DNA of 52,151 bases from Actinomyces oris (lineage in GTDB: Bacteria > Actinomycetota > Actinomycetes > Actinomycetales > Actinomycetaceae), in contig NZ_VICC01000006.1 in NCBI RefSeq assembly GCF_006546825.1, forward strand, positions 733,078 to 785,228. The letters are read 5' to 3'. The position numbers and the translations under genes are program-made. Positions 1-52,151 of the stretch are shown here, one piece after another. Under the pieces are notes generated by a model that searched no databases, was not told the DNA's origin, and saw only the letters and a program-made list of their open reading frames with translations. The first letter of the stretch is position 1, and each line of letters starts with the position of its first letter.

Positions 1-40
1 TAGGCCACTAAACGATGGGGGCCACAGATCATGAGATCCG

Positions 41-112
41 CTGGGGTACCAGGACTCGAACCTAGAATAACTGAACCAGAATCAGTCGTGTTGCCAATTA
101 CACCATACCCCA
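41..112 (-). tRNA. tRNA-Gln (CTG anticodon)
   Basis: Read on the minus strand, a 72-nt cloverleaf folds with acceptor TGGGGTA pairing TACCCCA and discriminator G. The D arm holds TAATTGGCAACA, and the anticodon stem ACTGA/TCAGT encloses the loop TTCTGGT, which gives anticodon CTG. The T arm contains GGTTCGAGTCC. CCA is not encoded. It decodes CAG. Confidence 0.95.
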
Positions 113-381
113 AGGGGCTTCACCCCGGAACGGATCACGTCCGAGGCAGCGGGCAGTAATCTACACGCCCGCCCTCAGCCCATCAAATCGCTAGGAGGTG
201 AAGACCGACACACAACGGACGTCTCGGGATCGTCCCCCTCCATCCTCCCACTCGCCGCCTCACAGGACCCTGGCAACCAGCACCGCAGCCCCTCCTGAGC
301 GCTCACAACCAAGCGGAGCTCCAGAGGCATCCCCTACACTCCCATCTAGTTCCTGCCCACCCCACCCTTCTGGGAGGCAAT
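113..381. other. intergenic region, no gene recognised
   Basis: This lies between the 5' end of tRNA-Gln and the decayed lipoprotein gene. It should hold the tRNA promoter on the minus strand. A GTG at 198 opens a long reading frame through the neighbouring pseudogene, but its product is Pro/Ser/Arg-rich low complexity typical of an off-frame read, so I do not call it. Confidence 0.5.
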
Positions 382-989
382 ATGCCCACCCACCTGCGGC
401 ACCGTCACCGCCTAGGTCACGGCCCCTGCAACACTCGCCTCCGCGCCCTTGGACCGACCCGGATCGCCGCCCTCCCCCTGGGCGCCTGCGGCCCCGCACA
501 CGAAGGACAGCTGAGCGTCGAACCCACCGGCGCCTCTACCAAGACCGTCCCCTCCGGCTCACCAGCGCCGTCCACAACACCGCCCTCGACGCCGTCGGCA
601 ACACCTTCCGCAACCGCCCGGACGGCCCCGAACGTCACGATCTCCCACGACCGGGCCGGCACGTGGCTCCGGCAGGACGACATACTCAAGCAACCGGTCA
701 CGACGTCGACAGAAATCGGCCAGGCCTACGACTTCGACGCAGGAGGATGTCCAGCCATTATTTTCTACGACGCAGATCCGTCGATCGACAGCGAAAGAAA
801 AAGGGGTGGAGACAACGCAATCTCTTCCATCAAGGTACGGCAGACGATGTCCAACCACACCTCTTTCGTGGTGACCTCAGGGCCGACTCCCGTCGAAACC
901 ATACCGACGAGCTCGCCTCCACCGATGCATGGCATCAGTTCCTGTCCTCGACACGAGTGGCGGGACTCGATGCTGGGGTCATGGGATAG
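382..989 (+). pseudogene. decayed lipoprotein gene, paralogue of the next gene
   Basis: An ATG at 382 follows GGGAGG by 4 nt. The first frame gives a poor signal region ending LGACGPAHEGQLSVEP, matching LSACGPAHKGQLKVEP of the intact neighbour. A Ser/Thr/Pro linker and TSGPTPVET (neighbour: QGPNPVEA) follow. Near position 900 the match moves to another frame, where WHQFLSSTRVAGLDAGVMG aligns with the neighbour's C-terminus WHTILGGIRLQGIDAGAM up to the stop at 987-989. Roughly 60 residues between these blocks are missing. The hydrophobic core of the signal peptide is also degraded. This is read as a duplicated copy broken by a deletion and frameshift; a sequencing error alone would not explain the missing block. 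Confidence 0.75.
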
Positions 990-1052
990 ATGAGTTCCAG
1001 TACCGAGCCACACCACCACCCTTCCTCCTTCCTCACCACCAGGAGAGCCGCA

Positions 1053-1838
1053 TTGCCTCATCCAGCACCGCACCACCACCAGATGCTCCTCGCCCGTACC
1101 CCCTCCAGAGCTCGTCGCCTGGCCCTGGGGATGTGCCTCGCAGCCAGTCTGGCGCTGAGCGCCTGCGGCCCGGCCCACAAGGGACAGCTGAAGGTCGAGC
1201 CAGCAGACGCCTCCGCCGAGGCCAGTGCCGAGGCCAGCGAATCCAGCTCACCCACACCGTCCAAGTCACCGAGCCCAACCGCCTCGGCGTCGACGCCCTC
1301 CCCCTCGGCAACGACATGGACGGCACCGAGTGTGACGGTTTCCAGTGAGGACTCGTCGGTCTGGACGCACGACGACGAGCGCATCAAGAAGGACTCGGCC
1401 GGCCCTAACGGGACTATTGACGGATACACGGTTAACGCCAACCCCGCCTGCTTCGGCTATGTTTCCACGAGCGCCGAGGAGAGGTACTACAGCCTCCGAG
1501 GAGTCGGGGACGACATTCAGTCCAAGGCGGCTCTCAAGAGTCAGCAGACGATCTTTTCCGGTTATCAGACGACACAGGGCCCGAACCCGGTGGAGGCCGT
1601 CCGGGACGACAGCGGGACCCTCCCGGGCTATGAGGAGACCTTCTCCGTGACGGTCAACTTCTCGGACGCCCCCAACACTCCCATGGATGGGTATCGCTTC
1701 GACAGGCGAGTGGGAGAGAAGGGGTTCGCTGTCGAGGTCATGCTGCTGTGCCCCCAGGGCTCCCTCATCGGGCTGGATCAGTGGCACACGATTCTGGGAG
1801 GCATCCGGCTCCAGGGAATCGACGCTGGAGCCATGTAA
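1053..1838 (+). CDS. secreted lipoprotein of unknown function
   Basis: I start at TTG 1053 because AGGAG (1041-1045) sits 7 nt upstream; an in-frame ATG at 990 has no ribosome site and would put an unlikely His-rich leader before the signal peptide. The 261-residue product has a basic n-region, a hydrophobic core and lipobox LSAC with Cys38, followed by a Ser/Thr/Ala/Pro/Glu linker typical of surface lipoproteins. The C-terminal domain (about residues 100-261) carries two cysteines (NPACFG and LLCPQG) that could pair. It is a tandem paralogue of the broken gene just upstream and may be distantly related to the lipoprotein at 4045. No family name recognised; probably a membrane-anchored substrate or cell-wall binding protein. 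Confidence 0.7.
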   Translation: MPHPAPHHHQMLLARTPSRARRLALGMCLAASLALSACGPAHKGQLKVEPADASAEASAEASESSSPTPSKSPSPTASASTPSPSATTWTAPSVTVSSEDSSVWTHDDERIKKDSAGPNGTIDGYTVNANPACFGYVSTSAEERYYSLRGVGDDIQSKAALKSQQTIFSGYQTTQGPNPVEAVRDDSGTLPGYEETFSVTVNFSDAPNTPMDGYRFDRRVGEKGFAVEVMLLCPQGSLIGLDQWHTILGGIRLQGIDAGAM

Positions 1839-1906
1839 TCGGCCGGCGCGGCCCACAGAAGAGCGGGACGGCTGGTGCGGTCCTGTACTCAGCTCCGCAT
1901 TCACTG

Positions 1907-1958
1907 GCCGGTGGGGCCGGGACGCACACGCTCAACGCCGCGCCCCGGCCCCACCGGC
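1907..1958. terminator. bidirectional terminator hairpin
   Basis: CCGGTGGGGCCGGG (1908-1921) is perfectly complementary to CCCGGCCCCACCGG (1944-1957), with one more G-C pair outside and a 22-nt loop. It lies between two convergent genes, the lipoprotein ending at 1838 and gltX ending at 1977, so it can serve both. No T-run is present, as is common in high-GC actinobacteria. Confidence 0.65.
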
Positions 1959-1976
1959 TCAGTTCGTCGTGCAGTC

Positions 1977-3593
1977 TCACCCGAGCCGGGCCCGAAGAGC
2001 CTTCAGCCTGGCCAGGGTGGAGCTGCGTCCGAGGATCTCCATGGACTCGAACAGGGGCGGAGAGACCTGTCGCCCGGTCACCGCGACACGCAACGGGCCG
2101 TAAGCCAGACGCGGTTTGATCCCCTCGCCGTCGGGCATGCCCCGCCCCTCGACGATGGCGGTCTTGAGGGCCTCCTCCAGATGATCCTTGTCCCACTGCT
2201 CAGGGTTGAGCCCCTCCAGGGCGCTGATGCCCGCATCCAGCACGTCTCCGGCCGATGCCTTGAGCTTGGACAGAGCCTTGTCGTCGACGACGAGATCGTC
2301 GTCGGACACGAAGAGGAAGCCGAGCATGTCGCGGCTCTCTCGCAGCAGCTGGATCCGCGTCTGAATAAGGGGGGCCGCCGCGTTGAGGATCTCCTGCTCG
2401 CGCGCCGTGAGCTTGTCGAAGGCCTCCGCTGAGACCAGTGGCACCTGAGCGGTCTCACCGGTCGGGTCGGGGTAGGCGTCGACGAGGTAGGGCACCAGCC
2501 GGTCCCGGAAGTCGGTCTCCCCCAGCGCACGCACCTGCTCGGCGTTGATGGCCTCGCACTTCTTGGGGTCGAAGCGGGCCGGGTTGGGGTTGACGTCATG
2601 GACGTCGAAGGCCTCGATCATCTCTGCGGCTGAGAAGACGTCGCGGTCCGCGCTCAGTGACCACCCCAGGAGGGCCAGGTAGTTGAGGAGACCCTCGGGG
2701 ATCATGCCGCGGTAGCGGTGGATGAGGAGGTTGGACTGGGGGTCCCGCTTGGACAGCTTCCGGTTGCCCTCCCCCATGACGTAAGGCAGGTGCCCGAACT
2801 CGGGAATGACCTGAGCCCGACCGATGTCCATGAGGGCCCGGTAGAGGACCACCTGCCGCGGGGTGGAGGACAGCAGGTCCTCACCGCGCAGAACGTGGGT
2901 GATGCCCATCGCGGCGTCGTCAACGGGGTTGACCAGGGTGTAGAGGGGCTCACCGCCCGCGCGCACGACGACGTAGTCCGGCACGCTGCCGGCCTTGAAG
3001 GTGATGGGGCCGCGGACCAGGTCGGTGAAGGTGATGTCGTCGTCCGGCATCCGCATCCGCAGGACGGGCAGGCGACCCTCGGCGCGGAAGGCGTCCTTCT
3101 GCTCCTGGGTCAGATTACGGTCGAAGCCGTCGTAGCCGAGCTTGGGGTCCTTGCCACGCTCACGGTGGCGCGCCTCGATCTCCTCGGGGGTGGAGAAGGA
3201 CTCGTACAGGTAGCCCGCCGACAGCAGCTCGGCGGCCACCTCCTTGTACAGGTCCATGCGCTGGGACTGGCGGTAGGGCTCATGAGGGCCCCCTTTACCC
3301 ACGCCCTCGTCCCAGTCCAGGCCCAACCAGGTCAGGGAGTCCAGGATGGCGTCGAAGGACTCCTCGGAGTCACGGGCGGCGTCGGTGTCCTCGATCCTGA
3401 AGACGAAGGTTCCGCCGGTGTGGCGGGCGTAAGCCCAGTTGAACAGGCAGGTGCGCACCATGCCCACGTGAGGGGTTCCCGTGGGTGAGGGGCAGAAACG
3501 TACGCGCACGGACGATGAGCCCTGCTCCGGGATACCGGAGGCGCTGGTGGGCTCAGGACGGAAAGCGGATGAGTGATCACTGAGTTCAGGCAT
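1977..3593 (-). CDS. gltX: glutamyl-tRNA synthetase
   Basis: Charges tRNA-Glu with glutamate in the cytosol. The 538-residue class I synthetase has the HIGH-type motif [11 protein letters not shown] (residues 36-45) and the KMSKS-type motif KLSKR (279-283), then a helical anticodon-binding half ending at residue 538, the usual length for the family. I start at ATG 3593 because homologues begin shortly before [13 protein letters not shown], and a TATCCT hexamer 9 nt upstream could be the -10 of a short-leader transcript. The open frame continues upstream to 3788 and contains a signal-peptide-like stretch with its own good ribosome site (see findings); a tRNA synthetase has no use for one. Confidence 0.95.
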
Positions 3594-4044
3594 GATGAGG
3601 CCAGGATAGTCCCCTCTGACGCCACCCAGGGAACAGGTCGGGCCCCTCGGGCGGGGTCCCCCGGCCACGCTGGCCGCCGCCGGCACCGTGAACGTTCCAG
3701 CGGCCATGACCAGCACTGAGGCCCCTGCGGCACTATGCCGAGCAGGCAGTGTCCTCATGGTCACGACTTCCTTTTCTTGCGTCAACATGTGCTGACGATC
3801 ATGTGCTGCCCGAATTCATCATCGGACACGGGGACACTATGAGGGGGTCCCTCACCTGGAGTATTCGACCTCGACTACGAGGGATGGGGAACTTGCCCCA
3901 TCGCTCTGCGCACACAGGCGAATTAACGTGGCACCCGTGAGATCATGATGTCGCCGCCAGGAAGTTCTCGCGGCTCCCACCAGAGGTGATGACATCTCCA
4001 ATCCGTTCGGGAAGACTCCCGACTCATCGTTCCTTGGAGGCCTC
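3594..4044. other. 451-bp gap with an in-frame signal-peptide-like remnant
   Basis: On the minus strand, ATG 3758, preceded by AGGAAG 8 nt away, opens a frame with basic start [10 protein letters not shown], a hydrophobic Ala/Val core and an ASVA cleavage-like end. It runs straight into gltX without a stop. CATGTGCTG occurs twice in direct orientation (3786-3794 and 3800-3808). On the plus strand the region should hold the promoter of the lipoprotein at 4045. No other gene is seen. Confidence 0.45.
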
Positions 4045-4848
4045 ATGTCCCCGTCCCCACATCCCGCGGCACGTTCCACCAGCCGCCGCCGATCGGCTCT
4101 CAGGCTTCCCCTTGTCGCCGGTCTCAGTCTCGCCCTGGCGATCCCGGTTCTCGCTGCATGTCAGGACGAGTCCGGCCCCGCGCGCTCCAGCACCTCATCA
4201 GGCAAGAGCTCGTCGCAGTCCTCGGACAAGCCCTCCGACTCCGGCAGTACGAAGGGTACGGAGGTCAATGGAGGAGCAGCCGGTTGGCACATCATCGTGT
4301 CAGCACCGGGCTGGACCAACACGAAGCGCGATACCGGAGGAGTCAATGAGCTGGTCAGCGACGACGGCTGCCAGTTCGTGACGACGCAGAACCTCCTCAA
4401 CGGACAGCTCTCCACTGACCGCGAGGACACAGATACCCACGCGGCGAACGAGCAGCAGAAGTTCTCTCAGGGTGTCACCCACGTGAGCTTCAAACCCGCA
4501 CAGGATGATTCGACCTCCGTCAAAGACGCCTCTGGAAACGCCATTGAGACCAAGAGGCTGGACTGGACCTACACCGGCAAGGACGGCAAGGAATACCAAG
4601 CCACTGAGTTCATCAGGGCATTCTCGACCATCAAGAGGCCGACCATGCTCACCGCGACTCTCATCTGTCCCAAGGACAAGTACTCCACCGCTGTTCTTGA
4701 CGATCTCATGAAGGACACGACCGTCACCGACCCGGGCCCGGCCGACATGGATGAGGGCGCATCCGGCGATGGTGCGGGCAAGGACTCCAAGAGCGACGAC
4801 AAGAAGAGCGACGAGAAGGGCTCAGGCGGCTCACCCAAGGACACCTGA
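4045..4848 (+). CDS. secreted lipoprotein of unknown function
   Basis: ATG 4045 follows GGAGG (4036-4040) by 4 nt. The 267-residue product starts with an Arg-rich n-region, a hydrophobic core and lipobox VLAAC with Cys39. A Ser/Lys/Asp linker (about 45-75) leads to a globular domain with two cysteines (DDGCQF and LICPKD). An acidic/lysine Asp-Lys-Ser tail (about 235-267) looks disordered. The order lipobox, Ser-rich linker and two-cysteine domain ending near a Cys-Pro is shared with the lipoprotein at 1053, so the two may be distant paralogues. It sits between gltX and the FAH-family gene, which are usually neighbours in actinobacteria. Function unknown; the product should be anchored outside the membrane. 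Confidence 0.75.
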   Translation: MSPSPHPAARSTSRRRSALRLPLVAGLSLALAIPVLAACQDESGPARSSTSSGKSSSQSSDKPSDSGSTKGTEVNGGAAGWHIIVSAPGWTNTKRDTGGVNELVSDDGCQFVTTQNLLNGQLSTDREDTDTHAANEQQKFSQGVTHVSFKPAQDDSTSVKDASGNAIETKRLDWTYTGKDGKEYQATEFIRAFSTIKRPTMLTATLICPKDKYSTAVLDDLMKDTTVTDPGPADMDEGASGDGAGKDSKSDDKKSDEKGSGGSPKDT

Positions 4849-4911
4849 GCCTGCCTCGGCTCCCCACGACCGAGCAGCAACAGCCGAGGAGCAGCACCAG
4901 CACTCGCCGAT

Positions 4912-4949
4912 GGGCGGGATTCTCAGGACACGCCCCGGGAGTCCCGCCC
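4912..4949. terminator. terminator hairpin between convergent genes
   Basis: GGGCGGGA (4912-4919) pairs with TCCCGCCC (4942-4949) across a 22-nt loop, midway between the lipoprotein stop (4848) and the FAH-family stop (4999). The loop is long, so confidence is moderate. Confidence 0.4.
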
Positions 4950-4998
4950 GTCGTCGTCGGGACAAGGACTTAAGCTCCGTGGGGCTAGCCGCGTCGAC

Positions 4999-5823
4999 TC
5001 AGCGGCGAACCACCGGGTTGGAGAAGGAGCCGATGCCCTCGACCTCGACCTCGACGCGCTGACCGGCTCGGATCTCGCCGACTCCCGCCGGCGTGCCGGT
5101 GAGAATGACGTCACCGGGAAGAAGAGTGAAGATCGTCGATACGTAAGCAACCAGCTCGGGAATCGAGCGGATCATGTCAGCGGTGCACCCCTCCTGGACG
5201 AGGCGGCCGTCGACCCGGGCTCGCACCACCGCGTCTCCGGGTGAGAAGAGCGGCTCGCGGCCGGGCTCGGGGACCTCGATCCACGGCCCCAGGGGGCAGG
5301 AGGTGTCGAAGGCTTTGGCCCGCACCCACTGCGGCTCGGCGCGCTGGCGGTCGCGGGCCGAGACGTCGTTGGCGACCGTGTACCCCAGGATGACGTCGTC
5401 GGCGTGCTCCACGGGGACGTCCTTGGCGAGGGTCTTGATGACGACGGCGAGTTCGGCCTCGTAGTGAACCTCCTCGCTCCAGGCGGGCAGGACGATGGGA
5501 GCGTCCGGTCCGATGACGGAGGTGTTGGGCTTGAGGAAGACCACCGGTTCGCGCGGCGGCTCGTCCTCACCCATCTCGGCGATGTGGCCCCCGTAGTTCT
5601 TCCCGATCCCCACAACCTTGGAGCGCGGGATGACCGGCGACAGGAGCCGGACCTCGCCCAGCTCGACGACCTCCCCGGTGGCCTCGGGCAGGGAGTAGAG
5701 GGGGTCTCCCTTGAGGACCAGGAGGTGCCCCTCGGACTCGCCCGAGGCGACCTCATGCTCGGGCAGGCCCTGGACGATGCCGTAGCGGGGCTCGTCACCG
5801 GTGGAGAAGCGCGCGATCTTCAT
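4999..5823 (-). CDS. fumarylacetoacetate hydrolase (FAH) family protein
   Basis: A 274-residue member of the FAH superfamily: metal-dependent hydrolases, isomerases or decarboxylases acting on beta-diketo or 2-oxo acids. Family marks are the GKNYGGHIAEMG segment, the metal-ligand stretch EVHYEAELAVVI, NDVSARDRQ, and GDVILTGTPAGVG near the end. The start at ATG 5823 is supported by TAGGCT ending 7 nt upstream, as in leaderless genes. It begins 25 bp after the symporter stop at 5849 but may have its own promoter. In mycobacteria the equivalent gene lies next to the glutamyl-tRNA synthetase gene; here a lipoprotein gene separates them. The substrate cannot be told from sequence. Confidence 0.88.
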   Translation of the reverse strand: MKIARFSTGDEPRYGIVQGLPEHEVASGESEGHLLVLKGDPLYSLPEATGEVVELGEVRLLSPVIPRSKVVGIGKNYGGHIAEMGEDEPPREPVVFLKPNTSVIGPDAPIVLPAWSEEVHYEAELAVVIKTLAKDVPVEHADDVILGYTVANDVSARDRQRAEPQWVRAKAFDTSCPLGPWIEVPEPGREPLFSPGDAVVRARVDGRLVQEGCTADMIRSIPELVAYVSTIFTLLPGDVILTGTPAGVGEIRAGQRVEVEVEGIGSFSNPVVRR

Positions 5824-5848
5824 GGGCCTCAGCCTAGCGCTGTTGGGC

Positions 5849-7444
5849 TCAGCTGCCCGAGGCCTCCTCGAGCGCGGCGCGACGCTCCGTGATGGCGGCA
5901 TGGGCGGCACCGTCAACGGCCCAGATGTCCCCGGGAAGCGTGCCGGGCAGGTAGGGGTTGTCGGTGGCGATGAAGCGGATCTCGTCCTTCTCACCGGCCT
6001 CGACGGCGCGGCGCTGGGCCTCCCAGTCGCGCAGGGCCCCGAAGGCCCAGCCTCCCAGGGCGAGGATGGAGACCATGTTGATGACGGTCATGGCCCCCAT
6101 GACGAGGTCGGACAGGCTCCACACGAAGGTGAGGGTGGACAGGGAACCGACGGCGGTGGCCACGATAATCATGGCCCGCAGGGCGTAGTGCTTGTGCTGC
6201 TTGCCCTGGAGGTAGTCCATGTTGACCTGTGCGTAGGTGTAGTTACCCAGGAGCGAGGAGTAGGCGAAGACGAAGATGATGACGGCCATGAGGTACTGCG
6301 CCCAGCCACCGAGGACGTTGGTGACCGATGCCGAGGTCAGGGTGTTGGCGGCGCCATTGGCAACCTCTGGGGCGGATTGAGCGGCCACCGGGTCGTAGAC
6401 CCCGGAGAGCAGGACGATGAGGGCGGTGACAGTGCAGACCACGATCGTGTCGACGAAGACGCCCAGGGACTGCACAAATCCCTGCTGGACAGGGTGGGGG
6501 ACGGTGGCGGTGGCTGCGATGTTGGGGACCGATCCCTCACCGGCCTCGTTGGAGAACAGGCCTCGGCGGGTGCCGTTGAGAAGTGCGGCGGTGAATCCCC
6601 CGGCGGTCCCGGCGAAGGCCTGGTCGACTCCGAAGGCGCCCTCGAAGATGGAGAAGATCGCTCCCGGGATCGCGGTGACGTGCAGCACCAGGATGGCCAC
6701 GGCGATGAGGGCGTAGACCACCGTCATGATCGGCACGAGCCACTCCGAGACGGCAGCGACCGACTTGATGCCCTTGAAGATGATCGGCGTGGTGATGACG
6801 ACCAGAGCAACGGCAGTCATCCACGGCTCGACGTGGAAGGTGCTCTCCATCGTGGCGGCGATGGTGTTGGCCTGGGTGGCCTCGTAGGCGAAGCCGAAGA
6901 CGAAGGTGATGACGACGGCGAAGAGCTTGGCGGCGGGCTTGGAGCCCAGGCCGCGCTGGATGTAGTAGGCCGGGCCGCCGCGGAAGGTGCCGTCGGGGTG
7001 GGTGACCTTGTAGAGCTGGGCGAGGGTGGCCTCGATGAATCCGGTGGCCATACCCACCAGCGCCACGATCCACATCCAGAACACGGCACCGGGGCCACCC
7101 ATGGTGATGGCGATGGCCACACCCACGATGTTGCCGGTGCCCACGCGGGAGGCCAGCCCGACGGCGAAGGCCTGGAAGGAGGAGATCCCGCCCTCCTTGC
7201 TGTCACGGGAGGAGGTGATGGCCCGCACCATGTAGGGGAAGAGCCGCAGCTGCACGAATCCGGTCCGCACAGTGAAGTACAGGCCCCCCAGCACGAGCAG
7301 CCAGGCGAGCAGGTAGAGGAACAGGTACCCGGCGGCATCATCGAGGATCTTGGCGCCATCGTTGAAGAAGCGCTCCAAGGATGCGGTCCAGCTGTTGCCT
7401 GCGCTGGATGCCGCACTGGTCAGGGAAGCCAGAACCGGTTGCAC
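5849..7444 (-). CDS. sodium:alanine/glycine symporter (AGCS family), copy 1
   Basis: An integral membrane carrier importing alanine, glycine or a related amino acid with sodium. The family signature is present as GGPGAVFWMWIVALVG, with GGISSFQAFAVGLASRVGTGN before it and GLFSNEAGEGSVPN in the middle. About ten to eleven hydrophobic helices are visible, and the cytosolic tail ends in a short charged segment. I start at GTG 7444 because GGAGG (7452-7456) lies 7 nt upstream, giving 531 residues; an in-frame ATG at 7636 adds an unlikely basic leader. It is the last of four consecutive AGCS genes, but a 240-bp gap with a hairpin separates it from the other three, so it is probably a separate transcript. 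It is the longest of the four. Confidence 0.92.
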   Translation of the reverse strand: MQPVLASLTSAASSAGNSWTASLERFFNDGAKILDDAAGYLFLYLLAWLLVLGGLYFTVRTGFVQLRLFPYMVRAITSSRDSKEGGISSFQAFAVGLASRVGTGNIVGVAIAITMGGPGAVFWMWIVALVGMATGFIEATLAQLYKVTHPDGTFRGGPAYYIQRGLGSKPAAKLFAVVITFVFGFAYEATQANTIAATMESTFHVEPWMTAVALVVITTPIIFKGIKSVAAVSEWLVPIMTVVYALIAVAILVLHVTAIPGAIFSIFEGAFGVDQAFAGTAGGFTAALLNGTRRGLFSNEAGEGSVPNIAATATVPHPVQQGFVQSLGVFVDTIVVCTVTALIVLLSGVYDPVAAQSAPEVANGAANTLTSASVTNVLGGWAQYLMAVIIFVFAYSSLLGNYTYAQVNMDYLQGKQHKHYALRAMIIVATAVGSLSTLTFVWSLSDLVMGAMTVINMVSILALGGWAFGALRDWEAQRRAVEAGEKDEIRFIATDNPYLPGTLPGDIWAVDGAAHAAITERRAALEEASGS

Positions 7445-7546
7445 GTGAGATCCTCCGTAGGGGTGGGACGACGGCGCGGGCGAGGTGGGCGTCGGGCGCG
7501 CGAACCAGCACGGGAGCGGTCCGGGATACACGTCCTGCCCACGTCC

Positions 7547-7562
7547 CCCTCCTTCGGGAGGG
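7547..7562 (-). terminator. short UUCG-loop hairpin
   Basis: CCCTCC, TTCG, GGAGGG forms a 6-bp GC stem. It lies downstream of the three-gene symporter run (last stop 7685) and upstream of the next symporter start (7444), the place expected for a terminator on the minus strand. Confidence 0.4.
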
Positions 7563-7684
7563 AGGGCACCGTATTCGCGAAGGCTACGGATACAGTGTTT
7601 CGATTCGGTGACGGCCCTGTGGCATCGCTGCCGCACGTGCGCGAGGCGCGTGGTGCGTTGTGCGCGACACCGCCCATCTACCGG

Positions 7685-9154
7685 TTACCTGCCCCCCTCC
7701 CAGGCGCCTTCCGGCAGAGGCGCCGGAAGGTACTCGGAGTCCCTGCGGAAGACCGACTTGTCGCCCTCCGCCGTTGACGTGCCCCGCCTGGCCTCCCAGT
7801 CCCTGAGCGCTCCGACGACCCATCGGCTCAGGAGCACCAGCGCCACGAGGTTGATGATGGCGCCCAGCCCCAGGAGCACGTCCGCGAGGGTCCACACGGT
7901 GGTCAGCTGCTGCACGCTGCCGATGCCGGCGCAGATGACGGCGCCGATCTGCAGCGCACGCGCGACCCAGGGACGATCGGTGAGGTAGTCGAGGCAGACC
8001 TGGGCGTAGGAGAAGGCCCCGATGATGGTGGTGTAGGCCAGGACGACGACGAGCAGCGCCATGGGCCAGCGGCTCCACTCCCCCACGAGGTGGGCGATGG
8101 CGTCCTGGGTCAGGGTTCCCGCACTCTCCTTGGCGCTCGCCCCGGGCTGGAGGACGTCCGCACCGGCGACCAGGATCGCCAGCGCCGTCGCGGTGCAGAC
8201 GAACAGGGTGTCCACCACGACCCCGAAGGCCTGGATGAATCCCTGCTGGACGGGGTGGCTCACGGTGGCCGAGCCCGCGGCGCAGGCGGCCCCTCCGAGT
8301 CCCGCCTCATTGGAGAACAGGCCGCGGCGCACGCCGTTGAGCAGCGCGGCGGTCACCCCGCCGGCCAGGCCGCCCAGCCCCTGGCGCAGGCCGAAGGCGC
8401 CCTCGATGATGGAGCGCACCGCCTCGAGGGCCTGGACGGGGTGGGTCAGGAGGATGGCCAGAACCAGCACCAGGTAGGCCAGCGCCATGAACGGGGCCAG
8501 GTACTCCGCCACGCGGGCCATGGCGCGCAGGCCTCCCAGGAGGACCGGCGCGGTCAGGGCCACGACGAGGACGGCTCCCAGACTCGGTGAGAGCCCTCCG
8601 GCCCCCTGCAGGGAGGCGGTGATGGCGTTGGCCTGCACCATGGGCATGACCAGGCCGTTGGCGATGAGGAAGACGACGGCGAACACCCCGCCCAGGATCC
8701 GCAGCCCCAGTCCTCGCGAGATGTAGTAGGCGGGACCACCGCGGAAGGTGCCGTCGGGGCGACGCACCTTGAACAGCTGGGCGAGCGTGGCCTCGCTGAA
8801 GGCGGTGGCGGTTCCAAGAATCGCCACGAGCCACATCCACAGCACGGCTCCGGGCCCGCCCAGGATGAGCGCCAAGGCGACCCCGACGATATTGCCGGTC
8901 CCCACCCGGCAGGCCAGTCCGACGGCGAAGGCCTGGAAGGAGGTGATGCCGCCGTGGCTGCCGTCGCGGGAGCCGATCACTGAGGCGGCGATCGCGTCGG
9001 TGTGCCGCACCTGGACGCCCCGAGTCCTGACGGTGAAGAAGACGCCCGCCCCGATGAGGAGCCACATGAGGCCCCAGGAGTAGAGCATGTCGGAGACGGA
9101 GGCCAGGACGGCATCGACCTGGCCCATCCATGAGATGCGCCCCAGAGGTGCCAT
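7685..9154 (-). CDS. sodium:alanine/glycine symporter (AGCS family), copy 2
   Basis: A 489-residue AGCS carrier with the signature GGPGAVLWMWLVAILG, GGITSFQAFAVGLACRVGTGN upstream, and GLFSNEAGLGGAACAAG in place of the GSVPN or GTVPN form of its siblings. That difference lies in the conserved substrate-region loop and could mean a different substrate. The start is ATG 9154, 5 nt after the stop of copy 3, so the two are co-transcribed and probably translationally coupled; the ribosome site is weak (GGGG 12 nt upstream). The C-terminal tail carries the same EYLPAPLPEG-type motif as the other copies (NPYLPGTLPG, NSLLPGDVVPG, NPYLPGDLPG). Confidence 0.9.
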   Translation of the reverse strand: MAPLGRISWMGQVDAVLASVSDMLYSWGLMWLLIGAGVFFTVRTRGVQVRHTDAIAASVIGSRDGSHGGITSFQAFAVGLACRVGTGNIVGVALALILGGPGAVLWMWLVAILGTATAFSEATLAQLFKVRRPDGTFRGGPAYYISRGLGLRILGGVFAVVFLIANGLVMPMVQANAITASLQGAGGLSPSLGAVLVVALTAPVLLGGLRAMARVAEYLAPFMALAYLVLVLAILLTHPVQALEAVRSIIEGAFGLRQGLGGLAGGVTAALLNGVRRGLFSNEAGLGGAACAAGSATVSHPVQQGFIQAFGVVVDTLFVCTATALAILVAGADVLQPGASAKESAGTLTQDAIAHLVGEWSRWPMALLVVVLAYTTIIGAFSYAQVCLDYLTDRPWVARALQIGAVICAGIGSVQQLTTVWTLADVLLGLGAIINLVALVLLSRWVVGALRDWEARRGTSTAEGDKSVFRRDSEYLPAPLPEGAWEGGR

Positions 9155-9159
9155 GAGAA

Positions 9160-10614
9160 TCAGCCCCGCTTCGCCACGTCGTCGGGCTCCCAGATGCCGG
9201 GGACCACGTCTCCGGGCAGGAGGGAGTTGCCGTGGCCCACGAAGGCGGGCTCGGTGATGCCCCGGGCACGCTGGGACTCGAAGTCCCGCAGGGCTCCGAT
9301 GACCCAGGGGGCCAGCCGGATGATGACGACGAGGTTGAGCACGCCCAGGAGCCCCAGGGCGATGTCGGACAGGGCCCAGACGACGGGCAGGGTCAGGACG
9401 GTGCCACCGAAGGCCGCAGCGGTCAGGACGATCCCGAAGATCTGCTCGGACCGGCGCTCTCCGCCCAGGAAGTTGACGTTGACCTGGGCGTAGGAGTAGC
9501 AGCCGAGCACCGTGGAGAAGACCAGGACGAAGATGAGCACCACCATGGGCCAGGTGGTCCAGGCACCCAGGTGCTCGGCAACGGCCTGCTGGGTGAGGAT
9601 CGCTCCGACCAGGGAGCCGTCGCCGGGGTGATAGGTCTCGGTGGTCAGGAGGATGAGCAGGCCGGTGGCCGTGCACACGAGGATCGTGTCGACGAAGACG
9701 CCGAAGGACTGGATGAGGCCCTGTCGCACAGGGTGGGCGACGGTCGCGGTGCCGGCGGCATTGGGGACGGTGCCGAGCCCGGCCTCGTTGGAGAACAGCC
9801 CGCGGCGCACGCCGTTGAGCAGCGCCGCGAGGACTCCTCCGGCGGTGCCGAACAGGGCCTGGTTGAGACCGAAGGCCCCTTCGAAGACGCTCCCCAGGAC
9901 CTCCGGGAGCCTGCCAATGTTGAGGATGATGACCACCAAGGCCATGAGCACATAGGCCAGCGCCATGATGGGGGCCAGCCACTCCGCGACGCGGGCCACG
10001 AGCCGGACCCCGCCCAGGACCACGGGGGCAGTCAGCAGGACGAGGAAGACCCCGACCATCCAGGCCGAGACGCTGGGGACGGTGGCGGTGATGACCTGGG
10101 CCAGTGAGTTCGTCTGCACCATGACCACCGTCACGCCGACTGAGACGATGCAGATGGCGGCGAAGATCTTGCCCCACAGGGGCGAGCCCAGACCGTTCTT
10201 GATGTAGTAGGCCGGGCCCCCGCGGAAGGTGAAGTCCCGGCCGCGCTCCTTGAAGATCTGGGCGAGTGTGGACTCCACGAAACTGGTGGCCATGCCGATG
10301 AGGGCGACGACCCACATCCAGAGCAGGGCACCGGGCCCGCCGGCCACAATGGCCAGGGCGACTCCGGCGATGTTGCCGATGCCGACGCGCGCGGCCAGTC
10401 CTACGGCGAAGGCCTGGAAGGAGGAGATACCGCCCTGCGCACCGGATCGGGACCCGGACAGCGAGTTGATCATGGTGCCGAAGTGGCGCAGCTGAACCAG
10501 ACGGCTACGTGCGGTCAGGTAGATGCCGGCCAGGATGAGCAGGGCGGTCAGAAGATAGGTGTAGAAGAAGTCGTCGACGGAGTTAAGCAGGTTCTCGATA
10601 CTGGTGAGGTTCAT
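9160..10614 (-). CDS. sodium:alanine/glycine symporter (AGCS family), copy 3
   Basis: A 484-residue AGCS carrier with signature GGPGALLWMWVVALIG, GGISSFQAFAVGLAARVGIGN before it, and GLFSNEAGLGTVPNAAG. The ATG overlaps the TGA of copy 4 by 4 nt (ATGA), and AGGAG lies 7 nt upstream inside the preceding gene, so translation is coupled. Membrane topology and length are standard for the family. Substrate undetermined: alanine, glycine, D-alanine and, for some members, glutamine are known in the family. Confidence 0.92.
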   Translation of the reverse strand: MNLTSIENLLNSVDDFFYTYLLTALLILAGIYLTARSRLVQLRHFGTMINSLSGSRSGAQGGISSFQAFAVGLAARVGIGNIAGVALAIVAGGPGALLWMWVVALIGMATSFVESTLAQIFKERGRDFTFRGGPAYYIKNGLGSPLWGKIFAAICIVSVGVTVVMVQTNSLAQVITATVPSVSAWMVGVFLVLLTAPVVLGGVRLVARVAEWLAPIMALAYVLMALVVIILNIGRLPEVLGSVFEGAFGLNQALFGTAGGVLAALLNGVRRGLFSNEAGLGTVPNAAGTATVAHPVRQGLIQSFGVFVDTILVCTATGLLILLTTETYHPGDGSLVGAILTQQAVAEHLGAWTTWPMVVLIFVLVFSTVLGCYSYAQVNVNFLGGERRSEQIFGIVLTAAAFGGTVLTLPVVWALSDIALGLLGVLNLVVIIRLAPWVIGALRDFESQRARGITEPAFVGHGNSLLPGDVVPGIWEPDDVAKRG

Positions 10615-12158
10615 GCGTCGGCTCCTGTCGAGGCGGCGGGCTGGCTGCTGGCCGGGGTGGCTGCGGGAACGCCGTCGTCAGCGGTGCTGTCCGCCTCGGC
10701 CAGGTGGGTCCTCTCGCCGGTCCAGACGTCACCGGGGAGGTCGCCGGGCAGGTAGGGGTTGCCCACGCCGCTGAACAGGGGCGCGACTCGTCCCGCCGCG
10801 CGCTGTGCGTCCCAGTCCCTGAGTGCCCCCACTCCCCAGCGGGCGAGCCAGATGAGGGCGACCAGGTTGGTCAGGGTCATGACGGCCATGGTGATGTCGA
10901 CGGTGTTCCATACGACGGTCAGAGAGGCGAGCGCCCCCAGCCCGGTGGAGACCACCGAGACGAGCCGGGGCAGCCAGCGCCACTCGGGCCGCTCGGAGAT
11001 GAAGGTCATGGAGACCTCGGAGTAGGTGGCCGCGGCGATGATGGAGGAGAAGGCCAGGACGAAGATGACGATGGCCATGGGGACGGCCGTCCAGTTGCCG
11101 AGGGTGGCGGCGACGGCGTCGGAGGTCAAGGTGCCCGCGGCCTTGGGGGTCAGCGTGCCGGCCTGGACGAGGGCGGGGCTGTAGATGCCGGAGACCAGGA
11201 TGATGAAGGCGGTCGCGGTGCACACGATGATGGTGTCGACGAACACGCCGAGGGACTGAATGAGCCCCTGCTGAACCGGGTGGGCCACGGTGGCGGTGGC
11301 GGCGGCGAAGGGGGCGGTGCCCTGTCCTGCCTCATTGGAGAACAGGCCGCGGCGGGTCCCGTTGGTCAGGGCGGCGATGATGCCGCCGGTCATCCCTCCG
11401 GCGAAGGGCGCCGGTCCAAAGGCCGAGGAGATGATCGTGACCATAATCCCCGGGAGCTGGGTGATGTGGAGGGCGACGATGACAACGGCCATGACCACAT
11501 AGACCAGGGCCATGATGGGCGCCATCCACTCGGTGACGCGGGCGACCCGGCGCACTCCCCCCAGGATGACCAGGGCGGACAGCCCCACCAGCACCGCGGC
11601 GGCGGCGCTCGGGGGCAGGTGCAGCGGGGAGTCAGGGCCGATAACCCCGGCGACGGCGTTGGACTGGACCATGATGATGGAGAAGCCGCAGGTGAAGATC
11701 GTCAGTCCCGCGAAGGCGACACCCAGGGAGCGGCTGCGCATCCCGCGCGCCATGTAGTAGGCGGGCCCGCCGCGGAAGGAGCCGTCGGTGTGGCGGACCT
11801 TGAACATCTGGGCCAGGGTCGCCTCGAAGAAGGCGGTGGCCATCCCGACCAGGGCGACCACCCACATCCAGAAGATCGCACCGGGGCCGCCCAGGATGAG
11901 GGCGGCGGCCACTCCGAAGACATTGCCGATGCCCACGCGGGCGGCCAGGGAGATCGTGAAGGCCTGGAAGGAGGAGATGCCTCCTTGAGCCCCGGAACGC
12001 GACCCGGCCACCTGGCGGAACATGTCCGGCAGGCGGCGGAGCTGCACGAAACCGGTGCGGACGGTCAGCAGGATCCCGGTACCGACGAGCACCCACATGG
12101 TGATGTGGAGCGTGATCCAGTCCGAGACGGCCTCGAGCTGAGCGGCGAGGGCATCCAT
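10611..12158 (-). CDS. sodium:alanine/glycine symporter (AGCS family), copy 4 (first of operon)
   Basis: A 515-residue AGCS carrier with signature GGPGAIFWMWVVALVG and GLFSNEAGQGTAPFAAA. The Gln and the Ala-Pro-Phe differ from the GLGTVPN form of copy 3. A Ser/Ala/Thr/Asp-rich tail of about 35 residues extends past the conserved NPYLPGDLPGDVW end motif. It is the promoter-proximal gene of a tight three-gene run (copies 4, 3, 2). The start ATG 12158 has only a distant AAAGG, so a slightly different start is possible. Confidence 0.9.
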   Translation of the reverse strand: MDALAAQLEAVSDWITLHITMWVLVGTGILLTVRTGFVQLRRLPDMFRQVAGSRSGAQGGISSFQAFTISLAARVGIGNVFGVAAALILGGPGAIFWMWVVALVGMATAFFEATLAQMFKVRHTDGSFRGGPAYYMARGMRSRSLGVAFAGLTIFTCGFSIIMVQSNAVAGVIGPDSPLHLPPSAAAAVLVGLSALVILGGVRRVARVTEWMAPIMALVYVVMAVVIVALHITQLPGIMVTIISSAFGPAPFAGGMTGGIIAALTNGTRRGLFSNEAGQGTAPFAAATATVAHPVQQGLIQSLGVFVDTIIVCTATAFIILVSGIYSPALVQAGTLTPKAAGTLTSDAVAATLGNWTAVPMAIVIFVLAFSSIIAAATYSEVSMTFISERPEWRWLPRLVSVVSTGLGALASLTVVWNTVDITMAVMTLTNLVALIWLARWGVGALRDWDAQRAAGRVAPLFSGVGNPYLPGDLPGDVWTGERTHLAEADSTADDGVPAATPASSQPAASTGADA

Positions 12159-12281
12159 GGGAGATTCAGCCTTTCACGGTGTCGCGACAGGTGGGGACGG
12201 CCCGCATGCTCTCATGAATCGCCGCCCGGGACATAGTGCGGTCGTTCCTCAGGATGCGGGCGCGGGCCGACGTCGCACGGC

Positions 12282-13478
12282 TCAGGCCCCGGCCGGGGCC
12301 TCGGGCGGGTCGGCGGGCGCCCAGAGCTCCTGGTGGTCGAGCACCAGCTGGACGGGCCGGCCGTCCTCATCCAGGCCCCAGTAGGCCTGAGCGGCGCCGG
12401 GATGCCGGCCGGCCGAGGTCGAGGCTCCGATGGGCCCCGACCCCGGATCCATGAGGAAGGTCTGTTCCACCTGCCGCTCCACCCTGGAGTACTGCCGGTG
12501 GGTCATGCCGAAGTAGGCGTCGGCGTCGGCGATGGTGCCGTTGCCCGACCTGGTGGACAGCTCATGCCACGAGCAGAAGTCCATGGAGCGCACCGGCCTC
12601 TCCACGACGATCGCATGTTTCCACTGCACCGGCTCGCGGTCCGCGAGGATGACGCGCAGCGCGGCCACGCACCGCTCGCCACCCAGCGTGGTGAGCAGGG
12701 CCTGAGCCCGCGCCACGCCGGGATCGATCCTGAGGGCGCACAGGCACATCTCTCCGAAGGGGTCTCCCACCGCCAGGTAGCTGCCGTGCGGGAACTGACC
12801 GATCTCCTGAATCTCGACCGGTCCAACCTCAGCATTGCGGTACACCTCGGCGACGGCCCTGGCGTGTACGGCGGCGTAGGTCTCCGGGTCGTTCTCATCC
12901 CCGTCCTCCTCGCGCCACTCCATGGTGTCGCTGAGGAAGTCCTCGACGTAGTCCTCGCTGAGCGCCTCGCAGGCCCAGGATGCGGAGAACACGGCCGCGG
13001 GGTCGGGCATGTCCTCCTTGTGCTGGGCCTCCATGGGACTCGTCTTGTCGGCGGCGGCCTTCCAGGCTTCGAGCACGTCCTTATCCACCAGTGGGGAGCT
13101 CGGCTCCTCGTCGTAGTCGTCAATGGTATCGATCCGCCAGTCGTCGCCGACGCGAACCAGCATCATCTCGATCATGGGGTCCCCATAGGCACGGGAGTCT
13201 CGTGCGAGCCTCGCCCTCGCCATGTTGCCGTAGACCTCGATCTTCTCGATCTCAACGGCATCCGGGCTGAACTCGGGAGAACTACCGAAGCTGAGGGCGT
13301 ACTGGCGGTAGAACTCGCCATTCCTGTGCGCGACGTCGATCTCACGCAGCTTCTCCCTCCAGGCATCGAAAGCAGCAAGTGACGTCCCCTTCTCCTTGTT
13401 GTCGAAGAGCGGCTTGACCTCGGCATGGGCAGCGGCGTAGCCGGCGAGGAAGGCCTCGATGCGGGCACGAGGGTCCAT
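12282..13478 (-). CDS. NTF2-like plus DUF4241-like two-domain protein, possible orphan immunity protein
   Basis: A 398-residue cytosolic protein. ATG 13478 follows AGGAAA; an upstream in-frame ATG at 13526 lacks a ribosome site. Residues about 1-130 look like an NTF2-fold domain (EIEKIEVYGNMARARL, then MIEMMLVRVGDDWRIDTID, the usual closing strands). Residues about 215-330 resemble DUF4241: GSYLAVGDPFGEMC, CVAALRVILADREPVQWKHA, and an IADADAYF ending. NTF2-fold and DUF4241 domains are known in immunity and polyimmunity proteins of contact-dependent or polymorphic toxin systems, but no toxin lies nearby. The function is therefore an inference from fold. The acidic composition fits such a role. 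Confidence 0.6.
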   Translation of the reverse strand: MDPRARIEAFLAGYAAAHAEVKPLFDNKEKGTSLAAFDAWREKLREIDVAHRNGEFYRQYALSFGSSPEFSPDAVEIEKIEVYGNMARARLARDSRAYGDPMIEMMLVRVGDDWRIDTIDDYDEEPSSPLVDKDVLEAWKAAADKTSPMEAQHKEDMPDPAAVFSASWACEALSEDYVEDFLSDTMEWREEDGDENDPETYAAVHARAVAEVYRNAEVGPVEIQEIGQFPHGSYLAVGDPFGEMCLCALRIDPGVARAQALLTTLGGERCVAALRVILADREPVQWKHAIVVERPVRSMDFCSWHELSTRSGNGTIADADAYFGMTHRQYSRVERQVEQTFLMDPGSGPIGASTSAGRHPGAAQAYWGLDEDGRPVQLVLDHQELWAPADPPEAPAGA

Positions 13479-13596
13479 CGTTTTCCTACGGCAGACTGGA
13501 CGGACGGTAGGTGCCCAGCATGCCACAGGCCGACCGCGCCCCCTTCACAGCGAGCCCTTGACCGCCGTCCTGCCGAGCCGTCCCCGCCCGGCCCGA

Positions 13597-15384
13597 TCAG
13601 GGAAGGATGTCTTCGTAGTACGTGCCTCGCAGGAACCGGTTCAGGACCTTCTCGCCGGGGAGCTTGCCGTCATTCATCGTTTTCGCAGCCGCCAGCAGTG
13701 CACGGACGTCATACTGAGCGGGCCAGATCGGAGGAACGTCTCGGTCGAGGTCGAGCAGCCCGTAGACGGCCATCATCGCCGTGCGTGCCGATCCCTCGGT
13801 TGTGAAGACGCAGTCATCGGGCGTCTCAACGAACTGCCCGAGAAGACCGAGATTGACACAGCCATCCGGAATCACCTCGGGCCTGTCCCCAGCACGTCGA
13901 GGCATGAAGAAGGAGGTGATGTAGGGCATCGTCGCCAGGCGAACCTTGGTGCGCCTCTTGATCTCCTCGAACTGACCGATCAGGCCGAAGTGGTAGCAGT
14001 ACTCCTTCAGGACCTCCTCACCGGTGCACTCGATCATCGGCTTACGCACGCAGTTTCCCAGGGCGTGCGGATAGAGACCGTAGGCCCAGGCCACGCCCCA
14101 GTCCTTCGGTTGAGCCCGGAACTGGGGCTGACGATTCATGGTCAGTGACAGGCACCAGCCTGAGTCCTCCGCGGTGATGATGCCTCCGGTGACCGTGCGG
14201 CCCGACAGGGGATCGTTGCCGGTGAGCTCATGGATCCTCTTCAGGAAGGGGTGGTCGGCGCCGATGAAGCTGAAGGAGGCGGATTCCCACACGGTCTTGT
14301 GGGGGTCGGAGCAGAACACGTCAGGGCGGCCGAAGACCGCTGACTTCTTCGCGAGGTTACGCCACAGTGTCCAGGCGCCTCCGGGCTGGTCGGTGAGGAA
14401 GGGAGGAACGGTGTCCATATCGCCGTAGCCGGTGGACTCGGTGCACGAGCCGATGGTGGCCAGGACAAGATCCTTCTCGGCGACGTCGATGGTTCCCTCC
14501 TGCCCGTCGGTTCGATGGAAACGAATACCGGTGACCACCTTGCGCCCGGAGGTGATGATCATCTCCAGGTCGTCGACACAGGTGTCGTACTGGAAGACCA
14601 CGCCCTTGTCCTTCAGCCACCGGGTCAGCGGCAGGACGAAGGACTCGAACTGGTTATAACGGGAGAAGCGCAGGCAGGACAGATCGGAGAACCCGGGGAA
14701 GTACTGAAGGAAGCGGTGCATGTACCGCTTCATCTCGGTGAGGGACTCATACTGCTGGAAGGCGAACATGGTCTTGAACAGCGTGTAGAAGTTCGAGGCG
14801 AGGAAATCGGCGTCGAACCAGTCCTCAATGGTCTTGCCGTAGGTCGCCTCCTCCTTGGCCATCAGCAGCTTGATGACTGCACGCTGGCCCTTCTTGTTCA
14901 GCCCCATCTTGTAGGTGTCCCGACGACGCCCGCGGTGGTGGATCACCCGGCAGGGGTCGATGTTGGGGTCGTTCTCGTTAACCGTGCGGAACTCGTCGAG
15001 GACGGTGTAGGGCTCGGGCATCTCCAGCGCCGGGATCTCACGCATGATGTCCCAGAAGCACTCAAAGTGCTGGCCCATCTCCCTGCCCCCGCGGGCAATG
15101 AAGCCCTTGTCAGTGTCCCCGGCGCCGTCGAATGAGCCTCCGGGGACGGCGAGCTGCTCCAGGACGGTGATGTTGCACCCCGGCATGCGCCCGTCACGGA
15201 TGAGGAAGGCCGCGGCCAGCAGGGCACCGATGCCCGAGCCCACGAGGTAGGCCCTGCGATCGGCAATATCGGCCGGCGGCACGGGGTGGTTCTGGGTGTA
15301 GAGGCCGAGGTCGTTGTGGACGAACGGGTTCCCGTCCGGTGAGACGGGGTAGGTCCGCTGGTAGGTGGGCACGGTTCGCGTCAT
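13597..15384 (-). CDS. ohyA: oleate hydratase (myosin-cross-reactive antigen family)
   Basis: An FAD enzyme that adds water to the cis-9 double bond of oleic and related fatty acids to form 10-hydroxy acids; in other bacteria it detoxifies host unsaturated fatty acids. The 595 residues match the family length. The FAD-binding Rossmann motif GSGIGALLAAAF is at 49-60. RGGREM at 98-103 includes the Glu that corresponds to the catalytic acid of studied homologues, followed by HFECFWDIMREIPALE. The tail NLGLLGQFVETPDDCVFTTEGS is typical. ATG 15384 has AGGAGGAG just upstream. It is divergent from the helicase at 15537, and the 152-bp gap holds both promoters. It appears to be a single-gene unit. 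Confidence 0.95.
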   Translation of the reverse strand: MTRTVPTYQRTYPVSPDGNPFVHNDLGLYTQNHPVPPADIADRRAYLVGSGIGALLAAAFLIRDGRMPGCNITVLEQLAVPGGSFDGAGDTDKGFIARGGREMGQHFECFWDIMREIPALEMPEPYTVLDEFRTVNENDPNIDPCRVIHHRGRRRDTYKMGLNKKGQRAVIKLLMAKEEATYGKTIEDWFDADFLASNFYTLFKTMFAFQQYESLTEMKRYMHRFLQYFPGFSDLSCLRFSRYNQFESFVLPLTRWLKDKGVVFQYDTCVDDLEMIITSGRKVVTGIRFHRTDGQEGTIDVAEKDLVLATIGSCTESTGYGDMDTVPPFLTDQPGGAWTLWRNLAKKSAVFGRPDVFCSDPHKTVWESASFSFIGADHPFLKRIHELTGNDPLSGRTVTGGIITAEDSGWCLSLTMNRQPQFRAQPKDWGVAWAYGLYPHALGNCVRKPMIECTGEEVLKEYCYHFGLIGQFEEIKRRTKVRLATMPYITSFFMPRRAGDRPEVIPDGCVNLGLLGQFVETPDDCVFTTEGSARTAMMAVYGLLDLDRDVPPIWPAQYDVRALLAAAKTMNDGKLPGEKVLNRFLRGTYYEDILP

Positions 15385-15536
15385 AGTCTCCTCCTGGGAG
15401 CAGCCGGATGTCACTTGTTGGTATGTTCGTGAACGCCGGCGCGGCGACGGTCGGCCGGTGTGGGGCACTCACACTGTATGCCTGCCTCCTGGGGTCTTGC
15501 CCCGCCATCGCGGCACCTCCATGAGAGCATGTCGCC

Positions 15537-18227
15537 ATGACGGCCCCTGCACTGAACGCGATGCTCGATGCCCTCATTCCGGCTGACGATCCCGAGCGCG
15601 TCCCCGAGCCCGAGGAGGTCTACCTGGCCTTCTCAAGCTGGGCGGAGACGACCGGCCGTCCCCTCTACCCGCACCAGGACGAGGCGCTGTCGGAGATCCT
15701 GGAGGACCGCCACGTCATCGCCGCCACCCCGACCGGCTCGGGCAAGTCGATGATCGCGCTGGCCGCCCACACCGCCTCCCTGGCCCGCGGGGGCCGCTCC
15801 TACTACACGGCCCCCCTCAAGGCCCTGGTCAGTGAGAAGTTCTTCGAGCTGGTGCGCCTGTTCGGGGCCGATAACGTCGGCATGGTCACCGGGGACACCT
15901 CCATCAACGCCGCCGCCCCGATCATCTGCTGCACCGCGGAGATCCTGGCCAACCAGTCCCTGCGCGAGGGCGAGGACATGGACGTGGACTGCGTCATCAT
16001 GGACGAGTTCCACTACTACGCCGACCCGCAGCGCGGCTGGGCCTGGCAGGTGCCCCTCCTGGAGCTGCCCCAGGCGCAGATGGTGCTGCTGTCGGCCACA
16101 CTGGGCGACGTCTCCTTCTTCGTGCGGGACCTGCGCGAGCGCACGGGCCGCGAGGTCGCCGTCGTCGACGACGCCGTGCGGCCGGTTCCGTTGGAGATGG
16201 AGTACGTCGTCGAGCCGATCGGTGAGCTGCTTCAGCGCCTGGTGGGGCAGGACAAGGCGCCGGTCTATGTCGTCCACTTCTCCCAGAAGGAGGCGGTGGA
16301 GCGGGCGACCTCCCTGCTGAGCGTGGATCTGGCGTCCAAGTCCCGTAAGGCCGAGATCGTGAAGGCGCTCGGCGACTTCCGCTTCGGGGGAGGTTTCGGG
16401 GCCACGCTCTCGCGGCTGCTGCGCGCCGGGATCGGCGTGCACCATGCGGGCATGCTGCCGCGCTACCGGCGGCTGGTGGAGCGCCTGGCCCGCGAGGGCC
16501 TGCTGTCCGTCATCTGCGGCACGGACACGCTCGGGGTGGGGATCAATGTGCCGATCCGCTCGGTGGTCATGACCTCCCTGGTGAAGTTCGACGGCTCCAA
16601 GGAGCGCCACCTCACCGCCCGCGAGTTCCACCAGATCGCCGGGAGAGCCGGGCGCGCCGGCTTCGACACCCGCGGCTACGTCTCCGTCCAGGCCCCCGAG
16701 CACGTCATCGAGAACGCCAAGGCGCTGGCCAAGGCCGGCGACGACGAGCGCAAGCGCCGCAAGATCGTGCGCAAGAAGGCCCCCGAGGGGCGAGTCAACT
16801 GGACGGACAAGACCTTCGAGCGGCTACGCGACGCGGCCCCGGAGACACTGACCAGCCAGTTCCAGGTCACCACCACCATGGTGCTCAACCTCATGGAGCG
16901 CGCCGGCGACCCGGTGGCGGCGATGGCGGAACTGCTGGAGCGCGCCCACGAGCCCGAGGCCCAGCGGCGTCGCCACGTGCGACGCGCCCTGGAGATCTAC
17001 TTGTCCCTGCGCACGGCGGGGGTCCTCACGCATGTCTCCAGCGCCCAGGCCGCCGCCGATGGGCGCCCCCGGTTGCGCCTGGCGGTGGACCTGCCGGCCG
17101 ACTTCGCCCTCAACCAGCCTCTGGCGCCCTTCGCCCTGGCGGCCATGGACCTGCTGAACGTGGAGGCCCCGGAGCACACGGTCGACGTCGTCAGCGTCGT
17201 CGAGGCCACCCTGGACGATCCGCGACCGCTGCTCTACGCCCAGCAGCGCGCCGCCCGCGGTGAGGCGATCGCCGCGATGAAGGCCGAGGGGATGGACTAC
17301 GAGGAGCGCATGGCCGCCCTGGAGGAGGTCACCTGGCCCCAGCCGCTGGCCGAGCTACTCACTCCTGCTCTGGAGATGTACAAGCAGGCCAACCCGTGGA
17401 TCGCCGAGCACGAGCTGGCGCCCAAGTCGGTGGTGCGCGAGATGGTGGAGAACGCGATGACCTTCTCCGACCTCATCTCCCGCTACGAGCTGGGCCGCAG
17501 CGAGGGCGTGGTGCTGCGCTACCTGACCGACGCCTACCGGGCGCTGCGCCAGGTCGTGCCCGAGGAGCACCGCACTCCTGAGGTGGTCGAGCTCATCGAC
17601 TGGTTGGGGGCGCTCGTGCGCGCCGTCGACTCCTCCCTGCTCGATGAGTGGGAGGCGCTCGGTCAGGCGCAGGCGGGCAAGGCCGGCGAGGCCGCCGGCC
17701 TGCTGGAGGGAGACCGTCCCGGCGCGGACGACTCATCCGGGGTGGAGCGGGCCTTCGGCGCGGACGAGGACGGGACGGTGGCCTTCACTCGCAACCGTCA
17801 CGCCTTCCGGGTGGCGGTGCGCCGGGAGATGTTCCGGCGCGTGGAGCTCATGGCGCGCGACGACGTCGAGGCCCTGGGCCGTCTGGACGCCTCCTCCGGC
17901 TGGGGCGAGGACCGCTGGGACGAGGTGCTGGGCCGTTACTGGGACGAGTACGACTGGATCGGCACCGACACCTCGGCTCGGGCGATCTCACTGGCGCCGC
18001 TCGACGAGGCCCCCGATGAGACGGCCCTGGCGGCCGCCGGGGTCAGTGAGCGCCTGCGCGAGGCCCTGGAGGCCTCCGGCAAGCAGGTGTGGCTGGCCAC
18101 GCAGGTCCTGGAGGACCCCGACGGCGATCACGACTGGCGGCTGACGGCCCTGGTGGATCTGGCTGAGTGCGACCGGGAGGGACGCGCGGTCGTCCACCTT
18201 CTGTCCGTGGGCCCGCAGCAGGGTTAG
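15537..18227 (+). CDS. Ski2-like DEAD/DEAH-box RNA helicase with DUF3516 C-terminus
   Basis: An 896-residue ATP-dependent helicase. Motif I ATPTGSGKS (63-71), motif II DEFH (156-159), motif III SAT (186-188), the HHAGMLPRYRR segment and motif VI HQIAGRAGR are all present. The C-terminal half (from about residue 420) is the helical DUF3516 region that accompanies this helicase in actinobacteria. It includes ANPWIAEHELAPKSVVREM and repeated Asp/Glu/Trp stretches before the end. Probable role in RNA processing or turnover; the target is unknown. The start at ATG 15537 lacks a clear ribosome site. Its stop overlaps the convergent GyrI-like gene stop by a few bases. Confidence 0.9.
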   Translation: MTAPALNAMLDALIPADDPERVPEPEEVYLAFSSWAETTGRPLYPHQDEALSEILEDRHVIAATPTGSGKSMIALAAHTASLARGGRSYYTAPLKALVSEKFFELVRLFGADNVGMVTGDTSINAAAPIICCTAEILANQSLREGEDMDVDCVIMDEFHYYADPQRGWAWQVPLLELPQAQMVLLSATLGDVSFFVRDLRERTGREVAVVDDAVRPVPLEMEYVVEPIGELLQRLVGQDKAPVYVVHFSQKEAVERATSLLSVDLASKSRKAEIVKALGDFRFGGGFGATLSRLLRAGIGVHHAGMLPRYRRLVERLAREGLLSVICGTDTLGVGINVPIRSVVMTSLVKFDGSKERHLTAREFHQIAGRAGRAGFDTRGYVSVQAPEHVIENAKALAKAGDDERKRRKIVRKKAPEGRVNWTDKTFERLRDAAPETLTSQFQVTTTMVLNLMERAGDPVAAMAELLERAHEPEAQRRRHVRRALEIYLSLRTAGVLTHVSSAQAAADGRPRLRLAVDLPADFALNQPLAPFALAAMDLLNVEAPEHTVDVVSVVEATLDDPRPLLYAQQRAARGEAIAAMKAEGMDYEERMAALEEVTWPQPLAELLTPALEMYKQANPWIAEHELAPKSVVREMVENAMTFSDLISRYELGRSEGVVLRYLTDAYRALRQVVPEEHRTPEVVELIDWLGALVRAVDSSLLDEWEALGQAQAGKAGEAAGLLEGDRPGADDSSGVERAFGADEDGTVAFTRNRHAFRVAVRREMFRRVELMARDDVEALGRLDASSGWGEDRWDEVLGRYWDEYDWIGTDTSARAISLAPLDEAPDETALAAAGVSERLREALEASGKQVWLATQVLEDPDGDHDWRLTALVDLAECDREGRAVVHLLSVGPQQG

Positions 18228-18859
18228 CCCGCCTCGCTGGCCTCCGCGACGGGCCTCACCGGCTGGCGCAGGACGGTTTTCATCCTCTCCGGTGCCACGC
18301 GCCTGGGGTCGCTGAGGTAGATCTCGTGGTGGGGCCCGTTCCAGGTGAGGCCGAGGCCCGGCATGATCTCGTCGTGCAGGCGCGCCAGGGTGGGGGCCTC
18401 GTCGTCGTAGGTGCCCACGTGGAGGATCTGCAGCGACCTGCCCTCGCTCAGGGAGAGCTCCTTGAGAGCGGAGACGGGCAGCTCCGGCTTCTTGCGCGCC
18501 GCCTGCGCCAGCCCCTCGGCGATGTCCTGCGAGGAGACCGCCTCGGGCAGGGGGATCATCATGGTCCAGTCCCACTCCCCCTTGTCACCGGCGACGAAGG
18601 CCGCATTGTCGGCGCTCGTCCACAGTCCCTCCAGGGGGCCGACGACGAAGTCATCGCCGGTTCGTTTCTTCAGCACGGCGCGGATCGCGTAGGCGCCCGC
18701 GTAGAGCGCCTGGATCGCGGTGGCGTAGGCCGGTGAGGCGTTGGGGTCGCCATGGCCGTCAATGGCCAGGTAGGTCATGGCCGGTACGTCCACCTCCGTG
18801 AAGTCGGCCTTGCCCGGCAGGTACAGGTCCTTGCGGTCCTTCTTGATGTCAGTCCTCAT
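18224..18859 (-). CDS. GyrI-like small-molecule-binding domain protein
   Basis: A 211-residue soluble protein of the GyrI-like (SOUL/AraC-effector) group. The opening VDVPAMTYLAIDGHGDPN and the MMIPLPEAV, LQILHVGTYDDEAPTL and HHEIYLSDPRR segments are characteristic. Such domains bind small lipophilic molecules, and some hydrolyse them. The ATG lies inside the 3' end of the padR-type gene (11-nt overlap, 18849-18859), so it is translationally coupled to that regulator. The pair probably forms a sensor or detoxification unit in which the regulator is released by a compound that this protein binds. No transporter accompanies it. Confidence 0.85.
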   Translation of the reverse strand: MRTDIKKDRKDLYLPGKADFTEVDVPAMTYLAIDGHGDPNASPAYATAIQALYAGAYAIRAVLKKRTGDDFVVGPLEGLWTSADNAAFVAGDKGEWDWTMMIPLPEAVSSQDIAEGLAQAARKKPELPVSALKELSLSEGRSLQILHVGTYDDEAPTLARLHDEIMPGLGLTWNGPHHEIYLSDPRRVAPERMKTVLRQPVRPVAEASEAG

Positions 18860-19367
18860 CACTGTCTGCTTTCTTGAGGAGGGATCGGGTCCAGGCGAGA
18901 TCCGCTTCCTGGCGCAAGATCTCATAGTCGAAGATGGCCAGGGCGTGCTCCTCGTCGACCTGGGTGCGCAGGGCGCGCAGCTCGTCGAGCCTGCCGAGGA
19001 GCGCCTCGGCGCGACGCGCGAGGAGGGCCGCGAGCGCAGGATCGTCGAGCCGGCTATAGGCGTTGAGCGCCGGGAGCACGCCGGCACTGGGCGGGGCCGG
19101 GGCGAGGACACGTTCACCGGCGGCCTGTCTCAGCTCACGGCGCCCAGCCTCGGTCACGCGGAAGACGGTGCGCCGCCCCTGAGATCCCTCGTCGGGCTCG
19201 AGGAGCCCCCGCTCCGACAGACGCTTGAGGAGGTAGTAGACGGAGGAGAAGGCCAAGGAGGTCCACTGGCGGTAGCCGCGCTGCTCGATGACCCGGTCAA
19301 GGTCGTAACCATGGCGCGGCTGCTCAGCAAGGAGCGAAAGGAGAACGATGTCGGCGTCGGAGGACAT
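18849..19367 (-). CDS. PadR-family transcriptional regulator
   Basis: A 172-residue winged-helix regulator. The N-terminal domain has the PadR layout: ADIVLLSLLAEQPRHGYDLDRVI, then SSVYYLLKRLSERGLLEP and GRRTVFRVTEAGRREL. The C-terminal half is a helical dimerisation region. The ATG at 19367 has no ribosome site. Instead TAGAGT ends 6 nt upstream, so the transcript is probably leaderless, and that hexamer lies inside a perfect palindrome directly abutting the start codon (next feature). Autorepression is therefore likely. First gene of a two-gene unit with the GyrI-like protein. Confidence 0.9.
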   Translation of the reverse strand: MSSDADIVLLSLLAEQPRHGYDLDRVIEQRGYRQWTSLAFSSVYYLLKRLSERGLLEPDEGSQGRRTVFRVTEAGRRELRQAAGERVLAPAPPSAGVLPALNAYSRLDDPALAALLARRAEALLGRLDELRALRTQVDEEHALAIFDYEILRQEADLAWTRSLLKKADSDED

Positions 19368-19395
19368 ACCATTACTCTAGCACTAGAGTAATGGT
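19368..19395 (-). promoter_or_regulatory. perfect palindromic operator overlapping the padR-type promoter
   Basis: ACCATTACTCTAG (19368-19380) and CTAGAGTAATGGT (19383-19395) are exact reverse complements separated by CA. On the minus strand the inner TAGAGT sits 6 nt before the start codon and fits a -10 element, so a bound repressor would cover the core promoter and the transcription start. Confidence 0.75.
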
Positions 19396-19451
19396 GGGCA
19401 AGTCGGTTACCGGGCTGATTGACCGGAGCGGCGAGGTCGAAGGACTCTCGG

Positions 19452-20429
19452 TTACGGGCAGACCGCGCGGGCGAGCTGGCGGATCTGGGCCGGCCGGGTG
19501 CGGCAACAGCCGCCGACGAGACAGGCCCCGGCGTCGATCCACGACGGCGCCAGCTCCGGGAGTCCAGCCCCGTCACCTGTGGACTGCCAGGTCTTGGTCG
19601 CCGGGTCGTAGAGATCGCCCGCATTGGGGTAGGCCACCAGCGACTTGCCGGTCGCCGCACGCAGTACCGGCAGCGCGCGGGCGACGACGCTCGGGGCCAC
19701 GCAGTTGATGCCGACCGCGACGACTATCTCCTCCTGCGCCACCCAGGCCGCCGCCTCAGCCAGCGGCGTACCGTCAGCAAGAGTGGCGCCGTCGGGGCGC
19801 ACCTGGAAGGAGACCCAGCACTCGGCCTGAGGGGCGAGGCCCTTGACCATGGCGACGAGCGCCTGTGCCTCATCCAGACGCGGAAGCGTCTCCAGGGCGA
19901 ACAGGTCGATCCCCTCCCCCACCAGCACCTCGATGCGCGGCAGGTGAACCTCCTGGAAATCGGGGTCCTCAAGGATGTCGATGCCGTAGGCGCCGGTGTA
20001 CTCGCTGCCATCGGCCAGATAGGCCCCATACGGTCCGAGTCCTCCGGCGACGAGCACCGGCTCCTCGGGGTGCTCTTTGCCGAACTGGCGGGCCGCCTCC
20101 TTGGCCAGGCGGGCGCCGGCTGCGATGACCCGCCTTGCTCCGGCGGCATCCTCCCCGGAACGGACCAGCGCCGGGAGCGTGGCCTGGTAGGTATTGGTGG
20201 TGATGACGCGAGCCCCCGCATCCAGGTAGTCGGAGTGGACCTCGCGCACGACGTCGGGCGCCGTGGTGAGCGCGCGCGCCGACCACAGCGCGTTGCGGGT
20301 GTCGACTCCGCGGGCGTCGAGCTCGGTCCCCATCGCTCCATCGAGGACGACCGGACCTCGGTCCAGTAGATCAGACAACCGGACCGGCTCTCGCCCGAAG
20401 GACGTGGCGGGTACCGAGGACGTTCGCAT
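19452..20429 (-). CDS. mmuM: homocysteine S-methyltransferase
   Basis: Transfers a methyl group from S-methylmethionine (or SAM) to homocysteine, giving methionine. The 325-residue barrel begins PVVLDGAMGTELDARG and holds the zinc-ligand cysteines in VGINCVAPS and in GGCCRT near the C-terminus. ATG 20429 is chosen over the in-frame ATG at 20480 because TACCGT ends 6 nt upstream, a leaderless-type arrangement, and homologues start close to this point. It is divergent from an APC permease, recalling the mmuP-mmuM pair of enterobacteria, which are co-directional there. Confidence 0.88.
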   Translation of the reverse strand: MRTSSVPATSFGREPVRLSDLLDRGPVVLDGAMGTELDARGVDTRNALWSARALTTAPDVVREVHSDYLDAGARVITTNTYQATLPALVRSGEDAAGARRVIAAGARLAKEAARQFGKEHPEEPVLVAGGLGPYGAYLADGSEYTGAYGIDILEDPDFQEVHLPRIEVLVGEGIDLFALETLPRLDEAQALVAMVKGLAPQAECWVSFQVRPDGATLADGTPLAEAAAWVAQEEIVVAVGINCVAPSVVARALPVLRAATGKSLVAYPNAGDLYDPATKTWQSTGDGAGLPELAPSWIDAGACLVGGCCRTRPAQIRQLARAVCP

Positions 20430-20435
20430 TGCGGC

Positions 20436-20471
20436 ACGGTATCGAATGGCTCGAGACGGCACCGGTAGCGT
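20436..20471. promoter_or_regulatory. divergent leaderless promoters of mmuM and the permease
   Basis: On the minus strand TACCGT (20436-20441) ends 6 nt before ATG 20429. On the plus strand TAGCGT (20466-20471) ends 7 nt before ATG 20479. The two -10-like hexamers are only 24 bp apart, so the two polymerase sites must overlap. No clear -35 boxes. Confidence 0.45.
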
Positions 20472-20478
20472 CTCAGGC

Positions 20479-21960
20479 ATGGACCCGGTTGCACATCACC
20501 GAGCCCCCGCCACCGCATCGGATACGTCACCCGCCCCTCCCCCTCGGCCCCACCACGACGGCCCCGAAGGTCGGGGAGACCATGACAGCCGGGGGCGTGT
20601 CACCGCGCTGGAACGCCGCATGAACCGACGTCACCTCATGATGATTAGCTTTGGCGGAGTCATCGGCACGGGACTGTTTCTCTCGACCGGCAACACGATC
20701 CACCAGGCCGGCCCCTTGGGGACCGTGCTGGCCTACTCCATCGGCGCAGTCATCGTCTACCTGGTCATGCTGTGCCTGGGAGAGCTGAGCGTTGCGATGC
20801 CCTTCACCGGCGCCTTCCATGTCTACGCCCGCCAGTACCTGGGGCCGGCCACGGGTTTCGTCACTGCCGTCCTGTACTGGCTCACGTGGACGGTCGCCCT
20901 GGGAAGTGAGTTCACCGGCGCAGCGATCATCATGTACGGGTGGTTCCCGGGCGTTCCGGTATGGGTGTGGGCGGCCGCCTTCATCGTCCTGGTCCTTGTG
21001 CTCAACATGGTCTCGGTGAGGGTCTTCGCCGAGGCGGAGACCGTGCTGTCCGGGATCAAGGTGGCGGCCATCATCGTGTTCATCGCTCTGGGCACGGCCG
21101 CGATCGTCGGGCTGCTGCCCTACGAGGGGCACCGCTCGTTCCTGGGGCTGACCAACCTGTACCGGGACGGTCTCTTCCCCAACGGCTTCGGCGCGGTGTT
21201 CACCACGATCCTGGCCGTCAACTTCGCTTTCTCCGGCACCGAGCTCATCGGCATCACCGCCGGGGAGGTCGAGGACCCGGGCACCACTGTTCCGCGCGCG
21301 ATCCGGGCGACCCTGGCCCGCCTGGCCATTTTCTTCATCGGTTCAATCATCGTCATCGCAGCGCTGATCCCGTGGGAGAGGGCCGGAGTCGAGGAGAGTC
21401 CCTTCGTGACGGTCCTGTCCAGAATCGGCGTGCCCTACGCCGGGGTCCTCATGAATATCGTCATTCTGGCCGCGATCCTGTCGGCGGCGAACTCGGGGCT
21501 CTACGCCTCGACCCGCATGCTGTGGTCGCTGGCCAACGAGGGCACTCTGCCCAAGGTCCTGGCACGCACCAATCGCTTCGGGGTGCCAGCCCTGGCGATG
21601 GGCCTGTCCATGGTCGGCGGGCTGGCCTCGCTGCTGACCTCGACCTATGCGGCCTCGACGGTCTATCTGGTCCTGGTGTCAGTCTCCGGTCTCGCCGTCG
21701 TCCTGGTCTGGGTGGTGATTGCAGCGTGCCACCTGTCCTTCCGACGGCGCTGGCTCGCTGAGGGCCGCAGCCTTGAGGACCTGGCCTACCGGGCTCCCGG
21801 GTATCCGTGGGTCTCGATCGCGGCGCTGATGCTGTCCATGGCCTCGTGTCTGCTCATCGTCTTCGACCCCGAGCAGCGGGCCGGCCTGGCGATCACCGCC
21901 GTCTTCCTCATGGTCTGCTACGTGGGCTACTGGGGAGTCAACCGCCGCGTCAGTCTGTGA
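20479..21960 (+). CDS. mmuP: APC-family amino acid permease, probable S-methylmethionine permease
   Basis: A 493-residue twelve-helix permease of the amino acid-polyamine-organocation family. It has the entry motif MMISFGGVIGTGLFLSTG, the helix-3 region ELSVAMPFTGAFHVYARQYLG, FAFSGTELIGITAGEVEDP and ANSGLYASTRMLWSLA. The S-methylmethionine assignment rests on the divergent homocysteine methyltransferase and on similarity of layout, not on a substrate motif. ATG 20479 is supported by TAGCGT 7 nt upstream. ATG 20620 (MNRRHLMM) is an alternative, but the preceding LERR is a usual part of the family's N-terminus. Confidence 0.78.
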   Translation: MDPVAHHRAPATASDTSPAPPPRPHHDGPEGRGDHDSRGRVTALERRMNRRHLMMISFGGVIGTGLFLSTGNTIHQAGPLGTVLAYSIGAVIVYLVMLCLGELSVAMPFTGAFHVYARQYLGPATGFVTAVLYWLTWTVALGSEFTGAAIIMYGWFPGVPVWVWAAAFIVLVLVLNMVSVRVFAEAETVLSGIKVAAIIVFIALGTAAIVGLLPYEGHRSFLGLTNLYRDGLFPNGFGAVFTTILAVNFAFSGTELIGITAGEVEDPGTTVPRAIRATLARLAIFFIGSIIVIAALIPWERAGVEESPFVTVLSRIGVPYAGVLMNIVILAAILSAANSGLYASTRMLWSLANEGTLPKVLARTNRFGVPALAMGLSMVGGLASLLTSTYAASTVYLVLVSVSGLAVVLVWVVIAACHLSFRRRWLAEGRSLEDLAYRAPGYPWVSIAALMLSMASCLLIVFDPEQRAGLAITAVFLMVCYVGYWGVNRRVSL

Positions 21961-21989
21961 GCCGCTGGCGGTCCGGCGCCCGAGGGGTC

Positions 21990-22364
21990 TTAACGGGTCT
22001 CGATGATCTGCTTGCCGAAGGGGAAGCAGGTGACGGGGATGAGCTTGATGTTGGCCACGGCAAGCGGGATCCCGATGATGGTGATGGCCTGCGCTACGGC
22101 GGTGGTGAGGTGGCCGATGGCCAGCCAGAGCCCGGCGACCAGGAACCAGATGATGTTGCTGATCCCGCTCATGGCGCCGGCCCCGAGGGCTGGAACCACT
22201 TCACGCCCGAAGGGCCACAGGACGTAGGCGGCGATACGGAAGGAGGCGACGCCCGCGGGGATCGTGACGATGAACAGGCAGGCGATCACTCCGAAGAAGA
22301 GGTAGCTGAGGAAGAGCCAGAACCCGCCGAAGACGACCCAGATGATGTTGAGCAGCGTGCGCAT
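21990..22364 (-). CDS. YccF-domain inner membrane protein
   Basis: A 124-residue protein made of two related halves, each a hydrophobic helix pair. The YccF (DUF307) marks are NIIWVVFGGFWLFLSYLFFG with TIPAGVASFRIAAYVLWPFG, and then NIIWFLVAGLWLAIGHL with IIGIPLAVANIKLIPVTCFP. The N and C repeats are clearly homologous to each other. ATG 22364 is preceded by TAGATA 6 nt upstream and no ribosome site. Function of the family is unknown. It ends tail-to-tail with the permease gene, 29 bp apart. Confidence 0.88.
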   Translation of the reverse strand: MRTLLNIIWVVFGGFWLFLSYLFFGVIACLFIVTIPAGVASFRIAAYVLWPFGREVVPALGAGAMSGISNIIWFLVAGLWLAIGHLTTAVAQAITIIGIPLAVANIKLIPVTCFPFGKQIIETR

Positions 22365-22414
22365 GGCACCTATCTACCACATCCGGGCACCTCGGGACGC
22401 CCGCGCCCGCGCGG

Positions 22415-23335
22415 TCACCAGAAGATGCGCTGAGCGATGGCGTCGGCGAAGTTGTCCAGCGCCTCCGGTGCCGCCCCGAGGTAGAGGCCCGCATCGATCA
22501 GCGAGACCTCCATGAGGTAGAAACCGCCCTGACCGTCCCCGACGACGTCGACACGGTTGAACAGGAGCTGGATGTCGCGACCGGAGACCTCCTTAATCAG
22601 CGTGTGGATGGCCTTGCGCACCCGCTCACCCCAGAGCCACTCCTGCTCACTGGGCTCGCGCGCCGTGACGATCTCCTCGTGGATCTCGTCGGTGGACTTG
22701 AAGGAGGGGTGGAGCATCGGGGCCTTCTCCACCGCGTGGGACAGCACGCCGTTGAAGTAGACCAGGGAGACCTCGCCCTTGCGGTCGACCTCCTCGAGGT
22801 AGCGCTGGACCATGACGGTGCGCCCGCGGCGCAGGTGGTGCATGGCGTCATTGATCGCCGCAGACCGGGAGGCGGCGTCGGTGGCGGTGTATCGCCCGGT
22901 GCCGCGCCCGCCCGAGGAGACGGCCGGCTTGACGACGAAGTCACCATGGGCCGGGAAGCGGGTGTGAACCTGGTGCTTGGAGTATCCGGCCTCGGGCTCC
23001 AGCCACATCGTCGGGATCATGGGGACCCCCCACTCGCTGAGCCGGGTGAGGTAGTGCTTGTCCGAGTTCCAGGTGACGACGTCGGGATGGTTGGCGAGCC
23101 TGGGCACTGACCGGGCCCACTGGAGGAACCGGGAGTAGTTGCCCTTGGTGGCGTAGTCGCGCACGCTGCGCAGCACGACCGTGCCGGACTGGCTCCAGTC
23201 GACGTCGGGGTCGTCCCATACGGCAACCCGCGGCTCGATGCCACGCGCACGCAGGGCATCCGGCAGGCCACGGTCATCGTCATCAAGGTGAGGGAAGTCG
23301 GCGCAGGTCGCCAGCGTCACGATCGGGTCGCTCAT
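22415..23335 (-). CDS. ATP-grasp family ligase-like protein
   Basis: A 306-residue cytosolic protein of the ATP-grasp fold, related to the RimK/glutathione synthetase type. VTWNSDKHYLTRLSEWGVP leads into the fold, followed by DFVVKPAVSSGGRGTGRY (ATP-binding loop and lysine), VMVQRYLEEVDRKGEVSLVYF and a final FYLMEVSLIDAGLYL with the magnesium-binding acid (Glu of LMEVSLI). The usual Asn after the glutamate is replaced here by SLID. Substrate unknown; close relatives ligate amino acids or modify antibiotics and osmolytes. ATG 23335 is preceded by TAGCGT 7 nt upstream, a leaderless-type start. Isolated unit. Confidence 0.8.
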   Translation of the reverse strand: MSDPIVTLATCADFPHLDDDDRGLPDALRARGIEPRVAVWDDPDVDWSQSGTVVLRSVRDYATKGNYSRFLQWARSVPRLANHPDVVTWNSDKHYLTRLSEWGVPMIPTMWLEPEAGYSKHQVHTRFPAHGDFVVKPAVSSGGRGTGRYTATDAASRSAAINDAMHHLRRGRTVMVQRYLEEVDRKGEVSLVYFNGVLSHAVEKAPMLHPSFKSTDEIHEEIVTAREPSEQEWLWGERVRKAIHTLIKEVSGRDIQLLFNRVDVVGDGQGGFYLMEVSLIDAGLYLGAAPEALDNFADAIAQRIFW

Positions 23336-23516
23336 GCGGCCCACGCTACCGCGCGCAGCACCGCGGCGAGAGCCACCGACATGTGACACTGAACCGCGCC
23401 CGCACCAGCGAACATGACTACCTACCGGTTGGGGCGACCAGCAGGTCTCCGTTCCGCAACCTTTCGACACCCGCTCGCTGCTCAGCCCGCGCGCGCGAGG
23501 GTGTCACAATGCCGAG

Positions 23517-24029
23517 GTGACTTCTCAATCCCGCAAGCCGCGCATCACCGCCGCGCAGCGCTACTGGGCATCCATGGCCGCCATCGTCGTCGTGACCATT
23601 CTTGCCGCGGGCCTGCTCGGAGGAACCGTCTCGATACTCACCGGCGCCCGCGCTGGCCGCAGCAGCATGTGGGGCGGCATGGTGGTCGCACTGGTCATGT
23701 TGGCGGGCTGGACCCTCGGCACCCGGGTGCGCGACCGAAAGAAGCTCGACCTGCCCCTGTGGCACCGTCTCACCGAGGAGCAGGCGGCCACGCTGAAGCA
23801 GTACCACCAGTGGTCTCGCACCGGCCGCATCGAGCAGGACGACGACGCCAAGCGCACTTCCGCCGGGCGGAGCGGCCATCGCCGCAGCGGGCGGAATGGC
23901 GCTGGCGCATCGAAGGCAGCGCCGTCGAGGGGGTCCTCCTCGACCGGTGCGATGTCGAAACGCGACCGCGCCCGTGCCGCCGACGTGCGCCGTCGCAGGC
24001 AAGGCCGCGAGGGCCATTCATCGCACTGA
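23517..24029 (+). CDS. small membrane protein of unknown function
   Basis: 170 residues from GTG 23517, with CACAAT ending 6 nt upstream and no ribosome site. It has two hydrophobic helices (about 17-42 and 51-68). A basic cytosolic tail follows (KKLDLPLWHRLTEEQ and a long Ser/Gly/Arg/Lys region ending RRRRQGREGHSSH). The tail would be able to touch nucleic acid or acidic lipid, but that is speculation. No family recognised. The ATP-grasp gene is divergent upstream. Confidence 0.65.
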   Translation: MTSQSRKPRITAAQRYWASMAAIVVVTILAAGLLGGTVSILTGARAGRSSMWGGMVVALVMLAGWTLGTRVRDRKKLDLPLWHRLTEEQAATLKQYHQWSRTGRIEQDDDAKRTSAGRSGHRRSGRNGAGASKAAPSRGSSSTGAMSKRDRARAADVRRRRQGREGHSSH

Positions 24030-24205
24030 ACGGGGACACCGGGCAGCACGCAGCGGCAACGCGGCCCCCAACCCCACCGCATCCTTGAGACTTGCCGCAC
24101 AATCGCCTGGTTTCACGGATCCTGACTGGACGAAGCCCTCCTCCATCCGTAAAGTATTCCTCCGTCGCCCAGCGAGCCACGTCGAATGACATCGCTGTGG
24201 TGAAA

Positions 24206-24278
<73 letters not shown>

Positions 24279-24327
24279 CGAGCCTTCCAGCCCTCGGGGC
24301 CGGAAGAGCTGGTCACAAACTGACCGA

Positions 24328-24400
<73 letters not shown>

Positions 24401-24683
24401 CCACGAAGGGCACGCGCTTCGCCCGGGATGATCCCGAAGGCACAGCAGAGGCGCATGACGACGGTCAAAGACAACCGCCTCCGCACTGAGAAACTCTCAG
24501 GATGCCACCGTTTCATCGGTTCCTACGCCCTCGTGACCACTGTCTGCAGCGGCGCAACCGGCCGCCGTGCCAGGAGTCTTGACCCGCGCACGCCGGCTCG
24601 GCAGGTACGTCCCCGCTTCGGCACGTGCTGCGACCCCAGGCCCCATTGGGCCGACGACGTTGAAGGAAGATGAGGAGATACGT

Positions 24684-24908
24684 ATGACACGCAACATCCA
24701 CACCATGACCAGCATGACGACTCCGGCCACCGGGCCGGAAGCCACTGACGCCCTGGCCGACGAGGCCGCCATCAGGGAGCTCTTCGCCGCCCGCGCGGAG
24801 CTCGCCTCTCTGGGGGCAACCGCCTCCCCCTCGCGCCTCGAGCGGGCGCTGGAGCGCCTGGAGGCGGCGCAGCAGGCCTCACGGCGAGTGCTCGCCCAGG
24901 CCGCCTGA
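24684..24908 (+). CDS. small helical protein of unknown function
   Basis: 74 residues from ATG 24684, preceded by GAGGAG at 7 nt, which is the best ribosome site nearby. After a Thr/Met-rich start, residues about 20-74 form an Ala/Glu/Arg/Leu-rich amphipathic helix pair (DEAAIRELFAARAELASLG and SRLERALERLEAAQQASRRV), probably a helical hairpin or coiled coil. No family recognised. It lies between the tRNA-Lys pair and bcp. The 280 bp upstream (24404-24683) shows nothing supportable. Confidence 0.6.
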   Translation: MTRNIHTMTSMTTPATGPEATDALADEAAIRELFAARAELASLGATASPSRLERALERLEAAQQASRRVLAQAA

Positions 24909-25063
24909 CCCGGAGGTCCCACCCGGAGCCGGGTCAGAGGTCCCGGGCGACTGACGTGCTGAACGTCTGCCAGATCACGAAAGTAAGTCCTCGAATCCAC
25001 TGCCACAGGTACCGGAGGCGATGCGAGGATAAACGCATCCGCCCAGGAGCCCGAGGAGGACCC

Positions 25064-25540
25064 ATGACCCAGCTCGCCGCCGGTGACCGAGCCCCGGAGT
25101 TCGCCCTGCCCGATCAGAACGGCCGCACCGTGACCCTTGGCGACCTTTGCGCCAGCACGGACAAGGGCGTCATCGTCTACTTCTACCCCAAGGCCTGCAC
25201 TCCGGGATGCACCAAGGAGGCGTGCGACTTCAGGGACTCCTTGGAAGCACTCGAGGCGGCCGGCTATGCCGTCGTCGGCATCTCCCCCGACCCTGAGAGC
25301 GCGCAGGCCAAGTTCTCCGACCGCCACGACCTGCCCTTCCCACTACTGTCGGACGCCGACCACGCCGTCATGGAGGCCTGGGGCGTGTGGGGCGAGAAGA
25401 AGAACTACGGCAAGGTCTACACCGGTGTCATCCGCTCGACCGTGGTCGTGGCCCCTGACGGGACCGTGACGCTGGCCCAGTACAACGTGCGAGCCACCGG
25501 TCACGTCAAGCGGCTGCGCGCCGCACTGGGCGTGGACTGA
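25064..25540 (+). CDS. bcp: thioredoxin-dependent peroxiredoxin, Bcp/PrxQ type
   Basis: Reduces hydrogen peroxide and organic hydroperoxides in the cytosol using thioredoxin-type donors. 158 residues; the active site TPGCTKEAC has peroxidatic Cys49 and resolving Cys54, the five-residue spacing of this class. DRAPEFALPDQNG and YGKVYTGVIRSTVVVAPDG are typical. ATG 25064 has AGGAGGA just upstream. Confidence 0.95.
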   Translation: MTQLAAGDRAPEFALPDQNGRTVTLGDLCASTDKGVIVYFYPKACTPGCTKEACDFRDSLEALEAAGYAVVGISPDPESAQAKFSDRHDLPFPLLSDADHAVMEAWGVWGEKKNYGKVYTGVIRSTVVVAPDGTVTLAQYNVRATGHVKRLRAALGVD

Positions 25541-25617
25541 GTGGACTGATATGAGCACAGCAGCGGTCGCCGCATTCTGCTATCCGGGACCCGGGTCGGT
25601 AGAGTAGGCGCCGCACA

Positions 25618-25699
25618 GCGCGAGTGGCGGAATTGGTAGACGCCCCAGGTTTAGGTCCTGGTGCCTTCGGGCGTGAGGGTTCGAGTCCCTTCTCGCGCA
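25618..25699 (+). tRNA. tRNA-Leu (TAG anticodon)
   Basis: 82 nt with a long variable arm (TGCCTTCGGGCGT). Acceptor GCGCGAG pairs with CTCGCGC, discriminator A. The anticodon loop TTTAGGT gives TAG, and the T arm holds GGTTCGAGTCC. Confidence 0.95.
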
Positions 25700-25808
25700 C
25701 AGATTTCAGATTCCTAGGACGCCAGAGCCTGCGTGCTCTGACGAACGGGATCGTTTTCTTCGCATGCTCCGACACCTGCCGCTTCCACTGACTTGTTCCG
25801 AGGCATCG

Positions 25809-27161
25809 ATGAAAGAGAACTCCTTCGATTCGGGCACCCCCGCACTCGACGTCATGCTGGCGCAGACGATCGCCAGACACTTCCGCGGCGCCACGACCGA
25901 GACCATCGACGATGCCCAGACGGTCCGGTTGGGCGAGGGCCTGCCCACCATCGAGTGCTTCATTGACGAGATTCAGGACCACGAGCCATACGGCGCGTTC
26001 CTCTTCCTTCAGATCAGTGGAGGCGCCTTCGGGGGCAGACCGGTCCTGGTCACGGCCAGCGGCTACGGCTCCAGCCAGCTGGCGTCGGTGGTCACTGCCG
26101 GCTGCAACTGGGCCTGTGCCTTCGGCCCTGTCCTGCTGACCGGAGTCGGCCGCCCGGACCTCATTGATTCTGACAATCCCGACGTCGAGCTATTCGAAGC
26201 CACGGTGGGAGGCAGACGCTACCGGGTGACCACCGGGCATCTCGACCGCAGCATGAACATGCCGATCGAGGAGGTGGAGGCCTACCGCCGGCGGCTGGGT
26301 GGCCCCCGCGCCCTGACCGACCGGGTACTCGCCAGTCCCTTGATTCCCGCCACTCGCTCCAATGAGCCGGTGGCACTGGGCTGCTATGCGGGCATTGGCC
26401 CCCACTCGATCACCGAGCTCAAGCTCGCCGGCGCCGACTGGCCCGCGGGACGCAGCGTCCTGGACGCGATCCCGCCTGAGCCCGGTGGCCATCGCATGCT
26501 CCGGGAGTGGTCGATACTCATGCCCTTGGAACCCGCACCACCCCTGACCAGGGACGGGCTCCAGCACACCCTGAACCTCATCGCCGCGACCTCCTACGAT
26601 CCCGGCAGCGAAGCCGGCTGGCTCGGCAGCCGCCACCACGGCATGAGGCTGGGGCCACCGAGCCTTCCTGCGGGACTCTCCCTGCCGGAGGACCTGCGCT
26701 GGTTCCTCAGCACCATCGCGGGCTCGGGCGCCGGCCCCGGCTACGGGCTGGACGTCTACCCGGCCGATGACGGAGGCATCCACCTGGCCGACGCCGGTTG
26801 CGGCGCCGAGTGGCGCATGAGTCCCTACGACGGCAGCGTCTGGCTGGACTCACGGGCCTGCGACGACGGCTTCACCCGCGTGGCCCCGAATTTCATCTCC
26901 TGGTACGAGGCCTGGCTCGACCACGCCATCCGCGGCGGCGGCTCCTTCGGGCGGTGGTCCTACCAGGTCGATGCCGCCTACAAGATGCTCGAGCAGAGCG
27001 CCGCCGAGTTCGGCGTCGATCGCCTCCCCGAGACCGTCACCCGGGTGAAGATCCAGACCCCGACCAAGGCCTTCGGCCCCTGCCACTCCTGCCAGCTCGT
27101 CTACTCCCGGTGCGGGGTACCGGCGTCGGTCTTCGTCACGGCCCCCTCCCCGGCTCCCTGA
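25809..27161 (+). CDS. DUF6348-like plus SUKH/SMI1-like two-domain protein, possible orphan immunity protein
   Basis: A 450-residue soluble protein; ATG 25809 follows CGAGG by 5 nt. The N-terminal half (about 1-260) resembles DUF6348 proteins: IECFIDEIQDHEPYGAFLFL, VLVTASGYGSS, and VVTAGCNWACAFGPVLLTG. The C-terminal part (about 285-400) looks like a SUKH (SMI1/KNR4) domain: LPAGLSLPEDLRWFLSTIAG, YGLDVYPADDGGIHL, DGSVWLDSRACDDGFTRVA and SWYEAWLDHAI. SUKH domains are widespread immunity modules against secreted nuclease toxins. A closing CHSCQLVYSRC cysteine cluster could bind metal. No toxin gene lies nearby, so the role is inferred. It sits directly downstream of tRNA-Leu. Confidence 0.6.
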   Translation: MKENSFDSGTPALDVMLAQTIARHFRGATTETIDDAQTVRLGEGLPTIECFIDEIQDHEPYGAFLFLQISGGAFGGRPVLVTASGYGSSQLASVVTAGCNWACAFGPVLLTGVGRPDLIDSDNPDVELFEATVGGRRYRVTTGHLDRSMNMPIEEVEAYRRRLGGPRALTDRVLASPLIPATRSNEPVALGCYAGIGPHSITELKLAGADWPAGRSVLDAIPPEPGGHRMLREWSILMPLEPAPPLTRDGLQHTLNLIAATSYDPGSEAGWLGSRHHGMRLGPPSLPAGLSLPEDLRWFLSTIAGSGAGPGYGLDVYPADDGGIHLADAGCGAEWRMSPYDGSVWLDSRACDDGFTRVAPNFISWYEAWLDHAIRGGGSFGRWSYQVDAAYKMLEQSAAEFGVDRLPETVTRVKIQTPTKAFGPCHSCQLVYSRCGVPASVFVTAPSPAP

Positions 27162-27239
27162 GCCGCCCTTCACCCGTCGGGCCGCAGGCGCAATGCGTGG
27201 TGGACAAAGCCGGGAGCGGTCTCCCAGCAGCCGAGGGGA

Positions 27240-27848
27240 CTAGACACCACCCGGTGCGCCGTAGAACTGGTGCGCCTGTTGAAGCAGGACCAGCAGGTCC
27301 TCCTTACTGCCCTCCAAGGTGCCAGGAAGGTAGACGCGCTCCTCCCTGCCCATCCCACGGTCGGCAACCTCATTGATCTGCTGGCCCAGCTGGGCGGTGG
27401 TCGCGTCCTGACGGCGCATCTGCTGTCCCAACGGCGTCAGGGTGTAGCCGATCACCAGCTGTGCTTGTGTGCCACTGTCGGGAGTGACTTCCTGCCCGAA
27501 GAACTCGGCGATATCCGACCAGCGTGCGGACTCATTGACGATGTTGCGCCGTTCCAGGCGCAGCCCTTCAGGCGTCACCACCAGTCGACTGCGGAGGATG
27601 ATCTTCCTCATCATGCCGGGGATACCGATGATGCCGAAGAAACCGATACAGGCGATACCAGCCAGCATATAGAGGAGCGGGGAGCTCGACTGATTCGCGA
27701 TCAGAATGATCCCAACCCCCAGCGCGGTGAAGCCGATGCAGCCCAGAAGGCTTCCCCAGAGACGCATCGGAGACTCCGGAATAACGAGCATCCCGGTGCT
27801 GCGCAGCTGCTCGCTCATCTGGCGAACTCGTCCGGTATCGACTCCCAC
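27240..27848 (-). CDS. membrane protein with PH-like cytosolic domain
   Basis: 202 residues from GTG 27848, chosen because AAGGAG (27858-27863) lies 9 nt upstream; in-frame ATGs at 27872 and 27818 have poorer sites. Two adjacent transmembrane helices (MRLWGSLLGCIGFTALGVGIIL and LLYMLAGIACIGFFGIIGIPG) are followed by SRLVVTPEGLRLER and ARWSDIAEFF, the strand pattern of bacterial PH-like domains. The C-terminal half is helical and charged. Function unknown. Confidence 0.7.
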   Translation of the reverse strand: MGVDTGRVRQMSEQLRSTGMLVIPESPMRLWGSLLGCIGFTALGVGIILIANQSSSPLLYMLAGIACIGFFGIIGIPGMMRKIILRSRLVVTPEGLRLERRNIVNESARWSDIAEFFGQEVTPDSGTQAQLVIGYTLTPLGQQMRRQDATTAQLGQQINEVADRGMGREERVYLPGTLEGSKEDLLVLLQQAHQFYGAPGGV

Positions 27849-27960
27849 GTGACTCGTCTCCTTACTCCTCATCGGTACGACGGATACGCACCCCCACCCT
27901 AGTGACCTCACGATGGTGAGGGGCCATATCCGACCAGAAATTCACCCGAAGAGTTGATTA

Positions 27961-27983
27961 CCGCCTCCAGTCCCGGGAGGCGG
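27961..27983 (-). terminator. hairpin downstream of the MhuD-like gene
   Basis: CCGCCTCC and GGAGGCGG form an 8-bp stem with a 7-nt loop, about 70 nt past the stop at 28054. A second small hairpin (CCTCAC, GATG, GTGAGG) lies at 27906-27921. Confidence 0.4.
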
Positions 27984-28053
27984 AGGCGCCGGGCTATGAC
28001 GCAGTGATCGCTTCCCTCCCCATCACCGCACTTACGCCCGGCGACGTCCTGAG

Positions 28054-28347
28054 TCACTCCTCGTGCTGGACGACCTCGAAGCCGAGGACCTCCACGCTCA
28101 TGCCCCGGCGCTTGTCGTCCTCGTGCCCGCCGGCGGGCCGCGCCGCGCTCCAGCGCTCGTAGTCCTCGCGCCTGTCCCAGCGGGTCACCACGAAGTAGCG
28201 GTCCTCTCCGACCAGCGGGCGCAGCAGCTCGAAGCCCTGAAAGCCCTGTGAGGTGTCAACGCCTCGCTTCCGGGCGGCGAAGCGCTTCTCGATCTCGGCC
28301 TGGGCTCCCTCGGGGAAGGTCAGTGCGGTGATGTTGACATAGGTCAT
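28054..28347 (-). CDS. MhuD-like haem-degrading monooxygenase
   Basis: A 97-residue ferredoxin-like (antibiotic biosynthesis monooxygenase) fold. It closely follows the Mycobacterium tuberculosis MhuD pattern: FPEGAQAEIEKRFAARKRGV, SQGFQGFELLRPLVGEDRYF, VVTRWDRREDYERW and a closing LGFEVV. The residues corresponding to MhuD's catalytic Asn, Trp66 and haem-ligand His75 are Asn5, Trp66 and His75. It would cleave haem to release iron for use in the cytosol. ATG 28347 has GAGGAG 7 nt upstream. Monocistronic; no haem transporter nearby. Confidence 0.85.
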   Translation of the reverse strand: MTYVNITALTFPEGAQAEIEKRFAARKRGVDTSQGFQGFELLRPLVGEDRYFVVTRWDRREDYERWSAARPAGGHEDDKRRGMSVEVLGFEVVQHEE

Positions 28348-28500
28348 AGGTGCTCTCCTCTGTGTCTCCGTCGGCTCACGGCCGCAAGCAGATATCTCAA
28401 CGAACGCTACCGCCTGACCACCGGTGCGGACTACAGACATGAAGCATCCCGCGGTGCTGAGCCGCCCCGATACCGGATGGCCGCCGGGTAGCCTGAGCCC

Positions 28501-29307
28501 ATGACAACTGCCCCCTTCACCCGCAAGGACGGCCGCGCCGTCGACGAGCTGCGCCCCGTGACCATGACCCGCCACTGGCTCGACCACGCCGAGGGATCGG
28601 TCCTGGTGACCTTCGGGCGCACCCGGGTCCTGTGCGCCGCCTCCTTCACTGAGGGCGTCCCGCGCTGGCGCAAGGGCAGTGGCGAGGGCTGGGTGACCGC
28701 CGAGTACGCCATGCTCCCCCGGGCCGGCTCGGAGCGCTCCGGCCGGGAGTCCGTGCGGGGCAAGGTCGGTGGCCGCACCCACGAGATCTCTCGCCTCATC
28801 GGCCGCAGCCTGCGCGGCATCATCGACGTCGCCGCACTGGGTGAGAACACGATCGCCCTGGACTGCGACGTGCTGCAGGCCGACGGCGGCACCCGCACCG
28901 CGGCGATCACCGGCGCCTACGTGGCCCTGACCGACGCCGTCGCCTGGGGCACGCAGCGAGGCCTCATCAAGGCCCGCCCCGGCAAGCCGGTGCTCTCCGA
29001 CTCCCTGTCGGCCATCTCGGTGGGGATCATCGACGGCGTTCCCTGCCTCGACCTGCCCTACGAGGAGGACGTGCGCGCCCAGACCGACATGAACGTCGTC
29101 CAGACCGGGGACGGGCGCTTCATCGAGGTTCAGGGCACCGCCGAGCACGCCCCCTTCGATCGCTCCGAGCTCGGAGAGCTGCTCGACCTGGCCGCTACCG
29201 GCAACAGCCGCCTGGCGGCGCTCCAGCGCCAGGCCCTGGCCGGCCCCAGCGGTGAGCCCTTCACCGTGTCCTCGGCGGACTCCTCGCACCAGTCCACGCA
29301 GGCCTGA
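28501..29307 (+). CDS. rph: ribonuclease PH
   Basis: A phosphate-dependent 3'-5' exoribonuclease that trims tRNA precursors. 268 residues with the family start [13 protein letters not shown], the phosphate/arginine region [19 protein letters not shown] and the acidic catalytic stretch [21 protein letters not shown] 28501 has TAGCCT ending 6 nt upstream and no ribosome site, so it is probably leaderless. It is followed 3 nt later by rdgB, its usual actinobacterial partner. Confidence 0.95.
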
Positions 29308-29310
29308 GCC

Positions 29311-30015
29311 ATGAGTGCCTCATCAGACGCCGACGGCGCCCCGCTCACGAACCGGGTCCAGGTGCCCGCTGGAGCCCGCCTCGTCCTGGCCACCCACAAC
29401 GCCGGCAAGCTGGCCGAGCTGCGACAGATCCTGACGCCGCTCGTGCCCGGGCTGGTGCCCGAATCCGTCATCTCGGCCGCATCGCTCCAGGCGCCTGAGC
29501 CGGTGGAGGATGGCCTGTCCTTCGCCGACAACGCCCTGCTCAAGGCCCGCGCCCTGGCCCGGGCCACGGGCCTGCCCGCGGTCGCCGATGACTCGGGCCT
29601 GTGCGTCGATGTCCTGGGTGGGGCGCCGGGGATCTTCTCGGCGCGCTGGAGCGGCCGGCACGGGGACGACACCGCGAACCTTCAACTGCTCCTGGACCAG
29701 TTGGCCGACGTCGCCGACCCACACCGCGGCGCCCGCTTCACCTGCGCCGCGGTCCTGGTCCAGCCGGCCTCCGGCGGGCAGGCGGAGCAGGTCACGACCA
29801 TCGAGCGCTCCATGGAGGGGCGCCTGATCCAGGCTCCTCAGGGTGAGGGGGGCTTCGGCTACGACCCGATCTTCGTGCCCGTCCAGGAGGATGATCCGGG
29901 CGGTCGGGGCCGCACCACCGCCCAGATGACGCCTGAGGAGAAGCACGCCATCTCCCACCGGGGACAGGCCTTCCGCGCCCTGGCGCCAGTCCTGGCCGAG
30001 GTCCTGGCCGGCTGA
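29311..30015 (+). CDS. rdgB: non-canonical purine NTP pyrophosphatase (RdgB/HAM1)
   Basis: Hydrolyses ITP, dITP and XTP to keep damaged purines out of DNA and RNA. 234 residues: LVLATHNAGKLAELRQIL at the N-terminus, SFADNALLKARALA, VADDSGLCVDVLGGAPGIFSARW and GFGYDPIFVP are the family motifs. A 22-residue leader precedes the conserved start. Coupled to rph (3-nt gap) with no own ribosome site. Confidence 0.95.
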   Translation: MSASSDADGAPLTNRVQVPAGARLVLATHNAGKLAELRQILTPLVPGLVPESVISAASLQAPEPVEDGLSFADNALLKARALARATGLPAVADDSGLCVDVLGGAPGIFSARWSGRHGDDTANLQLLLDQLADVADPHRGARFTCAAVLVQPASGGQAEQVTTIERSMEGRLIQAPQGEGGFGYDPIFVPVQEDDPGGRGRTTAQMTPEEKHAISHRGQAFRALAPVLAEVLAG

Positions 30016-30045
30016 GCCCGCGAGGGCGCCGCCACTGAAACGCCG

Positions 30046-31488
30046 TCAGTAGTGCGTCACCACGGTAGTACCGATTTCGGACCACTGCCAGATCGCCTGA
30101 GCATCCGGCACCGGGATATTGATGCAGCCGTGCGAGGACTCATCCGTCCCGATACCGAACTCCTTGACCCAGGGGGCGCCGTGGAGAGCGTAGCTGTCGT
30201 GCCAGTAGCTCACCCACGGGACCCCTCGTTCGCAGTAGGGCCACTCGGGGGTGCAGCCCATGTCCTGCGCCTGGTAGCGCAGATAGATCTTGTAGGTGCC
30301 GGTGACGGTCTCGTGCCCGACACCGCCGTGGTTGATGAGAATCGGCCCGTAGACGACCTTCTGGCCCTCGTAGGCGGTCAGCGTTGAGTCGGTGAGGTTG
30401 ACATCGACCCACTTCTCCCCCGCCTTGGCCTGGTAGGCGAAGCGCTCCGGCCCGTTGGGCACCACCCGGTTCTCGGTGGAGTGGGGCAGCTCGTTCCAGC
30501 TGATCTGCTGGCTGACACTCCGGCCCTGACCGAGCCCCTGAACGAGCGCTGTCGTCACCGGCTCGATGTTGCCGGCCTTCCTTCCGGCCTTGCCCGGGCG
30601 GGCGAGCTGGAGCACCGTGCCGGCTGAGTCGACGTCGTTGATGGCGTTGACCGGTGTGCGCTCCTCCGGCGTGCTCAGTGAGGTCACCCAGGACCTGACT
30701 CTCTCCTGGGAGACCGTCGGCACGATGCGGCCCTCCTTGACGGGGAAGTCGATCCATGAGGCCTTCTGAGCCTTGGAGGCGGCGTGCGCTGCGCCGTCGA
30801 CCGTCAGCTGGAGTTCGGCGTCCAGCAGCGCGATTGCCGATTGTGCGACCGTACTCGCCTCCTGGGCGCTCACCGTGGGCTCGGCCCGGCGGATCGACAC
30901 CGGCGCGGTGTGGTTCTTCGCCAGCTCGCGTGCGGCGACGTCGAGCGCCGAGTCGAGATCAGCGGGGTCGATGGCGTTGCCGGATCGTCCCGATGAGGCG
31001 GTGAAGCCGCCGCTGCCCTCATTCCAGGTCACGGCCGGCTCGACGACGTGGTCGCGCAGCGTGCTGCTCAGCTGCGACACCAGTGCGGCGCGGGCCTCCT
31101 TGTTGACCACGTACCGCACCGCCACCTGCCGTGTCCCCACGACGCCGTGCAGGTGGGTCACCAGTGACCCCGCCCCGGACACGGCGGCCTCCACGGTGGC
31201 TCGGGCATCGACCTGGGCGATCTGGGCCAGCGGAATGGTGGTGGGGGTTCCGTCGACTGTCAGCGTCAGTGACGCCGACGCGGCCCGCTGAAGCACGAGC
31301 GCGGTCAGGGTCGACCGGTCCATTCCGGTCACGTCCTGGCCCATGAGGATGGTTCCGCGCGGAGCCCGCCCCTCGTGCCTGTGGAGGTAGACGACCGAAC
31401 CGCCCACCGTTCCTCCCAGGATGAGGCAGACGGCGATCAGGACGCCGACCCACCGATGCGGTCGACGTCGGTTGGCGCAGTGCTGCAT
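30046..31488 (-). CDS. L,D-transpeptidase (YkuD) with peptidoglycan-binding domains
   Basis: 480 residues. One N-terminal transmembrane helix (about 14-36) anchors the protein outside. Residues about 40-330 contain two PG_binding_4-like modules (LTVDGTPTTIPLAQIAQV and LTVDGAAHAASKAQKASWI repeat the pattern). The YkuD catalytic domain follows, with SYALHGAPW and SSHGCINIP, nucleophile Cys455 and the paired histidines. It forms 3-3 cross-links or attaches proteins to the wall. ATG 31488 has TACCTT ending 6 nt upstream, so the transcript is probably leaderless. It follows the DUF3054-like gene on the same strand. Confidence 0.92.
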   Translation of the reverse strand: MQHCANRRRPHRWVGVLIAVCLILGGTVGGSVVYLHRHEGRAPRGTILMGQDVTGMDRSTLTALVLQRAASASLTLTVDGTPTTIPLAQIAQVDARATVEAAVSGAGSLVTHLHGVVGTRQVAVRYVVNKEARAALVSQLSSTLRDHVVEPAVTWNEGSGGFTASSGRSGNAIDPADLDSALDVAARELAKNHTAPVSIRRAEPTVSAQEASTVAQSAIALLDAELQLTVDGAAHAASKAQKASWIDFPVKEGRIVPTVSQERVRSWVTSLSTPEERTPVNAINDVDSAGTVLQLARPGKAGRKAGNIEPVTTALVQGLGQGRSVSQQISWNELPHSTENRVVPNGPERFAYQAKAGEKWVDVNLTDSTLTAYEGQKVVYGPILINHGGVGHETVTGTYKIYLRYQAQDMGCTPEWPYCERGVPWVSYWHDSYALHGAPWVKEFGIGTDESSHGCINIPVPDAQAIWQWSEIGTTVVTHY

Positions 31489-31574
31489 GGCGCCAAGGTA
31501 CGAATGACCGGGTTGTCATTCCATAAAGACAAGCGACCTGATACCGGAACCAGTCCGGGCCGACCACCGCGGGG

Positions 31575-32105
31575 CTAGGTGCCCTCCCTCTCCTGCTCGG
31601 CGAGGCGCCGCGCCACGGGCTTGGGGGTCAGGGAGTCGTGGGCCCGCACGTAGCCGTAGAGCCATCTCCATCCGCCCAGGAACACCAGGAGGAAGGCCCC
31701 GGTCATCACCGCCCAGGAGGCCATGGCGGACACGTTGTCGAATGCGGATGCCGCCTGGCGCAACGCGGTCCAGACCACCCAGCTGATCCCCACGACGATG
31801 AGCCCCTCGGGCAGCGCCATCTCCAGGTGATCGGGGCGGGAGCGTTGCACGAGCCAGGTCACGCCCCAAGCGACGAGGAGGGCCACGCCCGCCTGCCACA
31901 GGGAGGCGGGAACCTCCCCCAGGCTGCGGGTGGAGGCGGCACCGAACAGGGCCACGAGGGCCGCCGCCACCAGGTCGGCGGGAACCACCAGCCACCAGCG
32001 AGTCCGTCTCCCCCGGGTCCAGGGGCAGTCCACCCCGTCGGGAAGAGCCGGAGTGAAGGAGACCGTTCTGCGCGGGGCGGGGCGATCGTGCCCGTCAGCG
32101 CTCAC
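31575..32105 (-). CDS. DUF3054-like membrane protein
   Basis: 176 residues with four hydrophobic helices (PADLVAAALVALFG, WQAGVALLVAWGVTWLV, LIVVGISWVVWTAL and WAVMTGAFLLVFLGGW), in the layout of DUF3054 proteins. The C-terminus (VARRLAEQEREGT) is cytosolic and charged. The GTG start overlaps the stop of the MBL-fold gene by 4 nt (GTGA), so translation is coupled. Function unknown. Confidence 0.65.
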   Translation of the reverse strand: MSADGHDRPAPRRTVSFTPALPDGVDCPWTRGRRTRWWLVVPADLVAAALVALFGAASTRSLGEVPASLWQAGVALLVAWGVTWLVQRSRPDHLEMALPEGLIVVGISWVVWTALRQAASAFDNVSAMASWAVMTGAFLLVFLGGWRWLYGYVRAHDSLTPKPVARRLAEQEREGT

Positions 32106-32899
32106 AGCTCCCAGACGGCATCCGCCGTCGCCGCCTCCAACGGGCCGGAGTAGACGGCTGCGGCCTCCTTGAGGGGCACAGCCGGATCCGTCCAGGGCTG
32201 GATGTGGGTGAGGACCAGGTGCCCCGCACCGGCCTGGGCGGCAAGCTCGCCGGCGCGACGCCCCGTCATGTGCATGCCGCCCACGGTGTCGCGGCCCTCG
32301 ACGAAGGCCGCCTCGGCCAGGAGGAGGTCCACTCCCTGAGCCATGTCGCTCATCGTCTGGCAGATGTCCGTGTCCCCGGTGAAGGCCAGGCTGACCCGAC
32401 GGGAGGGGTCCTCCTCGCTGGGGCCCTCGATCCGGTAGCCGTAGGCCTCCACGGGGTGGAGCGCCTCGAAGGGGGAGATCACCAGGGGGCCCACGCTGTA
32501 GGACCTGCCGGGCACGGCGGTGACGAAGCCGAACTCCGTGGCGTAGCGCTCACTGGGCGGGACGCCGTCGACCCCCTGGAGACGCTCCAGCAGCTCCGAG
32601 GGCCCCAGGCAGGCCACCGGCCCGAGAGCCCCGGTGGGCAGCCAGCGCCGGTAGACGTGCATGCCCACCAGGTCCACCATGTGGTCGGCGTGGCAGTGGG
32701 AGATCGCAATGGCGTCGAGCTCGGCGGGATCGAGGTGGCGCAGCAGCTGCCCCATCGACCCGGGCCCGAGGTCCAGCACGATCGAGTAGGTGCGCACCGC
32801 GCCGTCGGCGTCGACTCCTTCGGCCTGCACCAGGTAGGAGGAGGCCGAGGACTGGGGGCCCGACATGGAGCCGGAGCAGCCGATAATCGTGAGTCTCAT
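32102..32899 (-). CDS. MBL-fold hydrolase, possible cyclic-nucleotide phosphodiesterase
   Basis: 265 residues with the metal site HCHADH (His68, His70, Asp72, His73), FTGDTD and LTHIQPW. It lies between murI and (in other actinobacteria) rph, the position of Rv1339 of M. tuberculosis, reported as a cAMP phosphodiesterase. The function is inferred from this synteny and fold. The ATG overlaps the murI stop by 4 nt. Confidence 0.82.
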
Positions 32900-33780
32900 G
32901 CAGATCCTTGGTGGGAGGTGGGAGGTGAGGGAGGGTGGGGCAGCCCGGCAGGGGCGCCGGCTGCCCCAGGGGCGAAGGCGACATGCTCAACGGCGGTGAC
33001 CTCGGGGCCCAGGAAGCGCCGGGCCAGGACGGAGAAGGCCTCCGGGTCGCCGGTGGAGGCGAAGTCATGGCGCGGTTCGGGGGCCTCCGGCCCGCGCAGA
33101 AGGTTCTTGCCGGCCAGTGCCCGGTAGACGTCCTTGGCGGTCTCGTCCGAAGAGGTCACCAGGGTCACGTCTCGCCCCATGACATAGGAGATCGGCCCCA
33201 CCAGCAGCGGGTAGTGGGTGCAGCCGAGGATGAGGGTGTCCACACCGGCGGCCTTGATGGGGGCCAGGTACTCCTCGGCGACGTCGAGCACCTCGGGGCC
33301 GGTGGTCACCCCCCGCTCGGCCAGCTCGACGAAGCGCGGGCAGGCCTGTGAGACGAGCTCGACGCCGGGAACGGCCTGGAGGGCATCGTCATAGGCGCGC
33401 GAGTCGACCGTCCCACGGGTGGCGATCAGCCCCACCTTGCCGTTGCGGGTCACTCGGGCCGCGGTACGTGCCGCCGGGTGGATGACCTCGATGACCGGGA
33501 CGCCCCGCCCCAGGGTGTAGCGCTCCCGCGCATCGTGCAGGACGGCCGCCGAGGCGGTGTTGCAGGCGATGACGAGCAGCTTGACCCCTCGGTCCACGAG
33601 CTCGTCCATGATGCCCAGAGCCAGCGACCGGACCTCGGCGATGTCCCTGGGACCGTAGGGACTGTTGGCGGTGTCCCCGATGTAGAGCACCTGCTCATGG
33701 GGCAGCTGGTCGAGGACAGAACGGGCGACGGTGAGGCCACCGACCCCAGAGTCGAACATCCCGATCGGAGCATCATTCAC
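32896..33780 (-). CDS. murI: glutamate racemase
   Basis: Supplies D-glutamate for peptidoglycan. 294 residues with [17 protein letters not shown] and the two catalytic cysteines Cys73 (IACNTAS) and Cys187 (LGCTHYP), plus [12 protein letters not shown] Pro/Ala/Gly tail of about 25 residues follows the domain. The start is GTG 33780, with TAGTCT ending 6 nt upstream. That TAG is also the stop of the DUF2017 gene, so an internal leaderless promoter may overlap the end of the upstream gene. Confidence 0.95.
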
Positions 33781-33789
33781 ACCGCGAGA

Positions 33790-34476
33790 CTATGCGGGCC
33801 CTGTGCCCCCGAACAGCGCGGATACCAGTGATTCCTGCCACCAGGTGACCATGTCGTAGACGAGCGCCGTCCCCCGGTACCACTGCTCGCGAGAGGTCTC
33901 CTCCTCGGGGGCCTCCTGGAAGGCGGTTGCGTGGACGTGCTCGGCGTCCTGAGCCGACTCGATGCCCAGACGCTGGGCCAGCACGAGCCGGATGTCATTG
34001 CTCGCCCCCAGCCAGTCGGACTCCTGGCCCGGGGCCACGAGCACCGTCCCCTCAGGGCCCGACGGCGCCCGCAGCTCGGCGGCCAGGCTCGCCAGGCGGT
34101 CGACCTTGTCACCCCGCAGGCGCGCACGAGTCAGGCTGCTGACCTCCATCGCGGTGATGGGATCCTCCGAGGCCTGCGGGAGCAGGACGGCGATAACGGG
34201 GTCCGTGTTCGGGCGGCCGGAGTGAACGCGGTTGGTCGGCGGATCGAGGTCGAAGTCCAGGGCCTCCAGGACCTCGCGGTCCCGCTCGCTCTCCCCCGGG
34301 CGCACCGGGTCGGGGCGCGACGAAGAGGAGGTCTCGGACTGGCCGGGCCCCGGAGTGGGGGGAGCATCCGCTTGGAGAAGGGCCCTCACCTCCAGGGCCA
34401 GCCTGGCCAGGAGCTCGCGCTCCCAGTCGTCAAGACCGCAGACCAGCCCCTCGGGGACTCGGCGGAAGGCTCGCAT
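33790..34476 (-). CDS. DUF2017 protein
   Basis: A 228-residue soluble, mostly helical protein starting MRAFRRVPEGLVCGLDDWER, with VLLPQASEDPITAMEVSSLTR, LVAPGQESDWLGASNDIRLV and a closing YDMVTWWQESLVSALF. DUF2017 regularly lies between clpS and murI in actinobacteria. Its ATG overlaps the clpS stop by 1 nt (TGATG), so it is coupled to clpS. Role unknown; the constant link to clpS hints at protein-quality control. Confidence 0.9.
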   Translation of the reverse strand: MRAFRRVPEGLVCGLDDWERELLARLALEVRALLQADAPPTPGPGQSETSSSSRPDPVRPGESERDREVLEALDFDLDPPTNRVHSGRPNTDPVIAVLLPQASEDPITAMEVSSLTRARLRGDKVDRLASLAAELRAPSGPEGTVLVAPGQESDWLGASNDIRLVLAQRLGIESAQDAEHVHATAFQEAPEEETSREQWYRGTALVYDMVTWWQESLVSALFGGTGPA

Positions 34477-34811
34477 CAGCGCCCTCCTGAAGAGTCGTCA
34501 GCCCCGGCGTCGGCGTCGTCGCCCATGGGCTCGATGGTGGCGCGCAGGCCGTATCCGTGCATCGCCGTGACATCGACCTCCATGCGCTCGCGGGCTCCCT
34601 GGGAGACCACGGCGCGGCCGGTGGTGTGCACCTGCATCATCCGCGCCTCGGCCACAGGCAGCGAGAAACCGAAGTAGGAGTGGAACACCCAGGTCACATA
34701 GCTCATCGTGTTGACCGGGTCGTCGTGGACCACGGTGCACCACAGGCGCTGGGCACGGACGCGCGACTCCTCCAGGATCTCCGGTTCCGCAACGGGCAAC
34801 GAGGTGCTCAT
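34476..34811 (-). CDS. clpS: ATP-dependent Clp protease adaptor ClpS
   Basis: 111 residues. It delivers N-degron substrates to ClpAP/ClpCP. The core CTVVHDDPVNTMSYVTWVF (residues about 25-43) and MMQVHTTGRAVVSQGARERM are the family's N-end-residue pocket and helix. ATG 34811 has TACCCT ending 6 nt upstream and no ribosome site. Promoter-proximal gene of clpS-DUF2017-murI-MBL-DUF3054. Divergent from pncB. Confidence 0.94.
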   Translation of the reverse strand: MSTSLPVAEPEILEESRVRAQRLWCTVVHDDPVNTMSYVTWVFHSYFGFSLPVAEARMMQVHTTGRAVVSQGARERMEVDVTAMHGYGLRATIEPMGDDADAGADDSSGGR

Positions 34812-34840
34812 ACCACCAGGGTAGCGGTGAGCCGCGATAG

Positions 34841-34858
34841 GCTGTTCCCGTGAACAGC
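34841..34858 (+). promoter_or_regulatory. palindrome over the pncB start codon
   Basis: GCTGTTC and GAACAGC flank CCGT, and the GTG start codon of pncB (34850) lies at the centre. TAGGCT (34838-34843) ends 6 nt before GTG, the leaderless pattern. The palindrome could be an operator or simply an mRNA 5' hairpin. Confidence 0.35.
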
Positions 34859-36262
34859 TACGTGCCCTCTGCCGATTCCACCGCCGCCCACATGGACGTG
34901 TCCACGGCCTCAACCTCCCTGCTGACCGACATGTACGAGCTCACGATGCTGCAGGGAGCACTGGCATCGGGGGCCGCCTCACGGCGCAGCGTCTTCGAGC
35001 TCTTCGGCCGCAGGCTCCCCGGGTCACGCCGCTTCGGCGTCGTGGCGGGCACCGGCCGGCTGCTGGACGCCATCGAGGCCTTCACGTTCACCCCCGCCCA
35101 GATCGACTTCCTGCACCGCACCGGGGTCGTCAACGACGAGACCCTGGACTTCCTGCGCGACTACCGCTTCACCGGGACGATCCGCGGCTACGCCGAGGGC
35201 GAGTGCTACTTCGCCGGCTCCCCGCTGCTGACCGTGGAGGGCACCTTCGCCGAGGCCTGCATCCTGGAGACCCTGGCCCTGTCGATCTACAACTACGACT
35301 GCGCCGTCGCCGCAGCCGCCTCCCGCATGACCATCGCCGCCCACGGGCGCCCCTGCGTGGACTTCGGGGCACGCCGAGCCCACGAGCAGGCAGCCGTCGC
35401 CGCCGCCAGGGCCTCCGTCATCGGCGGTTTCGTGGGGACGAGCAACCTGGAGGCGGGGCTCCTCTACGGCATTCCCACCGTGGGGACCTCGGCCCACTCC
35501 TTCACCCTCCTGCACGACACCGAGGAGGAGGCCTTCGCGGCGCAGGTGGCCAGCCTCGGACCGAGCACCACGATCCTGGTGGACACCTACGACATCGCCA
35601 CCGGCGTGGAGCGGGCGGTCAAGGCGGCCCGCGCCGCGGGCGGTGAGCTCGGGGCGGTACGCCTGGACTCCGGTGACCTGGTGGCCGAGGCCTTCAAGGT
35701 GCGCGCCCAGCTCGACGCCCTGGGGGCGACCTCGACGAGAATCACCGTCACCAACGACCTCGATGAGCACGCCATCGCGGCACTGGGGGCAGCCCCCGTG
35801 GACTCCTACGGTGTAGGCACCAAGCTCGTCACGGGCTCGGGGCGCCCGACCGCGGCGCTCGTCTACAAGCTGGTGGAGCGCGAGGGCGCCGACGGCACCA
35901 TGGAGGAGGTCGCCAAGTTCTCCTCGGGCGGCAAGTCCACCGTGGGCGGCCGCAAGTGGGCCGGCCGCATCCTCAGTCCCGAGGGCACGGCCGCCGAGGA
36001 GCTGGTGGTCGCCTCCAGCTCGCAGGACGAGGGGATGTCGGCGTTGAGCCAGGCCGGTGCCCGGCCGCTTCAGGTGCTCCTGGTCGATGAGGGCCGGATC
36101 ATCGAGGAGCACCGCGGCAAGGAGGCCTTGAGCGCCGCGGCGGAGCGGCACCGGGCGTCGCGCGCCGAGCTCCCCTACGACGCCTGGCGTCTGAGCGACG
36201 GCGAGTCGGCGCTGCCGACCCGTCACGTCGACCTCGACGGGCGAGGCGCCACCCGACGCTGA
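34850..36262 (+). CDS. pncB: nicotinate phosphoribosyltransferase
   Basis: Converts nicotinate and PRPP to nicotinate mononucleotide for NAD salvage. 470 residues: LLTDMYELTMLQGAL, VDFGARRAHEQAAVAAARAS with the phosphorylated-histidine region, GTSNLEAGLLYGIPTVGTSAHS, VDTYDIATGVERAV and VRLDSGDLVAEA. GTG 34850 is the start by the leaderless -10 fit. Family members lie beside clpS in other actinobacteria, as here. Confidence 0.95.
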   Translation: MNSYVPSADSTAAHMDVSTASTSLLTDMYELTMLQGALASGAASRRSVFELFGRRLPGSRRFGVVAGTGRLLDAIEAFTFTPAQIDFLHRTGVVNDETLDFLRDYRFTGTIRGYAEGECYFAGSPLLTVEGTFAEACILETLALSIYNYDCAVAAAASRMTIAAHGRPCVDFGARRAHEQAAVAAARASVIGGFVGTSNLEAGLLYGIPTVGTSAHSFTLLHDTEEEAFAAQVASLGPSTTILVDTYDIATGVERAVKAARAAGGELGAVRLDSGDLVAEAFKVRAQLDALGATSTRITVTNDLDEHAIAALGAAPVDSYGVGTKLVTGSGRPTAALVYKLVEREGADGTMEEVAKFSSGGKSTVGGRKWAGRILSPEGTAAEELVVASSSQDEGMSALSQAGARPLQVLLVDEGRIIEEHRGKEALSAAAERHRASRAELPYDAWRLSDGESALPTRHVDLDGRGATRR

Positions 36263-36266
36263 CCGG

Positions 36267-36295
36267 CGGCCAGGGGCGCATCCCGCCCCTGGCCG
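36267..36295 (+). terminator. terminator after pncB
   Basis: CGGCCAGGGGCG (36267-36278) and CGCCCCTGGCCG (36284-36295) form a perfect 12-bp stem with a CATCC loop, starting 5 nt past the pncB stop. Confidence 0.75.
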
Positions 36296-36302
36296 GCGCT
36301 CC

Positions 36303-36379
36303 TTGTCAGCGTTGTCAGAGTTATCGGCGTTATCAGCGTTGTCGGCGTTGTGTCCTCAGCCTTATCAGCGTTGTCAGCG
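36303..36379. repeat. 9-bp minisatellite, TTRTCRGCG
   Basis: Seven copies of TTGTCAGCG-like units: five contiguous at 36303-36347, a 14-bp interruption, then two at 36362-36379. Variation is almost only purine for purine at positions 3 and 6. The last copy contains the stop codon of the minus-strand helicase gene. It lies between two convergent genes, so it forms the 3' end of both transcripts. Confidence 0.85.
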
Positions 36380-38197
36380 CTTGCCGACGAACCAGCGCCG
36401 CAGGGTCTGGATGCGCTTCTCGATCTCCTCGGTGGAGGCCGCCGCGACCTCCGGTCCCCCGCACACGCGCCTGAGCTCGTTGTGGACGACGCCGTGGGGC
36501 TGGCTCGAGCGGCGGGCCCAGGCGGCCACCAGCTGGGAGAGCTCCTTACGGGCCGCTGCCCGCCGCCGGGCGTCGTCGACGCCTGAGTTCTTCCGCCTCT
36601 GCGCCTCAGCGGCGGCCTGCTTCTTCTGGGAGGCGATCTGCTTGTCCTGGCGCTGGCGCAGCAGGGCGGTCACCTGCTCGGGCTCCAGCAGACCGGGCAG
36701 CCCCAGGTACTCCTGCTCCTCGATACTGCCCACCATGGCACCGGTGCCGAACTCGCCGCCGTCGAACAGCACGCGGTCGAACTCGGCCTGGCTATCCATG
36801 GCCTCGAAGCCCGGCAGCAGCTCGGCCGAGGCGTTCTCAGTCTTGTTGGCCTCGGCGAGGAGCCGGTCCTCGGGGCTGAACAGGGCGTCCTCCTGCGCCG
36901 CAGAGTCGGGGCGGCTCAGGACGTGGTCGCGGGCGACCTCCATCTCCCCGGCCAGGGCCAGCAGCGGCGTGACCGAGGGAAGGAACACCGAGGCGGTCTC
37001 CCCCCTCGCCCGCGAGCGCACGAAGCGCCCCACGGCCTGGGCGAAGAACAGCGGGGTGGAGGTGGAGGTGGCGTAGACGCCCACGGCCAGGCGGGGCACG
37101 TCCACTCCCTCGGAGACCATGCGCACGGCCACCAGCCAGCGGTCGGTGGAGGCGGAGAAGGCCTCGATGCGGCTGGAGGCGCCGTTGTCGTCGGAGAGGA
37201 CCACGGTGGGGGCCTCGCCGGTGATGGCGCGCAGCTGCTTGGCGTAGGCGCGGGCCTTGGCCTGGTCGGAGGCGATGACGAGGGCTCCGGCGTCGGGGAC
37301 CTGGCGGCGCACCTCGGTCAGGCGCTGGTCGGCGGCGGCCAGGACCGCGGGGATCCACTCCCCCGCCGGGTCGAGCGCGGTGCGCCAGGCCTGGGACTCC
37401 AGGTCCTTGGTGAGGGGCTCGCCCAGGCGCGCCGCGACCTCGTCGCCGGCCTTGGTGCGCCACCGCATCTGCCCCGAGTAGGACATGAACATCACCGGGC
37501 GCACGACTCCGTCGCGCAGGGCGTCGGAGTAGCCGTAGGAGTAGTCCGCCTGGGAGCGTTTCGCCCCGGAGGCGTCCTCCTTGTACCGCACGAAGGGGAT
37601 CGGGGAGGTGTCGGAGCGGAAGGGCGTTCCAGTCAGGGCCAGTCGCCTCCGTGCCGGAGTGAAGGCCTCCCGGATCGCGTCTCCCCAGCTCAGGGCGTCT
37701 CCCCCGTGGTGGATCTCGTCGAGGATGACCAGGGTGCGGGCCTGGTCGGTGCGGGCGCGGTGCAGGTTGGCGTTGGCTGCCACCTGGGCGTAGGTCAGGG
37801 CGACGCCGTCGAAGCGCGAGCCGAGTGCCCCTTGGGAGTTGGAGTAGGAGGGGTCGATATGGATGCCGACGCGGGCGGCGGCCTCGGCCCACTGGTACTT
37901 GAGGTGCTCAGTGGGGCAGACGATCGTCACTTTGTGGACGTCTCCGGAGCTGAGCAGCTCGGTGGCCACCCGCAGCGCGAAGGTCGTCTTGCCGGCCCCA
38001 GGGGTGGCCACCGCCAGGAAGTCCTGGGGCATCGTCTCCAGGTACTGCCCGAGCGCAGCGGCCTGCCAGGCGCGCAGTGAACCTGCTGTTCCCCAGGCGG
38101 CGCGGCGCGGGTAGGCCGGGGAGAGGTTCTGGGCCGCCGACGTCGAGGCTCGCGTCGGGGTGGGATGGGTCGCCTGGCCGCCGCGGGCGGCGTTCAC
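36374..38197 (-). CDS. superfamily 2 DEAD/DEAH-box helicase
   Basis: 607 residues: SLRAWQAAAL entry motif, Walker A ATPGAGKTTFA, DEIHH (motif II), TGTPFRS (motif III), VRMVSEGVDVPRL and QAVGRFVRSR (motif VI). It has a C-terminal charged region rich in Arg/Gln/Lys, including QDKQIASQKKQAAAEAQRR. The GTG start at 38197 overlaps the stop of the DUF3039 gene by 4 nt (GTGA), so the two are translationally coupled. It resembles actinobacterial Res-type helicases that regularly follow DUF3039. Nucleic-acid substrate unknown. Confidence 0.87.
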   Translation of the reverse strand: MNAARGGQATHPTPTRASTSAAQNLSPAYPRRAAWGTAGSLRAWQAAALGQYLETMPQDFLAVATPGAGKTTFALRVATELLSSGDVHKVTIVCPTEHLKYQWAEAAARVGIHIDPSYSNSQGALGSRFDGVALTYAQVAANANLHRARTDQARTLVILDEIHHGGDALSWGDAIREAFTPARRRLALTGTPFRSDTSPIPFVRYKEDASGAKRSQADYSYGYSDALRDGVVRPVMFMSYSGQMRWRTKAGDEVAARLGEPLTKDLESQAWRTALDPAGEWIPAVLAAADQRLTEVRRQVPDAGALVIASDQAKARAYAKQLRAITGEAPTVVLSDDNGASSRIEAFSASTDRWLVAVRMVSEGVDVPRLAVGVYATSTSTPLFFAQAVGRFVRSRARGETASVFLPSVTPLLALAGEMEVARDHVLSRPDSAAQEDALFSPEDRLLAEANKTENASAELLPGFEAMDSQAEFDRVLFDGGEFGTGAMVGSIEEQEYLGLPGLLEPEQVTALLRQRQDKQIASQKKQAAAEAQRRKNSGVDDARRRAAARKELSQLVAAWARRSSQPHGVVHNELRRVCGGPEVAAASTEEIEKRIQTLRRWFVGKR

Positions 38198-38559
38198 CGA
38201 CCGCCTCGCCCGAACGGGAAGCGGGGGAAGCGAGGCCCCTTGCCGTCGCCGGAGCCCTCCCCGTTGCGCATCTCCTCGTAGATGGACTTGCAAGTGGGGC
38301 ACACCGGGTACTTCGACGGGTCGCGCCCGGGCGTCCACACCTTGCCGCACAGGGCGACGACGGGACGCCCGGTGACAGCGGCCGCGGCGATCTTGTCCTT
38401 GCGGACGTAGTGGGCGAAGCGGTCGGCGTCGCCGTCATCGGTCGACTGGAGCTCCTCGCGCTCCAGGACAGCCGTACCGACGCCCTGGGTGGGCTCGGCG
38501 GCCGGGTCTGTCGGGGCTCCGGACGATCCGGGATCGGCACTGGCGAGGACGTCTGTCAT
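38194..38559 (-). CDS. DUF3039 zinc-ribbon-like protein
   Basis: 121 residues. The core FAHYVRKDKIAAAAVTGRPVV is followed by ALCGKVW and CPTCKSIYEEM; His and Cys residues spaced as His, Cys, CxxC could bind zinc. The N-terminal 45 residues are acidic and disordered, and the end is Gly/Arg/Phe/Pro-rich (FPRFPFGRGGR). ATG 38559 has TACACT ending 7 nt upstream, a leaderless-type start. Coupled to the helicase. Function unknown; probably works with that helicase. Confidence 0.88.
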   Translation of the reverse strand: MTDVLASADPGSSGAPTDPAAEPTQGVGTAVLEREELQSTDDGDADRFAHYVRKDKIAAAAVTGRPVVALCGKVWTPGRDPSKYPVCPTCKSIYEEMRNGEGSGDGKGPRFPRFPFGRGGR

Positions 38560-38616
38560 GCCGCCCAGTGTAGGTCGGACAGCGCGCACCGGCAGTCGCC
38601 CGCCCCACCCCTGTGG

Positions 38617-38643
38617 GCAGGCTCTCCCTTGAGGAGAGCCTGC
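38617..38643 (-). terminator. terminator after nagB
   Basis: GCAGGCTCTCC and GGAGAGCCTGC form a perfect 11-bp stem with a CTTGA loop, 8 nt past the nagB stop on the minus strand. Confidence 0.75.
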
Positions 38644-38650
38644 GCCGTCG

Positions 38651-39391
38651 TCAGTGCGTCGAGGTGAGCCGGCTGGCGGCGGCGGGATCGACCAGCACGA
38701 GGGCGTCGTCGTGACGCTGCATGACGGTCGCCGGCCACTGGGCGCTGACCTCTCCCTCGACGAGCTGGGCGATGGCCTCGGCCTTGCCCTCGCCGGTGGC
38801 GATGAGGACCAGTTTGCGGGCCTCCATGATGGTGGCCAGCCCCTGGGTGATGCACTGGGTGGGCACGGCCTCGACGTCGCCGCCGAAGAAGCGGGCGTTG
38901 TCCCGGCGGGTCTGCTCGTGGAGCTCGCCCAGGTGCGTGCGCGAGTCGAGGGCGCCGCCGGGCTCGTTGAACCCGATGTGCCCGTCGGAGCCGATGCCGA
39001 GGATCTGCAGGTCGCAGTATCCGGCCGCAGCCATCTGCGCCTCGTAGTCCCGGCAGGCGGCCTCGAGGTCCTCGCTCAGCGCGTCCGGGCCGTGGAGGGC
39101 GCCGGGGCGCATGTCGACGCGGGAGCGCAGGTTGGTCTCCATGAAGGTGGCGTAGCGCTCCGGGTGGCCTGCGGGCAGGCCGACGTACTCGTCGAGCATG
39201 AATCCGGTGACCTCGGCGAAGCTGAGGCGGCCGGCGGCGCAGCGAGCAGTGAGCTCGTCGTACAGGGGCAGAGGCGAGGAGCCCGTCGCAGTTCCCAGCA
39301 CGGCTGCTGGTTTGTCCTTGAGCAGCGCCTCGATCTCGTCGGCCGCCCGCTGCGCGATCGCCTGCGCGGAATCCAGAATGACAAGCTGCAC
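38651..39391 (-). CDS. nagB: glucosamine-6-phosphate deaminase
   Basis: Converts glucosamine-6-phosphate to fructose-6-phosphate and ammonia. 246 residues; LGTATGSSPLPLYDEL binds the phosphate, GFMLDEYVGL and GIGSDGHIGFNEPG carry the catalytic acid and histidine. GTG 39391 has GAGAGG about 9 nt upstream. The enzyme is the last step of sialic-acid and N-acetylglucosamine breakdown; the nan genes lie 3.4 kb upstream on the same strand, beyond hup and an ABC pair. No nagA in the window. Confidence 0.93.
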   Translation of the reverse strand: MQLVILDSAQAIAQRAADEIEALLKDKPAAVLGTATGSSPLPLYDELTARCAAGRLSFAEVTGFMLDEYVGLPAGHPERYATFMETNLRSRVDMRPGALHGPDALSEDLEAACRDYEAQMAAAGYCDLQILGIGSDGHIGFNEPGGALDSRTHLGELHEQTRRDNARFFGGDVEAVPTQCITQGLATIMEARKLVLIATGEGKAEAIAQLVEGEVSAQWPATVMQRHDDALVLVDPAAASRLTSTH

Positions 39392-39449
39392 GGTGATGTC
39401 CTCTCTGACACAAAAACTGGTGGTATGGGGTTCACAGATCTCTGAGAGC

Positions 39450-39466
39450 CGCTCACTGAGTGAGCG
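39450..39466. promoter_or_regulatory. inverted repeat upstream of nagB
   Basis: CGCTCACT, G, AGTGAGCG is a perfect 8-bp palindrome centred about 67 nt before the nagB start; CTTTAAAG follows (39468-39475). It may be an operator or the tail of the upstream ABC unit. The site does not match the TCTGACGTC element of the nan cluster. Confidence 0.35.
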
Positions 39467-39531
39467 ACTTTAAAGCAATCCTACCCCGAATCATCAGAAT
39501 CAATCATCCCGTTGTGGTGTGACCAGGGCGA

Positions 39532-41256
39532 TCACACCGGCTGGGAGTGTCCCGGCCAGGTGCGGATCGTCGCAAGAACCTGAGGTCCTCGCCGATCCAG
39601 CACCCGCCCGCCGAAGACGACTCCGCCCCACAGCAGCAGACCGCACCACACGACCCCCGCGACGAGCGCCGCCCAGCCCCACACCGGCGCCCCCTGGACG
39701 ACGCCGTAGACCGCCACACCCAGGACCGGGGAGCACACGGCCAGCAGAAGCAGGATCGCCGCCATCTGAATGAGCGCGGCCAGGAAGGCCGTCCCCGAGG
39801 TCCGTGAACGCATGGGGCTGTCCCCGGGGGCGAGCGTCTCGTAGGGCAGCAGGACGCTGGCGAGGCAGGACCAGGCCAGCGCACAGCCGTAGAGCGCCAG
39901 GCAGGCGCCGGTGACGGCGGGCAGCGCCTCCCATCGCCCTGTCCACGCGACCATGAGCAGGTCGATGACGACCAGCGCGGGAACCTGCCACACGGCCGCC
40001 CCGACCACCCGCCCCAGACGGTCGTGGGCCCCACGGATCCCGGCGCTGATATGACTCCACAGGGCGGTGGAGTCCAGGCCGAGGTCATCGTGGATCGCCC
40101 ATCCCATGAAGACGGCCAGGGCGGGAGCCATGAACAGCAGCGGGGCCGGTGCATGCCCGAGGGCGAAGCTGATGTCGACCGGCTGGCCGTTGACGCTGCC
40201 GGAGAACCGACTGGAGTTGAGAGCAGGCCCCAGAACGATCACAACGGGAAGGAGCAGGGCGGACAGGAACTGAACCAGGTACCTGGGATCGGTGCGCCAG
40301 TAGCGCAGGCTGCGGGCCGCCACGGCGGCGGCGGGCGCGGGCAGGGCGGCGCCGAGCCTGCGGGCCCATGGCAGCACGTCGGGCAGGCCCTGATTCCGCG
40401 CCTCGGAGTCCGCACTACCGGCTGCGTAGGCCCGCGTCCGGGTGTGCGACGTTCCCGGAGAGGTCATCACCTTGCCCACCACACGCTGCCACAGGGGCAG
40501 CAGGACCACGGGGAGCATCCATGCTCCGACCGCCAGCGCCAGTGCCGGCAGCACGGAACCGGTGGCCATGAGTCCCGGGGCGGCGAAGGCCCACCCGAAG
40601 GGGCTCAGGCCCATGACCTTGGCCAGGGTCCGGAGCTGTTGAAGAAAGCCGGTGGGATCGTCCCCGAGGATCCGGGGGATGAGATTCGGTGCCTGCGTCA
40701 CCACCAAGAAGGCGACAAAGGCGATGATCGCCGTCGTCTCACGCCCACGGCGCGAGGAGGAGATGCCTGCGGCCGTCACGATGATCCGGGACAGCAGGAC
40801 GCAGGCGGCCAGGGCGGCCGGAGCGCACAGCAGCGCCAGGAGCGCCGCCGCGAGCTGGCCCGCCAGCAGCCAGGTGAGAACCGGGATGAGGCAGACGGCA
40901 GCCGTGATGCAACCGGGGATCCCCAGGGCGCCGGCGGCCACCAGGCCGAGCGCCAGCCCTCTGGACGGAGCGGCCCAAGCCGCCATGGCGCGGGGGTCCA
41001 GGGTGGAGTCGACCCCGGTGACGAGCAGTGGCACCACGGCCCAACCGGCCACCAGCAGCGCCCCGAGAGCCCCGAGAACCAGCCCGATGACGTCAGGGGC
41101 GGCCTTGAGCCCCAGCCCGACGGCGCCTACCAGCACCATGACGAGCGCCCCGATACCGTAGAGGGCCCCGAACACGGTCCCGATGATGGCCCAGATGTTC
41201 TTGGTCAGCGCGTTGAGGGTCAGACGCCACTTCAGCTTGACGAGGGTCGCAACCAT
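39532..41256 (-). CDS. ABC transporter permease, export type
   Basis: A 574-residue integral membrane protein with about twelve hydrophobic helices in two bundles and a long cytosolic segment in between (about residues 265-320). Large ABC-2-type permeases of this kind pair with a separate ATPase. Its ATG (41256) lies inside the end of the ATPase gene (25-nt overlap), so the two are made together. No substrate can be assigned. A 7-bp inverted repeat GGTGTGA/TCACACC (39516-39538) at the stop may terminate the transcript. Confidence 0.82.
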   Translation of the reverse strand: MVATLVKLKWRLTLNALTKNIWAIIGTVFGALYGIGALVMVLVGAVGLGLKAAPDVIGLVLGALGALLVAGWAVVPLLVTGVDSTLDPRAMAAWAAPSRGLALGLVAAGALGIPGCITAAVCLIPVLTWLLAGQLAAALLALLCAPAALAACVLLSRIIVTAAGISSSRRGRETTAIIAFVAFLVVTQAPNLIPRILGDDPTGFLQQLRTLAKVMGLSPFGWAFAAPGLMATGSVLPALALAVGAWMLPVVLLPLWQRVVGKVMTSPGTSHTRTRAYAAGSADSEARNQGLPDVLPWARRLGAALPAPAAAVAARSLRYWRTDPRYLVQFLSALLLPVVIVLGPALNSSRFSGSVNGQPVDISFALGHAPAPLLFMAPALAVFMGWAIHDDLGLDSTALWSHISAGIRGAHDRLGRVVGAAVWQVPALVVIDLLMVAWTGRWEALPAVTGACLALYGCALAWSCLASVLLPYETLAPGDSPMRSRTSGTAFLAALIQMAAILLLLAVCSPVLGVAVYGVVQGAPVWGWAALVAGVVWCGLLLWGGVVFGGRVLDRRGPQVLATIRTWPGHSQPV

Positions 41257-42077
41257 GACAGCCCCTCCGTTCGCACGTGGCCCCCCACCAGCTCGGTGAA
41301 GCGCTGCTCAAGGTCCGCGCCGGCGGCGACCTGCTCCGTCGTGCCTGCGGCGACGACCCTGCCGGCATTGATGATGGCCACGTGGTCGCACAGGCGCTGC
41401 ACCGTGGCCATGACGTGGCTGGAGATGACCACCGTGCCGCCGGCGGCGGCGTAGTCCCGCAGGATCGCCTGGATCGTCTGGGCGGAGATCGGGTCGACGG
41501 CCTCGAAGGGCTCGTCCAGGACCAGGATGGAGGGCGAGTGCACCATGGCGCAGGCCAGGTGGATCTTCTTGCGCATACCCGCCGAGTAGTCGGCGACCAG
41601 GGTGGTTCCGGCATCCCACAGCCCCAGTACCTTGACCAGCTCGGTCGCCCGGGGCACGACGACGTCGCGCTCGAGCCCACGCAGGAGTCCGGAGTAGGTG
41701 ACGAGCTCAAGACCGTTGAGACGGTCGAAGGTGCGCAGCCCGTCGGGCAGGACCCCCAGAAGGGTCTTGGCCCGCTGAGGCTGCGTCCACACGTCGACGC
41801 CATGAACGAGTACCTGACCGGCGTCGGGTCGCAGCAGGCCGGTGGCCATCGACAGGCTGGTCGTCTTGCCCGCTCCATTGGGGCCGACGATGCCGTAGAA
41901 GCTGGACACGGGAATGTCGAGGCTCAACCGATCCACCGCGACTTTGCGATCGAAGGCCTTGACCAGCCCCCTCATCTGAAGTGCCGGAACGGAGGCAGGA
42001 GCGGGCGAGGCCCCGGCCAGTGCGCCAACCGCGTCTGTGCCGTCGGGCGAGCTCACCGCGAATGTGGAAGCAGACAT
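41232..42077 (-). CDS. ABC transporter ATP-binding protein
   Basis: 281 residues: Walker A GPNGAGKT (65-72), signature-like DYSAGMRKKIHLA, Walker B ILVLDEPFEAVDP, and the switch histidine in ISSHVMATVQ. This domain order and the Ala/Pro-rich 30-residue leader fit an export-type ATPase partnering the permease next door. ATG 42077 has TACAGT ending 6 nt upstream, a leaderless-type start. First gene of the pair. Confidence 0.92.
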   Translation of the reverse strand: MSASTFAVSSPDGTDAVGALAGASPAPASVPALQMRGLVKAFDRKVAVDRLSLDIPVSSFYGIVGPNGAGKTTSLSMATGLLRPDAGQVLVHGVDVWTQPQRAKTLLGVLPDGLRTFDRLNGLELVTYSGLLRGLERDVVVPRATELVKVLGLWDAGTTLVADYSAGMRKKIHLACAMVHSPSILVLDEPFEAVDPISAQTIQAILRDYAAAGGTVVISSHVMATVQRLCDHVAIINAGRVVAAGTTEQVAAGADLEQRFTELVGGHVRTEGLSWLRPSSS

Positions 42078-42206
42078 GTTTCCACTGTAAAAGCCTTATC
42101 CTATTCAGCCCTCCGCCGCAGGGAGGAGATCACTGATCCCGACATCCTCCCGGAGAACCGCCCTGAACTTCATCAGCCCGATGAGGAGGGAACCGCAAGA
42201 GAACAC

Positions 42207-42254
42207 GATTCGGCCCGTTGCCACGCCTCGACCGGGCGGCAACGGGCCGGAATC
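42207..42254 (-). terminator. terminator after hup
   Basis: CGGCCCGTTGCC (42211-42222) and GGCAACGGGCCG (42238-42249) are perfectly complementary; GATT and AATC extend the stem with one bulge. It lies 28 nt past the hup stop on the minus strand. Confidence 0.75.
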
Positions 42255-42281
42255 AGGACATTAGGGGCGCGGCCCCACGTA

Positions 42282-42563
42282 TCACTCGGCGACAGCCTTC
42301 TTCAGCGAGGAGCCGACGGTGACCTTGACACCGTAGCCGGCGGGGATCTGAATCTCCTCACCGGTGCGGGGGTTGCGGCCAGTGCGTGCGGCACGCTCGA
42401 CGCGCTCGATACCCATGAGGCCGGTGATCTTCACGGCCTCACCCTTGGCGACGTTCTCAACGAGGACATCCTGGAAGGCTCCCAGGAAGGCGTCGGCGTC
42501 GGTCTTGGTCAGGCCGGCCTTCTCGGCGATGGCGGCGATGAGCTCGGTGCGGTTGACGGACAT
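42282..42563 (-). CDS. hup: HU family DNA-binding protein
   Basis: 93 residues: MSVNRTELIAAIAEKAG, then DAFLGAFQDVLVENVAKGEAV, and the DNA-binding arm ARTGRNPRTGEEIQIPAG. A nucleoid architectural protein that bends DNA. ATG 42563 has GAGAGGGA just upstream; an upstream in-frame ATG at 42626 lies before the promoter-type region and is not used. The gene carries its own promoter and terminator. Confidence 0.96.
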   Translation of the reverse strand: MSVNRTELIAAIAEKAGLTKTDADAFLGAFQDVLVENVAKGEAVKITGLMGIERVERAARTGRNPRTGEEIQIPAGYGVKVTVGSSLKKAVAE

Positions 42564-42615
42564 GTCTTCCCTCTCGATCGTGGACGGACACCCTTGTGTG
42601 GTGCCACTTCTGGCA

Positions 42616-42645
42616 ACGCTACGCATAAAACCTTGGGTTTGTCAG
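42616..42645 (-). promoter_or_regulatory. hup promoter
   Basis: On the minus strand CTGACA (42640-42645) and TAGCGT (42616-42621) are separated by 18 nt, a good sigma-A type pair 53 nt before the start. Directly after the -10 lies the inverted repeat TGCCA/TGGCA (42602-42615). Confidence 0.65.
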
Positions 42646-42765
42646 GTCGGACCGGAGTGTCGCGCTGGGTAGCGAGTAACAATTCGCACATTTGCACCAC
42701 AACAGTCACATCCGTCACACACGGAGCGAGTCGCGGAACGACGCCGTTTCCTTGCGCCCTTCCGC

Positions 42766-43515
42766 TCATTCCTTCCACAGGGCACCGGGCAGCGCGCTGG
42801 CGAACCACGAGGTGATGGTCGTCGGGTGGGTGATGGCGGTTCCGACGACGACGGCGAAGGCGCCGTGCTCCATGGCGGCGGCCGCCTGCGCGGGCGTGTG
42901 GACCCTGCCCTCCACCACCAGCGGGACCTCCGCGATGCCGGCGACCTGGTCGACGAGCTCGAGGTCGGGCCCGTCGGTCTTGGGACGCTCCCCGGTGTAG
43001 CCGGCCAGGGTGGTCCCCAGGATGTCCACCCCCGCGTCCTGTGCGGCCTTGGCGTCATCCAGGGAGCCGCAGTCGGCCATGATGAGGACCTCGGGGCGGG
43101 CCGCTCGCAGCCCCTCGACGGTCTGGGCCAGGCTCAGCCCGTCGGGGCGGGGGCGCCGGGTGCCGTCCAGTGCCACGATCTGGCTTCCGGTGGCGGCCAC
43201 GGCGATGGCGTGGGTGAGGGTCGGGGTGATGAAGACGCCGTCGTGGCCGTCCTTCCACAGGCCAATGACGGGGACGTCGACGTGCTGGCAGATGAGGGCC
43301 AGGTCCGCCAGCCCCTGTGCGCGGATGCCGACGGCGCCGCCGGCGACGCAGGCCTGGGCCACCTGGTCCATGGTGCGGGGGTCGCGCATGGGCTCTCCCG
43401 GGTAGGCCTGGGCGGAGGCGATGAGTCCTCCCTTGAGGCGTTCCAGAACGGGGTGCATCCCCGCGGAGGCGGCCTGCGTCTGCGTTGACGGCTGTGAGGG
43501 TGACTGCTCGGTCAT
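42766..43515 (-). CDS. nanE: N-acetylmannosamine-6-phosphate 2-epimerase
   Basis: Converts ManNAc-6-P to GlcNAc-6-P in sialic-acid catabolism. A 249-residue TIM barrel: ERLKGGLIASAQAYPGEPMRD, GIRAQGLADL, VIGLWKDG with the catalytic lysine, IMADCGSLDDAKAAQDAGVD and VVEGRVHTPAQAA with the catalytic glutamate. An 18-residue Ser/Gln/Thr leader precedes the barrel. It follows nanK by 36 nt and is the last gene of nanA-nanK-nanE. ATG 43515 has AGGAC about 9 nt upstream. Confidence 0.95.
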   Translation of the reverse strand: MTEQSPSQPSTQTQAASAGMHPVLERLKGGLIASAQAYPGEPMRDPRTMDQVAQACVAGGAVGIRAQGLADLALICQHVDVPVIGLWKDGHDGVFITPTLTHAIAVAATGSQIVALDGTRRPRPDGLSLAQTVEGLRAARPEVLIMADCGSLDDAKAAQDAGVDILGTTLAGYTGERPKTDGPDLELVDQVAGIAEVPLVVEGRVHTPAQAAAAMEHGAFAVVVGTAITHPTTITSWFASALPGALWKE

Positions 43516-43551
43516 AGGTGTGTCCTGTCTGATGGAGCCCGAGGCGTGAGG

Positions 43552-44592
43552 CTAGGGGCGGTGGTTGTCGTTGCTGGCGGCCAGGGCGAGGGCGCCGCGT
43601 GCCGCACCGACGATCGGCGCGGTGGTCCCCAGGGTGGCGGGAAGAATCTTGATGGGGGCCAGGGGGTCGATGATCTCTGCGGCGAAGGTCTGCCGCAGGG
43701 GCTCCCACCACAGGTCACCGGCGCGGGCCAGGCCGCCGGAGACGACGACGACGTCGGGGTCGATCACGGTGACCAGTCCTGCCAGTGCCCTGCCCAAGCA
43801 GGTGGCCGAGTCGCGGTAGACCTCCGCGGCAATGTCATCCCCGGCAGCGGCGCGCTCCTCGACCCCGCGGGCGTCGGGGACGTCGGGGTCTCCCCCCTTG
43901 GCCAGGTAGCGGCGGTGGATCTGGGGTCCGGCGGTGATGCCCTCCAGGTGCCCCGTCCTGCCGCAGGTGCAGAGCTCGCCCTGGGCCCCGGGGACGGGGA
44001 CGTGGCCGATCTCGCCGGCCACGTGGTGGGCGCCTCTGCGGGTTCGCCCATCGAGGACGAGGGCTCCGCCGACCCCGGTGCCCACCGCCACCATGAGGAC
44101 GACCTCGGCCCCGGTGCCGGCACCGAGCCAGGCCTCTCCGGCGGCATAGGCGTCGACGTCGTTCTCGACGTGGATCGGCAGCTCACCCAGCCCCTGGGCG
44201 GCGAGCCGCTCGCGAACGCCAGCGGCGACCTGCGTGCCGGCCCATCCGGTGATGGCGTCAGTGGCTGACAGGATGGTCCCTCGCTCGACGTCGACGACGC
44301 CGGCCGTGCCGATCCCGACCGCCGTGATCGCCGCGGCTTTGCCGGGCTCCTGGTGCGTTCCGGTCTCGACGACCGTCGAGATCAGGCCGCTGATGGCATC
44401 GAGCATGGCGGCAGGCCCCTCGTGAGCCGGGGTCGGGCAGGAGCTCACCGGTCCTTGCAGGGTTCCGCCGGAGTCGACCAGCGCGGCAGCCATCTTGGTG
44501 CCCCCCAGGTCGAGTCCGACGACGAGCGGGGCCTGACCGGACGACGATGATGATGGGGCAAGGGGGGTGGATGGGAGGACATCCTGACTCAT
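43552..44592 (-). CDS. nanK: ROK-family N-acetylmannosamine kinase
   Basis: Phosphorylates ManNAc to ManNAc-6-P. 346 residues: DLGGTK (28-33) at the ATP site, ENDVDAYAAGEAWLGAG with the catalytic Asp, and the zinc region LCTCGRTGHLEG. The last cysteine of the usual CxCGxxGCxE zinc motif is replaced here by His. ATG 44592 with GGAGAG about 6 nt upstream; an in-frame start at 44739 lies inside the hairpin region and is unlikely. The kinase assignment rests on its position between nanA and nanE, since ROK proteins also include glucokinases. Confidence 0.88.
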   Translation of the reverse strand: MSQDVLPSTPLAPSSSSSGQAPLVVGLDLGGTKMAAALVDSGGTLQGPVSSCPTPAHEGPAAMLDAISGLISTVVETGTHQEPGKAAAITAVGIGTAGVVDVERGTILSATDAITGWAGTQVAAGVRERLAAQGLGELPIHVENDVDAYAAGEAWLGAGTGAEVVLMVAVGTGVGGALVLDGRTRRGAHHVAGEIGHVPVPGAQGELCTCGRTGHLEGITAGPQIHRRYLAKGGDPDVPDARGVEERAAAGDDIAAEVYRDSATCLGRALAGLVTVIDPDVVVVSGGLARAGDLWWEPLRQTFAAEIIDPLAPIKILPATLGTTAPIVGAARGALALAASNDNHRP

Positions 44593-44704
44593 GAGGCTCT
44601 CCGACGGGATGCTGGGCGCTGGCGCACCGGGGTGAAGAATGAATGAGGGGGCAGCCGCAGGAGGCCGCCTGGAGCGAGTCTCAGCGCCTCGCCCCTGCCA
44701 TGGT

Positions 44705-44752
44705 GGCTGCATGCCCGGACCGTTCGATGACTCGAGCACCGGGCATGCAGCC
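44705..44752 (-). terminator. strong hairpin between nanA and nanK
   Basis: GGCTGCATGCCCGG (44705-44718) and CCGGGCATGCAGCC (44739-44752) are exact complements across a 20-nt loop, 9 nt after the nanA stop. It would stabilise the nanA mRNA end and reduce read-through into nanK-nanE. Confidence 0.65.
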
Positions 44753-44761
44753 GCCGGGACG

Positions 44762-45682
44762 TCAGATGAGGCCCTGAGCCTTGACGATCTCCAGGACCCG
44801 CTCCTTGGTCTCCCCCTCGAGAGCCTTGACAGGGAAGGCCATCTCGTTGGTGGCGATGATCCCGATCGCCTCCATGGCGGTCTTGAAGGCGCCGATGCCG
44901 GTCGCGTCAGCCGAGCGCCCCTGGGGCACGAAGACGATCTCGAAGCCGGCGCAGACCTCGTCCTGAAGGCGGCGCACCTCGTCCCACGACCCCTCGCGGG
45001 AGGCCTTCCACATCTCGGCGTAACGGACCGGGTCCACGTTGCCGTATCCGGGGACGAGGCCGTCGGCGCCCAGCAGCAGCATGCCGTCGACGACGCACTC
45101 GTGGCCGGTCAGAAGGGCCAGGGGGTGGCCCGCGGCCTCGTTGGCGGCCACCAGCCTGCGGAAGGCGACGTCGTTGCCGGAGGAGTCCTTGACACCGGCC
45201 AGGACGCCCTCCTTGCCCAGCTCGACGAGCAGCTCGCAACCGAGCTTGGCGCCACCGAGGCGCACAGGGACGTCGTAGGCGAAGACGGGCACGTCAATGG
45301 CCGCGGCGATGGCGCGGAAGTGAGCCTTGATCTCCTCGGCGTCGTTGAGCGCGTAGAACGGGCAGGTGGCCACGATCGCCTCGGCACCGAGGGCGGCCGC
45401 CCGACGAGCCTGGTCGATGACCCGGTGGGCGGTGGTGTCGATGGCACCGGCAAGCACCGGGACGCGTCCTGCCGCGGTCTTGACGACTCGCTCGATGACG
45501 GCGTCGCGCTGGGCGTCGGTGAGGTAGGCGACCTCTCCGGATGATCCCAGGGCGAACAGGCCGTTGACACCACCGGCGATGAGGTGCTCGACGACCTTGT
45601 CCAGGCTGTCGAAGTCAACCTCGCCCGCGGCGGTGAAAGGGGTGACGACCGGCGGGATGACGCCGGTGAAACGGTTGTCCAT
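44762..45682 (-). CDS. nanA: N-acetylneuraminate lyase
   Basis: Splits sialic acid to ManNAc and pyruvate. A 306-residue TIM barrel of the dihydrodipicolinate-synthase family. FALGSSGE (43-50) is the carboxylate-binding loop, AYDVP carries Tyr136, and GVKDSSG carries the Schiff-base lysine Lys165. ATG 45682 (GAAGAGAG 8 nt upstream) is preferred over the in-frame ATG 45700, which has no ribosome site. The family also contains other aldolases; the nanK and nanE neighbours make the sialic-acid role secure. First gene of its operon. Confidence 0.93.
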   Translation of the reverse strand: MDNRFTGVIPPVVTPFTAAGEVDFDSLDKVVEHLIAGGVNGLFALGSSGEVAYLTDAQRDAVIERVVKTAAGRVPVLAGAIDTTAHRVIDQARRAAALGAEAIVATCPFYALNDAEEIKAHFRAIAAAIDVPVFAYDVPVRLGGAKLGCELLVELGKEGVLAGVKDSSGNDVAFRRLVAANEAAGHPLALLTGHECVVDGMLLLGADGLVPGYGNVDPVRYAEMWKASREGSWDEVRRLQDEVCAGFEIVFVPQGRSADATGIGAFKTAMEAIGIIATNEMAFPVKALEGETKERVLEIVKAQGLI

Positions 45683-45706
45683 TGTGGTGACTCTCTTCAT
45701 TGAAAG

Positions 45707-45735
45707 GTTATCGGACGTCTGACATCTGACGTCAC
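45707..45735 (-). promoter_or_regulatory. nanA promoter with TCTGACGTC operator in the spacer
   Basis: On the minus strand GTGACG (45730-45735), a 17-nt spacer and GATAAC (45707-45712) form a -35/-10 pair. The spacer and the edge of the -35 are filled by GACGTCTGACATCTGACGTC (45714-45733), a repeated TCTGAC(A/G)TC element also found at 49909 and 51671. Confidence 0.7.
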
Positions 45736-45805
45736 GAGGTATTGTTGCAGATGCTCCCGGTTGACGCCACCCCGGTGCCCGGGTCTCCTAGCGACCGTAT
45801 GTACC

Positions 45806-45841
45806 GGTGAGGGGCGGACCCGAGTGGGTCCGCCCCTCACC
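45806..45841 (-). terminator. terminator after the sialic-acid transporter operon
   Basis: GGTGAGGGGCGGACCC and GGGTCCGCCCCTCACC form a perfect 16-bp stem with a GAGT loop, 39 nt past the stop at 45880. It separates the transporter operon from the nanA promoter. Confidence 0.85.
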
Positions 45842-45879
45842 TGGAGGTGCTGGCGCCGGCAGCGGCCGGAGCCGGCTAC

Positions 45880-46707
45880 TCAGACATCGAGCAGCGAGGG
45901 CACTGCCGACAGCAGAGTGCGCGTGTACTCCTCCTGAGGATTGTTGAAGATCTCCTCAGTGGTGTTGAGCTCGAGGATCTTGCCGAAGTACATGACGGCG
46001 ATCCGGTCCGAGACGTAGCGCACCGTGTTGATGTCGTGACTGATGAACACCAGCCCCAGTCCCAAGGATGCCTTGAGGTCCTGGAGGAGGTTGAGCACCT
46101 GGGCGCGCACCGAGACGTCCAGGGCGGAGGTGGGCTCGTCGGCCACGATGATGTCGGGGTCCAGGGCGAGCGCTCGGGCGATGGCGACGCGCTGGCGCTG
46201 ACCACCGGAGATCTGCCGAGGCAGCACGTTGAGTGCGCTGGGGGGCAGCCCGACCAGGTGGAGCAGGTCGCGCACCTTGGCCTCACGCTCCTTGGGCGAC
46301 CCGATTCCGTGGACGTTGAGCGGGTCGATGAGCGCGTCGTGCACGATCATGCGCGGGTTGAGGGCCGTGGCCGGGTCCTGGAAGACCACCGAGATGCTGC
46401 GTCCCAGATCGCGACGGTCCGAGGCCGAGCGCCCCAAGGGACGCCCCTTGAAGATGACCTCACCGGAGGTGACCGGCTGCAGACCCACCATGACTCGGGC
46501 CGTGGTGGACTTGCCGCAACCCGACTCCCCCACGAGTCCCAGCGTCTCTCCGCGCTTGACGCTCAGCGAGACGTCGTTGACCGCGTGAACCGTGTCCGGG
46601 TGGAACAGGCCACCGGTGCGGGACTTGTGGATGACATTGACATTCCTGAGCTCGACGACCGGCTGGTCCTTGCTCCATGAGGACGATGCAGACGTGTTGG
46701 GGGACAT
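45880..46707 (-). CDS. dipeptide/oligopeptide-type ABC transporter ATP-binding protein (OppF/DppF-like)
   Basis: 275 residues: Walker A GESGCGKST (60-68), signature ISGGQRQRVAIARAL, Walker B IIVADEPTSALD, and switch His in FISHDINTV. The second ATPase of the transporter whose permease and binding protein lie upstream. The ATG overlaps the stop of the fused gene by 1 nt (TGATG). With nanA, nanK and nanE next door, the cargo is most likely sialic acid rather than peptides. Confidence 0.9.
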   Translation of the reverse strand: MSPNTSASSSWSKDQPVVELRNVNVIHKSRTGGLFHPDTVHAVNDVSLSVKRGETLGLVGESGCGKSTTARVMVGLQPVTSGEVIFKGRPLGRSASDRRDLGRSISVVFQDPATALNPRMIVHDALIDPLNVHGIGSPKEREAKVRDLLHLVGLPPSALNVLPRQISGGQRQRVAIARALALDPDIIVADEPTSALDVSVRAQVLNLLQDLKASLGLGLVFISHDINTVRYVSDRIAVMYFGKILELNTTEEIFNNPQEEYTRTLLSAVPSLLDV

Positions 46708-48857
46708 CAGTGCTTCTCCTTCGCGAGCAGAGCCTCGAGCTCGGGGGTGATGGCGTAGCTGTGCTCCGTCGTGCCCGGCACGGGCTTGAGCACCGGACGG
46801 GTCTCAAGTCCAACCGTCGGGTGGGACGATCGCGGAGCGAACCGGTCGCCCTTGACGAACTCGCTGGGTGAGGGGACGACCCCTCGCACCTGGTGGAGTC
46901 GCTTGGAGCCGGACTCGATGGAGAGCACCGCGCCGAGGAGGCCCCGGGTGTACTCGTGAACCGGGTTGGCCAGCAGCTCGCTGGTGGGCGCCTGCTCAAC
47001 CACCTGGCCCGCGTACATCACGGTGATCCGGTGTGCCAGCTTGGCCACGAGGGCCAGGTCGTGCGAGACGAAGACCATCGCGAAGCCGAGCTTCTCACGC
47101 AGCTCGTTGAGCAGGTCGATGACCTGCTTCTGAACGGTCACGTCCAGCGCGGTCGTCGGCTCGTCGGCCAGGACCAGGGAGGGGTCTCGGGTCAGCGCCA
47201 TGGCGATGAGGACGCGCTGACGCTGGCCGCCGGAGAGCTCGTGCGGGTAGCTGCGCAGCGTGCGCTTGGGGTCGAGTCCCACCAGCTCGAGCAGCTCCTC
47301 GGCACTGCGAGTGCCTCCGCGCGCACTGAGCTGGGCCATCTGGGTGCGGATGAGCATGGAGGGGTTCAGTGAGGACAGAGCATCCTGGTAGACCATGCTC
47401 ATCTCGTGACCACGCAGCGCGTTGTGCTCGGCCGGCGTCATCTCAAGGATGTTGCGTCCCTTGAAGAGGATCTCACCGGAGATACGGGCCGAGGGAGGCA
47501 GCAGCCCCATGACGGCCATCGAGCTGATGGACTTACCGCAGCCGGACTCCCCCACCAGGCCCATGGTCTCGCCCGGACGCACGGAGAAGGAGACGCCATC
47601 GACGATGTTGACCTCACCATGCTGCTCGGGGAAGGCGATCGTGAGGTTCTTGACCTCCAGAACCGGGTCCTCGCCGGTGTCCTCGTAAACCAGGCGGTCT
47701 CGCCGGGCGAGCTCGGCCACCCGCAGGGAGCTGAGCCGCTCAGACAGAGGAACATCCTCGGTTGCCGGGGCGGCGACGCCGGTCAGTGAGCTGAACCCAT
47801 TCGTGGCGTCGTCCCCGTCGGCGACGGAGGCGTTGGCGACCACCGCCTCAGCGGCGTCGTCCCAGGCGTTCAGGGTCTCCTGAGCCTCCATGGCCTCCTC
47901 ATCGGCCTGAACATCGGGCTTGGCCTTGATGCGCGGCGAGGCCATCGCATCGGTCAGTCCCTCGGACAGGACGTTGAGGCACAGGGTGGTGATGAGGATG
48001 AGCAGGCCGGGGAAGAAGGTCGGCCACCAGTGGCCCGACAGGAGCAGCTCCTTGCCCTCGGAGAGCATGTTGCCCCAGGTCGGGGTGTTGACGGACTTGA
48101 TGCCCGCACCGATGAAGGACAGCGAGGCCTCGAAGACGATCGCGTCGGCCACCAGGACGGTTGCGAAGACCATGATCGGGGCGATGCAGTTGCGGGCCAC
48201 GTGCTTGAGCAGGATCCACGGCACCGGCGCCCCCATCACCTTGGAGGCGGCCACATAGTCCTCCCCGAACTGGGAGATGATGTTGGCACGCACCACGCGG
48301 GTGAGCTGGGGGATGTAGAGGATGCCGATGGAGACGATGATGACCGGCAGCATCGGCAGGCGGGTCGACATCGCCGAGACGAGGACGGCCGCCAGAGCGA
48401 TGCCGGGGAAGGACATGACGACGTCGAGCACGCGCATGAGGGTCTCAGCGATCCACTTGCGCGACGTGGCGGCGACGGCCCCGAGGACCGAGGCTACCAC
48501 CAGGGCCAGGCCCGTGGCCGTCAGGCCCACGACCAGCGAGACCCTGGCGCCGTAGACGGCGCGGGAGAAGATGTCACGACCGGTGCCGTCCGTCCCGAAC
48601 AGGTGGGACGCGGAGGGGGCGACGACCGGATCGGAGGAGGTCACCTCACCGACGCCCTCGATGTAGGAGGTCGTCTTGGTCTCCGCCAGCCCGGTAGCAC
48701 CGGGAGAGTAGGGGGCGATGACGGGAGCCAGGATGGCGATCAGGGCGATGAGGCCCAGCACGATGATGGCGATCTTGGAGCCGACAGGCAGCGCCTTCCA
48801 GCCCTGGAAGCGCAGCCCGGGCCGCGAGGCCTTATCCAGTGTGGAGCGGTGCAGCAT
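46707..48857 (-). CDS. fused ABC permease plus ATP-binding protein (DppC-DppD type)
   Basis: A 716-residue fusion. Residues about 1-310 are a DppC-like permease with six helices and the EAA loop EDYVAASKVMGAPVPWILLK. Residues about 311-395 are an acidic Ala/Glu/Asp-rich linker. Residues about 396-716 are a DppD-like ATPase with Walker A GESGCGKS (436-443), LSGGQRQRVLIAMAL and VLADEPTTALDV. From memory, sialic-acid transporters of the Sat type in other bacteria include such a fusion; this needs checking. The ATG overlaps the previous stop by 1 nt (TGATG), with AGGAG just upstream. Confidence 0.92.
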   Translation of the reverse strand: MLHRSTLDKASRPGLRFQGWKALPVGSKIAIIVLGLIALIAILAPVIAPYSPGATGLAETKTTSYIEGVGEVTSSDPVVAPSASHLFGTDGTGRDIFSRAVYGARVSLVVGLTATGLALVVASVLGAVAATSRKWIAETLMRVLDVVMSFPGIALAAVLVSAMSTRLPMLPVIIVSIGILYIPQLTRVVRANIISQFGEDYVAASKVMGAPVPWILLKHVARNCIAPIMVFATVLVADAIVFEASLSFIGAGIKSVNTPTWGNMLSEGKELLLSGHWWPTFFPGLLILITTLCLNVLSEGLTDAMASPRIKAKPDVQADEEAMEAQETLNAWDDAAEAVVANASVADGDDATNGFSSLTGVAAPATEDVPLSERLSSLRVAELARRDRLVYEDTGEDPVLEVKNLTIAFPEQHGEVNIVDGVSFSVRPGETMGLVGESGCGKSISSMAVMGLLPPSARISGEILFKGRNILEMTPAEHNALRGHEMSMVYQDALSSLNPSMLIRTQMAQLSARGGTRSAEELLELVGLDPKRTLRSYPHELSGGQRQRVLIAMALTRDPSLVLADEPTTALDVTVQKQVIDLLNELREKLGFAMVFVSHDLALVAKLAHRITVMYAGQVVEQAPTSELLANPVHEYTRGLLGAVLSIESGSKRLHQVRGVVPSPSEFVKGDRFAPRSSHPTVGLETRPVLKPVPGTTEHSYAITPELEALLAKEKH

Positions 48858-49822
48858 CAGATGCTCCTAATTCGTGGGTTGACGAGGACGTAGAGCATGT
48901 CAACGACGATGTTGATGATGATGAAGGCCAGTGCCACCGTGATGGAGACGCCCTGGACGATGTTCACGTCGTTACGGGTGATGCCCTGGAAGATGAGCTG
49001 TCCCATCCCCTTGATGTTGAAGATCATCTCGATGACGACGGCGCCTCCCATGGCGTAGCCGATGCGCAGGCCCAGCACAGTCAGCGGCGTGATGAGCGCG
49101 TTGCGCAGCACGTTGCGGGCCACGACGACGTTCTTGGGAACACCGCCGCCGATAGCGGTGCGCACGTAGTCGCGGTCGAGCTCCTCAACCATGGCAGTAC
49201 GCACCACGCGGGTGAGCGAACCGGTGTTGGGAACCGCGATGGCCAGTGCCGGCAGGAAGATCTGGTTGAGGTACGTTCCGGGATCCTCGCTGAAGGGAAC
49301 CCACTCGGATACCAGCGCGGGGAAGGCCCCCGTTCCGCCCGGAATGTCGGAGAACCACTGGATGAGCAGCAGGGCGAGCCAGAAGGACGGGGTGGCCAGG
49401 CACGCGATGGAGATGACGCGGATGACCTGGTCCTGCCACTTGTCGCGGTAGAGGGCTGCGATGATTCCCAGGATCGTAGCCAGGATGACGGCCACGAAGA
49501 TTCCAATGAAGGTCAGCTGGAGCGTGATCGGGAAGGCCGCGGCCACCATGTCGGAGATCTTGGCTCCAGTGAAGGAGGTGCCGAGATCACCATGGATGAG
49601 GCCCAGGAGGTACTCCCAGAACCGCTTGAGAAGAGGGTCGTTGAGATGATGGGCGGCTCGGTACTGCTCGAGGGCGTCTGGCGTGGCCGACTCACCCAGC
49701 GCAAGACGCGCCGGGTCTGCCGAGGAGAACGACATGACGATGAAGACGAGCAGCGTCACGCCCAGCACCATGACCGGCAGCGCGACCAAGCGCCGTCCGA
49801 TCAGGCGGATGAGGTTGGACAC
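48857..49822 (-). CDS. ABC transporter permease (DppB-like)
   Basis: 321 residues from GTG 49822, chosen because AAAGGAG lies 7 nt upstream. Six helices and the EAA loop RDYVRTAIGGGVPKNVVVAR fit DppB permeases; the partner of the permease half of the fused gene. An in-frame ATG at 49876 would add 18 residues without a ribosome site. First gene of the three-gene transporter operon. Confidence 0.92.
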   Translation of the reverse strand: MSNLIRLIGRRLVALPVMVLGVTLLVFIVMSFSSADPARLALGESATPDALEQYRAAHHLNDPLLKRFWEYLLGLIHGDLGTSFTGAKISDMVAAAFPITLQLTFIGIFVAVILATILGIIAALYRDKWQDQVIRVISIACLATPSFWLALLLIQWFSDIPGGTGAFPALVSEWVPFSEDPGTYLNQIFLPALAIAVPNTGSLTRVVRTAMVEELDRDYVRTAIGGGVPKNVVVARNVLRNALITPLTVLGLRIGYAMGGAVVIEMIFNIKGMGQLIFQGITRNDVNIVQGVSITVALAFIIINIVVDMLYVLVNPRIRSI

Positions 49823-49906
49823 TGAAATGCTCCTTTGCGTTAGCGTCCTGCCGCCTTTGGAGGGCGGCTGGGTCACGTGGCAGCCGCAGAGCCAGCCGCC
49901 ATTCCG

Positions 49907-49935
49907 ATTGTCTGACGTCTGACGTCAGATTGCAA
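49907..49935 (-). promoter_or_regulatory. transporter-operon promoter with operator in the spacer
   Basis: On the minus strand TTGCAA (49930-49935), a 17-nt spacer and GACAAT (49907-49912) form the promoter. The spacer is TCTGACGTCAGACGTCA, containing the perfect 12-bp palindrome TCTGACGTCAGA (49918-49929). A bound repressor would block RNA polymerase. Confidence 0.75.
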
Positions 49936-49980
49936 GTCCGTTGCTTTCGCCTCGGACACACTGACACCCCGAGCACGACA

Positions 49981-50020
49981 CGGGCGGTGCAGCAACCTCC
50001 AGCGACTGCCACACCGCCCG
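49981..50020 (-). terminator. hairpin after the binding-protein gene
   Basis: CGGGCGGTG (49981-49989) and CACCGCCCG (50012-50020) form a 9-bp stem with a 22-nt loop, 10 nt past the stop. It would let the binding protein be made in excess over the membrane parts. Confidence 0.55.
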
Positions 50021-50030
50021 CACGCGAGTC

Positions 50031-51656
50031 TCAGGACTTGGTCGAACCCGTCCCCACGAAGGACAGGCCGGTCAGCGCGATCGGCTTGAAGTTCTCCAAC
50101 GTCGTCGAGTCGTAGGCCGTCGGAGCCTTGCGGTGGAAGATCGGGTAGAGCGGAACGTCCTCAGAGAGCTTGTCGAAGATCTCCTGCCACTTGGAGACCT
50201 GCTTGTCACCCTCCAGCTTGACCGCCTCATCGAGCAGCTTCTGGACCGCGACCTGGCTCTCCGAGCCCTTCCAGTGCATCCGACTCTCGGTCCACACGTC
50301 ACCGCTGTACCACCAGCGCATGAGCAGGTCCGCGTCATTGCCGAAGACCGAGGGGTCCCCAGGAGCGATGAGCACGTCCCACGCCCCCTGCCCGGAGTCG
50401 ATGAAGGAGTAGGTGTCCGCAGACTTCTTCTCGTCGTACTTGACCGTCACGCCCAGGGCCTCGAGGTTCTCACGGATGATGGGCCTGACGGCGGAGAACC
50501 AGCCGTGGTCCGTGCACAGCAGGTTGATGGTCGTGATGCCGGCCTCCGACAGGAGCGACTTGGCCTTGGCCGCGTCCTTGGAGTAGACCGTTTTGGCCTT
50601 CTTGTACGCGGGGTGCCCGTCCTGAACGAAGCAGGTAGCCGGCGTCGCCAGACCGGCCATGCCGGTGTCGCAGATCTTGGCGTAGTCCAGCGCGTAGAGC
50701 ACCGCCTGGCGCGCCTTGACATTGGAGAAGGTGGTGTTGTTGAACATGGCGAAGAGCAGTCCGAAGCCCTGCTGCGCCGCCACCTTGACCGGGTCCTTGA
50801 GCGTCTTGAGGTTGGCCGCCGGGACGGCGTCGATGGCCTGCACGGAGCCAGAGGTCATCGCGTTGGTGCGAGTGGTGTCGTCAGGCAGGACCTGCCAGGT
50901 CATGGACTTGGCCAGCGCCGGGCGAGGACCGTTGTACTTGTCGTTGCGTTCGAAGACGAGCTTCTGGCTGGCGGCACCGTTGTCGGTCATCTTGTACGGA
51001 CCGCTTCCGACGGGGTTCATGTCGAACTTCTTGGCGTCCGCCTCGACAACCGCCTTGGGGACGATCTTGACGACGCTCAGACGCTCGGCCACCAGGGAGA
51101 AGGCGTACTTGAGCTTGATGGTCACCGTGCCTGCGTCCTTGGCCTCCACCTTGTCGATGAAGGGAAGGAACTGCGAGTACAGCGACTTGTTGGCCGGGTC
51201 GAGGACGCGCGTGAAGGAGAAGACGACGTCGTCGGCAGTCACGGCCGAGCCGTCGGAGAACTTCGCGTCCTTACGCAGCGCGACCTCATAGGTGGTGTCG
51301 TCCACCTTCTTGGGCATCTCCGCCGCCAGAGCCGCGTACACCTCGCGGGTGGCCGGGTGAAGCTCGGTGAGCCCCTCCAGGGTGTGCCAGTTGGCAGCGA
51401 CCGTCAGAGCCGACGACGTCGTCATCGGGTCGTAGCCGTTGGTGCCCAGCTCGTAGGAAATACCTGCGGTGATGACACCGTCCTTGTGAGTGACTTCCTG
51501 ATCGGTAGCCATACCACTGGCCTTTGCGCCACCTGCGGTCTTGCCCTTACCGCCGCAGGCCGCAAGGCTGGCAGCCAGACCAGCAGCCATTCCGAGGGTG
51601 CCGGTCAGCCTGATGAAGTCCCGGCGGCTGGAGCCGGCCGGAGTCGTGATCGCCAT
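50031..51656 (-). CDS. ABC transporter substrate-binding lipoprotein, probably for sialic acid
   Basis: 541 residues of the dipeptide-binding (DppA/OppA) family. A twin-arginine-like RRDFIR (11-16) precedes a hydrophobic core and lipobox SLAAC with Cys34, so export may use Tat before lipidation. The mature protein shows LTVAANWHTLEGLTELHP, LRKDAKFSDGSAVTADDVVFS and VGSGPYKMT, the family's standard segments. ATG 51656 has AGGAGAG about 8 nt upstream. Its own transcript ends in a hairpin at 49981; permease and ATPase genes follow as a separate operon with a related operator. Ligand inferred from the nan genes. Confidence 0.9.
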   Translation of the reverse strand: MAITTPAGSSRRDFIRLTGTLGMAAGLAASLAACGGKGKTAGGAKASGMATDQEVTHKDGVITAGISYELGTNGYDPMTTSSALTVAANWHTLEGLTELHPATREVYAALAAEMPKKVDDTTYEVALRKDAKFSDGSAVTADDVVFSFTRVLDPANKSLYSQFLPFIDKVEAKDAGTVTIKLKYAFSLVAERLSVVKIVPKAVVEADAKKFDMNPVGSGPYKMTDNGAASQKLVFERNDKYNGPRPALAKSMTWQVLPDDTTRTNAMTSGSVQAIDAVPAANLKTLKDPVKVAAQQGFGLLFAMFNNTTFSNVKARQAVLYALDYAKICDTGMAGLATPATCFVQDGHPAYKKAKTVYSKDAAKAKSLLSEAGITTINLLCTDHGWFSAVRPIIRENLEALGVTVKYDEKKSADTYSFIDSGQGAWDVLIAPGDPSVFGNDADLLMRWWYSGDVWTESRMHWKGSESQVAVQKLLDEAVKLEGDKQVSKWQEIFDKLSEDVPLYPIFHRKAPTAYDSTTLENFKPIALTGLSFVGTGSTKS

Positions 51657-51670
51657 TGATTCTCTCCTGA

Positions 51671-51694
51671 TGTCTGACGTCTTATGTCTGACGT
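51671..51694 (-). promoter_or_regulatory. operator between promoter and start of the binding-protein gene
   Basis: TGTCTGACGT occurs twice in direct orientation (51671-51680 and 51685-51694), one step over a helical turn apart, just upstream of the ribosome site. A -10-like TACAGT lies at 51705-51710 on the minus strand, so the operator would fall near the transcription start. Confidence 0.65.
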
Positions 51695-51735
51695 TGGTAG
51701 GATGACTGTAGCAGAGGTCAGGGCGTCCAGACCAC

Positions 51736-51876
51736 TCACGACCTCGCAGACAAGGCGTTCGCGGACTGCCGCCCCACCGCTGGGGCGAGTCGTTCGACGA
51801 GCGGAATCACATCGTAGTGACCAACAATGATTGACAGGGCAAGAACCGTGGCCGACACCAAGAAGAGCAGCATCAT
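51736..51876 (-). CDS. possible 46-residue single-helix membrane protein
   Basis: ATG 51876 is preceded by GGAGG with an 8-nt spacer. The product begins MMLLFLVSATVLALSIIVG, one transmembrane helix, then a short tail HYDVIPLVERLAPAVGRQ and a Ser/Ala end. Third codon positions are mostly G or C, as in the neighbours. It lies on the same strand as the binding-protein gene, 79 nt upstream, and is divergent from the GntR-type regulator. It could be a small subunit or modulator of the sialic-acid transporter; a chance frame in the regulator's upstream region is the alternative. Confidence 0.42.
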   Translation of the reverse strand: MMLLFLVSATVLALSIIVGHYDVIPLVERLAPAVGRQSANALSARS

Positions 51877-51922
51877 GAACAGAGCCTCCGCACCGCAAGC
51901 ACCCACCACTGCAGGAAAAGAG

Positions 51923-52151
51923 ATGAACCTCACGCCCACAGTCGATGAGCCGATCATCCCTCATGGCCCCTACTCCACGCTGATGGCGTCGCCCACTACC
52001 CAGGCGGAAGCCACGATGGCGGAGATCAAGAACTACATCCTGCGCTCCGGTCTGCAGATGGGTGACGCGTTGCCCACGGAGTCCCAGCTGTGCACCGACC
52101 TAGGAGTATCCCGCTCCTCCGTCCGAGAGGCCGTCCGCACCCTCGTCGCCC
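51923..52151 (+). CDS. GntR/FadR-family regulator, 3' end beyond window
   Basis: Only the first 76 codons are present. ATG 51923 has AGGA 6 nt upstream. After a 30-residue leader, residues about 34-76 form a GntR winged-helix start: EIKNYILRSGLQMGDALPTE, SQLCTDLGVSRSSVREAVRTL. It is the only regulator in the nan island and is the likely owner of the TCTGACGTC operators at 45714, 49909 and 51671, analogous to NanR. The effector domain lies outside the window. Confidence 0.85.
   Translation, partial: MNLTPTVDEPIIPHGPYSTLMASPTTQAEATMAEIKNYILRSGLQMGDALPTESQLCTDLGVSRSSVREAVRTLVA

Follow-up and report, generated by a model that had tools for sequence, protein, structure and literature searches.

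In an Actinomyces genome of 3.17 Mb, sialic-acid genes lie at the end of contig C6 (785 kb), and they raise the question of whether the GntR-type gene at their edge controls them together, through which DNA element and in which direction. The window, that is, the whole stretch analysed here, comprises the last 52,151 nucleotides of this contig.

The gene cluster

All cluster genes except the regulator are on the minus strand. They encode the N-acetylmannosamine-6-phosphate epimerase NanE (42766..43515; PF04131 and NF002231 above cut-off), a ROK-family kinase (43552..44592; PF00480), a DHDPS-family lyase (44762..45682; PF00701), an OppF/DppF-like ABC transporter ATPase (45880..46707; PF00005), a fused permease-ATPase resembling OppC and OppD (46707..48857; PF00528 and PF00005 in one 716-residue frame), an OppB-like permease that is the first gene of the transporter operon (48857..49822; PF00528 and PF19300) and a family 5 solute-binding protein (50031..51656; PF00496). 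The kinase and lyase genes are called nanK and nanA by context, because both proteins score below the cut-offs of the curated models. The closest named match found for the binding-protein gene was from Actinomyces oris S64C (98% identity), and the fused OppC/OppD-like frame has full-length matches in relatives. The nanA and transporter genes are adjacent in the window and in locus L170, whereas nanA and oppF are about 6.3 kb apart, with other DNA in between, in six other loci (L171, L172, L174, L178, L179, and L184). On the plus strand, divergent from the binding-protein gene, starts the predicted nanR (51827..52151), of which the window holds the first 108 codons before the contig end cuts it. 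The fragment matched PF00392 with 43.9 bits (cut-off 27), in agreement with the preliminary description, which had placed a divergent GntR/FadR-type gene at the edge.

The proposed operator unit and its position in the predicted promoters

The preliminary description had noted near-identical elements upstream of three transcription units (nanA, the transporter operon and the binding-protein gene) and had taken the 9-mer TCTGACGTC as the operator unit. Arrays were located at all three places, but the unit had been drawn wrongly. The repeat is a 7-bp dyad, GTC-N-GAC, at an exact 7-bp pitch and mostly in three copies, and TCTGACGTC is the junction between two such units. The nanA promoter carries the units ATCGGAC, GTCTGAC, and ATCTGAC on the plus strand (45710..45730; no mismatch to the 21-bp sequence RTCNGACRTCNGACRTCNGAC), and the transporter promoter carries GTCTGAC, GTCTGAC, and GTCAGAT on the same strand (49910..49930). 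The array of the binding-protein gene, GTCTGAC, GTCTTAT, and GTCTGAC (51672..51692), sits in the intergenic gap shared with the divergent regulator. It had been described as two direct copies past the -10; it does lie past the -10, but it consists of three units, of which the middle one is weaker.

Distances between dyads were then counted over a range of 4-30 bp in upstream regions from Actinomyces relatives. The sole spacing of perfect dyads was 14 bp before the binding-protein gene (29 pairs in 34 upstreams) and 7 bp before the transporter (5 pairs in 34), and shuffled upstream regions gave no perfect pair at all. With one mismatch allowed per dyad, 7 and 14 bp were still the main distances and a few others emerged. 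On the aligned upstream regions and these counts, TCTGACGTC was rejected as the operator unit in favour of GTC-N-GAC. An exact TCTGACGTC also stands by itself, outside any array, at the nanA 3' end (44758-44766, minus strand).

At nanA, a predicted -10 (GATAAC, 45707..45712, minus strand) and a predicted -35 (GTGACG, 45730..45735, minus strand; TTGACG in L172 and L176) are 17 nt apart, the same distance as between the predicted -10 (GACAAT, 49907..49912, minus strand) and -35 (TTGCAA, 49930..49935, minus strand) of the transporter operon. Read on the coding strand, the 21-bp array fills this 17-nt spacer at both promoters, as had been stated earlier, and overlaps both hexamers. This geometry was kept in all 22 distinct array-bearing transporter upstreams, where TTG opens the predicted -35, GACAAT closes the array and 17 nt lie between. 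The binding-protein gene has a predicted extended -10, TGC TACAGT (51705..51713, minus strand), which is a conserved block in relatives; the TGC before TACAGT is extended -10-like, and the array starts 12 nt past TACAGT. Among 32 distinct Actinomyces upstreams of this gene, a block close to TGcTAcaGTCAtcCTACCAAC stood before the array and a TCAGGAGA-like sequence after it. Two placements of the array recur, one between the -35 and the -10 and the other past the -10, and both would suit a repressor, the promoter and operator roles being predictions from the sequence.

A second dyad-like stretch, for example GGTCAGACGTCC or GATCAGATGTCTGAT, was seen upstream of the binding-protein -10, in the gap between this gene and the regulator, in eight loci (L027, L028, L152, L153, L159, L160, L163, and L165). 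It could serve the regulator's own promoter.

Specificity of the arrays in the genome

A genome-wide motif search had been proposed as a check of the shared element. With up to two mismatches, the 17-mer GTCTGACGTCTGACGTC occurred in the whole genome at the three window sites only, and the 21-bp RTCNGACRTCNGACRTCNGAC occurred at four places in 3.17 Mb, namely the three window sites and C7:204449-204469. All four places adjoin sialic-acid genes (nanA, transporter, binding protein, and nanH). At three mismatches, six more scattered places appeared, and the reversed control of RTCNGACRTCNGACRTCNGAC gave 4 + 3 matches in the genome. The C7 array, on a contig other than that of the window, lies 66 bp (array centre to ATG) upstream of the gene for a 910-residue BNR-domain protein, nanH, whose best solved-structure match is the sialidase 1eur (E 3.5e-124). 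As the search that yielded nanH was blind to gene function, nanH provides independent support.

A weaker two-unit match at C8:88805 is immediately upstream of a NagA-like gene, whose product scored 186 bits with TIGR00221, below the cut-off of 225.65. Taken in the source genome alone this site is marginal, scoring 10/12 and equalled by 5 of 200 shuffles. The 12-bp two-unit core, which was defined post hoc from these sites, preceded nagA in 26 of the 30 genomes examined, out of 49 having the gene, compared to a Markov mean of 0.07 and to none of 30 downstream stretches. The core was absent from the 300 bp upstream of nagB in the source genome, and none of 25 nagB upstreams from this and related genomes reached the three-dyad threshold of 14/18. 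These results led us to reject nagB as a target, in line with the earlier remark that no copy was seen there. Of the preliminary description, the idea of a sialic-acid regulon marked by a common operator beside a GntR/FadR-type gene is well supported. Its operator unit does not stand, and its count of three promoters is too low, since nanH and, in the weaker two-unit form, nagA also bear the element.

Could the elements have arisen by chance or drift and have no common function? Two counts would fit this. With up to one mismatch, TCTGACGTC alone was no commoner in the window than expected (16 matches, 19.5 expected), and the looser 14-mer GTCNGACRTCNGAC, also with up to one mismatch, had 41 matches in the genome compared to 16 for its control, many of them at unrelated places. 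Against it stand the restriction of the 21-bp array to four sialic-acid genes, the failure of a single shuffle per upstream ever to reach the threshold, and the conservation of the array across genera. The special signal is the tandem arrangement and not TCTGACGTC by itself. On the upstream scans with shuffles, the aligned upstreams and the genome-wide 21-bp search, a chance origin of the arrays was rejected, and we give it next to no credence.

Conservation in relatives

A search in relatives had likewise been suggested, and it revealed that the arrays are conserved at these genes in other Actinomyces. With up to two mismatches, the 17-mer was found in 39 of 49 genus genomes (86 matches, with gene context checked for some matches only), compared to 11 of 49 (12 matches) for the reversed 17-mer. 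The regulator had a match in 42 of the 49. G001, G021, and G040 had the motif and a near-identical binding-protein gene without a regulator match, and in G001 a regulator fragment was visible at a contig end; we take these three cases as putative assembly breaks. Neither a regulator match nor a 17-mer match was found in G009, G012, G031, and G038. Six regulator-bearing genomes lacked a 17-mer match at this stringency (G005, G010, G015, G041, G042, and G046), and for at least the first of them (locus L168) a longer scan still yielded an array before the binding protein.

We also scanned 300 bp upstream of the genes in several genera for a three-dyad score of at least 14/18. The thresholds of the upstream scans were chosen after the first sites were known, and loci whose match started beyond the first 25 residues, which had fewer than 150 bases upstream or whose upstreams were identical were omitted. 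The threshold was reached by 51 of 67 binding-protein upstreams, 22 of 82 transporter upstreams and 12 of 59 nanA upstreams, and by none of those of nanE (0/56) and nanK (0/40); one shuffle per upstream gave none at threshold for every gene scanned. The array is conserved in 10 distinct Actinomyces upstreams of nanA. The 16 misses at the binding-protein gene included eight Corynebacterium loci and two from Actinomyces (L025 and L026, both with a score of 13). Misses at the transporter and nanA included genomes in which the gene lies close behind the binding-protein gene or, respectively, the transporter genes, and there a single promoter may drive the whole set. For nanH, 21 of 25 Actinomyces upstreams scored at least 13/18 compared to 0/25 for one shuffle each, the chosen start codon being doubtful for L195 and L207. 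Arrays also preceded nanH-like genes in Cellulomonas, Promicromonospora, and Cellulosimicrobium (L058, L060, L061, and L063), and in other Actinomycetota genera an array lies in the gap between regulator and binding-protein gene. Locus L078, whose contig bears the label of a Chloroflexi metagenome bin, encodes the start of a binding protein like that of Actinomyces (99% over 121 residues), and this contig is probably mis-binned.

The regulator and its predicted mode of action

Three full-length relatives of the regulator carry an FCD domain (PF07729) in addition to the GntR winged helix-turn-helix (HTH); the window copy ends before the FCD. The structure model of the L020 protein was confident (mean pLDDT 78.4) save for residues 1-56, with a pLDDT below 50, predicting a disordered arm of about 56 residues ahead of the HTH. 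By profile, the nearest solved proteins were 7c7e, 6az6, and 2di3, followed by Escherichia coli NanR. The fold comparison gave general GntR/FCD matches, among which E. coli NanR ranked third by E-value, and could not tell NanR apart from related regulators. Residues D161, H205, H250, and H272 were invariant across 26 relatives and may bind a metal in the manner of the E. coli NanR zinc site. The GTC-N-GAC dyad fits the operator consensus of the FadR subfamily, NyGTM-N0-1-KACNy, as worded in the excerpted text of PMC4494728.

The regulator is tied to the arrays by co-location and a family-level motif fit only, and the six genus genomes with regulator and without 17-mer would be expected if another protein, encoded elsewhere, read the arrays and the adjacent GntR gene controlled something else. 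We consider this unlikely: in Actinomyces as well as other genera, the regulator and the binding-protein gene are transcribed away from each other with an array in the gap, the dyad matches the consensus of the regulator's own subfamily, and the ROK protein of the cluster has, by profile search, only a kinase-type ROK domain without an HTH match.

If the regulator does bind the arrays, it might instead activate with its ligand, as SpNanR of Streptococcus pneumoniae does. Repressor and activator are inseparable by sequence alone, and some sialic-acid regulators are activators (PMC12713135); SpNanR itself is of the RpiR type. The arrays, however, lie over the spacer or past the -10, where a bound protein normally blocks RNA polymerase, and NanR proteins as described from actinobacteria and E. 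coli are repressors. We regard activation as improbable.

Because the divergent GntR gene is conserved beside the arrays, they are best read as sites of repression that a sialic-acid intermediate would lift, and we consider it likely that the GntR regulator is a ligand-relieved repressor acting on the dyad arrays of the nanA, transporter, binding-protein, nanH, and nagA-like genes. One regulator dimer would read each GTC-N-GAC dyad, and dimers would occupy adjoining dyads cooperatively. At the transporter and nanA, the bound dimers would cover the -35/-10 spacer, and at the binding-protein gene the region after the -10, in each case blocking RNA polymerase. When a sialic-acid intermediate accumulates, presumably one such as ManNAc-6-phosphate, the regulator would release the arrays, making the release, uptake and breakdown of sialic acid a single switch with nagB outside it.

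Twin regulators in some relatives

Tandem regulator pairs with a convergent Abhydrolase_3 gene between the twins were found in five genomes (G020, G022, G035, G039, and G045). The bodies of copies 1 and 2 share 99.7%, 85.4%, 100%, 99.2%, and 94.2% DNA identity in these genomes, respectively, and bodies across genomes are mostly 84-91% identical, with some pairs up to 95.4%. The two N-terminal arms within one genome are only 36-51% identical; between genomes, second-copy arms average 92% identity and first-copy arms 65%. This pattern suggests gene conversion limited to the regulator bodies, with G022 as a counter-example. The second-copy body of G022 is 98-99% identical to both G039 copies (at L171, 98.7% to the first copy of G039 vs. 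85.4% to its own sister), a likeness that hints at exchange between species. A literature search on gene conversion in GntR paralogs found no paper.

In none of the five genomes did the scan find a full array upstream of the second copy (best scores 10-12/18), although one relative has a two-unit match near that copy (L174, position 4340). L020 has a single regulator with a first-copy arm and no esterase, and this regulator runs into DNA that elsewhere follows the second copy, an arrangement such as recombinational loss would leave. The Abhydrolase_3 esterase-like gene adjoins the regulator, convergently, in all 19 genus genomes with a match (for example at 13656-14762 of L170); that it acts in sialic-acid de-acetylation is no more than a guess.

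The last 138 nt of contig C6 (52014-52151) belong to a repeat that matches the body duplicated in G020, and contig C9 opens with the last 12 nt of the regulator gene. Neither the esterase nor a second regulator copy was found in the source genome, which has an assembly gap between C6 and C9. The duplicated body stretch may explain the breaks inside the regulator gene, here and in several other assemblies.

We offer the following tentatively, as one reading whose three parts together we consider less likely than not. The A. oris group may possess twin repressors with bodies homogenised by gene conversion and with different arms; the arms may set how many dimers cooperate in loading on an array of 7-bp dyads; and if the 0.65-kb repeats recombine, the esterase could be deleted, leaving a single-arm repressor.

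Comparison with known systems

NanR of Corynebacterium glutamicum is reportedly released by ManNAc-6-P and GlcNAc-6-P, and its motif is said to contain TGATGTC repeats. According to the available portions of PMC4974736 and PMC8861201, it is a GntR-family repressor with nagB reported as repressed, and its GntR-type gene stands, as here, among sialic-acid uptake and breakdown genes. It differs from the present system, in which the array stands before nanH and nagA and is missing from nagB. Corynebacterium relatives among the compared loci, which did not include C. glutamicum, share the transporter type and a divergent GntR gene that is 38-50% identical to that of Actinomyces. They differ in that eight of 11 binding-protein upstreams fell below the threshold, with three reaching a score of 14 (L042, L045, and L052), whereas the Actinomyces dyads are near the GTC-N-GAC ideal. 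Judged by layout, the Actinomyces regulator is probably the counterpart of Corynebacterium NanR.

For E. coli NanR, the accessible text of PMC8012715 describes three dimers that load cooperatively on three close repeats via an N-terminal extension, and binding that is weakened by Neu5Ac. Shared with it, as far as that text goes, are the GntR/FCD architecture, three closely spaced tandem repeats and the conserved histidines of the effector domain, and the predicted disordered arm ahead of the HTH may be comparable to its N-terminal extension. The repeats there are GGTATA and not GTC-N-GAC dyads; GGTATA was absent from the aligned arrays, and the curated NanR model NF003011 gave 69.2 bits, far below its cut-off of 260. 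On these two results, membership in the E. coli type of NanR was rejected. Bifidobacterium breve NanR is likewise a GntR-type repressor, and its regulon as reported in part of PMC4746261 includes a nanH. Operators of the FadR subfamily are also similar; in the excerpt of PMC4494728 they are palindromes of the form GT-3 nt-AC and often have an additional, weaker box at a distance of 7-12 nt; the neighbours here differ from that account in being whole dyads at a fixed 7-bp pitch and not weak half-sites.

Judged by titles and abstract openings, a literature search for Actinomyces with NanR or sialidase regulation found no paper describing this regulon, and the paper on Actinomyces nanH, PMC2667307, has in its main text no word starting with 'regulat' or 'promoter'. 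New here are two predicted targets in Actinomyces, the sialidase gene and nagA, together with the arrays of 7-bp dyads and the tandem-duplicated regulator of five relatives, with bodies alike in most and N-terminal arms different. The regulon appears real and larger than first described, its operator grammar is unusual, and so is the twin regulator in some relatives.

The 7-bp dyad array bridges two operator types that are usually separate, the palindromes of the FadR type and the direct repeats of the NanR type, and the twin regulators of some relatives are a natural experiment on the part of the N-terminal arm in cooperative DNA binding. For the organism, the result is a concrete predicted regulon in which the sialidase gene nanH would share the switch of the other genes, and by which oral Actinomyces may link the freeing of sialic acid from the host with its import and catabolism.
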